A DNA stretch of 64,000 nt, from positions 309,259-373,258 of the forward strand of contig LCFW01000002.1 in assembly GCA_000999315.1 (NCBI GenBank), given 5' to 3'. This document shows positions 1-64,000 of the stretch, in pieces. The translations under genes were made by a program, and so were the position numbers. Below the pieces are notes generated by a model, which was not told the DNA's origin, did not search any database, and worked only from the letters and a program-made list of their open reading frames with translations. How positions within the stretch are numbered: position 1 is the stretch's first letter; the number at the start of each line of letters is the position of its first letter. The stretch is from Candidatus Peregrinibacteria bacterium GW2011_GWF2_43_17. Its GTDB lineage: Bacteria; Patescibacteriota; Gracilibacteria; UBA1369; UBA12470.

Positions 1-1862
1 CTTATTCCGTAAACCTCGCCGGGTCCTCTTAATTTAAGGTCTATTTCAGCCAAATCAAACCCGTTATGAGTACCTTCCAAGGCACTCAACCTGGCCATCC
101 CATCCGGGGTATATTTCGACGCCAATAAGAAGCAATAAGACTGTTTTTCGCCTCTACCGACTCGCCCTCTGAATTGATGCAATTGCGATAAACCAAACCT
201 TTCGGCACCTTCTATCATCATAATCGTGGCATTCGAAACATCCACTCCAACTTCGATAACCGAAGTTGAAACCAGCACGTCGGTTTTTCCGGACTTAAAT
301 TGAAACATGGCATCATCTTTTTCAGCAGAAGACATACGCCCATGCAAAAGACCAACCTTCAAGTTTTTAAAAGGTCCTTCCGATAATTTTTCGAATTCAA
401 CCTTTGCGGACTTAACCTCTTCGAGATAATCGGACTCCTCAACCAACGGACAAATAACGTAAACCTGATCGCCACCGTTTTTAACACGATCGTAAATCCA
501 TTTATAACAATCGGTTCGTTTATCCTCGGCGACAACTTTTGTAATAATTTTTTTCCTGGAAGGAGGCAATTCGTCAATAATCGAAACATCGAGATCGCCA
601 TAGAAAATCATAGCCAACGTCCTAGGAATCGGTGTCGCAGTCATAGACAACAGGTGTGGGAATCCATGATTCGCCAATTTCCGCCTCTGTTCAACACCGA
701 ATCTATGTTGTTCGTCAACTATCGCAAGCCCCAGTTTTTTAAATTTCACTTTGTCTTGTATCAAAGCGTGAGTCCCTATTACCACATCAACCTTTCCCCC
801 GAATATTTTGGAATAAATTTCATCCTTCTCCCCTACCGATCCGGTTAAAATTTCGGTACTAATGGAGACTTTGTCAAACAACTCGCGTAATTTCGAGAAA
901 TGTTGTTTTGCCAAAACCTCGGTTGGAACCATGAAAGCCACTTGATAACCCGATTTAACAACATTCAAAGCCGCCAAAGCCGCAACGATGGTCTTTCCGG
1001 AGCCGACATCCCCTTGAAGTAATCTCAACATTGGCACTCCCCCACCCATATCGTTAAGCATCTCTATCAAACTTCGTCGTTGCGCTTTTGTAAGAGAAAA
1101 ACCAAGATCCTCAACAAATTTTTTCATCGCCTCGTCAGCCCTTTCAATTACAAAACCGGAAGAGAACTTCTTGAAAGCGCGTCTGATTTTCAAAGCTTTC
1201 AACTGCAAAGAAAAAACCTCGTTAAACGCCAACCTTTTTCTAGCCCTTACGAGATCTTTTTGGGAAGAAGGAAAATGCACATTTTTTATCGCAAATCCAA
1301 GCTCGCACAAATCCATCTCTTTTTTAACCCAATCGGGCAAAGTATCGGGAACCGAATCGGCATATTTCAACAATGGATAAATTTTATCTCGAATCCATTT
1401 CGAAATCAGCCCCTCCGTTTCATGATAAACAGGTACAATTCGAGCGGTATGCAGCACGTTTTCTGAAACCGCCTCAACTTTCGGACTGGCAAAAACACTA
1501 CGCCCTTTATCGTATTTGAGTTTGCCGGAAAAATAATACAACCCGCCAACTTTCAAAATTCTCTCAAGATATCCTTGGTTAAACCAAATCACGGCAACAC
1601 TGCCGGTACAGTCCGAAATGATTCCCTCCATAACGTGCATACCGTTTTTACTCTTCCTGCCATGCAGAGATTTCACTCTGCCTTTGATAACATTCAACTG
1701 ATCCAATTTCATATCCACAATAAGAACGGTATTCCGCTCATCCGTATAAGTACGAGGATAATAAGAAAGCAAATCAAAAATCGTCTTAACCCCCAAAGAA
1801 GACAAAAGGGAAATATGCTTTTTAGTGGTCCTTAAAACTTTATCAAGCTTGGTATCGAGCAT
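1..1862 (-). CDS. recG: ATP-dependent DNA helicase RecG (C-terminus runs off the left edge)
   Basis: Reverse-strand frame is open from ATG at 1862 to the window edge. It reads MLDTKLDKVLRTTKKHISLLSSLGVKTIFDLL..., with LLQGDVGSGKTIVAALAAL, DEQHRFGVEQR, MTATPIPRTLA and LSQLHQFRGRVGRG. It is absent from the ORF track because it has no stop inside the window. Confidence 0.95.
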   Translation of the reverse strand, partial: MLDTKLDKVLRTTKKHISLLSSLGVKTIFDLLSYYPRTYTDERNTVLIVDMKLDQLNVIKGRVKSLHGRKSKNGMHVMEGIISDCTGSVAVIWFNQGYLERILKVGGLYYFSGKLKYDKGRSVFASPKVEAVSENVLHTARIVPVYHETEGLISKWIRDKIYPLLKYADSVPDTLPDWVKKEMDLCELGFAIKNVHFPSSQKDLVRARKRLAFNEVFSLQLKALKIRRAFKKFSSGFVIERADEAMKKFVEDLGFSLTKAQRRSLIEMLNDMGGGVPMLRLLQGDVGSGKTIVAALAALNVVKSGYQVAFMVPTEVLAKQHFSKLRELFDKVSISTEILTGSVGEKDEIYSKIFGGKVDVVIGTHALIQDKVKFKKLGLAIVDEQHRFGVEQRRKLANHGFPHLLSMTATPIPRTLAMIFYGDLDVSIIDELPPSRKKIITKVVAEDKRTDCYKWIYDRVKNGGDQVYVICPLVEESDYLEEVKSAKVEFEKLSEGPFKNLKVGLLHGRMSSAEKDDAMFQFKSGKTDVLVSTSVIEVGVDVSNATIMMIEGAERFGLSQLHQFRGRVGRGEKQSYCFLLASKYTPDGMARLSALEGTHNGFDLAEIDLKLRGPGEVYGI

Positions 1863-1867
1863 AAAAA

Positions 1868-3622
1868 TTACACGTTTTCATTCTTGCCCGCTATCGCGGA
1901 AGCACCGATAACATTACCATTTGCATCTTTAATTGGCGAGATAGTCACATTGATATTTATCGCTTTTCCATCCGGAGTATTGTTGCTTTGTATTTCAATA
2001 CCGCTTACAACTTCACCGCGAGACACTCTTCTGAACAAATCCGGTCTATGAGTTCGTAAATCACGCGGAATAATGGCGAAAAGATCCCTACCGATAACAT
2101 CCGACGACTTATATCCGAACAACTCTTCCGCACCTTTATTCCACAGAAATATTTTTCGATCTTTATCAATGCCGGCGATCCCACAACCAGCAGAGGCTAT
2201 CAGGTTTTCCAAATATTGCTTCATCAACTCGATCTCTCTTTCCAAATTTACTCTCTTGGTAACATCGCGAAATACCCCTTCAACGCCTTTAACTTTGCCG
2301 CTCCGGTCCTTAAGTTCATTCGCGGTAACAGATACATATACCGGCGTACCATCTTTCTTTTTTAAGTTAACGATATAATCCTCCAGAAAACCTTTTTCCG
2401 GCAATTCGGAAAGGAAACTTTTTCTATCGAGAGGATTTACATACAAAGACAATATACTCATATCTGAAACCTCTTCGAAATCGAAATACCCAAGCATATT
2501 CAGAGCCGCTTTATTAAAAGCTTTTATTCTGCCATTCTCATCTGTCATATAAACTCCCATCTTCATCGAATCAAACAACTCCTTGTATTTTTCCTTAACG
2601 GCCTCCAGCTTGGCTTCGGCCTTCAAACTTTGATCAACATTATGCAAAAATCCCGTAATGCTTTCCAAATCCAAATCGGCATCATAAGACGCAGTACTGT
2701 TTAACTCGAAATAAGTGGATTCTCCGGATTTCGATTTGATACGAAACTTTAAACCCTTGGTTGAAGTTCTCTTATGCCGCTTCAATTCGATAAAAGAGTC
2801 TGAAACCGTCTTAAGATCTTCGGGAGATACAAACTCCGAGAAATGTTTGCCCAAAACTTCATTTTTCTCATATCCGAGCACGTCGTGAATAATCTCGTTT
2901 ATATGGGTGAACACCCCGTTTTTATCAATCGTATAAATAATATCCAACGCGTTCTCGAAAATATTTCTATATTTCTGTTCCGAAAGTCTCAATTCTTCAG
3001 TCTTACGCATAACTTCCTTCTCGAGCAGATCGTTCAAATGCACCACTTCGGTAGATTGCGTTTTTACAAGTTGTCCGGAAAACGCAAGATTGGAAACCGT
3101 ATTCGCAATAACACTTAAAAGTTCGGTAGTCGCATTCAATTTGTCTTCCGTGAAAAGAGGCACCGAAAGATACATCTCAAGAAGTTCGTCGAAATCCACT
3201 TTGTATTTATCGGCAAGTTCTTTACACCTGGCAATATCGGGGTTTGAAAGCCTGACTTGCCCACCTTTAAAATAAGCCGAAAGCTGACCGCTCACCATTA
3301 TCGGCACGCCAAATCCATATAGATCGGCATGACATTTGTAAATAAAAGGCTTATTGAAACTTACGCATTTATCAACACACTTAATCCCATCAGTATCGCA
3401 ACCGTTCAAGAACGGTACGAATTTCTTCATTTTCGAACAAAACATGGTCTCGTTACTTCTCTTGGTAATATATTCTCTGCTATGAACATCCACGATCACC
3501 AAAGATATACCGAGAGCATTCGCGAGATTGTCCTGCAACCTTTGAAGTGTACGCAAAGACACAAAATCCGTAAGGATAAACTTTTTATTATCTTTGTGCA
3601 TAAAATTTAAGGTCAATGGCAC
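1868..3622 (-). CDS. PocR-like sensory domain plus three PAS domains, no recognisable output domain
   Basis: 584 aa. Cys-rich N-terminal part (FCSKMKKFVPFLNGC...CVDKC...YKCHADLYGFGVPIMVSGQLSAYFKGGQV) followed by PAS repeats (YRNIFENALDIIYTIDKNG; YKELFDSMKMGVYMTDENGR; LENLIASAGCGIAGIDKDRK). Confidence 0.75.
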   Translation of the reverse strand: MPLTLNFMHKDNKKFILTDFVSLRTLQRLQDNLANALGISLVIVDVHSREYITKRSNETMFCSKMKKFVPFLNGCDTDGIKCVDKCVSFNKPFIYKCHADLYGFGVPIMVSGQLSAYFKGGQVRLSNPDIARCKELADKYKVDFDELLEMYLSVPLFTEDKLNATTELLSVIANTVSNLAFSGQLVKTQSTEVVHLNDLLEKEVMRKTEELRLSEQKYRNIFENALDIIYTIDKNGVFTHINEIIHDVLGYEKNEVLGKHFSEFVSPEDLKTVSDSFIELKRHKRTSTKGLKFRIKSKSGESTYFELNSTASYDADLDLESITGFLHNVDQSLKAEAKLEAVKEKYKELFDSMKMGVYMTDENGRIKAFNKAALNMLGYFDFEEVSDMSILSLYVNPLDRKSFLSELPEKGFLEDYIVNLKKKDGTPVYVSVTANELKDRSGKVKGVEGVFRDVTKRVNLEREIELMKQYLENLIASAGCGIAGIDKDRKIFLWNKGAEELFGYKSSDVIGRDLFAIIPRDLRTHRPDLFRRVSRGEVVSGIEIQSNNTPDGKAININVTISPIKDANGNVIGASAIAGKNENV

Positions 3623-3639
3623 TCCGAATTATTACGCCA

Positions 3640-4833
3640 TTATTTAGATTTGGCAATAAGGTATCTGCGTTTCCCGACTTGCAAAAGTACGCCTTTTTTA
3701 TTCAAATCTACATTCTTCTCGATAGAGGCAACTTTCTCAGAATCAACCTTCACCCCCCCTCCATCTATCATTCTACGCCCATCGCTCTTTGAAGATACCA
3801 GCTTCCCTTCAACCAAAAGATCTATGATATTCCAAGAATTTTTATCAAAAATCATCTCCGGGATTTCGTCGGGCAACTGTTTATTCCTGAAAACATTCAC
3901 GAACTCTTCTTCGGCACCTTTGGCGGCCTTTTCATCATGATACAAAGCAACAATTTCTCTCGCCAATTTCATTTTCAAATCTCTCGGATTCGCGCCTGAA
4001 TCAAACTGTTCTTTAAGACCCTTAAGATCACCGAGAGTTGCATTTGTAGTCAGCTCAAAATATCTCAAAATCAACCCGTCAGGGATAGACATAACTTTAC
4101 CATACATGGACTTAGGCTCCTCGTTAATTCCAATATAATTATCTTCCGACTTCCCCATTTTTTTCTTACCATCAAGCCCTTCCAAAATCGGTACCGTCAA
4201 AATGTTTTGCGGTTCTTGCCCGTAAGCCCTCTGCAAAACCCTCCCGGCAAGCAAATTGAACGTTTGATCGGTTCCTCCAAGCTCAACATCGGCTCTCAAA
4301 ACCACGGAATCATACCCTTGCATCAAAGGATACAAAAACTCATGCATCGAAATAGGCAATCCCGCCTTGATTCTATCCTGGAACATATCCCTTTCGAGCA
4401 TTTGCGCGACGGTAAAATTCGAAGCCAACTGCACCACATCTTTAAAAGATAAAGGCGAAAGCCAATCTGCATTCCACACAACCTCCACGTCTTTAACATT
4501 AATTAATTTCCCAACCTGTTCCAAATAATGTTCGGCATTCTTTTCAAGCTCCTTTTGCGTCTTCGGCTTCCTAGCCTCCATTTTGCCTGTAGGATCGCCT
4601 ATTTGACCCGTAAAATTGCCAAACAAAAGGATTATATGATGCCCAAGTTCTTGCAACTCTTTAAGTTTTTTAATCACGACCATATGACCCAAATGCAAAT
4701 CCGATCCCGAAGGATCTATTCCCAACTTAACACGTAACTTCTTCCCGGACTTAAGTTTCTTTTCAAACTCTTCTTTAACTATAACTTCAACCGTACCTTT
4801 ATTTAAGAAACTGAAAATTTTATCGTCATTCAT
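3640..4833 (-). CDS. tyrS: Tyrosyl-tRNA synthetase
   Basis: 397 aa. Class I motifs KLGIDPSGSDLHLGHMV and KMGKS, C-terminal S4-like domain. Confidence 0.95.
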   Translation of the reverse strand: MNDDKIFSFLNKGTVEVIVKEEFEKKLKSGKKLRVKLGIDPSGSDLHLGHMVVIKKLKELQELGHHIILLFGNFTGQIGDPTGKMEARKPKTQKELEKNAEHYLEQVGKLINVKDVEVVWNADWLSPLSFKDVVQLASNFTVAQMLERDMFQDRIKAGLPISMHEFLYPLMQGYDSVVLRADVELGGTDQTFNLLAGRVLQRAYGQEPQNILTVPILEGLDGKKKMGKSEDNYIGINEEPKSMYGKVMSIPDGLILRYFELTTNATLGDLKGLKEQFDSGANPRDLKMKLAREIVALYHDEKAAKGAEEEFVNVFRNKQLPDEIPEMIFDKNSWNIIDLLVEGKLVSSKSDGRRMIDGGGVKVDSEKVASIEKNVDLNKKGVLLQVGKRRYLIAKSK

Positions 4834-4917
4834 AATAAATATATAAATTATCGTTAAAAAAATACACTATCCGAAGAGTCCTGTCACTAGCGAGTATAGG
4901 TGTGATAGAATCACATT

Positions 4918-5844
4918 ATGAAAAAAACAACAATAATCGCAGAAACAACATCCAGGGTAGACAAAATTCTTGCAGCTCAATGTCCGGATCTAACCAGACA
5001 AAAAGCCCAAAGAGCCATTGAAGAGGGTTTGGTCAAAATCAATGGCGTAACGACAATAAAATCCAACAAAACGGCAAACGAAGGTGCGAAAATCACTATA
5101 ACCATTTCTCCGGAAAAAGAGTCCACATTGCAACCTCAAGACATTCCACTTGATATAATCCATGAAGACAAAGATTATTTAATAATCAACAAGCAAGCCG
5201 GATTAGTGGTACATCCATCGCCGGGACACCCTGATCAAACCTTGGTAAATGCAATTCTTTATTACTTGAAAGGCAACAAATTGAGCCATGAAAAAGACCT
5301 GATAAGGCCCGGGATCGTTCACAGACTTGACCAAGACACATCGGGAATTTTAGTCATAGCTAAAAACGACAAAGCCCACCTACATCTCGCGAAACAAATG
5401 GAAGCACGCACAACGGAAAAGAAATACACGGTACTGGTAAAAGGAATCATCGATCACAAAGGCATTATAGAAGCGCCGATAGGCAGAAATCCCATACGCA
5501 GACAAGATATGTCAGTAAACAAAGAAGGCAAAGACGCGATCACCGAATTTTCACCATTAAAAGTATTCGCAAACAAAAACTGTACCCTTCTCGAGATAAC
5601 AATGAGAACAGGCAGAACCCACCAGATAAGAGTCCACTTGGCATCAATAGGTTATCCGGTAATAGGAGACACCAAATACGGTGACAAAAAGACCAACCAA
5701 TCTTTTGAATTACTTGGTTTACAAAGACAATTCTTACACGCATCACAAATTACATTCGTAAACACAAAAAACAAGAAGGTATGCTACAAAGCACCTCTAA
5801 CTAAAGAATTGGACGAAATGCTAACTACACTTTCTTCTTCTTAG
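4918..5844 (+). CDS. rluD: RluA/RluD-family 23S rRNA pseudouridine synthase
   Basis: 308 aa. S4 domain, then GIVHRLDQDTSGILVIAKND and GRTHQIRVHLASIGYPVIGDTKYG. Confidence 0.9.
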   Translation: MKKTTIIAETTSRVDKILAAQCPDLTRQKAQRAIEEGLVKINGVTTIKSNKTANEGAKITITISPEKESTLQPQDIPLDIIHEDKDYLIINKQAGLVVHPSPGHPDQTLVNAILYYLKGNKLSHEKDLIRPGIVHRLDQDTSGILVIAKNDKAHLHLAKQMEARTTEKKYTVLVKGIIDHKGIIEAPIGRNPIRRQDMSVNKEGKDAITEFSPLKVFANKNCTLLEITMRTGRTHQIRVHLASIGYPVIGDTKYGDKKTNQSFELLGLQRQFLHASQITFVNTKNKKVCYKAPLTKELDEMLTTLSSS

Positions 5845-6226
5845 TGGCAACCCTCTTCGGCTTAGCTTCAACCACCACCTTTTCTTCTTCGGTAGCCTTA
5901 ACTTTGCCATTAACCTTCGTAATCTTCAAAACCTTAATCAACCAATATTTTTGTACATGACCCTGTGTTCTTTCGTACCTCTTCTTGGCCTTTTTCTTAT
6001 AAATCCTGAGTTTATCTCCTCTAACCTCATTCAAGATTTTGAGTTCAACAGTAGCTCCACTGATATAAGGCATGCCCAATTCAACATCGGATTCGCTCTT
6101 ACCCAAAAGAATAACGGTCTTACAAGTAAGGTTTTTACCCGGCTCTCCGGGAATTTTTTCTATCTGGAATTCGTCCTTTTCAGAGACCAAATATTGCCTT
6201 CCGGCCAATTCGATTACTGCAAACAT
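5825..6226 (-). CDS. rplU: 50S ribosomal protein L21 with a basic C-terminal tail
   Basis: MFAVIELAGRQYLVSEKDEF... YKKKAKKRYERTQGHVQKYWLIKVLKI. Convergent 20-nt overlap with the upstream-listed pseudouridine synthase gene. Confidence 0.92.
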   Translation of the reverse strand: MFAVIELAGRQYLVSEKDEFQIEKIPGEPGKNLTCKTVILLGKSESDVELGMPYISGATVELKILNEVRGDKLRIYKKKAKKRYERTQGHVQKYWLIKVLKITKVNGKVKATEEEKVVVEAKPKRVATKKKKV

Positions 6227-6280
6227 CGTATTTAATAGTTAATAGATAAGCAAAACACGGTTAAATTACTGATTTTCACC

Positions 6281-6814
6281 TTAAATTGCAAGCAAATCTT
6301 TCAACTTCAGAAAAGCCTCATCGAACGAAGCTCTCAATTTCGCCATTTCTTCAGGCGTAACCCTGCCCAAAACATATCCGCTCAAATCTTCCACCGGCAA
6401 ACCTGCGTTTATACCTATTCGAAGTCTCTTGAAATTCTCCGTTCCAAGACTTTCAACACAAGATTTCATGCCATTATGGGTGCCGGCACTCCCGTTCTCA
6501 CGATACCTGACAGTTCCAATCGGCAGATCGTAATCATCGTAAACCATAATGATATCCTCATCATTAATTTTATAAAAATTCTTGACCGCAAGAACAGCCT
6601 CCCCGGATTTATTCATATAGGTATCCGATTTTACCAAAATAACCTTATCGCCGTTCAAAACAGTCTCCGACAGATACGCACTCAGTTTTTTCTTCAATAA
6701 AAACTCGGGGAACTCCAACTCTTTCGCAACCTTCTCGACAAACATAAACCCGACATTATGCCGAGTTCTTTCATACTCTTCACCGGGATTGCCCAAACCG
6801 ATTATAACTTTCAT
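6281..6814 (-). CDS. pth: Peptidyl-tRNA hydrolase
   Basis: MKVIIGLGNPGEEYERTRHNVGFMFVE... PDTYMNKSG-type motif, DDYDLPIGTVRYRENGSAGTHNGMKS. Confidence 0.95.
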   Translation of the reverse strand: MKVIIGLGNPGEEYERTRHNVGFMFVEKVAKELEFPEFLLKKKLSAYLSETVLNGDKVILVKSDTYMNKSGEAVLAVKNFYKINDEDIIMVYDDYDLPIGTVRYRENGSAGTHNGMKSCVESLGTENFKRLRIGINAGLPVEDLSGYVLGRVTPEEMAKLRASFDEAFLKLKDLLAI

Positions 6815-8178
6815 CCTTTAAATTCAAAAATTACTTCGCCTATCTTAACATAATCCCCCACCATAGCACCAAGCCCCTTAAGTTTTTTTATAACAAACAT
6901 CTTCTTCATAACATCATAAACACGCCTGATACCAGCCTCTTTATCAAAATCCGTCATATTGACTATCTGTTCAAGCCTTTTGCCTTTAGCCTTAAACAAC
7001 TTTCTTTTTGGCATAACCGCCGGCGACACAACCGACCCTGCAACAGGAACAGTCAATTTCCTGGCATCAATTTCATACATAAAAGAAACTTCGACACTTT
7101 TAGGATCAACCTGAAGATGAGGTCTATAAATCTTAACCGTATCCGTCTTCAAAATTTCCGACTTCTTCGACCTCTTGGAAATCCCTTTCCATATCTTGAA
7201 AACCAACTCTTTTACGCCTTTACCCGTAACTGCCGAAATCGCCAAAATTTTACCCTTCAACTCAGGATGCTTCTTCACCAAATCGGAAACCAGCATGTCC
7301 GAAAGCTCTTTGCCTATCAAATCTATTTTGTTGATAACAACTATATGCACCTTGGAAACAAGCTTAGAATCATAAAGCTCAAGTTCCCTCCTTAAAATCA
7401 CGTAATCTTTCAAAATATCATTAGAGCTGCAATCGAGCATATGTATCAAAATTCCACTTCTGGAAATATGCTTCAAAAAATCATCGCCAAGCCCTTTCCC
7501 TTCAGATGCACCTTCTATCAAACCCGGAATATCCGCCATCAAAAAAGATTGCCCTCGATCTCCACCAAATTGAGACAAATCCACAACTCCAAGATTGGGA
7601 ATCAGGGTCGTAAAAGGATAATCTGCAATCTTGGGTCTCGCATTTGAAACAACAGAAATCAAGGTTGATTTCCCACACGAAGGCAGCCCGATAATTCCAA
7701 CATCGGCAACCATCCTGAGTTCAAGTCTGACTTCTACTTTTTCACCATCCTCACCCATTTCGGAAAAATCCGGAGTTTGCCTTACAGACGAAGCAAAATG
7801 GGCGTTCCCATGCCCTCCCCTACCACCTTTCGCGATAACAAAACGCTCCCCATGCTGAACAAGATCCACAACAACTTCGTTCTCTTCATTATAAGCGACC
7901 GTCCCGACAGGAACTTTTAGCGACATATCTTCTCCTCTGGCACCGGTCATATTGTTTCTTCCACCCCTCTCGCCACGAGTCGCCTTGAAAGATTTTCTGG
8001 TTAAAAACTCAACCAAAGTATTTATATTCTCATCCGCAACCAAAATTATATCCCCGCCATCTCCACCGTCTCCGCCATCCGGTCCACCCTTCTGAACAAA
8101 TTTTTCTCTATGAAAATTAACGGCACCATCCCCACCTTTACCAGCCTCGAATTTCACTTTTACTTCATCGCAAAACAT
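6811..8178 (-). CDS. obgE: Obg/CgtA GTPase with C-terminal OCT domain
   Basis: Obg fold (FEAGKGGDGAVNFHREKFVQKGGPDGGDGGDGG), G domain (VGIIGLPSCGKSTLIS, ADIPGLIEGASEGKGLG), OCT-like C-terminus. Confidence 0.95.
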   Translation of the reverse strand: MFCDEVKVKFEAGKGGDGAVNFHREKFVQKGGPDGGDGGDGGDIILVADENINTLVEFLTRKSFKATRGERGGRNNMTGARGEDMSLKVPVGTVAYNEENEVVVDLVQHGERFVIAKGGRGGHGNAHFASSVRQTPDFSEMGEDGEKVEVRLELRMVADVGIIGLPSCGKSTLISVVSNARPKIADYPFTTLIPNLGVVDLSQFGGDRGQSFLMADIPGLIEGASEGKGLGDDFLKHISRSGILIHMLDCSSNDILKDYVILRRELELYDSKLVSKVHIVVINKIDLIGKELSDMLVSDLVKKHPELKGKILAISAVTGKGVKELVFKIWKGISKRSKKSEILKTDTVKIYRPHLQVDPKSVEVSFMYEIDARKLTVPVAGSVVSPAVMPKRKLFKAKGKRLEQIVNMTDFDKEAGIRRVYDVMKKMFVIKKLKGLGAMVGDYVKIGEVIFEFKG

Positions 8179-8193
8179 ATAAAAATCTTATTT

Positions 8194-8230
8194 ATAAAAA
8201 AGCGCGAACCATATTAACAGGTCCGCGCTC
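8194..8230 (-). terminator. Rho-independent terminator downstream of the DsbA-like gene
   Basis: Minus strand AGCGCGGACC-TGTTAATAT-GGTTCGCGCT-TTTTTTAT: 10-bp stem with one G-T pair, then a T-run. Confidence 0.85.
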
Positions 8231-8250
8231 TCAGATAAAGGCATAACTAC

Positions 8251-8991
8251 CTATTTTGTCGCCTCTTCGTAAATTCTGGTCAGGATACTCTTGAAACCTT
8301 CCTGCATTTCACCATTTTGATCCGCATAATCTTCATAAGGCAAAGCTCCCATAACCTTCTCATCATTTATAAAGAATGAGGGAGTACCCATAACACCGGC
8401 GGCCCTGGCATCCGTCATATCGCTCTCCACCTCGTCATAATATGTACCATCCTCCAAGCAAGCATAAAAAGTATCGTAATCCACACCCAACTCTTTAGCA
8501 TAATCGGAAAAAAGCTCTTTTATCTCTCCGGTATACTCACTCCACTCGGTATATTTTTCAATCAACTTGGCCTGATAATCCCAATATGAAACGCTGTCAC
8601 TTGCACACTCGCCGGCTTCTGCGGCCAAATGAGCTTTATCATGAATCGGAAGAGGATAATCTCTGTAAACCAATTTAACCTTTCCCGTATCTATAAAATC
8701 AGCCTTGATTGAAGAGAAAGTTTCTGTTTCAAACCTCTGGCAATAAGGACATTCGTATTCGCTGAACACAATCATCGTAACCGGAGCGCTTTCATCCCCC
8801 ATTACAGGGTCGTCATCAACCGTAGGTAATTCGTAATTCTGATCTTGGGTATCCGCAGAAGGACCGGTAATATTCGTCTGTCCGGATGAGCCACCATCCA
8901 AAGAACTTATGCCTAACCCGACAAGTACGCCGATAAGCGCAAATGTGCTAAGCATCCACACGACTCCTCCCTGTTTGTTTTGGTTCTCCAT
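8251..8991 (-). CDS. Membrane-anchored DsbA-family thiol-disulfide oxidoreductase
   Basis: Start chosen at MENQNKQGG. N-terminal TM segment, then VFSEYECPYCQRFETETF (CPYC), a typical insert and GVMGTPSFFINDEKVMGALPYE. Confidence 0.88.
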   Translation of the reverse strand: MENQNKQGGVVWMLSTFALIGVLVGLGISSLDGGSSGQTNITGPSADTQDQNYELPTVDDDPVMGDESAPVTMIVFSEYECPYCQRFETETFSSIKADFIDTGKVKLVYRDYPLPIHDKAHLAAEAGECASDSVSYWDYQAKLIEKYTEWSEYTGEIKELFSDYAKELGVDYDTFYACLEDGTYYDEVESDMTDARAAGVMGTPSFFINDEKVMGALPYEDYADQNGEMQEGFKSILTRIYEEATK

Positions 8992-9118
8992 TTTTGAAGT
9001 GGTTATAAAATTTTTTAAAAGGACCTTATTGTATGATGATCTTGCAGAAATACACAAGTAGAAATTTTGTTTTTATTGAATCCACAAATCAAGCTTAGCG
9101 AAACAGCTTAATATATGG

Positions 9119-9150
9119 ACCGTTCGTCCCGCTAAGCGGGACTACCGGTC
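9119..9150. repeat. Short REP-like palindrome (GTCCCGC-TAA-GCGGGAC nested in GACCG...CGGTC)
   Basis: Nested self-complementary hairpin immediately 3' of tRNA-Leu. The inner CCCGCTAAGCGGG recurs at about 63865. Confidence 0.6.
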
Positions 9151-9152
9151 TG

Positions 9153-9237
9153 TGGTGCCGAAGGAGGGACTCGAACCCTCACTCCCGAAAGAACACGATT
9201 TTGAGTCGTGCGCGTCTACCAGTTCCGCCACTTCGGC
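9153..9237 (-). tRNA. tRNA-Leu(CAA)
   Basis: Reverse complement GCCGAAGTGGCGGAACTGGTAGACGCGCACGACTCAAAATCGTG...GGTTCGAGTCCCTCCTTCGGCACCA. Long variable arm, anticodon CAA, encoded CCA. Confidence 0.95.
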
Positions 9238-9353
9238 ATTTTAAAAGAGCAAGCAAACCTATTTTACGCATTTTTTTTCTATTGCAAAGTCCAAATTTGT
9301 AATGTAAATTTTCGCCATCGGCATATTGTTGTTCAATATACCGTAAACGACGC

Positions 9354-9430
9354 GGAGCGGTAGTTCAGTTGGTTAGAACGCCACACTGTCACTGTGGAGG
9401 TCGCGGGTTCGAATCCCGTCCGTTCCGCCA
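9354..9430 (+). tRNA. tRNA-Asp(GTC)
   Basis: GGAGCGGTAGTTCAGTTGGTTAGAACGCCACACTGTCACTGTGGAGGTCGCGGGTTCGAATCCCGTCCGTTCCGCCA. Cloverleaf, anticodon GTC, encoded CCA. Confidence 0.97.
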
Positions 9431-9443
9431 CAAGCCACGGGAA

Positions 9444-9461
9444 GCCTGCCTGCCGGTAGGC
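9444..9461. repeat. Short REP-like palindrome (GCCTGCC-TGCC-GGTAGGC)
   Basis: 7-bp stem with one G-T pair and a 4-nt loop, just downstream of tRNA-Asp. Related in style to 52596-52609. Confidence 0.5.
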
Positions 9462-9495
9462 GGACGAATCGTTTTTTCGCAAGAAAACACTTTTT

Positions 9496-9663
9496 TTGAT
9501 TTACAAAAGACTTGAAGATTTTGAGCAAGCCGCAAAACGCCTCAAGAAGGCTTTAAATCAAACCAAATTCACGGAACTGGAACAAGATAACGCAATACAA
9601 AAGTTCGAATTTACATTCGAGTTGGCATGGAAAACACTGAAAGACTACCTCGAAAACGCATAG
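9496..9663 (+). pseudogene. Truncated HI0074-like (HEPN-type) nucleotidyltransferase partner
   Basis: TTG-initiated frame LIYKRLEDFEQAAKRLKKALNQTKFTELEQDNAIQKFEFTFELAWKTLKDYLENA*. Resembles the N-terminal half of HI0074-family proteins and then stops. Confidence 0.6.
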
Positions 9664-9726
9664 AACTCAGATTCGTAGGGCTTTCATAGACAACTGCATG
9701 TGGGACCCAACCTCCTGACAGCTTAA

Positions 9727-10599
9727 CTACGGTCTAACCACCCTCACCCCTCCCTCTACCATCTCAACCTCCAAATCCCCTCCTTCATACACATCGCCAT
9801 CAATCTGATACCCACGTTCTTTCTCGGAGCTGATCGAGATTTTTTTACCCTGAAAAAAACTCACCTTCGGATGTTTCGCACTCTTCCTGCCGACTACAAA
9901 AAACACCATAACTTTCAATAAATCCCAAAAACTCGTTGGATTAACCGCCACTACTTCGAACAGTCCATCATCAGAGTTAAATCCGACACCAAAACTTTTC
10001 GAACTCAATCTGAAAAAATTAAAAACCAAAACGGTCTTCGCAATAACATTATACATCTTTCCATCCACAGAAATCCGATACTCGCATTTAGGATGTGCGA
10101 AATAAGTCGTCAGAAAGCTCCAAACATAAGCAAAAAATCCGACCTTCCTCTTGAGCTCACGTGTCGCCCCCCTCATAAAAACATTGTCATATCCCTTTCC
10201 TACCGCTATTAAAAAAACTTTCTTACCATTCACCAATCCAACATCCATAGGCTTTGCCTCCCTTTTTAAGGCAAATTCCACAGCCTTGGTTGTATTCAAA
10301 ACGGGAATCCCCAAACTCAAAGCCAAAAGATTGGTCGAACCGGTACCGATGATCCCCAAAGGAATACGCACCTTGTTCTTAACCATATATTCGGCAACTT
10401 TTGCGACAGTTCCATCCCCTCCGACAACCAAAATGCGATCGTAATTTTCGAATCCACCAAAATCATCAAACTTAGGTTTGGTCTCGTGCCAATCGTAAGA
10501 ATACCCGAGCCGATCAATCTCTTTCTGAATAACCCGTCCCATATTCCTTAACTTCTTCGCTCCCGAAACCGGATTGTATATGACCAAAACCTTTTTCAT
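9727..10599 (-). CDS. Diacylglycerol kinase-like (YegS/DagK family) lipid kinase
   Basis: Start at MKKVLVIYNPVSGAKKLRN. ILVVGGDGTVAKVAEYMV, GIIGTGSTNLLALSLGIP. Confidence 0.9.
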   Translation of the reverse strand: MKKVLVIYNPVSGAKKLRNMGRVIQKEIDRLGYSYDWHETKPKFDDFGGFENYDRILVVGGDGTVAKVAEYMVKNKVRIPLGIIGTGSTNLLALSLGIPVLNTTKAVEFALKREAKPMDVGLVNGKKVFLIAVGKGYDNVFMRGATRELKRKVGFFAYVWSFLTTYFAHPKCEYRISVDGKMYNVIAKTVLVFNFFRLSSKSFGVGFNSDDGLFEVVAVNPTSFWDLLKVMVFFVVGRKSAKHPKVSFFQGKKISISSEKERGYQIDGDVYEGGDLEVEMVEGGVRVVRP

Positions 10600-10679
10600 A
10601 ATAAAAGAATAACAGATACACGGGTATTTGCCAAACCCACGAAAATATGATAGAATAATAAGATTAAAAAAACGAAAAT

Positions 10680-12377
10680 ATGCCTGTAAATTTGGAAAAT
10701 CTAAAAAAGAAGCTCCTCGAAACCGGCAAAATAGATGAAAAAACACTAGCCAACCTAACGAAGATAAGCAAAACCAAAGATATGCCTTTTGAAGAACTTA
10801 TAGAAGAAAAAGGCGTGCTTTCCGGTAACGAATTGGGAGAGATTATGGCTGAACTTTATGAAGTACCCTACATAAGACTCGAAGATCAAACCATACAAGA
10901 TAAACTCCTGCCGATAGTTCCTTATATGTTAGCGGCTCACCAATACTTGATTCCGTTCGAACAAGACGGAAATACTTTAAAATTGGCAATCAATGATCCG
11001 GGTAATGCCGAGTTAATTAACTTCATAGAAAACAAAACGGGCCTAAAGGTGGAACCGTATTATGCGACAAAACGAGATTTGAAGCTGGCACTGAAGATTT
11101 ATAACAAAGACGTAAATGAGAAATTCAACAGACTTCTGAAAGGAGCCATGAGCGACACAAAGAAAATCGAATCGCTCGAAGATGCCTCGAAAATCGTAGA
11201 CACAATCATATTATTTGCATTTCAAAACAGTGCATCAGATATCCACCTGGAACCGCATAAAAACTTCTTGATAGTAAGAAATCGCGTGGATGGGATATTG
11301 AACACAATTGCGGAACTGCCGATAGAGATCGTGGATTTGGTGATAACCAGAATAAAAGTACTGGCTAAGCTCAGAACGGACGAACACAGAATGGCTCAAG
11401 ACGGCCGTTTTAAGATAGACCTCGAAGGCAATGAAATAACCCTTCGCGTCTCGATTTTACCGACTTATGACGGAGAAAAAATCGTCCTACGTCTTCTTAC
11501 ATCAGACAAGCAAGAATTGAAACTGGAATCGCTCGGATATTCAAAAGAAAACCTGGAAAAAATCAACAGATGCATTAAGAAAACTTACGGAATCATACTG
11601 ATGACGGGTCCAACGGGATCCGGCAAAACAACCACTCTGTACACGATATTGAAAATGCTCAACTCGAACGAAGTGAATATCTCGACAATTGAAGATCCTA
11701 TCGAATACAGGTTGGAAGGAGTCAATCAAACGCAAGTAAACAGAAAAACGGGACTCACATTCGCGGCTGGTCTCAGGGCACTTTTAAGACAAGACCCCAA
11801 CATAATAATGGTCGGAGAGATTCGCGATGAAGAAACGGGATCGGTAGCAATAAACGCCGCCCTGACGGGACACTTGGTATTGGCAACATTGCATACCAAC
11901 GACGCGGTTTCAAGTTTGCCAAGACTTATGGAAATGGGAATAGAAAACTTCTTGGTCGCGGCAACCGCTCAAATGGTAATCGCTCAAAGACTTATCAGAA
12001 CAATTTGCGATCATTGCAAAAAACCATATCAAATGTCGGTAAAACAACTTGAAGACCTTGGGAAAATTTTGGACAAAAAAAACGCGGCGAGAATAATGGA
12101 AAGATTCCAAGAACAAGCGACAACCTCGCTCACATTCTGGCGAGGAGAAGGTTGCGAGCATTGCAACAATACCGGATTCAAAGGCAGAATTTCGATAGCC
12201 GAAGTCCTAGAAGTCACGGACGAAATAAGAAAAAACATCTCGACTCGCACAAAACCGGAAGAATTGGAAGAAGTAGCAAAAAAAGAAGGCATGATAGATA
12301 TGTTCACGGACGGAATTAACAAAGTTTTAAGCGGAATCACAACGATAGAAGAAGTTCTTCGTGTAATGCACGATTAA
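10680..12377 (+). CDS. pilB: Type IV pilus assembly ATPase PilB (GspE family)
   Basis: 565 aa. MTGPTGSGKTTTLYTIL (Walker A), TIEDPIEYRLEGVNQTQVN, MVGEIRDEETG, HCK...GCEHCNNTGFKGRISIAEVL. Confidence 0.95.
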   Translation: MPVNLENLKKKLLETGKIDEKTLANLTKISKTKDMPFEELIEEKGVLSGNELGEIMAELYEVPYIRLEDQTIQDKLLPIVPYMLAAHQYLIPFEQDGNTLKLAINDPGNAELINFIENKTGLKVEPYYATKRDLKLALKIYNKDVNEKFNRLLKGAMSDTKKIESLEDASKIVDTIILFAFQNSASDIHLEPHKNFLIVRNRVDGILNTIAELPIEIVDLVITRIKVLAKLRTDEHRMAQDGRFKIDLEGNEITLRVSILPTYDGEKIVLRLLTSDKQELKLESLGYSKENLEKINRCIKKTYGIILMTGPTGSGKTTTLYTILKMLNSNEVNISTIEDPIEYRLEGVNQTQVNRKTGLTFAAGLRALLRQDPNIIMVGEIRDEETGSVAINAALTGHLVLATLHTNDAVSSLPRLMEMGIENFLVAATAQMVIAQRLIRTICDHCKKPYQMSVKQLEDLGKILDKKNAARIMERFQEQATTSLTFWRGEGCEHCNNTGFKGRISIAEVLEVTDEIRKNISTRTKPEELEEVAKKEGMIDMFTDGINKVLSGITTIEEVLRVMHD

Positions 12378-12386
12378 ACAAAAAAT

Positions 12387-13595
12387 ATGATCAAATTCAA
12401 ATACGTAATAAGCACCCAACAAGGAGTCATCCAAAAAGGGATAATTTACGCCCCAGACGAAAAAGAAGCGGCAACCAAAATCATGAACGAAGGCAATGTC
12501 GTCATTTCACTCATGGAAGAATCGAAAAAGAAAGATTGGTTTTGGGAAAAACCGCATTTAAGTCTCGTTGAAAAAATGACGTTCGCCAATCATATGGAAA
12601 CAATGATGCAGGTCGGCATAACAGTTACTGAAGCCATCGACATCATCAAAAATCAAATGACAACCGCGAAAAACAGAAAAATGTTCGACAGCATCTTAAA
12701 CATGCTCAAGTCAGGTCAAAGTCTTTCAAAGGCTTTAAGCAAATATGACTACATTTTTTCGGATGTATTTGTAAACATGGTGGCAATCGGAGAAGAGAGC
12801 GGCACACTCGAAAAAACATTCGGATACATAAACTTGCAACTCGAAAAAGATTACGAGCTTAGAAAAAGAGTCGTATCGGCATTCGTATATCCGGCTTTCA
12901 TAGTATCCCTAACCCTTATGCTAACCATCGGAGTAGTGGTTTTCATATTGCCGAAAATAACAAAAATATTCGAAACATTCAACATGGAACTCCCCTTGCC
13001 CACAAGGATAATGATAGGCGCAAGCAAATTCATAACGGGAAGTCCATTGTTAGCTTTACTGCTGGCAGGCGGCATAATCGGATTGATATATTTTCTGATA
13101 ACAACCACTTACTTAAAATCCATAAGAGACAATTTTGTCCTTCATATTCCAATATTCGGAAAATTGGCAAAAGATATAAATCTCGCCCGTTTTTCAAGAA
13201 TATTAAACTCCCTTCTTCAAGCAGGCGTACCGATAACGAAAGCGCTGGAAATAACCGGTAAAATGCTCACGAGCAAGCCTTACAAAGACGCCGTAACGAA
13301 AGCAATGCAAATGGTGGATAAAGGCGGTACGTTGGGAGAAGCCTTTACCAATGATGAAAATTTATTTCCATCACTTGTAACGAAAATGCTTGCAATCGGA
13401 GAAAAAACGGGAAGCATCGAAACAACAACGGATCATCTGGCAAAAATGTACGAGCAAAGCGTAGATAATATCACGAAAAATCTTTCGGTTCTTCTCGAAC
13501 CCATATTGCTTGTATTTATGGGGGCACTCGTAGGTAGCGTAGCGGTATCGGTAATAATGCCAATATATCAACTACCTAACATGTTAAGTAAATGA
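12387..13595 (+). CDS. pilC: Type IV pilus inner-membrane platform protein PilC (GspF family)
   Basis: 402 aa. Duplicated GspF domains with ...VNMVAIGEESGTLEKTF... and ...VTKMLAIGEKTGSIETTTDHLAKMYE. Confidence 0.93.
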   Translation: MIKFKYVISTQQGVIQKGIIYAPDEKEAATKIMNEGNVVISLMEESKKKDWFWEKPHLSLVEKMTFANHMETMMQVGITVTEAIDIIKNQMTTAKNRKMFDSILNMLKSGQSLSKALSKYDYIFSDVFVNMVAIGEESGTLEKTFGYINLQLEKDYELRKRVVSAFVYPAFIVSLTLMLTIGVVVFILPKITKIFETFNMELPLPTRIMIGASKFITGSPLLALLLAGGIIGLIYFLITTTYLKSIRDNFVLHIPIFGKLAKDINLARFSRILNSLLQAGVPITKALEITGKMLTSKPYKDAVTKAMQMVDKGGTLGEAFTNDENLFPSLVTKMLAIGEKTGSIETTTDHLAKMYEQSVDNITKNLSVLLEPILLVFMGALVGSVAVSVIMPIYQLPNMLSK

Positions 13596-14044
13596 AAAAA
13601 CACGGGTTTACATTTCCGGAAATCATATTGGTTATCACAATATTATGTGTAAGTTTGGGATTAATCGTTTTGTACGCTCAAACCGCACAACTTAGAGCCG
13701 ATTTGAATTCTCAAAGAGATAATTTTATAGGATACTTAAGACTTGCTCAAAGCGACACCGAATCGGGAAAAGACGGTGTAAATCACGGCATACATTTGGA
13801 AACAAATTCTTACACGATCTTTAGTGGAGACACATACGCCGCCGAAAATCCTGAAAATTTCACGGTTGAATTACCGGAAACGGTCATATTCCAAAACATA
13901 CTTTTGAACGGTAACGGCAACGATATCATATTTGAGACACCAAAAGGCGAATGTAACACTTACGGCTCGGTCGAACTTTTTTCCGAACAAATAAATAAAA
14001 TCATACAAATAAATATCAATGAACTTGGACTCGTCACGTATTAA
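13592..14044 (+). CDS. Minor prepilin-like protein (GspH-like)
   Basis: MKKHGFTFPEIILVITILCVSLGLIVLYAQT: class III prepilin leader and hydrophobic N-helix. Confidence 0.8.
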   Translation: MKKHGFTFPEIILVITILCVSLGLIVLYAQTAQLRADLNSQRDNFIGYLRLAQSDTESGKDGVNHGIHLETNSYTIFSGDTYAAENPENFTVELPETVIFQNILLNGNGNDIIFETPKGECNTYGSVELFSEQINKIIQININELGLVTY

Positions 14045-15866
14045 AAAATCCGGATTCTCAATGATAGAAATTCTTATAGCGATGGTTATATTCACAATCT
14101 TCGCAAGCGGTATCTTTTACATGGGATTAAACACACTGCAAAGAACCGTAAAGATAGAGGTAAACAATGAAGCTCTTTTATATGCGGAAGAAGGCCTCGA
14201 AGCCGGAAGAAACATCAGAGACCGAAATTATCTTGATTTGGTCACCGGAGAGTACGGTCTTATGTACACGGATGATGTCTGGACATTCGGACCCGCCCCT
14301 GAAAATATAGACGATTACTATTCAAGAACCATAACGGTAGAAAACGTTTACAGAGATGAGAACGGAGATATCGCGGAAATCGGCACATTGGATGAAGAGA
14401 TCAAAAAAATCACATCCGAAGTTTCCTGGACTTGGAAAGATATCCTACCGATGTCCGTATCGCTAACAACTTATTTAACAAATTGGAGAAGCGACGCATG
14501 GCTTCAAACCACATGCGCGGAATTCGAAAATGGCACATTTAACGATACCGATACGCAAGAAACACCCGCCCCGCCCGACAACAATTGCGCAATCCAACTT
14601 CTGCTCGTTGAAGAATTAAGCCTGTTCTTCTCGTCAGTGGATGTCGGCGAACACGGAAATGATATAGCGGTGGATGAGAATTATGCATATTTGGCAACAG
14701 CTAAAAACGCAGAAGGGCTCGCGATCGCTGACATAACCGATCGCGCGAATCCAGAATTGGTTGATCAAATAAACATAGGCGGCAAAGGCAGATATTTAAC
14801 AAAAGACGGCAACTATGCATACATAGGAGTGGAAAATTCGTCAAAAGGTCTCGCAATCGTAGATGTAACCGATCCGGAAAATCCATCCTTATTGAAAAAT
14901 TACAATTTGGGCGCTTACGGCAACCAAGCGGCAATCTCCGGAAATTATCTTTTCATGGGAATAAACAAAACCACAAACAGTCTTGCGATCTTGGATATAA
15001 CAAATAAATCAAATCCAACAGCGGTTACATCCATAGATTTTAACGCAATTACAAACGTAATAGAGATTTCCGAAGATTACGCGTATATCGGAACAAACCA
15101 CGCAACTCAACCTTTCAAGGTGTTAGATATCTCAAATCCGGCATCACCAACTCAAATCGGCTCACTAAATCTTGGAAACGAAGTCAAAGCTATCGAAATA
15201 TACGGAAATACTTTCGCATTCGTCGGAACAACAAGCTCGACTTTAAAAGTATTAAATATTTCCGATCCCGCCAATCCCACGCTTATAACTTCAATATCCA
15301 CAAGCGGATCCATACAAGACTTGGCAATAAGCGAAAATTATTTATATGCAACAGTAAATAACAATAACCCGGGAGTGGACGTATTCAACATATCAAATCC
15401 ACTATCACCATATCTCGCATATTCAGCCGACATCACGGGTAAAGGCACCGGCGCATACACGGATAACGAATATGTTTATATGGGAGTTGACGTCAACAAC
15501 AGAGGTCTTGTCATTATGGAAGCTTTGAATCCGACATACAGACCCAACGGAGAATATATATCCGACATATTCGACACGGGTAGCGCGGATACAAGATACG
15601 ATTTTATGGATTGGGAAAGCTCCGAAGTTGTCGGGGGAATTGTCAAGCTTCAAATCAGAACCTCTTCTACAGAGGACAATATAACTTCCGCAACATGGAT
15701 CGGACCGGACGGAACATCGGCAACATATTACGAGACACCAAGGACGGAAATAACAACCAGCGCCACCAAAACCGGCGTTCGATATTTTCAATTCAAAATA
15801 ATCGCAACCTCAAACATGGTTGAAACACCAAGTATAGAAAGCGTAATCGTTCAATACACACCATGA
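14019..15866 (+). CDS. Large prepilin-like protein with a C-terminal LVIVD-type beta-propeller
   Basis: 615 aa. SRIKKSGFSMIEILIAMVIFTIFASGIFYMG leader, then repeats such as GLAIVDVTDPENPSLLKNYNLGAYGNQAAISGNYLFMGI and SLAILDITNKSNPTAVTSI. Confidence 0.85.
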   Translation: MNLDSSRIKKSGFSMIEILIAMVIFTIFASGIFYMGLNTLQRTVKIEVNNEALLYAEEGLEAGRNIRDRNYLDLVTGEYGLMYTDDVWTFGPAPENIDDYYSRTITVENVYRDENGDIAEIGTLDEEIKKITSEVSWTWKDILPMSVSLTTYLTNWRSDAWLQTTCAEFENGTFNDTDTQETPAPPDNNCAIQLLLVEELSLFFSSVDVGEHGNDIAVDENYAYLATAKNAEGLAIADITDRANPELVDQINIGGKGRYLTKDGNYAYIGVENSSKGLAIVDVTDPENPSLLKNYNLGAYGNQAAISGNYLFMGINKTTNSLAILDITNKSNPTAVTSIDFNAITNVIEISEDYAYIGTNHATQPFKVLDISNPASPTQIGSLNLGNEVKAIEIYGNTFAFVGTTSSTLKVLNISDPANPTLITSISTSGSIQDLAISENYLYATVNNNNPGVDVFNISNPLSPYLAYSADITGKGTGAYTDNEYVYMGVDVNNRGLVIMEALNPTYRPNGEYISDIFDTGSADTRYDFMDWESSEVVGGIVKLQIRTSSTEDNITSATWIGPDGTSATYYETPRTEITTSATKTGVRYFQFKIIATSNMVETPSIESVIVQYTP

Positions 15867-16375
15867 TCCTAAAAATAACTAAAAAAGGAACTACACTCAT
15901 CGAGATATTAATGTATTTCGCGATATTCTCCATATTTATGCTCGCGGCAATGTCATTCGCCTTACAAATTATAAATTTAACCACTATCTCGAAAATAACG
16001 GAAGAAATGCAAGAAAATAGCGGATTCATCTCCGAAAAACTTTCGCAAAGCATAAAAGGCGCGGGAAGCGTCAACATCGAAGAAAGCGTCCTCGACAACG
16101 ACAACGGAATTTTATATCTGGAAATGAGAACAACCGAAAACTCCCCAACAATATTTTACTTGTCGGAAAACAAAATCTACATACAAGAAGGACCCGCCGA
16201 TCCTATCCAACTGAACACGAATAACATCAAGGTGGATATATTGAACTTCCACCGAACCACGGCCGAAAAAACACCCGATCAAATTGTCATCGAGATCGAA
16301 ATATCTCCAATCTCCGAAGATCTTGCCATGCTGAAAAGAAACCTCGAAATACATTTAACACTTTCACTAAGATGA
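15863..16375 (+). CDS. Minor prepilin-like protein (GspJ-like)
   Basis: ITKKGTTLIEILMYFAIFSIFMLAAMSFALQI prepilin leader. Confidence 0.8.
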   Translation: MILKITKKGTTLIEILMYFAIFSIFMLAAMSFALQIINLTTISKITEEMQENSGFISEKLSQSIKGAGSVNIEESVLDNDNGILYLEMRTTENSPTIFYLSENKIYIQEGPADPIQLNTNNIKVDILNFHRTTAEKTPDQIVIEIEISPISEDLAMLKRNLEIHLTLSLR

Positions 16376-16764
16376 ACTCGAAACAAGGATCCGTAGCCCT
16401 CGTAAGCTTGCTGATAATATCGGCATTCACACTCGTACTCGTTCTGATAGCTTCGGAATCCAGCGTTTCCACTTACGAGGAATATGTAAACGACAATTCG
16501 GATCAAATGATGTATTACTCCGCCGAAGGATGCCTTGAAGAAGCAATACTCAGACTGGAAAACAATTCGACATTCGTCGGTGAAACCGTAAATATAGATC
16601 CGGATACGGAATGTGTAATCGCGATAACCGAAGACGACAATCGAAAAATAATAGATATAGAAATAAGTCATTTGAACTACACGCAAAATTTTCAGGCAGT
16701 CGCTGAACTTTTGGAAAGCGGAGAAATTTTCAATTCCAATTTGGAAGAATGGGAAGAGTCATAG
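16372..16764 (+). CDS. PilX/GspK-like minor pilus protein
   Basis: MNSKQGSVALVSLLIISAFTLVLVLIASESSVSTYEEYVNDNSDQMMYYSAEGCLEEAILRL. Position in the pilus operon. Confidence 0.65.
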   Translation: MNSKQGSVALVSLLIISAFTLVLVLIASESSVSTYEEYVNDNSDQMMYYSAEGCLEEAILRLENNSTFVGETVNIDPDTECVIAITEDDNRKIIDIEISHLNYTQNFQAVAELLESGEIFNSNLEEWEES

Positions 16765-16786
16765 TAAACTCTAAAAAGAAACAAAA

Positions 16787-18418
16787 ATGAAAATCTTGCC
16801 GAAAAAAGTAATAGGAATAGATTTCCACGATCACATGATACAGCTCGTGGAATTAAAAGAGCCAAACGGAGATACCTGGTTGGAAGCATATAACAGATTG
16901 CCAATCCCAGAAGGAATTATTAAAGATGGAATCATAGAAAAAGAAGAAAGTTTTAAGATAATAATCAGCGATCTTTTCAGGAAAGCAAATCCCAGACCGG
17001 TTGAACCAAAAAACGTAACGGTTCTATTGCCGTCAAAAGTGACGTTTACACATATTTTCTCATTTCCCGGCAAACTCAGTGAAAAAGAAGTGATAAAGGC
17101 TATCCAATACGAAGCGGAAATGGTCATCCCTTTCCCGATTTACGATTTGTACTGGGATGCAATCATCTTGGAAAAAAATGGCGATCAGTATCAATATGCT
17201 TTATTCGCCGCAATCCAGAAAAAAATAGCCGATAAATACACACAAACATTCGAAGAAGCCGGAATAACACCAGTATTATTCGGAGTCCACGTGGAAGCAT
17301 TAAAATACGCACTGGAACGAGAATTGCCCAAAGAAGAATTTAGTTTAATCATAGACTTGGGAGCGCTTTCGACAAATTATTTGACGATAAGGGGCAAAAC
17401 GATAAAACATTACTTGAGCTCAAACGAAGGCACATCGGAACTGATACAAAATATAAGTAAAAAATTTCCGATATATTCATCGGAATCCCTTTTCGAAAAT
17501 TGGGAAAAATACAAAGACGACCCGAAATTCAAAGAAATAATCAGTAAATTCATCAAAGACAAATATAAGACCGCAGCCGACATAATTTCAAAGAGACAAA
17601 TCAAAGATAATACCGACGGCATAAAAAACATCTTCTTAACCGGAGAATATTCTAACTTACCCGGATTTTACGAACTGGCACAAAAACAATTTGCCAACAT
17701 CAAAATTTCAATCGGAGACCCCAAGAAAAGTTTAAAAGTAAAAGATGCGAATTTCATAAAACAATCGACCAAAGAAGAGATCAAACCGCATTACTCGATA
17801 TATTTCACCGATGTAATCGGCACGGCATTAAGCAGGCTCAAAGCAAAAGAGGAGGGAAATATAAACCTCATCCCGACATGGCTTAAACGCAATTTCCTCA
17901 GTAAGAAAATCGAAATTGGCATCACGATAGGAGCAATATTTATGTCGATAATCAGCCTAATCATAGCGGGTTTCGTCTCGATCATGCATCAACAATTAAG
18001 CTATGAAAGAACAAATTTGGAAATCGCAAAGTCATCAATCGAACTTATTCTATACGGAACCAGATACCAAGAAATAAAAGACGAATTGAAAGCTTTCAAT
18101 CAGGAAATAACGATATTAAGCAATATAGACAACGGCTTGTTTTCAATACAAACCGTTTTAACCGACATTCTCGCAACTATGCCAACCAGCGTAACAATCA
18201 CATCCATCGGTTTTGATGATACGAATTTAACTTTTGCAATATCCGGGATAGCCGAAAACAGAGATGTCTTACTGGATATGCAGGACGCATTTCAAGATTT
18301 GCCATTTATAAGCAACATAGATATTCCGCTATCAAGCTATGACAAAAAAGAACAAGTTCCGTTCCAAATAAACTTAACTTTAATCTTTAGCGAATTACCC
18401 GAATATGATCCCAAATGA
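16787..18418 (+). CDS. PilM-PilN fusion protein
   Basis: Residues 1 to about 360 are PilM-like (KVIGIDFHDHMIQLVEL, IIDLGALSTNYLTIRG). They continue into INLIPTWLKRNFLSKKIEIGITIGAIFMSIISLIIAGF, a PilN N-terminal motif plus TM. Confidence 0.85.
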   Translation: MKILPKKVIGIDFHDHMIQLVELKEPNGDTWLEAYNRLPIPEGIIKDGIIEKEESFKIIISDLFRKANPRPVEPKNVTVLLPSKVTFTHIFSFPGKLSEKEVIKAIQYEAEMVIPFPIYDLYWDAIILEKNGDQYQYALFAAIQKKIADKYTQTFEEAGITPVLFGVHVEALKYALERELPKEEFSLIIDLGALSTNYLTIRGKTIKHYLSSNEGTSELIQNISKKFPIYSSESLFENWEKYKDDPKFKEIISKFIKDKYKTAADIISKRQIKDNTDGIKNIFLTGEYSNLPGFYELAQKQFANIKISIGDPKKSLKVKDANFIKQSTKEEIKPHYSIYFTDVIGTALSRLKAKEEGNINLIPTWLKRNFLSKKIEIGITIGAIFMSIISLIIAGFVSIMHQQLSYERTNLEIAKSSIELILYGTRYQEIKDELKAFNQEITILSNIDNGLFSIQTVLTDILATMPTSVTITSIGFDDTNLTFAISGIAENRDVLLDMQDAFQDLPFISNIDIPLSSYDKKEQVPFQINLTLIFSELPEYDPK

Positions 18419-18962
18419 AATTTCCAATCGAACAAAACATATATTTAAAATGAGCGCGGTTCTCATACTCATAAGCTCGTTTATAGTAATTATCATGGGC
18501 TACTCGTCAAGCAAGATCAATCATGACATAAAATTTTTGAATGTATTTCTGGAAAAAACGGAGAATTTGCAATCCAACTTCGAAGAAAGCCTCAAGCTTT
18601 ATACGGAAAGCACTCAAGTATCAATCGAACATGCCAATTCGATAAGACCCGCCGAAGAGTCGGAATATATAAATTTCATATCCGAAGTGGAAAATATCGG
18701 TATAACATTGAACTCAGATTTAAATCTGAGATCAACCGAGCTTGAAGAATCGGAAAACTCAACAAAAGGAAACACCCTTGACTACGAATTAACCTTCTAC
18801 GGCGATGAAACGGATATCACGACATTTCTCGAAGAACTTGAACGTCTGTCATATTACATAAAAGTTTATTCGATAGAATATTATGATTTGAATTACACCG
18901 AAAACGAAAATTTAAAACTTTTACCAAATATAGAAATAAACATAAGACTTTATGTTAAATAA
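18405..18962 (+). CDS. PilO-like pilus alignment protein
   Basis: 185 aa. One N-terminal TM, then a helical region and ferredoxin-like domain. 14-nt overlap with pilMN. Confidence 0.65.
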   Translation: MIPNEISNRTKHIFKMSAVLILISSFIVIIMGYSSSKINHDIKFLNVFLEKTENLQSNFEESLKLYTESTQVSIEHANSIRPAEESEYINFISEVENIGITLNSDLNLRSTELEESENSTKGNTLDYELTFYGDETDITTFLEELERLSYYIKVYSIEYYDLNYTENENLKLLPNIEINIRLYVK

Positions 18963-19140
18963 AGAACAATTTAAAAATTACTCATATTTCTTGGCAAGCC
19001 TGATACTGTTTCTGGCTATCATAATATATTCCGGAATAATCTATATAAATTGGAATAAAGAAATTAATAGAGACGAAGTTGCAGTCGAAATCAATTTGCC
19101 GGTAATCGATTGGAATAAATATTTGAACTTGTCAAAGTGA
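18952..19140 (+). CDS. Small single-TM protein in pilus operon
   Basis: 62 aa with one TM helix. Overlaps the pilO-like ORF. Confidence 0.5.
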   Translation: MLNKEQFKNYSYFLASLILFLAIIIYSGIIYINWNKEINRDEVAVEINLPVIDWNKYLNLSK

Positions 19141-19227
19141 ATCCAACACATTAGTATTAAAAAGCAATCAAACGCGTTCAAAGAAACGCTTTAAAATACA
19201 AAAATAAAATTTTACCCGCAAAAACTC

Positions 19228-19665
19228 ATGAACAAAAAAGGCTTTACCCTCATTGAGGTGCTCCTCGTTATCGTAATTATCGCGATACTTGCAGGAATAG
19301 TGATCATCGCTGTCAATCCCGCAAGACAAATCTCTCAAGCGAACAACACTCAAAGAAGCAATGACGTACGCGCATTGCTGGATGCGACACAAGAATACGC
19401 ATTGGACAACAGAGGTGTTTTACCAACTGAAATCACCGCAGTCGCAACCGAAATCGGAAGCGCCGCCGGGTTGATAGACATTTGCTCATATTTGGTTCCA
19501 ACATATCTAACGGAAATGCCGGCAGATCCGACGGATGCTGATGCAACTTATACAGACTGCACATCATACGCTACAGGCTACAACATTTCAGTAGACGCAG
19601 ATGGCAAATTGACGGTTGCCGCTCCGACTGCGGAACTTTCGGAAACAATCTCTGTTACGAGATAA
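19228..19665 (+). CDS. pilA: Type IV pilin (major pilin candidate)
   Basis: MNKKGFTLIEVLLVIVIIAILAGIVIIAVNPARQISQANNTQRSNDVRALLDATQEYAL. Followed directly by a terminator. Confidence 0.9.
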   Translation: MNKKGFTLIEVLLVIVIIAILAGIVIIAVNPARQISQANNTQRSNDVRALLDATQEYALDNRGVLPTEITAVATEIGSAAGLIDICSYLVPTYLTEMPADPTDADATYTDCTSYATGYNISVDADGKLTVAAPTAELSETISVTR

Positions 19666-19684
19666 TCTCAAACGAAACTCTTCG

Positions 19685-19716
19685 AAAGAGCCCCGGCTTA
19701 AAAGCGAGGCTCTTTT
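19685..19716 (+). terminator. Rho-independent terminator after pilin gene
   Basis: AAAGAGCC-CCGGCTTAAAAGCGA-GGCTCTTTTT stem-loop with T-run. Confidence 0.85.
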
Positions 19717-19762
19717 TAGACCTCCTCGAAAGAATGAGGATTTCGTAACGGAACCACATTTT

Positions 19763-20215
19763 TCAGAGGTTCCCCAACATTTCCTTCACCAACTTATTCA
19801 CCATCGTCCCATCCGCTTGCCCTTTCAACTTACCCATACACGCACCCATCACCTTCCCCATAGCCGCAGGCCCGCCGACACCCATCTCCGCAACAACCTG
19901 CTTAACAACAGCCCTAACCTCATCTTCACTCATTTGTTTCGGCAAATACCCTTCCAACGCCTTAATTTCAGCCTCTTCCTTCACAACCAAATCTTCCCGT
20001 CCGCCGGCTTTGAACTGATCTATTGAATCTTTTCGAGACTTCAATTCTTTCTTAATCAAAACCATAACATCTTCATCGGTAGCCTCTTTTTTCTCCCCGC
20101 CCGAAACCTCGAATTTCATAACAGCCGCTTTCAACATTCTCAAAGCGGATACTTTCACTTCGTCTCTCGCCAACATGGCCGCCTTCAATTCGGCATTGAT
20201 TTTTTCTTTCAACAT
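19763..20215 (-). CDS. GatB/YqeY-domain protein
   Basis: MLKEKINAELKAAMLARDEVKVSALRMLKAAV...LEGYLPKQMSEDEVRAVV...GKVMGACMGKLKGQADG. Confidence 0.92.
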   Translation of the reverse strand: MLKEKINAELKAAMLARDEVKVSALRMLKAAVMKFEVSGGEKKEATDEDVMVLIKKELKSRKDSIDQFKAGGREDLVVKEEAEIKALEGYLPKQMSEDEVRAVVKQVVAEMGVGGPAAMGKVMGACMGKLKGQADGTMVNKLVKEMLGNL

Positions 20216-20218
20216 GGA

Positions 20219-22312
20219 TTATTTGGTTAAAAATTTTATTTGAAGTTCTTCACGCAACTTATTTGAAAATCTGTGAGCCTCATCTGTAACTCTCTGAAGC
20301 AAATAAAACACTTGCGAATCTGATTTTATATCCAAATCCTCAACTTTACCATTTTTTAAACGGAAAATTTTCATGCCACTCTTGTCGACCGAAACCACCG
20401 GAACTTTTACTTTAAACTTATTAAAAATCGGCACAAGCGCGCCAAGTTGTCCTTTCCCACCATCTATAACTATCAAATCCGGCTCCGCCGAAAAAGATTT
20501 ATCGAACTTCTTCTCATAAACAAAATATTCGAGAAACTTACAACTTACCGTCACAAACACCGGGACCTCTCTGATACTCCTGAAACCGAACTTCTCATAA
20601 AACCCGGCATTTTTCGGATCACATCCGATATAAACCCTCTTGGCTTTCGACTTTTCGGTAAGCGCTTGCAAAAGTGTATGACCAAGCCCTTTTCCGCGCA
20701 TACTTTCATCGACAAATAAAGAAGCTATTACGTCTTTATCCTTGAAATGAACCAATCTGCCACACCCGACAATCTTTTTTTTCGTTTCTATTATTACAAA
20801 ATCTTTCATCATCATCGCGCTCGCATTCAGCCCCTCGCGATCAAGCATTTCTTTAATAATCGGCTCGTCTTTCTTAAGGCCTTTTCTGATAATCATGCCG
20901 TCAATAGTAGGCGTAAAAATATACTTAAGCCTTCTATCCAAAACTTCTCGTAAAGAAGCATAATCATCAACACCTTTTACAGATTTCATCTTAAAATGTC
21001 TGTAATCACCGTTCGCAGGCTCACCGGCAGAAAATACCACCATCGCTCCAACGGTAAAATCTCCCGAAAAGTGAGAAATATCGTACCCTTCAATTCTTTT
21101 AATTTTTCTCGATACGGAAAGTCTCTCTCCGAGATCGACAAGTGATTTCGCAGGGTCGTAAGCCTTATCCGCCTCCCACCTAACAAGCATTTGTTTATAA
21201 AAATTTTCGGCATTTTTATTCGACATCTCGACAAGTTTGCTTTTCTCACCTCTTTTCGGAGCAATAACTTTAATAAAAGTTTGCTCCTCAAGCTCAAACG
21301 GCAACAAAACCGAATCGGGCTTAAAGCTACACTTTTCGTAATAATCTCTCAAAAAAGATTCGATAACTTCCGGCACATCGCCCTCTGAAACATCAGGCAC
21401 CTCCAAAGTGAAATTCTCGCTGTCTATAAGTCTTCCCTCCCTAACAACAAACAGATTCAAAAACACCTTCCCAACCCCTAAATAAAAGCCGACAATATCT
21501 TGATTCGCCTCACTAACTCCGGAAATTTTTTGCCTCTCCAAGATACCGTTTATAGCATTCAATTTGTCACGAATCTTCGCGGCATCTTCAAACTTCCTTT
21601 CGCGAACCGCAATCTCCATATCATTTTTCAACATACTCAAAATCTCGGATGAATCCCCTTCGAGGAATTTACAAACTTTATTTATAATAAATCTATAAGA
21701 ATCCTTCGTACAAGCTCCGGTACAAGGAGCAATACAAGTATTTATGTGATACTGCAAACACGGATACTTGATAGTTTTTTTATAAACTTCAATATTCGAT
21801 CCGGGTCCGTTGTCGGAAATATACTTAATCCCCAAATCGCAATCGCGAAAAGGCAATAAGCTTTTTAACACCTCGAGTGTCTTATAAACTTTTTTCGTTG
21901 AAGTTTTCGGCCCGAAATATCTTTCGTCATCTTTCTCAACCCGTCTCACGACTTTCACTCTTGGAAAATCTTCCGAAACAAAAACTTTCACATAACAAAA
22001 ATCCTTATCATCTTTAAGCATAACATTATATTTCGGCTGTAACTCTTTTATAAGATTCAACTCGAGAATCAAAGCTTCCAACTCGGAATCAACGGTAATA
22101 TACGAAATATCTTCGACTTTTGAAATCATCTTGGAAATCCTCACGGTCAGCTTCGCAACATCCCTAAAATACGAAGAAACCCTCTTTTTCAAATCTTTAG
22201 CCTTCCCAACATATAAAACCATTCCTTCCTTATCCAACATCTTATAAACCCCCGGTTTTGCCGGAAGCTTTTTCAATATCCTTTGAATTTTCGTATTGAT
22301 TTCTGGTACCAT
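20219..22312 (-). CDS. uvrC: UvrC excinuclease subunit with an internal GNAT acetyltransferase domain
   Basis: Start at MVPEINTKIQRIL. GIY-YIG (PGVYKMLDKEGMVLYVGKAKDLKKRV), RNase H-like nuclease (RIEGYDISHFSGDF, DDYASLREVLDRRLKY, PDLIVIDGGKGQL, TDEAHRF). GNAT signature between them. Confidence 0.93.
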   Translation of the reverse strand: MVPEINTKIQRILKKLPAKPGVYKMLDKEGMVLYVGKAKDLKKRVSSYFRDVAKLTVRISKMISKVEDISYITVDSELEALILELNLIKELQPKYNVMLKDDKDFCYVKVFVSEDFPRVKVVRRVEKDDERYFGPKTSTKKVYKTLEVLKSLLPFRDCDLGIKYISDNGPGSNIEVYKKTIKYPCLQYHINTCIAPCTGACTKDSYRFIINKVCKFLEGDSSEILSMLKNDMEIAVRERKFEDAAKIRDKLNAINGILERQKISGVSEANQDIVGFYLGVGKVFLNLFVVREGRLIDSENFTLEVPDVSEGDVPEVIESFLRDYYEKCSFKPDSVLLPFELEEQTFIKVIAPKRGEKSKLVEMSNKNAENFYKQMLVRWEADKAYDPAKSLVDLGERLSVSRKIKRIEGYDISHFSGDFTVGAMVVFSAGEPANGDYRHFKMKSVKGVDDYASLREVLDRRLKYIFTPTIDGMIIRKGLKKDEPIIKEMLDREGLNASAMMMKDFVIIETKKKIVGCGRLVHFKDKDVIASLFVDESMRGKGLGHTLLQALTEKSKAKRVYIGCDPKNAGFYEKFGFRSIREVPVFVTVSCKFLEYFVYEKKFDKSFSAEPDLIVIDGGKGQLGALVPIFNKFKVKVPVVSVDKSGMKIFRLKNGKVEDLDIKSDSQVFYLLQRVTDEAHRFSNKLREELQIKFLTK

Positions 22313-22334
22313 TAAATCCAATAAGACCAACTCC

Positions 22335-23270
22335 ATGGTAACCAATCCAAAGATAAATTTCAAACAAGCGATCTTGAGCACTTTTGCTTTTTTCGACATG
22401 TTTGATTTCCCATTAAGTCGAGAAGAGGTCGAAGAATATTTATACAAACTCCCTTTGGACGAACATCAAATAGATATATATCTGAAAAACAGCGCCCTTC
22501 TGAGCTATTCCGAAGGGTTATATTGCCTCAAAGGTCACGAAGAAAATTTTTTCAAAAATCAAGAAAGACGCGAAATCGCCAAAAAACTTTGGGGGAAAGT
22601 TAACAGATTTCGAAAAATATTCAATTTGGTCCCATTCATACGACTGATAGCAATCGGAAACAATCTCGCATACGACAACCCGACAAAAAAATCGGATATA
22701 GACCTCCTTGTCGTGACAAAACCTGGCAGAATGTTTACGGCAAGAATCTTTTTAACAATCTTAACTCACATACTCGGCTCAAGAAGATTCGGAGACAAAA
22801 TCAAAGGACGATTCTGCTTAAGCTTCTACATCACGGAAGACAATCTTGAAATGGAAAATTTGGCAATCGAAGATGATATTTACCTCGCATATTGGATAAA
22901 AACACTTCAACCTGTCTCCGGAGATTACCAAACATACATAGATTTCATAGATCACAACCGCAAATTCCTCGAACAATTTTTCAAAACACCAATCAATTAT
23001 CAAAAAAGGAGATATCGCACAAACCGCGGTCTAGTCAAAATGATAAGAAAATGGCAGGAAAATACGCTGAGTGGCAAATATGGCGACAAACTCGAAGAAA
23101 AACTTAAAAACTGGCAACTCAAAAGAGCCCGACAAAAGTTCGAAACAATGGATGAAAAACCCAAAAAAGAGTCTTCCATAATCATCAACGAAAAAATCCT
23201 CAAATTTCACAACATAGACCGAAGGCGATATTACAAAGAAAGATGGATGAAATCGTTAATGCAACCTTAG
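22335..23270 (+). CDS. Putative nucleotidyltransferase-domain protein
   Basis: IRLIAIGNNLAYDNPTKKSDIDLLVVTKPGRM resembles a Gx(n)DxD nucleotidyltransferase motif. Start chosen at MVTNPK to limit overlap with uvrC. Confidence 0.65.
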   Translation: MVTNPKINFKQAILSTFAFFDMFDFPLSREEVEEYLYKLPLDEHQIDIYLKNSALLSYSEGLYCLKGHEENFFKNQERREIAKKLWGKVNRFRKIFNLVPFIRLIAIGNNLAYDNPTKKSDIDLLVVTKPGRMFTARIFLTILTHILGSRRFGDKIKGRFCLSFYITEDNLEMENLAIEDDIYLAYWIKTLQPVSGDYQTYIDFIDHNRKFLEQFFKTPINYQKRRYRTNRGLVKMIRKWQENTLSGKYGDKLEEKLKNWQLKRARQKFETMDEKPKKESSIIINEKILKFHNIDRRRYYKERWMKSLMQP

Positions 23271-24575
23271 CCTTATCGCGGTCCCGTTAAACCCAAACTT
23301 CTCTCTGAGTTTATTTTCAAGAAATCTCCTGTAAGAGAAATGCACCTTGTCCGGATATCTCACCTTGAGCGTAAAAGACGGCGGCTTAATCGTATCCTGC
23401 TTTATTTTCATAATTTTATTCTTCTTTTTACCAACACCGGCGGCCAATTCATGAGCGGAAACAGCCTCCTCAAGCCAAATCTTCAACTCGTGCTCCGGAA
23501 TCACTCTGCATCTTTGTTTCTGCGCTTCCAATACAACGTCGAGTAACGGCTCCACGCCGGTTTTATTTTTGGCGGAAACAAAAACCAAAGGCGCCCAAGG
23601 AAGAAAATCGAATTCATATCTGAATCGCCCTATGAAATGACGTTTCTGTTCCTCGGGATCATTCATCAAATCAACTTTATTAAGAACCAAAATCAACCCT
23701 TTCCCTCTATCCAAAATATAAGACGCAACATGCAAATCTTGACTCGTAATATCTTCCAAATAATCCAAAACCAACACGCTGACATCCGACTCCTCAATCG
23801 ATCTCAAACTCCTAAGAACGCTGAATTTCTCAATACCCTGCTCCACCTTACCTTTTTTCCGTAAACCGGCAGTATCTATAAAAATAAATTTATCATCGCC
23901 TCGCTTAAAATACACCTCCACGGAATCTCTCGTCGTCCCGGGGATATCGGAAACTATCGCCTCTTTCCTGCCCAAAATCGCATTCAAAAGCGACGACTTG
24001 CCAACATTCGGTCTCCCCAAAATACTGACCCTGACACTACCTTTTTCAAAATCATCCTTCTCTCCTTCTTCAAACCCCAATTTTTTCAAATCCTTTTCAA
24101 CGCAACCCTGCAAATGCTCCAATCCCATTTTATGCAAAGCGGAAACAGGAACAGCATCGCCAAACCCGAGCTCATACAGATTATAAATCCTGCTTTCTAT
24201 GTCCAAATTATCACATTTATTCGCAACCAAAATCGCCGACTTGGAAGATTTCCTCAATATATCGGCGACATGAAAATCTTCGGCACTCAAAGGCTTCTGC
24301 CCATCAACGACAAATAAAATCACATCGGCACCTTCTATGGCCAATTTCGCCTGACCGCGCACATCTTCTTCAAGATTATCAACCTTGCCAACGCTGATAC
24401 CACCGGTATCCACCAAATAAACATTATAATTGCCAAACTCACATTTTCTCATAAGTTTATCCCGGGTCGTACCGGCAATTTTCGATTCAATCGCTCTTCT
24501 AACCCCAAGCAACTTATTGAAAATCGTCGATTTCCCGGTATTCGGCTTCCCCACTATGGCCACTATGGGCAACAT
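23256..24575 (-). CDS. der: Ribosome biogenesis GTPase Der (EngA)
   Basis: Two tandem G domains (IVGKPNTGKSTIFNKL; ILGRPNVGKSSLLNAILG) and KH-like C-terminus. Confidence 0.95.
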   Translation of the reverse strand: MLPIVAIVGKPNTGKSTIFNKLLGVRRAIESKIAGTTRDKLMRKCEFGNYNVYLVDTGGISVGKVDNLEEDVRGQAKLAIEGADVILFVVDGQKPLSAEDFHVADILRKSSKSAILVANKCDNLDIESRIYNLYELGFGDAVPVSALHKMGLEHLQGCVEKDLKKLGFEEGEKDDFEKGSVRVSILGRPNVGKSSLLNAILGRKEAIVSDIPGTTRDSVEVYFKRGDDKFIFIDTAGLRKKGKVEQGIEKFSVLRSLRSIEESDVSVLVLDYLEDITSQDLHVASYILDRGKGLILVLNKVDLMNDPEEQKRHFIGRFRYEFDFLPWAPLVFVSAKNKTGVEPLLDVVLEAQKQRCRVIPEHELKIWLEEAVSAHELAAGVGKKKNKIMKIKQDTIKPPSFTLKVRYPDKVHFSYRRFLENKLREKFGFNGTAIRLRLH

Positions 24576-24629
24576 AAATTTTTTATTTAGTATTTAGGTT
24601 AAAAACATTTAGAATGATATCATAAAAAT

Positions 24630-25271
24630 ATGGATATACTAAACAAAATACCGGTAAGCATTAAAATCATGGCGGTTACAAAAAACCGCTCATTGGCCGA
24701 AATCGAACAAGTAATAGCACTGGGAATTAAAATAATCGGAGAAAATCGCGTACAAGAAGCCGAAAAAAAATTCCCGTTTTTAAAAACACGCATCGAAAAA
24801 CACCTAATCGGCCATTTACAAACCAACAAAACTAAAAAGGCGGTCGAATTATTCGATTGCATAGAAAGCGTCGACTCCGAAAAAATCGCGGAAGAAATAG
24901 ATAAAGAGTGCGCAAAAATCGGCAAGAAAATGCCGGTTTATATACAAGTAAACATAAGCGACGAACCTCAAAAAAGCGGAATCGCCGAAAAAGACCTCGA
25001 AAAATTAATAAAAACAATAAAAACCTTACCAAGCATTGCACTAACGGGCTTAATGACCATAGCCGAAAATACTGACAATAAAGACAAACTACGATCTCAA
25101 TTCGCAAAAATGCGAAAACTCAAAAATAAATACAAGTTGCAAGAACTCTCGATGGGGATGAGCGAAGACTGGGAAGAAGCCGTCAAGTTCGGCACAACGC
25201 AGGTAAGACTGGGAAGAATCTTGTTTACTAAAGTGCAAGGAAGCAAAACGCTCCTCGTACCTCTGCGATAA
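24630..25271 (+). CDS. YggS/PLPBP-family pyridoxal-phosphate homeostasis protein
   Basis: IMAVTKNRSLAEIEQVIALGIKIIGENRVQEAEKK...HLIGHLQTNKTKKAV...LSMGMSEDWEEAVKFGTTQVRLGRILF. Confidence 0.92.
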   Translation: MDILNKIPVSIKIMAVTKNRSLAEIEQVIALGIKIIGENRVQEAEKKFPFLKTRIEKHLIGHLQTNKTKKAVELFDCIESVDSEKIAEEIDKECAKIGKKMPVYIQVNISDEPQKSGIAEKDLEKLIKTIKTLPSIALTGLMTIAENTDNKDKLRSQFAKMRKLKNKYKLQELSMGMSEDWEEAVKFGTTQVRLGRILFTKVQGSKTLLVPLR

Positions 25272-25276
25272 GACTA

Positions 25277-25512
25277 GGCAGTGTTCACATATATTTTTTA
25301 CGATGGTTGGCGCATAACATGTCTGGATTCACGACACGAGGAGTGCGCTGTACCTAAAAGGTACAGAAACGACGAGTAACGGGAAGCTACATATTTTGTG
25401 TATTTCTGCGTTACTCCTCCTTGTAATACTTTCCAGTATCACTTCGTCGTCGTGTCTTGAACTGCACAAAATCTGTAGCTTCCATCTGCAAAAAATATAT
25501 GTGAACACTGCC
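25277..25512. mobile_element. MITE-like element, copy 1 (236 bp)
   Basis: Perfect 23-bp TIRs GGCAGTGTTCACATATATTTTTT (25277-25299) and AAAAAATATATGTGAACACTGCC (25490-25512), flanked by TA on both sides. Contains the conserved core shared with copy 2. Confidence 0.88.
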
Positions 25513-25575
25513 TAAAACTTGCAAAATATAGTACTATTAAGGTACTTTTATTCAGGTCAATTAAACGAAACAAAA

Positions 25576-26019
25576 ATGAAAAAAATAATAATCTTGGCGA
25601 TTTTAATAACGATGCTGACGCCGGCGGTGACTTTTGCGGCAAGCACGTTATTGCCAGAAGGAACCGAAGATTGTACCAAAACAGAAGAAGAGTTGAGTAA
25701 ACTAACAATCGAAGACCAAAAAGAACTTATGAAAACAGACGTAAGAGACGGCATCCTTGGTTGCGCCATCCAAACCGGCAACATCCACCTATGGATGCTC
25801 CCCTATTACATCACCTATATCATTGAATTTCTGATGAACATCGCCGGCTTAATAAGCGTACTTTTCGTAATCATCGGTGGTTACCTCTACGCATGGGGCG
25901 GTCTCACTGAAGATAAAGAGAAAGGCAAAAAAACCGTAATGTACGCACTTATCGGTCTCACCCTTTCCACCCTCGGCTGGATAATCGTCAACATAATTCA
26001 AGTACAATTAACATCATAA
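25576..26019 (+). CDS. Small membrane protein, TrbC/VirB2-like
   Basis: Start at MKKIIILAILITML (signal-like). Two TM helices FLMNIAGLISVLFVIIGGYLYAWGG...GKKTVMYALIGLTLSTLGWIIVNIIQ, as in VirB2/TrbC pilin-like proteins. Confidence 0.6.
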   Translation: MKKIIILAILITMLTPAVTFAASTLLPEGTEDCTKTEEELSKLTIEDQKELMKTDVRDGILGCAIQTGNIHLWMLPYYITYIIEFLMNIAGLISVLFVIIGGYLYAWGGLTEDKEKGKKTVMYALIGLTLSTLGWIIVNIIQVQLTS

Positions 26020-26023
26020 AAAA

Positions 26024-27235
26024 ATGCTTAAAGAATTATTTTCCGATTCGCAAAAACAACTTAAAAAAATCAAGCGAAAGTTTGAGATTTTAAAAAAATC
26101 TCCTCAAGAAGAAAGCAAAATCGAAGAACCGATCAAACCACCAAAAGTAAAATCTCCCGAGAAAATCATCGTACATCTTTCAACCGCAAGTGTCGCAAAA
26201 GCGACTTTGGTAATCATACTTTTTTATCTTTTGGCGCAATTCGTAATCGAAATTAAAAGCATATTGATCATTCTATTCATTTCCCTGCTTTTTTATGCGG
26301 CACTTGACCCGATTGTAGACAACCTTCAAAAGAAAAAAATACCGAGAGCGATCAGCGTACTTGGAATATATATCGTATTACTTGGTATCGTCGTATTCTT
26401 CATATCAAGCCTTATACCGATAGTCGCGGATCAGCTCTTTGAAATAGCTAAACAAATCGGCACCTTGATAACCAACGTAACGGAAGGAAAATCGTTGGAA
26501 AATTTGCCCTTTTCGGATAAAATCCTGCCTCATTTGCAATCATTACTGCAAGGCATAGACCAACAAACCGTAATAGACAATATCAAGGGCGCTCTCGAAA
26601 ATATCGCCAAACAACTCGAAAACATAGCCGGCAACACTTTTACGGCAATAAAAGTCATCTTCAACGGAATATTTAACGCTTTCTTGGTTCTTATCATAAC
26701 ATTCTTCTTGGTAACGGATGACGACAGCGTGGATAACTTCATCAAATCAATATTCCCCACCAAATACGGCAGTTACATCGTTGAAAAATCGGAAAAAGTT
26801 AAGAACAAAGTAGGTTTATGGTTACGCGGCATAGTCACGCTGATGTTACTCATGTTTACGTTATATTTCATAGGCTTCTCAATCCTCGGCATAGAATACG
26901 CGGTAACGCTTGCGATGATGGGAGGAATCGCGGAACTGTTCCCCGTAATAGGTCCGATTCTCGCAGGAGTACCGGCCGCATTGATAGCGTTTAACGAATC
27001 CCCATGGTTAGTACTTTGGGCCTTGGGTATAATCGTTTTGGCGCAACAAATAGAAGGAAATATTTTGATCCCGCTCGTAATGCGAAAAGCGGTAGGCTTA
27101 AAACCGGTAATAGTCCTTCTATCAGTTTTAATGGGATATCAACTTCTTGGGATTGTCGGAATCTTAATGGCGGTTCCGGTAGCGGCAATAGCCTCAATAT
27201 TCATATCTGACTATATCGACGGGAAAGACAAATAG
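26024..27235 (+). CDS. AI-2E family transporter-like membrane protein
   Basis: Multi-TM protein with FPVIGPILAGVPAALIAF...QQIEGNILIPLVMRKAVGLKPVIVLLSVLMGYQLLGIVGILMAVPVAA. Confidence 0.85.
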   Translation: MLKELFSDSQKQLKKIKRKFEILKKSPQEESKIEEPIKPPKVKSPEKIIVHLSTASVAKATLVIILFYLLAQFVIEIKSILIILFISLLFYAALDPIVDNLQKKKIPRAISVLGIYIVLLGIVVFFISSLIPIVADQLFEIAKQIGTLITNVTEGKSLENLPFSDKILPHLQSLLQGIDQQTVIDNIKGALENIAKQLENIAGNTFTAIKVIFNGIFNAFLVLIITFFLVTDDDSVDNFIKSIFPTKYGSYIVEKSEKVKNKVGLWLRGIVTLMLLMFTLYFIGFSILGIEYAVTLAMMGGIAELFPVIGPILAGVPAALIAFNESPWLVLWALGIIVLAQQIEGNILIPLVMRKAVGLKPVIVLLSVLMGYQLLGIVGILMAVPVAAIASIFISDYIDGKDK

Positions 27236-28274
27236 AGCTCTGCTTCACCACCTCCCCCGCCGCCTTCTCCCACGAAAACTCTTTCGCTCTTGCCGCTAAT
27301 TTACCTTTATCAGGCTCACCGGCAACAAGTTTTCGCATACCGGAAACAATATCGTCAACAGATAACGGATCGGCATACAAAATCGCATCATCACCTATCT
27401 CTTCCATCGAACTTCCTTTACTTGTTAAAACATTCACGCCGCAACTCATCGCCTCCAAAACCGGCAACCCAAATCCCTCGTATAAAGAAACATAAACAAG
27501 CCCACTCGATAATTTATACAAAGCCTCCTTGTCTTCATGCGCAACCGGTCCAACAAACCTGATTTTAGTATTTTTCGGCAAACTGTATTTGGCAAAAATC
27601 TTCTCATCAAAACTTCCGGCCAAAACAAATTCACAATCCAAATCGGCCATTAAATAAGCCTCTATAACCTTCTTTAGATTTTTCCTGGGCTCCAAAGCCG
27701 ACAAAGACAAAATATATTTGTCCGGCAAACCATATTTCCGCTTAACGCAAGCAAAATCCTTACATTTCGGCACGTAAGCACCCTCGTAAACGACCTCACT
27801 CCGAACTCCCAGGATATTCGCAAGCTCCTTTTGCGTAAATTTCGAAACGGAAATCACCCTGTCAGCACCGCGAAAATATTTGCGCGGATTATTAAAAAAA
27901 TACCAAAGCCGACTTTTAAAAGAAAAAAAACCGGGAAATTTAATAAAAGACAAATCGTGGCAAATAACAACCTTCTTGACCTTTTTTGGCAAAATCGCAG
28001 GACGCATATCGGGAAATAAAAAAACATCAACATCAAAATCCAACCTGGGAAAAACATTGAAAACTCTATTTGGAATTCTCCAAAAAACCTTCCTTACATT
28101 TTCACCTTGGAATTGATCTAAAATCTTCTTGTATTTTTCATCCCATCCGCTCAAAAACAAAACGAACTCATGCTCCTTATGCCGAATCATCTCTTTAACC
28201 AAACATTTGGTATAAGTGGGAACACCCGACAAGTCCCCATGAAGCAAAGGCCTTAAATCTACGCCGATTTTCAT
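27201..28274 (-). CDS. Glycosyltransferase family 4-like protein
   Basis: MKIGVDLRPLLHGDLSGVPTYTKCLVKEM...SLYEGFGLPVLEAMSCGVNVLTSKGSSMEEIGDDAILYADP. Confidence 0.9.
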   Translation of the reverse strand: MKIGVDLRPLLHGDLSGVPTYTKCLVKEMIRHKEHEFVLFLSGWDEKYKKILDQFQGENVRKVFWRIPNRVFNVFPRLDFDVDVFLFPDMRPAILPKKVKKVVICHDLSFIKFPGFFSFKSRLWYFFNNPRKYFRGADRVISVSKFTQKELANILGVRSEVVYEGAYVPKCKDFACVKRKYGLPDKYILSLSALEPRKNLKKVIEAYLMADLDCEFVLAGSFDEKIFAKYSLPKNTKIRFVGPVAHEDKEALYKLSSGLVYVSLYEGFGLPVLEAMSCGVNVLTSKGSSMEEIGDDAILYADPLSVDDIVSGMRKLVAGEPDKGKLAARAKEFSWEKAAGEVVKQSSICLSRRYSQI

Positions 28275-28275
28275 G

Positions 28276-29157
28276 TTATAAAACTTCAATCCATTCAAAA
28301 CTGTCTGCAAACCTCTTGATAAACTCCAGATCCTTTTCCTTCGCAGCCCCCATTTTTACAAACAGAAGATAATCGCCCTTCTTGAAATCTTCGAACTTAA
28401 CAATTTTAGAACCATGGAACCTTTTCTCAATCTCCTCATTTTTAAAATCAAAACCGACAGCCAAAAGATGAGACCCGTGCTTAACAACACTCGGAGACCC
28501 CATACAACACATAGAATACAATGACTTCTTACCAAAAACATTTTCAGCCTGGAACGGAAAAGTAACCCGACCGGACAAAAACTCATAAACCAACACAAAC
28601 CCTATAACAAAAAGTACTCCGAAAACAAAACCGGTCGCACCATTCATCAAAACCTTCGGCTCATGAGTCAAAATCGTTATCGTCGGATTCGCAATTTTAT
28701 AAGAGGTATCCATCGTCTCATTATAAGAACCCATCCTTTCCTCGAGAACACCGAGCGCACCGGACGCCACCTCTTCAACATTTTCGATGGAATATGTCGT
28801 CACACTCATTATCAAATTCTGCCTCTCTTGCTTTCTGGCACTTACCGACAAACTGTCATCCCTCACCCATCCCACATAATCATAAATATCATTTATAAAA
28901 GCCGGATCCATCGTCCACCCTTGCACAGTTTCAGTAAAATAACTATCCGCCTCCTCAACCCCGCGCGCACCAAAAGCTTGCGCATCTTCAGGATAACTCG
29001 CCTGCTCCATCCCAACCGTCAAAAACACAATCCCCTCGTAATAAGTTTGAGAAAACGCAACCGTATAAATCGAAGACGAAACACCTAAAATCAATCCGAC
29101 CCCCAATATCGCCCACTTAATTCTCCACAAAAAATAAAAATAATTCCTGACGTCCAT
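28276..29157 (-). CDS. Wzz-like chain-length determinant membrane protein
   Basis: TM near each end of a long extracytoplasmic segment (YFYFLWRIKWAILGVGLILGVSSSIYTV; GATGFVFGVLFVIGFVLVYEFL). Lies between glycosyltransferase genes. Confidence 0.6.
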   Translation of the reverse strand: MDVRNYFYFLWRIKWAILGVGLILGVSSSIYTVAFSQTYYEGIVFLTVGMEQASYPEDAQAFGARGVEEADSYFTETVQGWTMDPAFINDIYDYVGWVRDDSLSVSARKQERQNLIMSVTTYSIENVEEVASGALGVLEERMGSYNETMDTSYKIANPTITILTHEPKVLMNGATGFVFGVLFVIGFVLVYEFLSGRVTFPFQAENVFGKKSLYSMCCMGSPSVVKHGSHLLAVGFDFKNEEIEKRFHGSKIVKFEDFKKGDYLLFVKMGAAKEKDLEFIKRFADSFEWIEVL

Positions 29158-29212
29158 AAAAACTTAAGTTAAAAAACCTAAACAAATAAATTTATACAGC
29201 ATCAAGATAAAT

Positions 29213-30304
29213 CTACGCAACTTTTCTCGCCACAAATCCCCTGATTTCCTTCTCGAACCTCTCCATCCCGAAATCCGCAACGCTTTTCACAACCTCGTCC
29301 TTATCGAATTTTTTCTTTTCAAATTTCAAAACGGCTTTCACGAGAGCATCAACACTTTGAGTGTTAAAAAACATCCCGCTAACACCTTCTTTTACTGTTT
29401 CCAAAGCTCCACCCTCGGCATAAGCGATAACAGGTCTACCACAAGCCATCGCTTCCAAAGGCGCAATCCCAAAATCTTCAACTTGCGGAAAAATAAAAGC
29501 CTTACATCCCGCATATAACTCTTTCAGTTTTTCATCCGTCACAAACCCCAAGAACTCGACGTTGCTTCCCGCCATACGTTTCAATCTCTTCATTTCCGGA
29601 CCATCCCCGACAACTTTCAAAGGAAATCCGAGATGACTGAAAGCATCAATGATTAAATCAAATCTTTTATAAGGTATCAATCTGCCAACGGCCAAATAAT
29701 AACTGCCGGAACCCTCCGCCACCTTAAACCCGGACAAATCTATCGGAGGATAAATAGTCTTAGAATCTCGTTTATAATATTTTTTGATTCTTTCACCTAT
29801 ATAATTCGAATTTGAAATAAAATGATCGACCCTATCCGCCGCAAGCCGATCCCAAAGCCTCAAATGATGTAAAAGATACGGCGCCAGTTTCTTAACCGAC
29901 GAAGGCCACGGATAATCTTTCAAATACCTGTGACAATCGTCCCAAACATAACGCATCGGCGTATGACAATAACAAAAATGCACGGCTGAAGGCTTCGTAA
30001 TCACCCCTTTCGCGCACGAATGAGAACTTGAAATAACAATATCGAATTCGCTCAAATCAAACTGCTCAAAAGCCATCGGCATCCATTTCAAAAACAACTG
30101 ATGCTTCTTTTTCGCAAATGGCCAATTTTGAATAAAAGACGTTCTAACATCGGCATCCTTGAATTGCGGCAAACTCTTTTCATTGTAAATCGACGTATAA
30201 ATCGGCGCGGACGGGAAAATCTTATGCAAAGCCAAAACAACCTTCTCGGCCCCGCCCTGATCGGTAAGCCAATCCGCAACCAAAGCTATTTTCAGATCGT
30301 CCAT
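29213..30304 (-). CDS. Glycosyltransferase family 4 protein
   Basis: KIALVADWLTDQGGAEKVVLALHKIFP...FIFPQVEDFGIAPLEAMACGRPVIAYAEGGALETVKEG. Confidence 0.92.
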   Translation of the reverse strand: MDDLKIALVADWLTDQGGAEKVVLALHKIFPSAPIYTSIYNEKSLPQFKDADVRTSFIQNWPFAKKKHQLFLKWMPMAFEQFDLSEFDIVISSSHSCAKGVITKPSAVHFCYCHTPMRYVWDDCHRYLKDYPWPSSVKKLAPYLLHHLRLWDRLAADRVDHFISNSNYIGERIKKYYKRDSKTIYPPIDLSGFKVAEGSGSYYLAVGRLIPYKRFDLIIDAFSHLGFPLKVVGDGPEMKRLKRMAGSNVEFLGFVTDEKLKELYAGCKAFIFPQVEDFGIAPLEAMACGRPVIAYAEGGALETVKEGVSGMFFNTQSVDALVKAVLKFEKKKFDKDEVVKSVADFGMERFEKEIRGFVARKVA

Positions 30305-30370
30305 TTGTTTTTGTCGAAAAATTGCCCACCCATATTAACAGGACAAGAGGAAGTTTGACAATGAAATGGA

Positions 30371-30706
30371 TTATTCGAATGTTTTCCCAACAGCTTCCGA
30401 AACGGCTTTACGAACATTTTCGGGACAATCACTCGCAATATTTATAATAGATCTCGCGAGAAGGCCATTTCCTTCTTTCATTACAATACAGTCTTGAAGA
30501 GACTCTCGACCACCAACACACAGTGACTCATATCTGCCAGCAAGATCGTTTATCGTGGCAGTGGTACGAATAATATTGGGCAAATCGCAAACTTCTTCAG
30601 GAATTATCGAATGTCCTCCGTCATCCTGAAATTGCACTTCTTCACCCCCGCACGCTACAGAAAAAGCCAACGCTCCCGCCATAGCCATTTTGTTTAGATT
30701 TGCCAT
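30371..30706 (-). CDS. Small putative lipoprotein
   Basis: MANLNKMAMAGALAFSVACGGEEV: signal sequence with lipobox-like FSVAC. Confidence 0.55.
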   Translation of the reverse strand: MANLNKMAMAGALAFSVACGGEEVQFQDDGGHSIIPEEVCDLPNIIRTTATINDLAGRYESLCVGGRESLQDCIVMKEGNGLLARSIINIASDCPENVRKAVSEAVGKTFE

Positions 30707-30733
30707 GATAATTTTAAATTAAAAAATAAAAAA

Positions 30734-31435
30734 TCAAACTCCTTCCCTCATATCCACAACAAAATACCCCTGAATAAAAAACTTGTTATTTTGCGAATTC
30801 GTTCTTAAATCTTCAATCCACTGCACAAGATCTTTCAAAAGAAATCCACCACTCATAGGGTCAAACGCCGTACAAATATCCGTATTCTTGGGTTTCGCCT
30901 CTTGCTTACGAGTACCAAGCCCAAACAATCCCCTAATACGACCACTTATTACATCGACGCAACTCTCGATCTTTTTCTTTTCAACCGGCATCAAAACTCC
31001 GAAAACCTTCCGTTTAAACTCTATATCCCAAAAACCATCACCCTTACAAAGCAATACGAAACGCACTTTTCTCCCCTTAATATGATCCTTCAATAAATCC
31101 AAAATACTCCCAAGTTCTTCAACACTACTGCAACCTATCTTATCAAAACCGACATCCGCCGAATCACGAAGCTGTCTCATATGCCTATGTCTGAAGGAGT
31201 TATCCCTTCCGACCCATTTATTCGCACGCCTATCGTCCGAATGACCCCCGGACAACCAAGCATTATAATGAGGACCGACAACATTTTTATCAAACCCCCT
31301 ATAGTTTTTTAAACGACAATGCTCCAATCCCGGCAACTCATCATCCATGTACTCAGGTTGCAACTTGCCGACAATTCGTTCCAAATCTTCCAAAGTTTGA
31401 ACCTCTGCATGCAAAGGAAGTGAATTCACAGCCAT
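30734..31435 (-). CDS. Hypothetical protein
   Basis: Long ORF between annotated genes on the same strand. No family recognised. Confidence 0.55.
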   Translation of the reverse strand: MAVNSLPLHAEVQTLEDLERIVGKLQPEYMDDELPGLEHCRLKNYRGFDKNVVGPHYNAWLSGGHSDDRRANKWVGRDNSFRHRHMRQLRDSADVGFDKIGCSSVEELGSILDLLKDHIKGRKVRFVLLCKGDGFWDIEFKRKVFGVLMPVEKKKIESCVDVISGRIRGLFGLGTRKQEAKPKNTDICTAFDPMSGGFLLKDLVQWIEDLRTNSQNNKFFIQGYFVVDMREGV

Positions 31436-31499
31436 AATATACAATTAAAAAGGCATTATTCATACATCTTCTTGAAAGGAATGTCAAATTGAGGAATAT

Positions 31500-31865
31500 T
31501 TACATTACCGCAAGCTTCGCCTCTTCAATTGATGGATATGTCGTAATCAACTGCGTCAAACCGACAACCTGTAAAATATCGATAATGTTGTTTTTCGCTT
31601 GCGCAATCACCGCTTTCCCGCCCGCGGCGGATACTTTGCTATACCAGTCAGTCAAATAGCCGATGGATTTACTGTTCATGTACTCAAGCCCGCTAAAATC
31701 AAATATCAAGCTCAAATTCGCACCACCGGACTCAATTTGCGCATAAACTTTTTTCGCTTCTTCATCAACATTGCTTTCGTCGAGCTGTCCGGCGACTTTG
31801 ATGATTTTTACTTTCTTTTCGGAATCGGTTTTCAGATCCTCGAATGTAATTGTTGCTTGAGCCAT
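31500..31865 (-). CDS. STAS-domain anti-sigma-factor antagonist-like protein (RsbV type)
   Basis: IIKVAGQLDESNVDEEAKKV...LIFDFSGLEYMNSKSIGYLTDWYSKVSAAGGKAVIAQAKNNIIDILQVVGL. Confidence 0.85.
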   Translation of the reverse strand: MAQATITFEDLKTDSEKKVKIIKVAGQLDESNVDEEAKKVYAQIESGGANLSLIFDFSGLEYMNSKSIGYLTDWYSKVSAAGGKAVIAQAKNNIIDILQVVGLTQLITTYPSIEEAKLAVM

Positions 31866-31884
31866 AAAATTGAAATTTTAAATT

Positions 31885-32412
31885 TTAATTTGTTAATTGC
31901 AAATGAGTGGGAACCTGAACCGTAGAAGATAATACCTTATTCTCTTTATCTCTCAAATATTTCTTTGCTCTAACCCTGAGCCCTCCACCTTCAATATCTT
32001 CAAAAAGCAGTTCATCCGTCCATTCGGCAACGATCTTTGGAAGACCCCTGCCTCTAAGTCCCAAATATTGGGAATGCATCATTGAAACTCTCTCTTTAAC
32101 CAAATTCCCCATTTGCGCGGCGGTATATTTGGCAGACCCCGTTCCCGTATCTTCAATCACAACTTCGAGGCTTTCTTCAGGAACACTGATAAAGGTGATT
32201 TTAACGTTTTTACCCTTTTCCGACCCATGCTCTATCGCGTTATTGCAAAGCTCATCAACAACGGATTGAAATCTGTACGCCCATTGTTCCGAAAAACCGG
32301 TCATGTTTTTTGTCATCGTCAAAGTAAAATCTCTTATACCGGAAAGAAAATACGCGTTAGTCGGCAAGATAATTGTAATCTTAACGGGAATCTTTTCTGT
32401 GCTATCAGACAT
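31885..32412 (-). CDS. Anti-sigma-factor-like serine kinase (RsbW/HATPase_c_2)
   Basis: QSVVDELCNNAIEHGSEKGKNVKITF (N-box), VVIEDTGTG, GRGLPKIVAEWTDELLFED. Confidence 0.85.
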   Translation of the reverse strand: MSDSTEKIPVKITIILPTNAYFLSGIRDFTLTMTKNMTGFSEQWAYRFQSVVDELCNNAIEHGSEKGKNVKITFISVPEESLEVVIEDTGTGSAKYTAAQMGNLVKERVSMMHSQYLGLRGRGLPKIVAEWTDELLFEDIEGGGLRVRAKKYLRDKENKVLSSTVQVPTHLQLTN

Positions 32413-32461
32413 AAAAGTTTACTTATAAATCATATTATTGTACCAAATTTACAAGTAAACG

Positions 32462-32716
32462 TCAACCCTGCAACTTGCGAGATTCATCAATAATCAATTC
32501 GTAAAAATCGGAAACAAACCTCTCGTTAAGCGCAAATCTCGAAGATAACTTCCTAACCTTGCGTATAATTTCATCCTCCCTTTTTTTATTCTGGATTTTC
32601 AAACCTTTTCCGCGCTTAATTTCACCTATTTTAATGACATTTTCAAACCTCTCGGCCAAAAGCTTAAGTATTCTCTCATCGATTTTATCTATTTTTGAAC
32701 GAAATTTACCTATCAT
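32462..32716 (-). CDS. Monofunctional chorismate mutase (AroQ type)
   Basis: 84 aa helical ORF: FRSKIDKIDERILKLLAERFENVIKIGEIKRGKGLKIQNKKREDEII. Confidence 0.8.
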   Translation of the reverse strand: MIGKFRSKIDKIDERILKLLAERFENVIKIGEIKRGKGLKIQNKKREDEIIRKVRKLSSRFALNERFVSDFYELIIDESRKLQG

Positions 32717-32863
32717 CGGATTGGCTTGCCACTAAGTTACTCATATAGTAACATATCACCGCTTTTATATCAGCACGAAGCTGGATTCCGTTCGTCCTGT
32801 CCCCCATCAAAGAGGGATCGTGAATGGAAAACGAAAGTTTCATGCGCTAACCCCAAGGACTTT

Positions 32864-33553
32864 ATGCCACAAGCAAATGTAAAGGAGCTCAAAGAGATGC
32901 TCAAAAACGCTGTCCATTTCGGACATGCAACCAGCAAATGGAACCCGAAGATGAAAAAATACATCTACGGAGAAAAACAAGGTATCCATGTCTTCGATCT
33001 GGAAAAAACACAAGCGTGCCTCGAGAAAGCTCTCGATTTCCTATCAAAATCGGTCAAGGAAGGTAAAACGGTAATGTTCATCAGTACAAAACAACAAGTT
33101 ACCGACTTGGTTAAAGAAGCGGCAAAAGATTGCGGCGTTCCGTATGTAACACAGAAATGGGTACCCGGACTTTTAACCAATTTCAGAACGATCAAACAAC
33201 GAATCAGATATCTGAAAAAACTGAAAGACGAAGAGACAACCGGCGAATTCTCGAAATATACGAAAAAAGAGGCTTCCGAACTCAAAAAAACCATCAATAA
33301 ACTTGAAATCTCATTGGGAGGCGTGCAAGATCTCATGAAACCTCCGGATATCGTAATAATTCTAGATGTTTACAGAGATGAAATCGCCGTGAAAGAAGCT
33401 TCGAGAACTGGAGTGAAAATCATAGGATTGGCGGATTCAAACGCAAATCCGAGTTTGATAGATTATCCAATTCCGGCAAACGACGATGCCATTAAATCTT
33501 TGACTTATATGGTCAATAAATTTAAGGATACAATCAAAGCCGGCAAAAAATAA
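32864..33553 (+). CDS. rpsB: 30S ribosomal protein S2
   Basis: Start at MPQANVKELKEMLKNAVHFGHATSKWNPKMKKYIYGEKQGIHVFDLEKT...PDIVIILDVYRDEIAVKEASRTGVKIIGLADSNANPSLIDYPIPANDDA. Confidence 0.95.
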   Translation: MPQANVKELKEMLKNAVHFGHATSKWNPKMKKYIYGEKQGIHVFDLEKTQACLEKALDFLSKSVKEGKTVMFISTKQQVTDLVKEAAKDCGVPYVTQKWVPGLLTNFRTIKQRIRYLKKLKDEETTGEFSKYTKKEASELKKTINKLEISLGGVQDLMKPPDIVIILDVYRDEIAVKEASRTGVKIIGLADSNANPSLIDYPIPANDDAIKSLTYMVNKFKDTIKAGKK

Positions 33554-33573
33554 TTCCATAAAACAATTTAAAC

Positions 33574-34023
33574 ATGGAAGGAGAAAACAAAAACACGCAA
33601 CCAGTTCAGGAAACTCCTCAAGCCACACCGGAAACACAGACTCCACCGAATACCGAACCAAGCATCCCTCAGGATGAAAAAGTCCTGTCAATATTGGCTT
33701 ATGCCAGCATAGGATTCTTACTCCCCCTCATACTTAAGCCGGGAAACAAAACCTGCCAATTCCACGCCAAACAAGGCGCGGCAATGTTCATTGTAAGTTT
33801 CTTCACTCTTATATTGTTAGCCGCGATCCCGATGCTCGGATCATTACTGTTCTTGGGATTTGTAGCGCTAACAGCGATAGCGATGTTCCAAGCCTTTTCG
33901 GGCAAGGAATGGAAAATACCGGTAATCGGAGATATGGCAATGAAAATAGACTTAAATGCTTTAGCGATGACCTCAACAATAAAAAAAGAAAAAACCGACG
34001 AATCTCAACAAGAAACAAAATAA
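33574..34023 (+). CDS. DUF4870/Tic20-like small membrane protein
   Basis: Pro/Thr-rich N-terminus then DEKVLSILAYASIGFLLPLILKPGNKTCQFHAKQGAAMFIVSFFTLILLAAIPMLG. Confidence 0.7.
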   Translation: MEGENKNTQPVQETPQATPETQTPPNTEPSIPQDEKVLSILAYASIGFLLPLILKPGNKTCQFHAKQGAAMFIVSFFTLILLAAIPMLGSLLFLGFVALTAIAMFQAFSGKEWKIPVIGDMAMKIDLNALAMTSTIKKEKTDESQQETK

Positions 34024-34046
34024 ATTTATTCGTTAAAACTCCAAAT

Positions 34047-34808
34047 ATGCCTGTAACTCTCGACCAGATCAAGAAACTCCGCGAAGAAACCGGAGTATCA
34101 ACCATGGCTTGCAAAAAAGCTTTGGAAGAAGCCAATGGCGATCACGCAAAAGCAATAGAAATTTTAAGAAAAAAAGGAGAAGCGAAATCCGAAGCCAGAG
34201 CCGAAAGAACAACTTCGCAAGGCGTAGTGGCAATCGCCAAAAAAAGCGATAAAGCTTCGATAATTTCATTGTGTTGCGAAACTGATTTCGTCGCCAAAAA
34301 TGCAGATTTTGCCAAATCGGCGCAAGAAACCGCCGACAAAGTCTTATCCGAAGGAGAATCTTTCGACATAACCGGCACCGTAAGCGAATTAAGCCTAAAA
34401 CTCGGAGAAAAAATCGAAGTAAAAGATAAAAAACTTATTGAAGGCAAAGTTATCGGCATATACGTTCACTCAAACAAGAAATTCGGCACAGTCGTAGCAC
34501 TTGACGACGGAACCGAAGAAATAGCGAACAACATCGCAATGCACGTAACCGCCATGAACCCGAAATACATAACACCGGAAGAGATACCGACCACAACGGT
34601 GGAAAAAGAGAAAGAAATTTGGGTTGAACAATTAAAAAGAGAAAATAAACCCGAAAAAATCTGGGAAAACATCATGAAAGGCAAAGAAAGAAAATTCCGA
34701 GAAGAAAACTCGCTCACAAAACAAGCTTTCGTAAAAAACCCCGAAATCACGGTGGAAAAACTACTTGGTACGGCCAAAATAGCCAAATTCGTAAGGCTAA
34801 GCATATAA
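34047..34808 (+). CDS. tsf: Translation elongation factor Ts
   Basis: Start at MPVTLDQIKKLREETGVSTMACKKALEEANGDHAKAIEILRKKG...CETDFVAKN. Confidence 0.95.
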   Translation: MPVTLDQIKKLREETGVSTMACKKALEEANGDHAKAIEILRKKGEAKSEARAERTTSQGVVAIAKKSDKASIISLCCETDFVAKNADFAKSAQETADKVLSEGESFDITGTVSELSLKLGEKIEVKDKKLIEGKVIGIYVHSNKKFGTVVALDDGTEEIANNIAMHVTAMNPKYITPEEIPTTTVEKEKEIWVEQLKRENKPEKIWENIMKGKERKFREENSLTKQAFVKNPEITVEKLLGTAKIAKFVRLSI

Positions 34809-35996
34809 ATGGACATCCAGAAATCCATATCCGACTTCAAATCAGGGAGAATGGTGATTGTAGTTGACGACGAAGATAGAGAAAACGAAGGGGATATTAT
34901 TTTTGCCGCGGAAAAAACAACCCCGGAAAAAATAAACTTCATGATGAAAGAATGTCGAGGACTTATTTGCGTTTCAATCTCGCAAGAAATTGCAAACAAA
35001 CTGGATCTCAAGCCGATGGTGGAAAGAAACACCGAAAACACAGGATGTAACTTTACAGTATCGATTGACGCAAAAAAGAACATCACCACCGGCATATCGG
35101 CAAAAGACAGAGCTCAAACAATCCTTACGATAATAAATCCGAGATCCAAACCGGAAGACTTAAGGCGTCCCGGACACATATTCCCCATAATCGCCAAAGA
35201 AGGAGGGGTTTTACAGCGCGCCGGCCATACTGAAGCGGCTTCCGATCTGGCAAAGCTGGCGGGACTCAAAAAAGCGGGCGTACTTTGCGAAATAATCAAA
35301 GAAAATGGAGAAATGGCAAGAATGCCGGATCTCATCAAGTTCGCCAAAAAACATAATATTTCGATAATCACAATAAAAGATCTCATCGAATTTCGCAGAC
35401 AAAACGAAAAACTCATCAAAAAAACAGCCGAAACATACTTGGACACAAAATACGGCAAATTCAAAATGATAGTATACAAAAGTAAATCGGACGCAAAAGA
35501 ACATATAGTTTTAACGAAAGGCAAAATCGGCAAAGGAACACTGGTGAGAGTCCATTCCGAATGTATAACGGGAGATCTTTTCAAATCCACGCAATGCGAT
35601 TGCGGCGAGCAACTGGATTTAAGCTTAAAAAAAATATCGCAAGAAAAATCAGGAGTTTTATTATATATGAGACAAGAAGGACGAGGCATAGGCCTCGTAA
35701 ATAAATTAAAAGCGTATAACCTGCAAAAAAAAGGTTACGACACCGTATCTGCCAATACAGCATTGGGATTCGACCCCGACTTGCGAGATTACGGAATAGG
35801 AGCTCAAATACTCACGGACTTGGGACTTTCTGAAATAAAAATTCTGACCAACAATCCGCGAAAAATCGTAGGGCTGGAAGGACACGGATTGAAAATAATC
35901 AAACGAATTCGCCTGGAAACCAAGCCGAAAAAGACAAACGTAAAATATTTGCAAACAAAGAAGATAAAACTTGGACACCTTTTAAATAATGTCTGA
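34809..35996 (+). CDS. ribBA: Bifunctional DHBP synthase / GTP cyclohydrolase II
   Basis: VIVVDDEDRENEGDIIFAAEK; RAGHTEAASDLAKLAGL; VRVHSECITGDLFKSTQCDCGEQL; MRQEGRGIGL. Confidence 0.95.
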   Translation: MDIQKSISDFKSGRMVIVVDDEDRENEGDIIFAAEKTTPEKINFMMKECRGLICVSISQEIANKLDLKPMVERNTENTGCNFTVSIDAKKNITTGISAKDRAQTILTIINPRSKPEDLRRPGHIFPIIAKEGGVLQRAGHTEAASDLAKLAGLKKAGVLCEIIKENGEMARMPDLIKFAKKHNISIITIKDLIEFRRQNEKLIKKTAETYLDTKYGKFKMIVYKSKSDAKEHIVLTKGKIGKGTLVRVHSECITGDLFKSTQCDCGEQLDLSLKKISQEKSGVLLYMRQEGRGIGLVNKLKAYNLQKKGYDTVSANTALGFDPDLRDYGIGAQILTDLGLSEIKILTNNPRKIVGLEGHGLKIIKRIRLETKPKKTNVKYLQTKKIKLGHLLNNV

Positions 35997-36999
35997 TTTT
36001 CTCAAAAAAACGTTAATACTTGCCAGAAAAGGCGAACCACTCGCCTATCCAAACCCTTTGGTGGGAGCGATTTTGGTAAAAAACGGGAAAATAATCGGCC
36101 AAGGATACCATAAAAAATTCGGAAGCCCGCATGCGGAAGTTGTCGCGATAAACAACTGCGTAAAAAAAGGTAACAACCCGGAAAACAGCACGTTATATGT
36201 AAATCTTGAACCTTGCTCACATCATGGAAAAACTCCGCCATGCACGAATTTAATAATCGAAAAGGGCATAAAAAAAGTCGTATTCGCGGTGAAAGATCCC
36301 AACCCGAAAGTAAAAGGGCTGGAAGTACTTAAAAAAATCGGCATAGAAACAACATATGGACAACTGGCGAAAACAGCGACGGAACTGAACAAAGTATTTT
36401 TCAAATATCAAAAAACAGGCCTCCCCTACTTAACTCTCAAAATAGCCTCAAGCTACAACTTCAAAATCTGGTCACCGAAAATCACGAAAATCACGGGCCT
36501 CGAATCTCAAAAATTCACACATCGACTTCGCGCTAAATCAACGAGCGTATTAACCGGCATAAACACAATACTCAAAGACGATCCCCTCTTAACAACAAGG
36601 CTTGTTAAAGGCGAAAACCCCACGCCGATAATACTGGACGGCTCACTCAAAATCCCACCAAAAAGCAACGTTTTGAAAAACAAAAAAACCATAATTTGCA
36701 CGGAGAAAAAATCTTCAAAAAAAAACGTGCTGACTTTCACAACGCTTTCGAATTTAAAACCGATATTAAAAAAATTGGCAACTCTCGGACACACCAACAT
36801 ATTAGTCGAAGGCGGTCAAAAAATAACAAGTTCATTTCTGCAACAAAAACTCGCGGACAAAATCATCATTTTCATATCCGATAAAAAACTCGGGCAACAA
36901 GGACTCCGGGCAATATTGCCAAAAACCTTACCGAATCTGAAAATAACAGATATAAAAAAGATCGGAGAAGATATAGTCATGGAGTTAAGGAACCTCTGA
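35989..36999 (+). CDS. ribD: Riboflavin biosynthesis deaminase/reductase RibD
   Basis: YPNPLVGAILVKNGKIIGQGYHKKFGSPHAEVVAI; EPCSHHGKTPPCTNLI; reductase domain downstream. 8-nt overlap with ribBA. Confidence 0.93.
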   Translation: MSDFLKKTLILARKGEPLAYPNPLVGAILVKNGKIIGQGYHKKFGSPHAEVVAINNCVKKGNNPENSTLYVNLEPCSHHGKTPPCTNLIIEKGIKKVVFAVKDPNPKVKGLEVLKKIGIETTYGQLAKTATELNKVFFKYQKTGLPYLTLKIASSYNFKIWSPKITKITGLESQKFTHRLRAKSTSVLTGINTILKDDPLLTTRLVKGENPTPIILDGSLKIPPKSNVLKNKKTIICTEKKSSKKNVLTFTTLSNLKPILKKLATLGHTNILVEGGQKITSSFLQQKLADKIIIFISDKKLGQQGLRAILPKTLPNLKITDIKKIGEDIVMELRNL

Positions 37000-37077
37000 A
37001 AAATACAAATCCAACCGGTTAGGCAGTGGACTCCCATCAGAAAAAATGGTATAATTTTCCGATATAACTGAAACCTG

Positions 37078-39510
37078 ATGCAACTAACATATTTAAGCAA
37101 ACTGCTTAACATAAGCGAACATGAATGGCCGCGAGTCGTCGTTTTATGGGTTATAACCTTCTTTTTAAGAACGGGTTTCATCATCGGTTGGACAGTAATG
37201 ATAGCAATGTTCGTAAACAGAATGGGAATCAATCAACTCCCGATATTATTCATCATAAACGCACTGCTTGTAATACTCGGGACAATTCTGTTCTCGGGAA
37301 TCATCGAGAAAATCAGAAAAGAGATTTTAATAATAATAAACATACTTCTTGCCGCGATTTTACTGGTGGCAGCTACACTGTTCATCATATATTCAAACTG
37401 GATATTCTTCGGGTTGATACTCGTAGCCGAATCCGTAATTTTGGCACAATTGAACATCTTGATATCACTGTTTGTTGAAGAGTTTTTCACGCCTCTGGAA
37501 AGCCAAAGAACGTTCCCGATTATAGAATCGTCCGAAACGATAGGAGCGATAGTCGGAGGCTTGATAGTAAGTCTTTTCGCACACCAAATCCCATCATATA
37601 AATTCATCTACGTTTGGGTGCTTTTGATAATGCTGGTAATCCCCATCATGTTGAGTTTCAGAAGATTAAGCACCGATATACCGGTTTTTGAACAGAAAGA
37701 AGAACATGAAAGCGGATTTAAAAAAATAAAAGAGACCTTCAAGCGATCTCAAAAATCACCTTTCTTAAAAGGGCTCATTATCGTAATCATGTTGCAATGG
37801 ATGTTTGTAAATATTCTTGAATTCCAATTCACAAAATCGGTACAACAAGATGTTTACAAAGAACAGGAAGAAACGATAGTTTACGAAGATGATCTGAACG
37901 ACACCTTCAGGGCATCACTGTTCGACGTGGAAAAATCAACAAGTACCGAAATCACAACCGTATCGGAAACGACTCATGCAACGGAAGAAGGAACATTGAC
38001 TGCAAAACTTGGGTTTCTGCAAATAATATTCGGCGCGGCGACACTGATAATGCAACTGCTCATATCAAGCCGTATTTTGAAATCCATAGGTATAGTAAAG
38101 AGTATGCAAATACATCCGTTAATCTCGACATTAAGCGCGATTGTAATGACATTGCGATTCAACATTCTGACCGCATCATTTTCAAAAGGCATAGGAGAAA
38201 TGACCGGAATGCTTTTCATGAACGCTTATCACTCATCTTATTATGCTTTTAAAGAAAATTTGAGAGGACAAATGAAAGAACTTTTTGAAGGAATCATAAA
38301 GCCTTGCGGCGCCATCCTGGGCATGAGTTTGATAATACTCCTTGAAAATTATTTCGCCGGTCCAAACCTGACCATGACGATAAATATGGTCCTTATATCC
38401 ATCACCGTTGTAAGTATGGCTCTGGTTTCAAGCCTTCAATCAAAATACACGGAAGAGTCTCAAAAGAATCTCGAAAAAGGCAATTCAACTCACACGAGAA
38501 TCAACGCGATAGAAATTTTAGCTCAAAAAGGGCATAAAATGGACTATCAAAAACTTATAAAACTGATCCAACGAGACACCGAAGACGAAGAGATCAAAAT
38601 CAAAGCGATAGAAACTTTAAAACAAATTAAAGACCCTCAAACGGTACCCGACATCATCACATGCCTATATTCGCAGAGCCCGAATATCAGATTAGCAATC
38701 GTGGATTTAATCGGCGAATTCAAGGACTTGGATAAGCAATTTTTCAAATCCGCATTCGCGAAATACAGGATAGAAAAAACATTAAAAGAAATTTTTGAAA
38801 AAGAAATAAACGAAGAAATAAGATCCGAAATAATAAAAGTACTCGCCTATTTCGACCCGAAAGACATCGTTCCGTTCTTACTCGAAAAAATAAATTCGAA
38901 TGAAGAAAAAATCATAGCCGACTGCGTCTACATCTGCGGCTTATTCCACGATCCAAACTCAATTTATTATCTGGAAAAATTCCTGGATCACAAAAACCCG
39001 CGCATTCGCGCAAACGCAATTATCTCATTATGGCAATTCAAAAAATTACGCCAAAAACTGAATCACTATTTGGATCAACTGCTGGACAGCGCGGATGAAG
39101 AAAACTTAATGGCGGGAGTTTACATTATAGGAGAATTGGCATTGAAAGAGAAAAGAGAGAAATTGCTGGATTTGCTGAAAAACGGGAATCCGGAAGTTTT
39201 ATTCGCACTGGCAAAACTATCCGACAAATCAGCGCTTATAAGGCTAGTGGATTACATCGTCGAACACAAAGAAGATTGGGAACAAATCAAGAAACGCCTG
39301 GTTTCGCTACCTGACAAATTCGTAAGCGAGCTGAAACAATATTTACACCAAGAAATATCTCATAAAATACATAAAATTTTAAAAGCGCACAGCCATCTGA
39401 AACTAGAGGAACTGGACAAGAAAGTCCTAAAAGAACTCGAACATCTATATGAAATAATCGACGAAAGTTCGATAAAAAACAAAATCAAAAATTTGACAAA
39501 GAATGATTAA
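37078..39510 (+). CDS. NTT (ATP/ADP translocase)-like transporter fused to C-terminal HEAT repeats
   Basis: 810 aa. About 11-12 predicted TM helices in the first ~460 residues, including KGIGEMTGMLFMNAYHSSYYAFKENLRGQMKELFEGIIKPCGAILGMSLIILL. HEAT-like repeats follow (INAIEILAQKGHKMDYQKLIKLI...IKIKAIETLKQIKDPQTVPDIITCL). Confidence 0.7.
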   Translation: MQLTYLSKLLNISEHEWPRVVVLWVITFFLRTGFIIGWTVMIAMFVNRMGINQLPILFIINALLVILGTILFSGIIEKIRKEILIIINILLAAILLVAATLFIIYSNWIFFGLILVAESVILAQLNILISLFVEEFFTPLESQRTFPIIESSETIGAIVGGLIVSLFAHQIPSYKFIYVWVLLIMLVIPIMLSFRRLSTDIPVFEQKEEHESGFKKIKETFKRSQKSPFLKGLIIVIMLQWMFVNILEFQFTKSVQQDVYKEQEETIVYEDDLNDTFRASLFDVEKSTSTEITTVSETTHATEEGTLTAKLGFLQIIFGAATLIMQLLISSRILKSIGIVKSMQIHPLISTLSAIVMTLRFNILTASFSKGIGEMTGMLFMNAYHSSYYAFKENLRGQMKELFEGIIKPCGAILGMSLIILLENYFAGPNLTMTINMVLISITVVSMALVSSLQSKYTEESQKNLEKGNSTHTRINAIEILAQKGHKMDYQKLIKLIQRDTEDEEIKIKAIETLKQIKDPQTVPDIITCLYSQSPNIRLAIVDLIGEFKDLDKQFFKSAFAKYRIEKTLKEIFEKEINEEIRSEIIKVLAYFDPKDIVPFLLEKINSNEEKIIADCVYICGLFHDPNSIYYLEKFLDHKNPRIRANAIISLWQFKKLRQKLNHYLDQLLDSADEENLMAGVYIIGELALKEKREKLLDLLKNGNPEVLFALAKLSDKSALIRLVDYIVEHKEDWEQIKKRLVSLPDKFVSELKQYLHQEISHKIHKILKAHSHLKLEELDKKVLKELEHLYEIIDESSIKNKIKNLTKND

Positions 39511-40684
39511 AAAAAGTTTAAAACTCAAACTTATAATCGCGCATCTGGCAATCCTGGCATTGTGCATGGGCATTTATTTCGTATTAAATCGCGAATATTC
39601 GACATACATCGCGCTTCCGTTATTCCCGATATTGTCACTGGTGACACTCAACATAATTCTGCACAAACCGCTTAAAAAAACAATAAAAGAGATGAAAGCG
39701 CTTTTGACAGGTAAAAGTTACCATCGAATTTTCACCGCAAGGACGGACGAAATCGGCATAATCGGACATTTCTTCAACGAAATAACGGAGAGCCTCGAGA
39801 AAATCTCGTCGGACTTAAAAGAACATCAGAAAATATCCGAAGAGTTGAATTTGGCGCAAAAAATCCAACACGATCTCATCCCGAAAGAAGCTCCGGAAAT
39901 CCCCCACCTCGAAATAACGGCCAAAACAAAATCGGCCGCGCAAATCGGAGGCGACAGTTTGGACTTCTTACAGAGAGAAAAAGACACGTATTTCTACATT
40001 GGAGACGTTACCGGACACGGCATCCCCGCCGGATTGGTAATGATAATGGTGGATACTTTGATCTCCACATTCGTAACCATGGCGCAAAACACAAAAGATT
40101 TAGTGGTAAATATAAACAAATTCTTAAAACCGCGTCTCCAAAAAAACATGTTCATGACAATGGTAATGTTCAGATGGCTTCACGAAGAAAAAAAAATGTA
40201 CTTCGCGGGCGCCGGACATGAACACGTAATACATTACAAATCGGCGGAGAAAAAATGCGACGCGATAACTTCGGGCGGAATCGCACTCGGGATGCTACCC
40301 GATAATGAAAAATTAACAAACGAACGAGAAATCAACTTTCAAGAAGGTGATTTTATCGTTCTTTACTCGGACGGCATTACAGAAGCAAAAAACCAATCCG
40401 GAGAACTATTCGGCCTAAAAAAACTCGTCCCGTTAATCGAAAAAAAAGCGGGCGCATGCAGAACAACAAAAGAGCTTTTCAATCAGATAGCCGGAACGGT
40501 TACCATTTTCATGGAAAACAGTATCCAAGAAGACGACATGAGTTTAATAGTTATAAGACACAAAGGAGCAGAAATTGAATCACAACACGAAAAAGAGTCC
40601 ACCGAATGGGCATCGACACAAAAAGACAGCTTGATTAACTACGAGAAACAAGATATCAAAGAGACCGGCATTCAAAAGAAATAA
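39503..40684 (+). CDS. HAMP-containing PP2C/SpoIIE-type serine phosphatase (RsbU-like)
   Basis: N-terminal TMs, LNLAQKIQHDLIPKEAP, GGDSLDFLQREKDTYFYIGDVTGHGIPAGLVMIMV, GDFIVLYSDGITEAKNQSGELFG, EDDMSLIVIR. Confidence 0.9.
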   Translation: MIKKSLKLKLIIAHLAILALCMGIYFVLNREYSTYIALPLFPILSLVTLNIILHKPLKKTIKEMKALLTGKSYHRIFTARTDEIGIIGHFFNEITESLEKISSDLKEHQKISEELNLAQKIQHDLIPKEAPEIPHLEITAKTKSAAQIGGDSLDFLQREKDTYFYIGDVTGHGIPAGLVMIMVDTLISTFVTMAQNTKDLVVNINKFLKPRLQKNMFMTMVMFRWLHEEKKMYFAGAGHEHVIHYKSAEKKCDAITSGGIALGMLPDNEKLTNEREINFQEGDFIVLYSDGITEAKNQSGELFGLKKLVPLIEKKAGACRTTKELFNQIAGTVTIFMENSIQEDDMSLIVIRHKGAEIESQHEKESTEWASTQKDSLINYEKQDIKETGIQKK

Positions 40685-40685
40685 C

Positions 40686-41696
40686 GTGAAAATTTCCGAA
40701 TTCGACTACAATCTGCCAAACAGTCTCATTGCAACAGAACCCAAAAACCCAAGACACCTTTCAAATCTGATGGTTATTGACCGAAAAAGCAAAAAAATCA
40801 CTCATAAGAAGTTTTTCGATCTACCAAAAATACTGAACAAAAACTGCGTCCTGGTCTTCAATGATTCGAAAGTGATAAAAGCCCGCCTATTCGGCAAAAT
40901 CCCCGCCAAAATCGAAATTTTACTCACAAAAAAACTTGATAAAAACTTGTGGGAATGTCTCTGCAAACCCGGGAAAAAACTCAAAATCGGCACAAACATC
41001 CGTTTCAACAAAGACCTCTCGGGCAAAGTCACAAAAATCAACAAAGACGGTAGCAGAATAATAAAATTTTCATCGAAAAAAGATTTTAAAAAGATAATAG
41101 AAAAACTCGGCCACACCCCCCTGCCACCATACATAAAAGGCTCCAAAGCCAAATCTTCACAATATCAAACGATCTACGCGAAAGAGGACGGCTCCGTCGC
41201 CGCACCCACAGCCGGACTCCACTTCACAAAAAAAGTATTCTCAGACCTCGAAAAAAAGGGCATCGCAACATATTTCGTAACACTCCACGTCGGCCGAGGC
41301 ACATTCGAACCTGTAAAAGTTGACGACATCAAAGACCACAAAATGCACTCCGAATGGTTCACGATCGACAACAAAACCGCCACGGCGCTAAACAACGCCA
41401 AGACATCCGGCAAAAAAATCCTCGCCGTCGGCACCACAACCGTAAGAGTCCTCGAATCATGCGCAAAAAACGGCAAACTTACTTCGACATCGGGCGAAAC
41501 CAACATCTTCATATATCCGGGGTACAAATGGCAATTCGTAGATAAAATGTTAACCAATTTCCACCTCCCGAAAAGTACACTTTTGATGCTTGTCAGTTCA
41601 TTCGCAGGCAAAACCTTGATCCAAAAAGCATACAAAACAGCGATTATGAAAAAATATAGGTTTTACAGCTTCGGGGATGTCACACTGATGGTTTAG
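40686..41696 (+). CDS. queA: S-adenosylmethionine:tRNA ribosyltransferase-isomerase
   Basis: MKISEFDYNLPNSLIATEP...LVFNDSKVIKARLFG...TAGLHFTKKV...THVGRGTFEPV-type motif, NIFIYPGYKWQFVDKMLTNFHLPKSTLLMLVSSFAG. Confidence 0.95.
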   Translation: MKISEFDYNLPNSLIATEPKNPRHLSNLMVIDRKSKKITHKKFFDLPKILNKNCVLVFNDSKVIKARLFGKIPAKIEILLTKKLDKNLWECLCKPGKKLKIGTNIRFNKDLSGKVTKINKDGSRIIKFSSKKDFKKIIEKLGHTPLPPYIKGSKAKSSQYQTIYAKEDGSVAAPTAGLHFTKKVFSDLEKKGIATYFVTLHVGRGTFEPVKVDDIKDHKMHSEWFTIDNKTATALNNAKTSGKKILAVGTTTVRVLESCAKNGKLTSTSGETNIFIYPGYKWQFVDKMLTNFHLPKSTLLMLVSSFAGKTLIQKAYKTAIMKKYRFYSFGDVTLMV

Positions 41697-44038
41697 GGTC
41701 TACGGTCTCCCAGCCGCATCTTCTTCACCAAATCCAAATCTTTCAGGTCGAATTTCCCGAAGTATAAATCATTGATATCGCCACCGGCCTCCTCAAAAGC
41801 TTTTATCTCAAGATAACCTTTGAAATACAAGCTGTCTTTCGTAAAAGCACCCGGCAAAGAAGTATCTTCGATACCCCTTTTAACTTTCACGGCAATCTTA
41901 AACGCCCTTTCCAAATCGCACCCATAACTTTCAATCAAAGCCACTACGTCGGAAAAAGACCCGTGTAGCGCCGTATCAATCGCCAAAACGGACAAGGCCG
42001 GCCAATAAGTTTTTTCACCCAACTGCATCTGATTTCTTATTGCCAAACCTTCTTGAGTTTTCAAGTATCCGGCCATCCCATTTTGCAAAATTTTGTAAGG
42101 TTGTTTTTTTCCGTTTTCGGCAGTCAAAACATGCGTCTCTATTTCATGCGCAATAAGCATCTTCATCCTTTTCTCGGAAAACATCGCACCCTCTCGGAAA
42201 AATATATTTCCATCTTTTCCAACCATACAATCGGAAACCATCTCTTTTTTAATTCTAACCTTCCAATCCGAAAACCCGTGCTTCTCCAGCACTTCGTTAA
42301 ACATTAAAACGGCCTTATTGTGATCAATCGTAAGCTCACCCTCCGAAAAATCTTTAGGCATATCTTTCAAAAAATCTTTAGCCGCCAATATCAAATTCTC
42401 ATCTGGCGCACCAAAAAGCTCAATCGACTTGAAAGAAAACGCATCGGTACCGACATGCTCAATCAAAGAAAGTTTTTTCAAAAGTTCATCCCTTTTCGCC
42501 GAAAAAATTCTTCCCAAAATGGATGAGTCGCATTTTATGCTTTTAAGTTTCTCTCGAAGTCTGAAAGGATCGACTCTCAAATCCGGATAAACAAATTGCG
42601 GATTGTATTTTTTATCTTTCAAAAAAACGACCTTCTCGGCGATAAGATTCACGGGCCTCAAATGATAAAGCATTTTTATTTGACGATCTATATCGGCAAG
42701 ATCGTTATCAACAACGGAATAATTTATACCCGCGGCCGCTTGCGCATCGGCGGAAATAATTTTCTTCACGGTAGGAATTTTCAACTCTGATTTATATTTC
42801 TTGGAAGGATCTATCAAGAAATCGCTCAAATCCCTCTTCCCGACAACAAGCTTATAATCACGCTTGGAAAGATCTTCGAGCCCGGCGACAGTCTGTATAC
42901 GAATATCGGCAAGGTTAAATTTAATCTTAATCCTCTTCTCTTCTGAAACATCGCCTTCCGGAATAATTTTCAAATCCCTGGCGAAATTCAAATCCATAAT
43001 AGTCCCCTCAACTACGGGATTTATGGATGCCAAAACTTTCCTGACACCATTTTTCGTGATCACCGACACCATCTCTTTCTCGCCGACCACTACCTTGCCG
43101 GAAACATTTTTAATATCTTTTTCAACCTTATTTCCAAACATATCTTGTGCGATTCTGACCCCTTTTTCGGGAGTCATCACCTTAACTCCGTGTATTCTCT
43201 CCAACCTCTTTCTCAAAGGAGCCAAATTCGCAATTTGCACGCTCAACCCAGCCCTCGCGTTAACTTCGAGAAGAACCGGTCCATTCGTTCTATCCAACGC
43301 AATATCAACCGCAAGATAACCTATATTTGTCATCAATTGAACTTTCGAAGATATAAGCAAAATTTCATCCCAATACGGTATCTCGAAACCTTTCAAACCC
43401 TTAGGCCCTTCTATCAACTTGTGACCTTTCACAACATTCGTCGCAATACCTTTCGCAATATCTATCCCAACCGCAATTGCCCCCTGATGCAAATTGGCAC
43501 GACCCCGCGATTCAACCGTGGGAAGTCTAAGCATCGCCATAACGGGAACAAGATTGTGAACAACCACCCTGACATCGGGCAACCCTTTATAAGAAAATTT
43601 CGCGACTTTATCATCGCAAACCAACAACTGTTCAAAAAACGCGATATCGCTGGAACCCGTAATCGAATAACGTCCGTCTATAATATCTCTTATATGATTT
43701 TTAAAATCGGTAATCGAAATCTTTTCACCCGAACTTGTAATAAAACATCCGTTTTCACGATCAACAATCGGTATAATCCCCTCCCCTCCAAATCCTAAAT
43801 TCGGCTTAAGCACAAAATTTAGAGGTAACGTATTAAAATCAAACTTTTCAAGCTGGTCATGCTCCCTGATAACACCATACAATTTGGGCACAGGAATACC
43901 GCGCGCAGACAAAAAATGTTTTGTTTTAAGTTTACTGTCCGCAAGCCTGATAGCCTTCTTTTTGTTAAAAGGTTTTATATAAAGAAGGTTCCTCGCATTA
44001 ATGCCCAAAATACCTTTGGAAAGATTGAAATTGAACAT
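41693..44038 (-). CDS. Fusion of an ATP-grasp (alpha-L-glutamate ligase-like) domain with a DUF1704/MATCAP-like metallopeptidase domain
   Basis: 781 aa. N-terminal ATP-grasp features (FVLKPNLGFGGEGI, DVRVVVHNLVPVMAMLRLP, YLAVDIALDRTNGPVLLEVNARAGLS). C-terminal IAHEIETHVLTAENGKKQPYKILQNGMAGYLKTQEGLAIRNQ (HExxxH plus QEGLA). Confidence 0.88.
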   Translation of the reverse strand: MFNFNLSKGILGINARNLLYIKPFNKKKAIRLADSKLKTKHFLSARGIPVPKLYGVIREHDQLEKFDFNTLPLNFVLKPNLGFGGEGIIPIVDRENGCFITSSGEKISITDFKNHIRDIIDGRYSITGSSDIAFFEQLLVCDDKVAKFSYKGLPDVRVVVHNLVPVMAMLRLPTVESRGRANLHQGAIAVGIDIAKGIATNVVKGHKLIEGPKGLKGFEIPYWDEILLISSKVQLMTNIGYLAVDIALDRTNGPVLLEVNARAGLSVQIANLAPLRKRLERIHGVKVMTPEKGVRIAQDMFGNKVEKDIKNVSGKVVVGEKEMVSVITKNGVRKVLASINPVVEGTIMDLNFARDLKIIPEGDVSEEKRIKIKFNLADIRIQTVAGLEDLSKRDYKLVVGKRDLSDFLIDPSKKYKSELKIPTVKKIISADAQAAAGINYSVVDNDLADIDRQIKMLYHLRPVNLIAEKVVFLKDKKYNPQFVYPDLRVDPFRLREKLKSIKCDSSILGRIFSAKRDELLKKLSLIEHVGTDAFSFKSIELFGAPDENLILAAKDFLKDMPKDFSEGELTIDHNKAVLMFNEVLEKHGFSDWKVRIKKEMVSDCMVGKDGNIFFREGAMFSEKRMKMLIAHEIETHVLTAENGKKQPYKILQNGMAGYLKTQEGLAIRNQMQLGEKTYWPALSVLAIDTALHGSFSDVVALIESYGCDLERAFKIAVKVKRGIEDTSLPGAFTKDSLYFKGYLEIKAFEEAGGDINDLYFGKFDLKDLDLVKKMRLGDRRP

Positions 44039-44041
44039 AGT

Positions 44042-45592
44042 TTATTCTTCTTCTGAGTGCATAAAAATTTCCCTAAACCTCATATACTCCATAACTCTAA
44101 GCCCGGTCCATCTGCCCAAGAAAACATTTATGGCGATAAATAAAAATATCAATTCGGGATGCCCGAACATCAAAGTTTTCAAAAACACCCACTCCGCAAC
44201 GATATAGCACAAAACGGATACGATCACGCACTCGACTATGATAAAAAGAGCGCTTTTCAACCCTTTCTCGGTCTGAATACTGATAAATTTTTCAACCAAA
44301 GTACTCATAATCAACATCGGGAAAATAGATATGGAAACCAATTGCGTAACACCCAAATAAGCACCCATCAATAACGTCACAAGTATGGTAACGCTCACAA
44401 TCGTCAAAACTATCGCCATTCTCGGTATATAAAGTAGCCTGTATTTACCCAAAATAATCCTGGATAAAGTCCCGAAAAGCAGAATAATGAAGAGCATAAA
44501 CAATCCGAACTCAATACCGAGAGCTATGAACGACAGTGTCAAAATCGAAGGCGTATAAACCCCGAGAGTCTCAAGCCCGACAACTTGTTTGAAAAACGCC
44601 ACCATAGTCACGATAACAGGTAGCATCAAAATAAGTTTCAAAGAATTGCTCGGTACACCTTTTTCAACCATATAGTTCACCAAATATGACATGAAATTTG
44701 TAATCCCGATCCCAACCGAACTGTCCACAATTTCATAAGTCACTCCTCTAAGATCCAAATCCGCCAAGAAAACATCTATGGTAGACGCATCCACAAGCGG
44801 CCACAAGGCCTCGGGCCTGGTAAGCACAATCCTTTTGGGATCAACCGTTCTGAAAGTACCTTGAGCGATATTTTCAAGCGTTCCCAAAGATTGATCCGAA
44901 ATCACGATAATCTCCGAATCGGTAAAAATCCCCTGCGTATCCTCCGAAAACTGCGATAATTGAGATAAAATCGTCAACCCCGAACTACCAACCGTCCAAA
45001 GCACTATCGTATCATAATTGTCTATCGTACTCACAGCCTCCTGTAGTTTTTGCGATAAAGCTTCTTCGGATAAAAACTCCGAACTCTCGCCAAAACTTCC
45101 CACAAGATTCACATAAACCCCTTGCTCCTTGGCATAATCCGAAAGACTTTGAAGCTTGGTGCTCTCCTCCGAATTATCCGTAATCAACAGAAAAGTCCTT
45201 TCATAAACAAAAATCGTATGAGTCTCTACATCTTGTTCCTCATCATTATTTCTTACTACCAACGTCACCTGATATTCACCGGGTTCGGTATAAGAATGCA
45301 CGATTTCAACCCCTTGTTGCCTATTCCCGTCACCCAAATGCCACTCATAAGTCAGCTCCTGATCGGGGGTCGGATTATAAGTTTTTGACGCATCAAAAAT
45401 AATATTTCTGTCCACCATAACCACCGAATCGGCATCTATAAAAGCATCTATCGTATCCAAACTTTCTTCAGGCACATCCTCCGTAAGCACCACTTCGTCT
45501 TCGGCATAAGAAAAAGGCGCAAACAACGAAATAAGCAACGAGGATAGAAACAAGATGTGAATTTTCTTTAACACGGAATGAAATCTTAACAA
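44042..45592 (-). CDS. PKD-domain protein with C-terminal 7TM domain of the transglutaminase-associated (7TM_transglut) type
   Basis: 516 aa. Signal peptide; PKD (IIFDASKTYNPTPDQELTYEWHLGDGNRQQGVEIVHSYTEPGEYQVTLVV); 7TM region LPVIVTMVAFFKQVVGLETLGVYTPSILTLSF...NVFLGRWTGLRVMEYMRFREI. Confidence 0.82.
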   Translation of the reverse strand: MLRFHSVLKKIHILFLSSLLISLFAPFSYAEDEVVLTEDVPEESLDTIDAFIDADSVVMVDRNIIFDASKTYNPTPDQELTYEWHLGDGNRQQGVEIVHSYTEPGEYQVTLVVRNNDEEQDVETHTIFVYERTFLLITDNSEESTKLQSLSDYAKEQGVYVNLVGSFGESSEFLSEEALSQKLQEAVSTIDNYDTIVLWTVGSSGLTILSQLSQFSEDTQGIFTDSEIIVISDQSLGTLENIAQGTFRTVDPKRIVLTRPEALWPLVDASTIDVFLADLDLRGVTYEIVDSSVGIGITNFMSYLVNYMVEKGVPSNSLKLILMLPVIVTMVAFFKQVVGLETLGVYTPSILTLSFIALGIEFGLFMLFIILLFGTLSRIILGKYRLLYIPRMAIVLTIVSVTILVTLLMGAYLGVTQLVSISIFPMLIMSTLVEKFISIQTEKGLKSALFIIVECVIVSVLCYIVAEWVFLKTLMFGHPELIFLFIAINVFLGRWTGLRVMEYMRFREIFMHSEEE

Positions 45593-45706
45593 AACCGTAC
45601 ATAAAACTCAACCGAATCACAAAATAATATCTGCGCTTGCCAACCCCTACCTGATTGCCACTCGCCTCCAAAAGTGATATAATTAATAGATTTAAAAATA
45701 CAAAAA

Positions 45707-47851
45707 ATGGCTAAAAAGATATTCGCAACGTTACTGGCAATTTCGCTCCTGGCAACAGAGATTCAAACGGTTTTCGCCAAAAGTACGCTCGAACTGGAAG
45801 CTTTCGATACCGTTGCCGGCTACACAACGGTCGTGGAAATAGAAGATGCTTTGGAATACGAAGACATCGAAATTTTGGTAACAAAACCAAACGGCAGTGA
45901 AATCATATTGGAAACAAAAAGCGACGAAGATGGCAACGCCAAAGCGGAAATCGACGGATATCACTTGAAAACCGCAGGAACTTACGAAATTTGCGCAAGA
46001 TATACCAATCTGGACGAAGATTACGGTCAAACCGACTCCTTCCGAGTTTATGAAGATTCGGTCTCTCTAAACAAATCAACCTTGGAAGCGGACAGCGTTA
46101 CAAAAGAAGCCACCGGATACGACCCGGTAGAACTTACGATAGCACTCAAAGACAAATATGGAAATCCGATCAAGGGACACACTATGGAAGTTATCTCTTC
46201 GAGAAACGAAGATTACATTACACCATACGATTCAAACACAACCGATCTTCAGGGCAAAGTGACTTTTTATGCATACTCGAACGAAGTCGGAGTATCCATA
46301 TTCACTGCATACGACACAACCTCGAATATCGTACTTGATACCAGAGCAAAAATAGCATTTTTCGATTCATCAACCACTCTTGACGAAATCGGAGGCGACA
46401 ACTATTACGCATCCGTCTTGCTCGCATCATCAAGCGGAACTGTCGACCATTTGGAAATAGAAGATTTGGACACGGCAGCGGAAGTCAACGACCTGCTCAA
46501 TTTCACGGTAACAGCTTACGACACGTCAGACGAAATAGTTGAAAACTACACTGGAACGGTAAGATTTTCTTCATCCGACGATAACGCCGACTTACCTGAC
46601 GATTACACTTTCGAAGCGGATGATCAAGGAACTCACACCTTCAGTTTAAATTTAAGATTCACAACATCAGGAACACAAACATTAATCGTAACCGACATAG
46701 ACAACCCGGATATTGAAGGAGAGTTCGAAATGGAAATAACATCGGGAGGTAACGGTTCAAGCTCAACAAACGACAATTCAACGATAGATTCCGATGAATT
46801 CACATTGGATACCCCGCAAGAAGGCACCTACAGCTCAAACGCAATTGAGTTCAAAGGCGATGCACCTTACGGATACACAATCGGAGTTTACGAAGGAGAA
46901 AATATCGTCGATACGATCGAAACTTCATCCGACAACACATTTTCCAAAGAGATCGACCTTGATAACGGAAATCACTCTTTATACTTCATATTAAAAGACA
47001 GCAACAACAACGAGATAATGGAAACCGACCCGATAAGCATAACCATCGATACCGAAGCGCCGGCTTTGGATTATATAGAAATATCGCCGGAAGGTGATCT
47101 TGAAATCGAAGATACATTCGAAATCACAATATTTACCGAACCTTCTCTGTCGCAAGTCGGGATCATACTTGATGATAAAATTTACGAACTCACGGAATCA
47201 ATAGAACAAGCCGGAGCATATACCGGAATGGCGGTAGCGCCCGACACCGAAGGCGCATACAACATAGATATACTGCTCGTAGACAATTTGGCAAACGAAA
47301 TGCAATATTCCAAACAAGCGGTAATCAACGTACTCGCGAAAGAAGTGGAACCGCCCGCCGAATCCGCACCATCTCAAGTTGAAAATGTCGAAGCCGTCAA
47401 TGGCGACACAAAAGTCACACTCACATGGGACGAATCAACCGCCAGCATCGCAGGTACTAAAATACAAAAATATAAAATTTACTACGGTCCAAGTACGGAT
47501 CTCATGCTCAGCACCGCCGAAACTTTCGATTCGAGTACAACTTGGTATATCCCAAATTTGCAAAACAAAGTCACGTATTACTTCGCAATCACGGCAATAG
47601 ATTCAAACGGGCTTGAAAGTTTATCAAAAAGTAAAACCGTAACGGGGACTCCCGAAGGCACAGAACCGGAAAGTACTCTTGGAGAGCTTCACGACAGCGC
47701 GGGTAAAGAGATCTCCGTTGAAGACGCCGAAACACCATCAGAAACACCCGACAGCGGCCCCGAAACGGCTTGGATACTCGTATTCACACTCGCATTCTCG
47801 CAGGTTTACTTCAAGGCTAAAAAAGTTCTCGTGGAAAAAATCCACGAATAG
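45707..47851 (+). CDS. Secreted/surface protein with Ig-like repeats, an FN3 domain and a C-terminal TM anchor
   Basis: Signal peptide MAKKIFATLLAISLLATEIQTVFAK. Repeated beta-rich segments; FN3-like APSQVENVEAVNGDTKVTLTWDES...YYFAITAIDSNGLES; C-terminal hydrophobic helix. Confidence 0.75.
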   Translation: MAKKIFATLLAISLLATEIQTVFAKSTLELEAFDTVAGYTTVVEIEDALEYEDIEILVTKPNGSEIILETKSDEDGNAKAEIDGYHLKTAGTYEICARYTNLDEDYGQTDSFRVYEDSVSLNKSTLEADSVTKEATGYDPVELTIALKDKYGNPIKGHTMEVISSRNEDYITPYDSNTTDLQGKVTFYAYSNEVGVSIFTAYDTTSNIVLDTRAKIAFFDSSTTLDEIGGDNYYASVLLASSSGTVDHLEIEDLDTAAEVNDLLNFTVTAYDTSDEIVENYTGTVRFSSSDDNADLPDDYTFEADDQGTHTFSLNLRFTTSGTQTLIVTDIDNPDIEGEFEMEITSGGNGSSSTNDNSTIDSDEFTLDTPQEGTYSSNAIEFKGDAPYGYTIGVYEGENIVDTIETSSDNTFSKEIDLDNGNHSLYFILKDSNNNEIMETDPISITIDTEAPALDYIEISPEGDLEIEDTFEITIFTEPSLSQVGIILDDKIYELTESIEQAGAYTGMAVAPDTEGAYNIDILLVDNLANEMQYSKQAVINVLAKEVEPPAESAPSQVENVEAVNGDTKVTLTWDESTASIAGTKIQKYKIYYGPSTDLMLSTAETFDSSTTWYIPNLQNKVTYYFAITAIDSNGLESLSKSKTVTGTPEGTEPESTLGELHDSAGKEISVEDAETPSETPDSGPETAWILVFTLAFSQVYFKAKKVLVEKIHE

Positions 47852-47885
47852 CCTTAGAATACACTCCGTACTAATTTGAAATCGG

Positions 47886-48149
47886 ATGTATTTTGTAGCT
47901 ATATTTGTAAATTATCTGACGCAAATTCTCATAGTTCTGATCCTGATCAGAGTGATTTTAAGCTGGTTTCGAGGCAGCCAAATTAACAATAAACTCAGTA
48001 ATTTCATCATCCAATCAACGGATCCGATTATGAATTTGGCAAAAAAAATAACCCCGCGTTTAGGTCCGATAGATATTTCACCAATCGTAGCCGTAATGGG
48101 ACTGGAAATCATGAGAGAAGTTATTTTCTATATCATATCGCAAATATGA
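47886..48149 (+). CDS. YggT-family membrane protein
   Basis: LTQILIVLILIRVILSWFRGSQINNKLSNFIIQSTDPIMNLAKKITPRLGPIDISPIVAV. Confidence 0.88.
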   Translation: MYFVAIFVNYLTQILIVLILIRVILSWFRGSQINNKLSNFIIQSTDPIMNLAKKITPRLGPIDISPIVAVMGLEIMREVIFYIISQI

Positions 48150-49528
48150 AAGTTAAAAATACTTTGTCCGGCAAGAAAGAAGAATTTCAGCCTATAAAAG
48201 ATAAAAAAGTCGGTATATATGTATGCGGCCCGACAGTATACGACTTTGGCCACTTGGGACACGGCAGATCGGCAATCGCTTTCGACGTAATCAGAAAATA
48301 TTTAATCTATAAGGGATACGACGTCACCTATGTCTCAAATTACACCGACATAGACGACAAGATGATAAAAAGAGCCAACCAAGAAGGCATAACGGTAAGC
48401 GAACTCGCAGACAAAATAATCCCCGAATATCAAAAAGATTACGCTGCACTAAAAATCGCAAAACCGGACAAACAACCAAAAGCCACGGAATATATCGAGC
48501 AAATGATCGCTCTCATCAAAAAACTCGTCGAGAAAGGTTACGCATACGAACTTGCTGACGGGGTTTATTTCGAAGTTGCAAAATTCGCAGAATACGGGAA
48601 GCTCAGTCATCAAAACATAGACGAACTACAGACGGGAGCACGAATAGAAAAAGATGATAAGAAAAGAAACCCTCACGACTTCGTACTTTGGAAAAAAGCT
48701 AAACCGGGCGAACCAAAATGGCCAAGCCCTTGGGGCAAAGGCAGGCCCGGATGGCATATTGAATGCAGCGCAATGAGCGCTGCGATTTTGGGAGAAACAT
48801 TCGAAATCCACGGCGGCGGAATGGACTTGATATTCCCCCACCACGAAGACGAAATTGCACAATCCGAATGCGGGAACGAAAAACCTTACGTAAAATATTG
48901 GCTTCATAACGGATTCGTAAACATCAACAACGAAAAGATGAGCAAGAGCCTCAACAATTTTTTCACGTTAAAAGACATATTCAAAGAGTACACCCCACTC
49001 GCAGTAAGACTCCTCATGCTCGGCACACACTACAGAAGCCCGATAAATTTCTCTCATGAAATTTTGGCACAAGCGGAAAACGGACTCTCGCGATTAAAAG
49101 ATTTCCTTATTAATCTTAAAAATTACAAAAGCGACATACCGGAAAGCGATAAAAACCTAGAAAAAGCACTGAAAACGGCAATAAAAGATTTCGAAAAAAA
49201 GATGGACGACGACTTCGACACCGGAGGCGGATTGGCAGCACTTTACGACCTGATAAAAGAGATAAACATCCTGATGAAAGATAAAAAAATCGCCGAAAAA
49301 GATAAAGGAGGAATAGAAGCAACGCTGAAAAAAATAGACTCTGTTCTATCGATACTACCGGAAATAGAAGATAACATCGCACCCGAAATAGAAAAACTGA
49401 TCAAAGACCGCGAAGAAGCACGCAAAAACAGAGATTTCAAAAGAGCTGATGAAATTCGCAACCAACTCATCGCAAAAGGCATCACTCTGGAAGACACTCC
49501 AAGCGGTACAATCTGGAAGAAATCCTAA
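48146..49528 (+). CDS. cysS: Cysteinyl-tRNA synthetase
   Basis: YVCGPTVYDFGHLGHGRSAIAFDVIRKYL; WHIECSAMSAAILGETFEIHGGGMDLIFPHHEDEIAQSE; KMSKSLNNFF. Confidence 0.96.
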   Translation: MKVKNTLSGKKEEFQPIKDKKVGIYVCGPTVYDFGHLGHGRSAIAFDVIRKYLIYKGYDVTYVSNYTDIDDKMIKRANQEGITVSELADKIIPEYQKDYAALKIAKPDKQPKATEYIEQMIALIKKLVEKGYAYELADGVYFEVAKFAEYGKLSHQNIDELQTGARIEKDDKKRNPHDFVLWKKAKPGEPKWPSPWGKGRPGWHIECSAMSAAILGETFEIHGGGMDLIFPHHEDEIAQSECGNEKPYVKYWLHNGFVNINNEKMSKSLNNFFTLKDIFKEYTPLAVRLLMLGTHYRSPINFSHEILAQAENGLSRLKDFLINLKNYKSDIPESDKNLEKALKTAIKDFEKKMDDDFDTGGGLAALYDLIKEINILMKDKKIAEKDKGGIEATLKKIDSVLSILPEIEDNIAPEIEKLIKDREEARKNRDFKRADEIRNQLIAKGITLEDTPSGTIWKKS

Positions 49529-49529
49529 A

Positions 49530-50903
49530 TTACTCTACCAACATCTTCGCCAACTTATTTATATCTCCCGTTCCCGTCGTGAAAACAACACTGTTTTCAT
49601 CAGTCATCGACTTTATCAATTTCGCACTATTTTCAAACCCTTGACCGTCTATCGCGGGACAACCGCTTCCTTTCTCGACAACTTTACAAAATGAAGTCGG
49701 AGAAACAGCGGCCTTGTCCTCTTCGGTATCCCGGGCCTCATAAATATTCGGAACAACGACCAAATCCGCATCTTTAAACGCAGTCGCATATCTATCCAAA
49801 AGAACCCAAGTACGATTGTACTGATGTGGCTGAATCGCCATAACTATTTTTTTACCGGGAAAAGCATCTCTCGCGGCAGACAGTGTCGCCATAACGGCAG
49901 TTGGATGATGCGCATAATCGTTATAAACCAAAGCACCATTCGACATTTTCCCCAAAAGATCAAAACGCCTATAAGTCCCTTGAAAAAGCTCAAAAGTCCT
50001 AAACAAAACTCCCGGCTCAACACCGAAAAATCTGCAAACCGCAAAAGCCGCCGCCGCATTGTATTGATTATGTCTACCGGGAACTCCAACCTTAAGCTCG
50101 CCCAATTTTCGCCCATCCTCCCAAAGCTCATTTCCCTTAAGTCGAAAATCGGCCTTTTCATCCTCTCCAAAAGTCACAACTCTGCAAATTGCATCTTTTA
50201 TAACCTCACGCGTCCATTTATCATCAATATTCGCAATAACCAACCCGTTTGAAGGGATTCCTCTAACAAGCTGTTTAAAAGCCAACATGAAATCTTCCTC
50301 GGTTTTGTAGTAATCGGTATGATCCCAGTCAACATTGGTAATTACCGCCACTTCAACTTTCAAATTCAAAAACGCCCTCCTGTATTCGCAAGCCTCGATA
50401 ATCATCTTATCACTGCCACTTATAAGACAATTCTTGCCATCAAATTCAGGCACAGGTGCGCCCAACACGCATGAAGTATCAACCTTGCCTTCCATCATCC
50501 CCAAAGCCGTCAAAAGCGTCGTTGTAGTCTTCCCATGAGTCCCGGTAATCGCAATCGTCTTAAACTCTCTCGAAAGCACCCCGAGCCCTTCCGGATAAGT
50601 CAAAACCGGAATCTTAAGCTCACGACCTTTTGTCCATTCGGGATTTTCAGACATCACGGCAAAAGTAACAACCATTAAATCGGTATCATTCGGGACATAC
50701 TCAGCCTTATGACCAACAAAACAAGTAATCCCTTCGTTTCGAAGTTCTTTCATGGAATCCGAATCTTCCTTATCAGAGCCGATACATTCGACTCCCCTCG
50801 ATTTCAAAATCCTCGCTAAAGCACTTACTCCTCGCCCACCAACGCCTACAAAAAACGCTTTCTTGATGTCTTTAAACTTAATTTTGTCTAGAAATTCGTG
50901 CAT
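49530..50903 (-). CDS. murC: UDP-N-acetylmuramate--L-alanine ligase
   Basis: AFFVGVGGRGVSALARILKSRGVECIGSD; AITGTHGKTTTTLLTALGM; ITNVDWDHTDYY; YNDYAHHPTAVMATL. Confidence 0.93.
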   Translation of the reverse strand: MHEFLDKIKFKDIKKAFFVGVGGRGVSALARILKSRGVECIGSDKEDSDSMKELRNEGITCFVGHKAEYVPNDTDLMVVTFAVMSENPEWTKGRELKIPVLTYPEGLGVLSREFKTIAITGTHGKTTTTLLTALGMMEGKVDTSCVLGAPVPEFDGKNCLISGSDKMIIEACEYRRAFLNLKVEVAVITNVDWDHTDYYKTEEDFMLAFKQLVRGIPSNGLVIANIDDKWTREVIKDAICRVVTFGEDEKADFRLKGNELWEDGRKLGELKVGVPGRHNQYNAAAAFAVCRFFGVEPGVLFRTFELFQGTYRRFDLLGKMSNGALVYNDYAHHPTAVMATLSAARDAFPGKKIVMAIQPHQYNRTWVLLDRYATAFKDADLVVVPNIYEARDTEEDKAAVSPTSFCKVVEKGSGCPAIDGQGFENSAKLIKSMTDENSVVFTTGTGDINKLAKMLVE

Positions 50904-50946
50904 GATTGGATTATATGTGATAAATTTTATATACGAAAATAAAAAG

Positions 50947-51366
50947 ATGAATTACAGGTTAAACGACAATCAGCCTTTCCGCATGGCGAAAGTCATTATC
51001 ATGGCCGGATTCGCCATAGTCGCATACATGCTCTACAACCTGACGGTTTCAATCTACGAAAACTACCAAATAGATTCAACGATCAAGTCATTCGAAGAAA
51101 GAAACACCACTCTTGAAGAAGAAAATCTCGAAAAAATCGACAGTTACAAATACTACACCTCCGACCAATACATCGAAAAAATCGCCAAACAAAACCTCGG
51201 TCTAATCAACGACGGCGAACAAGTCATCATCATTGCACAAGACGACAATGACACAGTCCTTGAAGCCGAATACGAAGAGGCCCAAACCCTCGCCCTTCGC
51301 AACTCATGGTCGAACCCACGAAAATGGATGGAATTCTTCCTGAATGAGAATCCGTTCAAATACTGA
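50947..51366 (+). CDS. FtsB/DivIC-like septum formation initiator protein
   Basis: Start at MNYRLNDNQPFRM. TM, then coiled coil, SDQYIEKIAKQNLGLINDGEQVIII. Confidence 0.75.
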   Translation: MNYRLNDNQPFRMAKVIIMAGFAIVAYMLYNLTVSIYENYQIDSTIKSFEERNTTLEEENLEKIDSYKYYTSDQYIEKIAKQNLGLINDGEQVIIIAQDDNDTVLEAEYEEAQTLALRNSWSNPRKWMEFFLNENPFKY

Positions 51367-51370
51367 AGTA

Positions 51371-51462
51371 GCGAGTTTTGCGTTCCGAAGCCGTAATGAA
51401 AGCGAGTTCCACGAGATTTCATGAAGGCGCAGGACATCGAGTGGTTAATTTGAGCAAAACCC
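51371..51462. repeat. Possible 92-bp miniature inverted-repeat element
   Basis: Imperfect ends GCGAGTTTTGC / GCAAAACCC flanked by TA on both sides. Internal complementary arms GCCgTaATGAAA / TTTCATgAaGGC. Confidence 0.45.
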
Positions 51463-51562
51463 TATTACAAAAGAACAGTAGCGCTGCAGGGTCACTCGAG
51501 ATAATAATAAAATACACTTACGGCCATTTGACAGATTACGCTTTCCATGTGTAAATAAATAC

Positions 51563-52384
51563 ATGGGAAACCATTTCAATGCAATTTGGGAAAGAAACAT
51601 AGTCCGATCCAGTCAAAAATATTTTGAAGCACGTGGCGCACCTCTACACGCAATATCGACAAAGAAATTAGAAAAACATATCCGGGCAAGAACAGTTCTT
51701 TTAAGCATACGTCTCTCAACCTACTTAGCCGCTTATGGAATAATCGGAAAATTAATTGAAGATACAAGACAAAGAAAATGTAGCGATCTAATGAGTGGAG
51801 ACGCAATTACAATTTTGGCATTACTGAAAGAAGGCATATTAGACGCAGCAGATCTCATCGACCTTAGATACGCAGACCATGTAAGAAACATCGACAAACC
51901 AAATGCACCAGGTCTTGTTGAAGATTTTGGACTTGGAAAAGCCGTAACATTAAAACCACATCCTCTCCAAAACCCAGGTCTCGAACTACAACCTATCGCC
52001 ACGCTATTACACAGCGGATTCACATTGGACCGCAAACTTGTTATCCCAATCGAAATATCTTTAAGAGGAAAATGTTCGAACGATCCACGTACAATGAAAT
52101 TTAATCACTGTGGCACAAAAGACCCTCTAACATTTGAAAAAATATTAGAAATCATCGCACGAAACGGCGCAAAACAATTAATACTTGCCGACAGCCCTTG
52201 GGAAGGACACGCAACAACCAACGAAACCGAATTAAAAAGACATCTAGAAACAACATCAGCATCTTCAGGATGGGTGATCAAATCTTGGTACTGGCTTGAA
52301 GATACAAAAACATACGTCGCCCAATTAGGGCCTGTGCACACTATTGGTTCCGAATTGGTTAAAGAGAAAATTATTCAGATTTGA
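51563..52384 (+). CDS. Hypothetical protein whose 3' end lies inside a MITE-like element
   Basis: 273-aa ORF. The last ~19 codons (GPVHTIGSELVKEKIIQI*) read into the TIR starting at 52328. Confidence 0.55.
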   Translation: MGNHFNAIWERNIVRSSQKYFEARGAPLHAISTKKLEKHIRARTVLLSIRLSTYLAAYGIIGKLIEDTRQRKCSDLMSGDAITILALLKEGILDAADLIDLRYADHVRNIDKPNAPGLVEDFGLGKAVTLKPHPLQNPGLELQPIATLLHSGFTLDRKLVIPIEISLRGKCSNDPRTMKFNHCGTKDPLTFEKILEIIARNGAKQLILADSPWEGHATTNETELKRHLETTSASSGWVIKSWYWLEDTKTYVAQLGPVHTIGSELVKEKIIQI

Positions 52385-52739
52385 GGCGCGAGGAGCGCTC
52401 AGACCGTCCGACAATGAAATTGGAGGACGGGCCAAAACAAGCGAAGGATTGACGCGTAAAATGTTATTCTGTGCAACAGATAGCAAAAAGCATTGCGAAC
52501 AATGCGTTTTCTTAAAAAAGTTCATTCTCGGACAGCCTGGAGTGACGAGCAACGAAAAAGATGGATGATTTTCTCTTTAACCCTCCGGGAATAACCTGCC
52601 TATCGGCAGACAGGGCAGATTTTAAGCATTTCTGCGTCACTCCTCCTTGTAATACTTTCCAGTATCACTTCGTCGTCGTTTCTTGAACTGCTATAATATC
52701 TGCGATATTCCAATCGAAACCAATAGTGTGCACAGGCCC
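52328..52739. mobile_element. MITE-like element, copy 2 (412 bp)
   Basis: Perfect 22-bp TIRs GGGCCTGTGCACACTATTGGTT (52328-52349) and AACCAATAGTGTGCACAGGCCC (52718-52739), TA on both flanks. Internal 15-bp IR GGTTAAAGAGAAAAT (52357-52371) / ATTTTCTCTTTAACC (52568-52582). Confidence 0.9.
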
Positions 52740-52782
52740 TAGGAATGGTAGAACCCGAAGAATCAACATTATAAGCCGGCAA

Positions 52783-52822
52783 AGGTTTTTGATAATTGTA
52801 GAGAGACAATTATCAAAAACCT
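52783..52822. repeat. Perfect 17-bp stem hairpin
   Basis: AGGTTTTTGATAATTGT-AGAGAG-ACAATTATCAAAAACCT, immediately 3' of the tRNA-Met gene. Confidence 0.85.
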
Positions 52823-52824
52823 CT

Positions 52825-52901
52825 TGGTAGCAGGGGGCGGGATCGAACCGCCGACCTCGGGCTTATGAGTCCCGCGCTCTAACCATCTGAGCTACCCTGC
52901 C
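52825..52901 (-). tRNA. tRNA-Met(CAT), elongator type (tRNA-Ile2 not excluded)
   Basis: Reverse complement GGCAGGGTAGCTCAGATGGTTAGAGCGCGGGACTCATAAGCCCGAGGTCGGCGGTTCGATCCCGCCCCCTGCTACCA. CAT anticodon, encoded CCA. Confidence 0.9.
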
Positions 52902-52912
52902 ACATTTTTAAT

Positions 52913-53137
52913 TTACATTAAGTCTTTCAGCTCTTCTTCAGGAAGATAAAGCAATATCACGCCCATCACAATCGAAACGATACTGCTTAACGCCTCATTA
53001 TTAGGGAACAAGTATATATCCATTATATGCCAAACTCCTCTCCAAGTCATCACAACACCGGTCAATATCACAAGATCAATAAAAAAATGTTTTGGCGGTT
53101 TCAATGACAACTTATTTTTCTTATGAAAGAAAAGCAT
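52913..53137 (-). CDS. Small two-TM membrane protein
   Basis: 74 aa: HFFIDLVILTGVVMTWRGVWHIMDIYLFPNNEALSSIVSIVMGVILLYLPEEELKDLM. Confidence 0.55.
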   Translation of the reverse strand: MLFFHKKNKLSLKPPKHFFIDLVILTGVVMTWRGVWHIMDIYLFPNNEALSSIVSIVMGVILLYLPEEELKDLM

Positions 53138-53283
53138 TCTTATAAATTTACACGGAAATATTTATAACTGTATACGCCGACATTTTCAAGTTTTCTTTCA
53201 CGGAGCAATAGGAATTCCGCCTCCGCGAAACAACTCATTTATAAAGGGCCGACTGGTGCCCGTTCGCTTCGCTACCGGTGTCC

Positions 53284-53358
53284 TGGTTGCGGGGGGTGGA
53301 TTCGAACCACCGACCTCCGGGTTATGAGCCCGACGAGCTGCCACTGCTCTACCCCGCG
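53284..53358 (-). tRNA. tRNA-fMet(CAT), initiator
   Basis: CGCGGGGTAGAGCAGTGGCAGCTCGTCGGGCTCATAACCCGGAGGTCGGTGGTTCGAATCCACCCCCCGCAACCA. C1-A72 mismatch and three G-C pairs in the anticodon stem are initiator features. Confidence 0.95.
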
Positions 53359-53408
53359 TCATTTGAACAGAGTACTTTTAACATATTCTCGCGAATATCG
53401 CAAAAGAT

Positions 53409-53436
53409 TTGACAATAAAAAAATCAAGAATAAATT
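53409..53436 (+). promoter_or_regulatory. Candidate sigma70-type promoter upstream of argG
   Basis: TTGACA, 16-nt spacer, TAAATT. Leaves a ~150-nt leader before the argG ATG. Confidence 0.5.
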
Positions 53437-53450
53437 GCACTCATGATGAA

Positions 53451-53563
53451 TACAGCAATTTTAACAACGAATTTCCGTCGCACTCCACTGATCTAGTGGA
53501 GACAACTGCTGTACAAAAAAACAAGTAGACTCCATCGGATCGATACACAGTGGGGTTCTTTTT
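53451..53563 (+). promoter_or_regulatory. Structured leader / candidate attenuator upstream of argG
   Basis: TACAGCA...TGCTGTA encloses CTCCACT-GATCT-AGTGGAG. Downstream CAGTGGGG next to TTCTTTTTT could alternatively pair with CTCCACTG. Confidence 0.45.
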
Positions 53564-53593
53564 TATATATAAAATTTTTAACTCACAACAACA

Positions 53594-54865
53594 ATGTACA
53601 AAAAAATCGCATCACACGAAGCTTCAAAAAAGGAAGCAAAACACGTTCTACTTCTCTACTCCGGAGGACTCGACTCTTCCGTAATGCTCAAATGGATTCA
53701 AGAAAAATATGACGCAAAAGTCACAACTCTGACAGTAAACATAGGCCAAATCGCGAATTTCAAACAAATAAAAGAAAAGGCGATAAAACTCGGAGTCGAA
53801 GAAGCGGTTTTGATAGACGCACAAGAAGAATTTTCAAAAGAAATTTTAACAAAAGCTATCAAAGCCAACGCATCATACCAAGGCAATTACCACCTGTTCT
53901 GCCCGCTCGGAAGAGTCATGATCAGCCAACTCGCAGTCAAAACGGCTCAACAAAAAGGGATCAAAGTGATCGCACACGGCTGCACCGGAAAAGGGAATGA
54001 TCAAGTAAGATTCGAAAGTTATATCCCAACACTCGATCCAACACTAAAAACAATCGCACCGGTCAGAGAATGGAGCATGGGCAGAGACGAAGAACTCGCC
54101 TACGCAAAAAAACATGACATCCCGGTACCCAGCACCTCGAAAAAACCTTACTCATACGACGAAAATCTTTGGGGTGGGTCTGCCGAAGGCGGAGAAATCG
54201 AAAACATCAGCAAAAACCCGATACTCTCAAACATCTTGAAAATCTGCAAAACACCACAAGCCGCCTCCCCTATCGCACAAACGATAAAAATAGGATTCGA
54301 AAAAGGGATTCCCGTCTCGATCAACAATCAAGCATTCCCGATTCACAAGCTCATCCTCACATTAAACAAAATCGGCGCCGAGCACGCCATGGGCATCACA
54401 CCCCTCATAGAAGACAGGTTGATCGGCCTAAAGGTCAGGGGCATATACGAGCAACCCGGAGCCGCAATCTTAATCGAAGCACACAAGAATCTTGAAAAAC
54501 TCGTCTCCACAAGAGACGAAAACGAATTTAAATACTTAATAGACCAAAAATGGAGCTACCTTTGTTACAGCGCCAAATGGTTTGAACCGCTCATGCAAAA
54601 CCTTAACTCCTTCATAGACAAAATGAACGAAAAAGTTACAGGCGAAGTCACACTCAAGCTCTACAAAGGCACCATTTTTGTCACGGCTATCACCTCTCCA
54701 TATTCGATGCTGGATGAGAACATGGCAACTTTCATGAAAAACAATCTTTTCAATCAAAACGCATCGGCCGGATTTATAGAACTTTATTCGCTCGCACAAA
54801 GAACAGCTAGGAAAATCGAGCAAAAAAATCTCCCGAAACTGACAACACCTGATTTGAGGTTTTAA
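53594..54865 (+). CDS. argG: Argininosuccinate synthase
   Basis: HVLLLYSGGLDSSVMLKWIQEKYDAKVTTLTVNIGQ; AHGCTGKGNDQVRFE; REWSMGRDEELAYAKKHDIPV; YSYDENLWGGSAEGGEIEN. Confidence 0.93.
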   Translation: MYKKIASHEASKKEAKHVLLLYSGGLDSSVMLKWIQEKYDAKVTTLTVNIGQIANFKQIKEKAIKLGVEEAVLIDAQEEFSKEILTKAIKANASYQGNYHLFCPLGRVMISQLAVKTAQQKGIKVIAHGCTGKGNDQVRFESYIPTLDPTLKTIAPVREWSMGRDEELAYAKKHDIPVPSTSKKPYSYDENLWGGSAEGGEIENISKNPILSNILKICKTPQAASPIAQTIKIGFEKGIPVSINNQAFPIHKLILTLNKIGAEHAMGITPLIEDRLIGLKVRGIYEQPGAAILIEAHKNLEKLVSTRDENEFKYLIDQKWSYLCYSAKWFEPLMQNLNSFIDKMNEKVTGEVTLKLYKGTIFVTAITSPYSMLDENMATFMKNNLFNQNASAGFIELYSLAQRTARKIEQKNLPKLTTPDLRF

Positions 54866-54925
54866 CCAAAAATGTTAAAATCCCTCCCGCACCTCCTACA
54901 ACCTACTTCCTACAACATATACCCC

Positions 54926-55825
54926 ATGCTCACCACCCCTTACATCTGGAAAAACGGCAAGTTCGTAAAATGGGCAAAGGCCCAAACGCACGTGCTAACA
55001 CATACACTTCACTACGGTGCAGGAGTTTTTGAAGGAATAAGATTTTATGAGACCAAAAAAGGTATCGCTATCTTCAGATTAAAAGAACATGTCGAGCGCC
55101 TTTTTTATTCAGCCGAAGCAATCGACATGCAAATTCCTTACACAAAACAAGAGATCCAAAAAGCGATCATTGCAACTGTCAAAAAAAATAAGCTGAAATC
55201 GGGCTACATTCGCCCACTCTCCTATTATGGGTACGGAAAAATGTCCATATTGGCAAAAAATTTACCCGTAGACACAATCATCGCCGTTTGGGGATGGGGC
55301 GCATACTTGGGAACAAAACCGATAAAAATAAAAATTAGCCCATTCACAAGAATTAATTCAAAATCGACGATCATAACCGCCAAAATCGTAGGCCATTATT
55401 TCAACTCAATCTTGGCATCTTTGGACGCTCACAAAAGCGGCTACAACGAAGCTTTGCTTCTGGACAACGACGGATACGTCGCAGAAGGTCCCGGAGAAAA
55501 TATTTTCATGATAAAAAACGCGGTAATTTATACCCCATCATTAGGTTCAATACTCCCAGGAATCACAAGAAATTCAATCATCAAACTCGCAAGAGATCTC
55601 GGCTACAAAGTCGCCGAAGGAAAAATCACTCCGACCGAACTTAAAAAAGCCGATGAAGCCTTCTTCACCGGAACCGCCGCCGAAATCAGCCCAATCTGCG
55701 CCATCAATAAGTCCAAAATGAAATTCGAAAAAGGCCCAATAACAATGCGCCTCAAAGAAAAGTTTATGAAAATAGTACACGGAGAGAATAAGAAATACGG
55801 GAACTGGCTGACTATAATCCGATAA
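54926..55825 (+). CDS. ilvE: Branched-chain amino acid aminotransferase-like (class IV PLP)
   Basis: Start at MLTTPYIWKNGKFVKW. THTLHYGAGVFEGIRFYET; YNEALLLDNDGYVAEGPGENIFMI; FFTGTAAEISPI. Confidence 0.9.
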   Translation: MLTTPYIWKNGKFVKWAKAQTHVLTHTLHYGAGVFEGIRFYETKKGIAIFRLKEHVERLFYSAEAIDMQIPYTKQEIQKAIIATVKKNKLKSGYIRPLSYYGYGKMSILAKNLPVDTIIAVWGWGAYLGTKPIKIKISPFTRINSKSTIITAKIVGHYFNSILASLDAHKSGYNEALLLDNDGYVAEGPGENIFMIKNAVIYTPSLGSILPGITRNSIIKLARDLGYKVAEGKITPTELKKADEAFFTGTAAEISPICAINKSKMKFEKGPITMRLKEKFMKIVHGENKKYGNWLTIIR

Positions 55826-55834
55826 TCAGTCTAT

Positions 55835-56917
55835 TTATCTCACCACCCCTTCCACCCACTCCCAAACCTCTCCATAATCCCCCACATCCGGCAACAAAAT
55901 ATATTGCCCGTACATATTATAAGTCGAGTACAAATAATTCGATGTGGTCAAAACATTTCCAGTCTCAACCGTATAATTTCCATAAGAAGCATAATAAGTT
56001 ATCGTATCTATAAAACTGATATCGGTATCAACATTTTCGAGAACAGAACTCAAAATATCCAAAATCGCTGATCCATCGCCCACTAAACCAGAACTTACTA
56101 CTTTATCTTTCAAGGCCAAAACAACCTCCTGTTGCCTCTCGGCTCTGTCGAAATCGGAAGTACTTTCCCTGCTACGCGCATATTTCAGCGCGGTCGCCCC
56201 ATCCAAATGTTGCTCTCCGGCCTCAATATAAAAAGTGCTATATCCGCCTTTGCCGTTAGGATAAAGAGTATCGTAAATAGCTTTATCCACATAAACATCA
56301 ACTCCTCCCACGGCATCAACGATATCTATGAAAGCTTGCATATCGATAACAACATATTTTTCGGGCATAATTCCGGTAATCTCATACGCCGCCTCCTTCA
56401 TATAATCGGAACCGTATAAATTATAATGCTCGTTTATTTTTCTCCCGTTTACCGATAAATCGCGAGGTATTGAAATCAAACTAATGGTTTTCAAATCCGG
56501 ATTGATACTTGCAAGCATAATCGTATCGGTCAAAGTCCCGTGAGTACCCATAATCAAGATGTCAAAAGTCTCCTCTGAACTTACGGTAACAACCGGAACT
56601 GAAACCACCTTTTCATATCTAAACAAATTCGCTTCCCCCATGTCGGCAACCTCCTCCAATTCCTGATATAAAGTCAGATTTTCATCCTTCAATTCACCAA
56701 CCTCCGTAACCAACGAATCAACTTGCATCGATTTCTTATCAAGATCGGTCGAAAAAACACTGAAAACATATAAAAACGCCGCGAAAACGGAAGCAATAGC
56801 CGTAATCAACGAAACGACAGCTATGCTCTGCAACTTAAAATGCCATTCCGCCGCAGAATCATATTCGGCGTACAATTGATCGTCATGCATAACATGTTTA
56901 TATTTTAGGCTTGTCAT
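55835..56917 (-). CDS. LytR-CpsA-Psr (LCP) family cell-envelope protein
   Basis: One TM; DTIMLASINPDLKTISLISIPRDLSV; VDAVGGVDVYVDKAI; GEQHLDGATALKYARSRESTSDFDRAERQQEVVLAL. Confidence 0.9.
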   Translation of the reverse strand: MTSLKYKHVMHDDQLYAEYDSAAEWHFKLQSIAVVSLITAIASVFAAFLYVFSVFSTDLDKKSMQVDSLVTEVGELKDENLTLYQELEEVADMGEANLFRYEKVVSVPVVTVSSEETFDILIMGTHGTLTDTIMLASINPDLKTISLISIPRDLSVNGRKINEHYNLYGSDYMKEAAYEITGIMPEKYVVIDMQAFIDIVDAVGGVDVYVDKAIYDTLYPNGKGGYSTFYIEAGEQHLDGATALKYARSRESTSDFDRAERQQEVVLALKDKVVSSGLVGDGSAILDILSSVLENVDTDISFIDTITYYASYGNYTVETGNVLTTSNYLYSTYNMYGQYILLPDVGDYGEVWEWVEGVVR

Positions 56918-59594
56918 CTTTTTTCAAATTGTTAACCGGTTGCGAAAGTATATTTTTAATATCTTTTGGCGGTTCACTCATCAACCCTTTTTCTTTTAAT
57001 TTCTGATCGAAAGGTTTATCTTTTTTGACATTCGCCGCCGCAATATCTATACCTATCCTGGCAGTAATTTCCTGATCAACAAACACTCTTTTTCTGCCAT
57101 ATTTCATCCTGGAGTACTGCTTAACTATATCCCTGATTTTCTCGCTCGCCCCAACGATATTGTAAGCTGTTTCAAGAGAGAAAGGTCTTGAAGTCGCGTT
57201 ATCTATATTGAGCTTTATGTAAGCCTTGTAATTCGCTATCCCGATAACATCTTGCTCTGTTAAAACCGGCGCATACTCTTTCGCCAAATATTCTGCATCT
57301 TCGGCACCAACTTTAAACGATTGCAAAGTACCGACGTTACCGAATACGGCATCTCTGATTTGAGAACTTGTCGAGCCGAATTTCGTAACCACAAGCTGGT
57401 TGATATATTGATGAGCCATCGTCAAAGCCAATCTGTATTTTCTAGCCTCGGACAAAATCGAACAGAAACTATCCGTCGCAAAATTCTGGAACTCATCCAC
57501 GTAGAGATAGAAATCCTTTCTTTTATCTTCCGGCGTATCAACCCTGCTCATCGCCGCCATCTGTATTCTGGCAACAATAATCAACCCGAGAAGCTGCGTA
57601 TTCAAATCGCCCAACTTACCTTTTGAAAGATTAATCAGAAGTATCTTTTTCTCATCCATACATTTCCTGAAATCGAAAGCCGATTTGGTCTGCCCAATCG
57701 TATTGCGCATTATCATATTCGTAATAAACGGACCGAATTTCGCGGAGAAATACGGAATCATCTCCTGTCTCTCACGATCACCCGTATTCGCATACTCATG
57801 TTCCCAGAAAGATTTAACTACCGGATTTGTAATCTTTGTAACTTTATATTTCATAAATTCATCATCGGTAAACATCCTCGGCACATCTATAAGCGTCGCA
57901 CCCTCTTCTTTATCCTCCATAAGAGTCAAACAAGCGTTTCTGAAATAGTGCTGAATGCGCGGACCGAATATCTCATCGCCGAATATTTTAATGAAAATCT
58001 CTGTCGCCTGACTTGAAGCCATGTCTTGCTGTTCGGATGTTTCCGCCTCCAAAATATTCAAACCCATCGGTCTCTCCTGATCCGACGGATCGAAAACGAT
58101 CACATCCCTGACACGTTCTTTCGGAATATATTGCAAAATATCCTCGATAAGATCGCCGTGCGGATCAACAACACAAAGCCCATCGCCATTCTTAATATCT
58201 TGCCTGACCATCATGCTGATAAAGGCGGATTTACCTGTACCCGTCTGACCTATAACATAATGATGCCTGCGCCTGTCTTTTTTCGCGAACCTGATTTCTC
58301 GTTTCTCGCCTCTAAAAGCGTTATAACCGAGCAAAATCCCCTCCTTCGACAAACTGACTGGAGCGGGCACGACTTTATACTGTAACCATTTGATAATCGG
58401 CGTGTAGTTATATCTACTGTTCGGGAAATGGTACAACGTCGCAAGTTCTTCCGGAACAAGAAGGCTGGATTTTTCTCCGAATTTCAAAACTCTGTTTTGA
58501 AAATTCCACTTAATCCAAGGAGTATTGATAACATTCATAAAAAACATCCTGCGCCCCTGGAACCAATTCGAAGCCGCATCTTTAAATACATTGAAAGCCA
58601 CGAAAAGATTGCTGATAAGCTGTTCCGCTCTTACGGGATTCGGAGATGATGCGAAAACCCTGATCATGGCATCAAAACCAACCTGACTCGACTTTTCACC
58701 TATCCTCTTCGCCAACTCTTCCTCCGTTTGCAACATACGAACAAATTTATCGCCGGAATTCGCACCCGGAGCATTCGTACTTGTCTCCTTCGCCCTATCG
58801 TATCCGAAAATAAGGGTTACAAACAAAGCATGTATCTGCTTTATTACCGGGATCTTACTCCAAAAACCCATCTTGGGCTTTTTACCCTTAAACAACTGTG
58901 AACCGTAATTCACAGCCTTTTTTTGCCACTTGCTCTTCTTCGGCTTAACGATGATCTGAACAACCGCTTTCTCGTTATCCTCCAATTTGGACATAACGTT
59001 CGAAAGATCGTTCAACGGATCATTCTCTATGTTTTTATAAGTTTTAATCGGAAACCAATACTTCTTAACATGATGCATATAATAACCTATGATCGTGTTT
59101 TTAATCTTCGGGTCGCTATTCTCCAAACTGTAAGGCTCTTTATAAATCTGCACATCCGCATCCGAATAAAAAGAGGTGATCTGTTTCTCAACTATATCCA
59201 TAAAATACTCATCCATCACCACATAAAAAGAGAGTTCTTTTTTCTCCACAAAAAGCTCGAAAGAGACCATCGCATGATCGAAAAACCAAACTTTCAACCT
59301 GTTTTTCAAAGTAAGCTCCCCGATCTCATGCAGGCCCCTGAAAAGCTGTTCCATAATCGCAATTTTCTCCTTGAAATCTTTTTCCGTCGCCTTTTCCTTA
59401 TCTTTTTGCGAATCCTCGCGAGGCAAAGTGATTTTCAAATATCTGACATGTTTTCTCCTATACAAAAAATACCAAAACCTGAAAGCCCATAACGCAAACC
59501 TGATAAACGCATAGATAGCAACCACCTCGACACAAATCGCCCACCAAGGTTGCCCTATTATCTGCCCCCCAACCTGTTTTAACATCTCCATCAA
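56898..59594 (-). CDS. VirD4/TraD-like membrane-associated ATPase
   Basis: 898 aa. N-terminal TM region; HYVIGQTGTGKSAFISMMVRQDIKNGDGLCVVDPHGDLIEDIL; ILLINLSKGKLGDLNTQLLGLIIVARIQ; FYLYVDEFQNFATDSFCSILSEARKYRLALTMAHQYINQL. Confidence 0.85.
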   Translation of the reverse strand: MMEMLKQVGGQIIGQPWWAICVEVVAIYAFIRFALWAFRFWYFLYRRKHVRYLKITLPREDSQKDKEKATEKDFKEKIAIMEQLFRGLHEIGELTLKNRLKVWFFDHAMVSFELFVEKKELSFYVVMDEYFMDIVEKQITSFYSDADVQIYKEPYSLENSDPKIKNTIIGYYMHHVKKYWFPIKTYKNIENDPLNDLSNVMSKLEDNEKAVVQIIVKPKKSKWQKKAVNYGSQLFKGKKPKMGFWSKIPVIKQIHALFVTLIFGYDRAKETSTNAPGANSGDKFVRMLQTEEELAKRIGEKSSQVGFDAMIRVFASSPNPVRAEQLISNLFVAFNVFKDAASNWFQGRRMFFMNVINTPWIKWNFQNRVLKFGEKSSLLVPEELATLYHFPNSRYNYTPIIKWLQYKVVPAPVSLSKEGILLGYNAFRGEKREIRFAKKDRRRHHYVIGQTGTGKSAFISMMVRQDIKNGDGLCVVDPHGDLIEDILQYIPKERVRDVIVFDPSDQERPMGLNILEAETSEQQDMASSQATEIFIKIFGDEIFGPRIQHYFRNACLTLMEDKEEGATLIDVPRMFTDDEFMKYKVTKITNPVVKSFWEHEYANTGDRERQEMIPYFSAKFGPFITNMIMRNTIGQTKSAFDFRKCMDEKKILLINLSKGKLGDLNTQLLGLIIVARIQMAAMSRVDTPEDKRKDFYLYVDEFQNFATDSFCSILSEARKYRLALTMAHQYINQLVVTKFGSTSSQIRDAVFGNVGTLQSFKVGAEDAEYLAKEYAPVLTEQDVIGIANYKAYIKLNIDNATSRPFSLETAYNIVGASEKIRDIVKQYSRMKYGRKRVFVDQEITARIGIDIAAANVKKDKPFDQKLKEKGLMSEPPKDIKNILSQPVNNLKKDDKPKI

Positions 59595-59691
59595 AATTCG
59601 AATTTAAATCATATTATTATAACAGAAAAACCCCTCCCTATCAACGGGGAAGGATTGACAAAGGAATTCCGGACTGGACACATCAGGAATA

Positions 59692-61044
59692 CTAAAACAC
59701 CTTCATGAGATCCTCAATCTTCACTCTCTCCTGTTTCATCGTATCCCTATCGCGCACCGTCACGGATTTATCTTCAAGAGAATCGAAATCAAAAGTCACA
59801 CAATAAGGCGTCCCAATCTCATCCTGCCTCCTGTATCTTTTCCCAATAGACCCGGAAACATCGAACTCGCAAGCAAACTGCGACTTGATCATCTTATAAA
59901 CCTTGCTCGCCTCCTCATTCAACTTATTGCTCAAAGGCAAAACGGCAACCGTTATCGGAGCTATTTTTTTATTAAACTTCATAACAACTCTCGTCTCACC
60001 ATTCACCTCTTCCTCACAATAAGCATCCAGCAAAATCGTCAAAACAGTCCTTTCCACACCAAACGACGGTTCAATAACATGCGGCACAAACGGCTGCTCA
60101 CCCTCTTCGAAATACGTCAGCTTCTCACCACTAAACTCGCTATGCCTTTTAAGATCAAAATCCGTCCTATAAGCCAACCCCATCAACTCACCCCACCCAA
60201 ACGGAAACTTATACTCGATATCCTTGGTTTTTTTGGAATAGTGCGAAAGCTCTTTCTTATCATGATCCCTAAAACGCAAATTTTCTTTTTTCAACCCGAG
60301 TCCAAGATAAAAATCCCAACAATCTTTCTCCCATCCGTCAAAAAGAGTCTCCCAATCTTTTTCGCGAATAAAATATTCGATCTCCATCTGTTCAAACTCT
60401 CTCGTTCTAAAAGTGAAATTCCCAGGCGTAATCTCGTTTCTAAACGATTTCCCAATCTGCCCAATCCCAAACGGCAATTTCTTGCGTGAAGTATTTAATA
60501 CGTTTTTAAAATTCGTAAAAATCCCCTGCGCAGTCTCCGGCCTCAAGTAAACAAGAGACGCAGTCTCCTCAATGACACCTTGATGAGTTTTAAACATACA
60601 GTTAAAAGATCTCGCCTCTGTAAAATTACATTTTCCGCACTTGGGACAAGGAATTTTGTTCTCATGAATAATTGTCGTCAAATCTTTCAAATTCAACTTC
60701 GCCGCCGCCTCAATTCCAAGCTTTTCTTCAATCAATTTATCTCCCCTAAACCTCTCCTTGCAACTCTTGCAATCAACAAGCGGATCCGAAAAATTCTCAA
60801 TATGTCCCGACGCCTCCCAGACCCGAGGATTCATCAAAATAGCCGCATCCACACCCACCATATCATCTCTCCCCTGCACAAAAGTTTTCCACCATATCCT
60901 CTTTAAATTATTCTTCAGCTCCACCCCATATGGTCCATAATCCCACGTATTCGCCAATCCGCCATAAATCTCCGAACCCGGGAAAACAAACCCTCTGCGT
61001 TTACAAAGAGAAATCACCTTATCCATTAGATCTTGTTCTGGCAT
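59692..61044 (-). CDS. glyQS: Glycyl-tRNA synthetase (class II, single-chain type)
   Basis: Start at [94 protein letters not shown]. Confidence 0.94.
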
Positions 61045-61121
61045 AAAAGAATTTATTAAAAAGAAAACCGAACACAAATATACATATTCGACTATTCGCT
61101 GTCCACTAACGACCCTACAAG

Positions 61122-62597
61122 CTATATCGGCATCAACGCTCGCTCCAGTTCGCCAACCAACTCCTTTAATCCTTTAAAACGTTTCATCACACCTCTGCCG
61201 GTAAGTTGCGGACGTGAGTAACCATCCACAATCCTGGACAAATAATCATAAGCGCGAGGAGACTCTTTCATCTTTTGCAATAGGATGTCGGGAGAACAAG
61301 CAAATATCTTCATTATTTCATTGAAAATCTTGCATACCACCTTGAAAGTCTTATCATCGTCGAAAAATTCCGATTGCACGTCATGACAGAAAAAAATTAA
61401 GCAAGCCTCCAGTTTTTTAAGCAAATCCTTGAATTCAGTAAATTTGCTCCACTTGTTCAAATACTGCGGAGCATCTATATTTATATCATCAACTTCAACA
61501 GACCGAAATACTCTGCAAATCTCAACCAATCGTTGGCTGAAAAATTCACGAATGACAGGGTCCATTAGCAACTCCGCAATAGGAACGTCTTTCACCATAT
61601 CGCGCATGGAATCAAAATTGCCCGTAGCCAACTCCAATCTAATCAATTCAATAGTCGCATTCATATAAACATCTTTTTCACCTCGTTCCGAAGAATAAGA
61701 TCTGGCAAATCTACACGCTTCCTTCGCAACGGTAACCTGCCCCAAAATAAAACTTATACGAGCAAACAACAACCATCCCGGAGAGAATACGCTTACTTCA
61801 CAAAAAACATCCTTCAGATCATTCAAGGCGGCTCCGTATTTTTTGGTACGGAAATTAATTTCGGCATGCCTGAACTTCTCTCTGGCTCTATACTCATGAC
61901 TATTCTCAGCGACTTCTCTGACAACAGCAACCATCTCTCGATGCCTTCTTTCTTGTTCAATATGCAACTCGACAAAACCATCGGAAATGGCATCGCCCAA
62001 AAACAAAAATCCTTTATTCTGAGCTTCGATAATAGCTTCTGTCGCGTCTTCAATACCAACTGCAATCCCAACCAGCCCATCGGTTAGATCATCATGCATC
62101 ACCGCTAAAGTATCTCGAATTTTCTTCTGTTCCTCCAATTGCTCAAAATACACACCAACCCCAACAGCGGCAATCCCGAGATTCAAACCGGAAACCCCTG
62201 TCAACAACTCTATATTGCCCCTTATACCCTCAAGCGATGATGAAACATCCGCATGGAAAAATCGCACAAGACCATTAGTCCTAACCTGTTCATCGTAAAC
62301 ACGATCAACCGACGAATCCAAATAATCCACAGAATCACGAACCCCATCCACAACGCTCCCTTCAATTCGCGATACAACATGCTCCAAAACGGATTCATCA
62401 ATCCCGACATTCACTTCATAAGGTCCAGGCGCAACAGGCTCCAATGCATAACTCGATCTGTTTTCGGCCATAGTTTCACTAATCGTTCTGATATCCCTTG
62501 CCACATCCGATGCACGCTGAACCCATCTATTACGCTCAATTTCATCCCTGGGTGCAATCCTTTCAAGGCACTGTAACTCTCGATCTTTTGGATTCAT
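61122..62597 (-). CDS. Hypothetical coiled-coil/TPR-like protein
   Basis: ~490 aa from [13 protein letters not shown]. Helical central region and a TPR-like segment ([50 protein letters not shown]). Confidence 0.55.
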
Positions 62598-62800
62598 AAA
62601 TTGAAAATTAAAAAAAGACCCCTCATATCCTTTCACGAGAGGTGGGTTTCAAAACACATTAATCGGTAGCACACGCTATATCACCACCTCTGAAAAAGAC
62701 AAAAGTGACCACGCCACGTAACTCCATTTTTAAATCTTTTTAAAATCATTGCTCATTACTTATATCATGAACAAACCAATGTGTCAAAAAAAATCGTCGC

Positions 62801-63295
62801 CTACTCTTTCAAAAATCCATAGGTCTCCAAATAACGATGCATGTCCCTCAATCCAACACCAATAAAATAAACCCCTGGAATATTGGGATCCGTCGACTCC
62901 AACATAAAAACCAATCCGCGAATATCGAGACCTGTCATAATTTCAAAAATCCTACCTATATCCTTCAACTTAAGAACTATACGAACAACGGGTTGTGCAT
63001 CATTTGGAAACTGCACTCTAACATCCAAAGAATCATAACGAGCACACTTCAAAACCAGCCCCACAACATTCCTGGCCATCTCTCCCGTTTTGATCTCGAC
63101 AACCGCTTCGGAATCACCGGGATTAACACGCAATAATTCATCCATAAGAGGACCATTATCCTTTTCTCCCAATCTGGTAACAAAATCGGTAAGCAAACGA
63201 ATCAAACCAATAACCTTATCCACACCACACGGGATAGCCTGCATACGATTAATTCCTCCACTATTGCAACCAGGCTCCAACCCATATTTTTCCAT
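62801..63295 (-). CDS. Hypothetical protein
   Basis: 164-aa ORF between same-strand genes. No family recognised. Confidence 0.5.
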   Translation of the reverse strand: MEKYGLEPGCNSGGINRMQAIPCGVDKVIGLIRLLTDFVTRLGEKDNGPLMDELLRVNPGDSEAVVEIKTGEMARNVVGLVLKCARYDSLDVRVQFPNDAQPVVRIVLKLKDIGRIFEIMTGLDIRGLVFMLESTDPNIPGVYFIGVGLRDMHRYLETYGFLKE

Positions 63296-63317
63296 AAAAA
63301 ATATATTTAAAAATTGC

Positions 63318-63755
63318 CTACTTTCCCACCACCACCGTCACCGGCCCATCATTCACCAATTCAACCTGCATATAAGCCGCAAAAACTCCTCTCTCAACCT
63401 TAACACCCATCTCGGCAACTTTTTCACAAAACTCTTCATATAACATCTTCGCCAACTCGGGCTCGGCCGCATCCGTAAAACTCGGTCGATTTCCCTTCCG
63501 CGTATCAGCATACAAAGTAAACTGCGAAACAACCAAACATTCGCCACCAACGTCTTTTAATGACAAATTAAACTTTCCGTCCTTGTCTGCGAAAATCCTC
63601 ATGTCAACAATCTTTTTCACCAAATAATCGACATCCTGCGAAGAATCGCCATTCCCAACTCCAAGCAAAACCAAAAAACCTTCGCCACACTTGCCAACGA
63701 CCTTGCCTTCAACAGATACGGAAGCATGTTTTACCCTCTGAATTAAAGCACGCAT
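63318..63755 (-). CDS. dtd: D-aminoacyl-tRNA deacylase
   Basis: [38 protein letters not shown]...[30 protein letters not shown]. Confidence 0.96.
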
Positions 63756-63778
63756 ACTATGTGTCTATTAGTTTATTA

Positions 63779-63901
63779 GGGCCTGTGCACACTATTGGTT
63801 TCGATTGGAATATCGCAGATATTATAGCAGTTCAAGGAACGACGACGAAGTGATACTGGAAAGCCCCGCTAAGCGGGGCGAGAAGGAGTGACGCAGAAAT
63901 G
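63779..63901. mobile_element. MITE-like element, copy 3 (end only; second TIR not seen in the window)
   Basis: Starts after TA with GGGCCTGTGCACACTATTGGTTTCGATTGGAATATCGCAGATATTATAGCAGTTCAAG, near-identical to the reverse complement of the copy 2 right end. Core is interrupted by CCCCGCTAAGCGGGG. Confidence 0.82.
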
Positions 63902-63931
63902 CTAAACTTCCGCCAGCTTACGCAGGCGGGG

Positions 63932-64000
63932 TTAGCGTAGTTCAAGCTTCGCTTGTCCCGCATCTTCTTGACCTTGGTTCTCAATATACGCACGAATGAT
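63932..64000 (-). CDS. C-terminus of an IS200/IS605-like (RAYT-like) TnpA transposase, truncated by window edge
   Basis: Reverse frame ...IIRAYIENQGQEDAGQAKLELR* resembles the 'IRxYIExQ' C-terminal region of Y1 transposases. Hairpin CTAAACTTCCGCC...GGCGGGGTTAG spans its stop codon. Confidence 0.55.
   Translation of the reverse strand: MIRAYIENQGQEDAGQAKLELR

Follow-up and report, generated by a model that had tools for sequence, protein, structure and literature searches.

The attC sites of integrons are recognised as folded single strands and have covarying stems with few fixed bases, and the element analysed in this work appears to be built in the same way. REP-like palindromes rank among the most frequent repeats in bacteria; those of the CGTC type apparently have no dedicated transposase, and no other enzyme is known to mobilise them (PMC3733652). 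REPINs consist of two inverted REP units that form hairpins and are dispersed outside genes, and compensatory changes were reported in these hairpins (PMC3116915). The MITEs with TA ends (ERIC/IRU, Correia/NEMIS and RUP) are non-coding palindromes with terminal inverted repeats and a TA at both ends, and they can lengthen reading frames (PMC2229807). In the window, that is, the whole stretch of 64,000 nucleotides analysed, whose right end is the contig end, three copies of a TA-flanked palindromic element were found that resembles all of these systems in part. In our judgement it is probably a non-autonomous mobile element, present in Peregrinibacteria and in a few further Patescibacteria, REPIN-like in its interior and with MITE-style ends.

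The complete element is about 270 bp long and consists, in order, of TA, a terminal inverted repeat (P1), a hairpin (P2), an inverted hairpin (P3), the terminal inverted repeat again and TA. The computed fold of each strand is a three-way junction (z about −12 to −13). P2 and P3 are homologous and inverted, as R1, a model built from 12 diverse P3 hairpins, also matches P2 in most elements, at a distance of about 4 nt and on the opposite strand; in these the dispersed unit is a pair of inverted hairpin units, as in a REPIN. The inverted pair is not universal, since single-hairpin relatives occur, and one stem arm is missing in many copies. Copy 1 (25275–25514, plus strand, 240 bp) is bounded by TA and has the A-type terminal repeat TAGGCAGTGTTCACATATATTTTTT. 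Its two P1 arms of 25 nt, at 25275–25299 and 25490–25514 on the plus strand, are 100% complementary by inverted-repeat detection, and copies 1 and 2 are each edged by TAGG.../...CCTA inverted repeats. Hairpin P2 of copy 1 (25304–25380, plus; R1 match window 25304–25407, minus) is truncated. Alignment with L054, L064 and L117 showed that it retains the 5' stem strand and the apex, in which GAGGAG (25338–25343) and CGACGAG (25370–25376) flank an apical stem-loop at 25348–25366, and that the 3' stem strand is deleted relative to the copies of G012, a genome of the same order. Hairpin P3 (25381–25484) has its functional fold on the minus strand, as judged from the R1 match of 109.9 bits and the pair counts, with arms at about 25381–25401 and 25464–25483 and an inner inverted repeat of 25 nt (25382–25406/25459–25483, 88% complementary).

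The original prediction was centred on a 64-nt core at 25402–25465. This core is only the apex of P3, the tip of one hairpin in a larger element; on the minus strand it reads CGACGACGAAG, apical stem-loop, CAAGGAGGAGT, with predicted tandem G·A pairs. Its near-identity with 52628–52691 was reproduced by BLASTN (96.9% identity across 64 nt: 62 positions identical and two different), and the minus-strand hairpin GTGATACT-GGAA-AGTATTAC, followed by AAGGAGGAG, is present as described, although one of its eight pairs is G·T and only seven are Watson–Crick. The GNRA-type loop proposed for it is not kept, as CGAA, TGAA, GGTA, GATA or TATA loops occur in other copies. The single-strand folds of the two regions are far more stable than those of dinucleotide shuffles (z −10.4 and −8.1).

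Copy 2 (52326–52741, plus, 416 bp) is an A2-type element with the terminal repeat TAGGGCCTGTGCACACTATTGGTTYCGA. Its P1 arms form a 28-nt inverted repeat on the plus strand, the left arm (52326–52353) lying within the 3' end of the open reading frame 51563–52384 and the right arm at 52714–52741. The arms of its P2 (52357–52582, plus), at 52357–52382 and 52557–52582, are 85% complementary, and comparison with the empty copies L044 and L055 showed that the apical stem is replaced by a second, nested palindromic repeat, element B (52400–52539, plus, about 140 bp), of which the genome has about 15 copies. Hairpin P3 (52588–52711, minus; R1 match 52613–52711) carries the second copy of the core (52628–52691, minus) as its apex and, by comparison with L055, a small extra palindrome (about 52595–52615) in the 5' stem strand. 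Copy 3 (63777–63921, minus), at the contig end, is a decayed A2-type element with terminal repeat and P3, identified from the R1 match at 63807–63921, the terminal inverted repeat at G000:C2:373035 and the sequence of L050; foreign palindromic sequence takes the place of one stem arm, and complementarity is gone.

The host genome, a 1.2-Mb Patescibacteria assembly from the Peregrinibacteria (G000), holds more than 20 copies in two subfamilies, A and A2. Several of them lie at contig ends, and the contig breaks at copies were probably caused by the repeats. G012, which belongs to a different family, contains more than 10 near-identical copies of 272 bp each with the complete architecture. In these copies, P2 has the stem TGGTTGGACGG.../...CCGTCCAACC and an apex of TTCAAGGCGCGAGGAGCGC, stem-loop and AAGCGACGAGCAACA-AGAA, and P3 has the stem GGAAGAGACATATTTTGTCC.../...GAACAAAATATG-CTCTTCC and, on the minus strand, an apex of TTCAAGGAACGACGACGAGAG, stem-loop and CGAGAAGGAGTGACGCAGAA, related to the P2 apex. 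Within the order, 11 of 89 genomes gave an R1 match to P3, as did 5 of 382 sampled phylum-wide, among them G130, G253 and G272 from other parts of the phylum. Further copies were found in one Nealsonbacteria MAG and in one MAG of an unclassified bacterium, and Candidatus Peregrinibacteria MAGs are among the carriers. The element was absent from phage and plasmid records, an exact-pattern scan of viral contigs was also empty, and a search of the literature for Peregrinibacteria or Patescibacteria repeats found no papers. In other Patescibacteria (L120, L121, L124, L127, L130 and L108) the outer arms look like the 3' ends of tRNAs (GGTTCGAATCC plus the acceptor strand), and ends of tRNA genes may have been taken up by the element; ARAGORN called no tRNA at the tRNA-like outer arms of G272, G253 and the Nealsonbacteria copy.

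The apex of each hairpin bears the fixed module CGACGA(A)G opposite CGAGGAG, which is predicted to form two tandem G·A/A·G steps with C-G pairs between them. On the minus strand of the core, CGACGACGAAG and CRAGGAGGAGT, on the two sides of the apical stem, would pair as repeats of C-G, G·A and A·G in the register predicted by inspection. Of the 26 distinct apices, 22–24 retain the inner C-G, A·G, G·A and C-G positions, and the outermost G·A module has changed to Watson–Crick pairs (CG, TA, GC) in several families of this set. Because such purine-purine pairing is predicted to be possible on one strand per hairpin only, plus for P2 and minus for P3, each DNA strand would bear one purine-purine hairpin.

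The stems covary. In the 12 diverse P3 hairpins both sides changed in 22 of 25 pairs, and 86% of the aligned cells pair, compared with 37–51% when the partners were slid by 1–3 columns. In 16 elements, complementarity to the own arm was 0.73–0.79, against 0.44–0.50 when the arms came from different elements and about 0.42 after shuffling, and the own arm was the best match in 14/16 (P1), 16/16 (P2) and 12/16 (P3) cases. Thus, the stem sequences shift between genomes yet keep pairing, and the folded shape is maintained, probably as DNA. In this respect the original prediction is supported: it had described arms that differ between the two copies and are complementary inside each, as inverted-repeat detection also found. 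Its inference of selection on DNA or RNA structure is supported in part: a structure is maintained, as the arms diverge across copies and genomes and still pair, but this may reflect selection or self-correction of the palindrome, and RNA is disfavoured by the counts of G·T (19) and A·C (26) in some 790 aligned stem positions and by the location of the homologous hairpins on opposite strands. Its contrast of a fixed core with changing arms is right for the arms and too absolute for the core, whose apical stem varies and is sometimes swapped wholesale for other palindromes, and whose outer part covaries too. Copies lacking arm complementarity, which the prediction had named as counter-evidence, do exist (63807–63921 in the window, L041, L047, L052 and L058), as a mobile element is expected to leave dead copies.

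The rarity of G·T and the inverted hairpin pair favour a function at the DNA level or self-correction of the palindrome during replication. According to the latter explanation, the element is a mobile palindrome whose arm complementarity comes from intra- or interstrand template switching at quasi-palindromes, which copies arm onto arm and erases mismatches. We regard this as a serious rival, although of rather low probability. Near-identical G012 copies bear differing P3 arms, each matched by its partner in the same copy (GAGACATA, GAGTCATA, GAGATGTA and GAGACGTA), and both the A·A or C·A intermediates in the G012 copies L117, L103 and L113 and the equal rarity of G·T and A·C fit template switching. 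Moreover, hairpin-tip deletions are common (palindromes of 40–57 bp; tip variants of element B), so palindrome-specific replication errors do happen. However, template switching leaves unexplained the fixed apical module, the near-constant stem length and geometry across families and classes, and the switch of the outer G·A module to Watson–Crick pairs. Since palindrome correction does not account for the conserved apex, we favour selection on the fold with help from replicative correction.

Identical-ended copies occupy unrelated sites in both G000 and G012, and together with the nested repeats they make dispersal of the element evident. The terminal inverted repeats have TA at both tips, as in MITEs, and no flanking repeat longer than TA was found. 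At L041 and L083, two convergent genes both stop at the tip TAG, which would fit a duplicated TA at overlapping stop codons; a putative duplication of TA is suggested by the tips and by the genes whose stop codon is the TAG of the element. An alternative is a conventional MITE, in which a DDE transposase would read nothing but the terminal repeat and the interior hairpins would be passengers. The TA ends and terminal inverted repeats are those of ERIC, Correia and RUP (PMC2229807), and P1-only deletion derivatives occur in G000 and G012; between families, however, the terminal repeats are more variable than the hairpin apices, the opposite of a classical MITE, and the IS630-type DDE_3 domain is absent from both genomes, so we consider this explanation unlikely. 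The P1-only mini-palindromes (40–57 bp; L043 865–921, L168 3018–3057, L174, L179 and L180) probably arose by deletion of the hairpins.

Y1_Tnp (PF01797) was likewise absent from G000 and G012, and DDE_Tnp_1 was absent from G012, the most loaded genome, which is 94% complete, so the absence is not absolute. The sole DDE_Tnp_1 match in G000 is an IS-like gene (L325 996–2280, G000:C14) with 19-bp ends (CTAAAAAGGCACGAATTTT) unrelated to the element. The search for an autonomous IS revealed no transposase between matching element ends, and the unpaired ends in G012, considered as possible autonomous copies, were accounted for by solo arms, by mini-palindromes of 40 bp or by a 5-kb stretch that holds housekeeping genes. 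We hypothesize that the mobilising enzyme would recognise folded single-stranded DNA or an extruded cruciform and insert the element at TA, which would be repeated at both ends; Y1 and IS630 transposases were not found in the most loaded genomes. Recognition of folded DNA would let the stems drift freely while pairing and keep the apex fixed.

Element B (52400–52539 in the window) also occurs at G000 L041, L042, L049, L056, L061, L063 and L072. About half of its copies occupy the apical stem of a hairpin, either one of this family or one from a related single-hairpin repeat, and some replace the stem exactly. By analogy with IS elements that target REPs (PMC1525189), element B may target extruded hairpins. 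In L044 (1002–1075), L059 (826–899) and L050 the apical stem of P3 is swapped for GCCCCGCTTAGCGGGGC, with breakpoints as in the B insertions, i.e., one palindrome was replaced by another. The related single-hairpin repeats (G023 L145, L150, L155 and L159; G042 L151 and L156; G012 L116 5222–5330 and L180 578–685) have the ends TAGGAACCTCTGAAAAA and a core of CTCCTCGC, a CGTATC..GATACG stem and GCTTCGTCGTCG, and the one in L155 adjoins an RNase P RNA gene. The A2 element lengthens two unrelated reading frames, at the 3' end of 51563–52384 in the window and in L055, with nearly the same C-terminal peptide (HTIGSELVKE-I-QI), like the ERIC or RPE gene fusions. The element is probably also the cause of several breaks between contigs and of lengthened gene ends in the carrier MAGs.

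That the hairpins are structured RNA (acting in 3'-end stability, attenuation or as a small RNA), with covariation from selection on RNA, is improbable: the RNA fold is stable (z −13.2) and copies adjoin genes, but pairs of the G·U type make up about 2.5% of all pairs, no commoner than A·C and low for an RNA under selection, P2 and P3 lie on opposite strands, and the flanks show no clear 3'-end bias (42 3' vs 35 5'). As the bias is weak, a 3'-end or terminator role was likewise rejected, and no Rfam 15 family matched at gathering or E-value thresholds.

The P2 apex GCGAGGAGCG...AGCGACGAGCAA matches the core of a widespread REP, YGTC-ATTGCGAGGAG...CGACGAAGCAAT-CYC. At least 119 IMG/VR stretches contain the pattern ATTGCGAGGAG-N4-18-CGACGAAGCAAT, and in most of them it reads YGTC-ATTGCGAGGAGCNNAGCGACGAAGCAAT-CYC. 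In 8 of 9 families the score of the P2 apex against the REP core was reached by 0–8 of 5000 shuffles; for the A-type copy of G000 the similarity is weaker (239/5000). In P3 the two strands of the REP core are exchanged and the resemblance falls below that of P2, so any common descent of P3 with the REPs is tentative. In the order, the canonical REP occurs only in G023, G042 and G035, all three of which also have R1 elements; with 11 carriers in 89 genomes, this 3/3 co-occurrence has a chance of about 0.0015. In G023 the canonical REP forms inverted dimers with variable, self-complementary apical stems. Judged by its tag, first A-T pairs and tail, which agree with the textual description of these REPs, the canonical repeat appears to belong to the CGTC-type REPs (PMC3733652). 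The YGTC tag present in the canonical REP was not found directly before the P2 or P3 apex.

The apex fold is the same across Patescibacteria classes while stems and ends change completely, which would reveal the bases needed by the mobilising machinery. The main interest of the element is that it ties an orphan REP superfamily to a larger element whose covariation marks the parts of the fold that matter. More tentatively, it is possible that ultra-small bacteria harbour a class of mobile elements that move as a folded three-way-junction strand, read by an enzyme outside Y1 and IS630 via a tandem G·A apex module common to the orphan CGTC-type REPs. If so, identifying this enzyme would also account for the spread of the CGTC REPs. 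The genomes that offer themselves for a search for the mobilising machinery are G012, G023, G042 and G035.

Compared with the known systems, the element differs from integron attC sites in being dispersed at TA with terminal repeats. It shares with the CGTC REPs the core of the P2 apex, the inverted pairs, the variable apical stem and the lack of a known dedicated transposase (PMC3733652). However, its core tips covarying stems of 18–20 bp, two per element, and long terminal inverted repeats, ending in TA, frame the whole, which lacks the YGTC tag and the CCA/CTC tail. Two inverted REP units as hairpins dispersed outside genes make it similar to the REPINs (PMC3116915), which are shorter, however, and are built from GTAG REPs with a RAYT (Y1) transposase, whereas PF01797 is absent from G000 and G012. 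With the TA-end MITEs it shares the non-coding palindrome, the TA at both ends, the terminal inverted repeats and the ability to lengthen reading frames (PMC2229807), but it is larger, its interior holds two homologous hairpins, its apex is conserved and its ends vary, and no matching IS was found. The element is of the REP/MITE kind, with full membership in none of the tested families.
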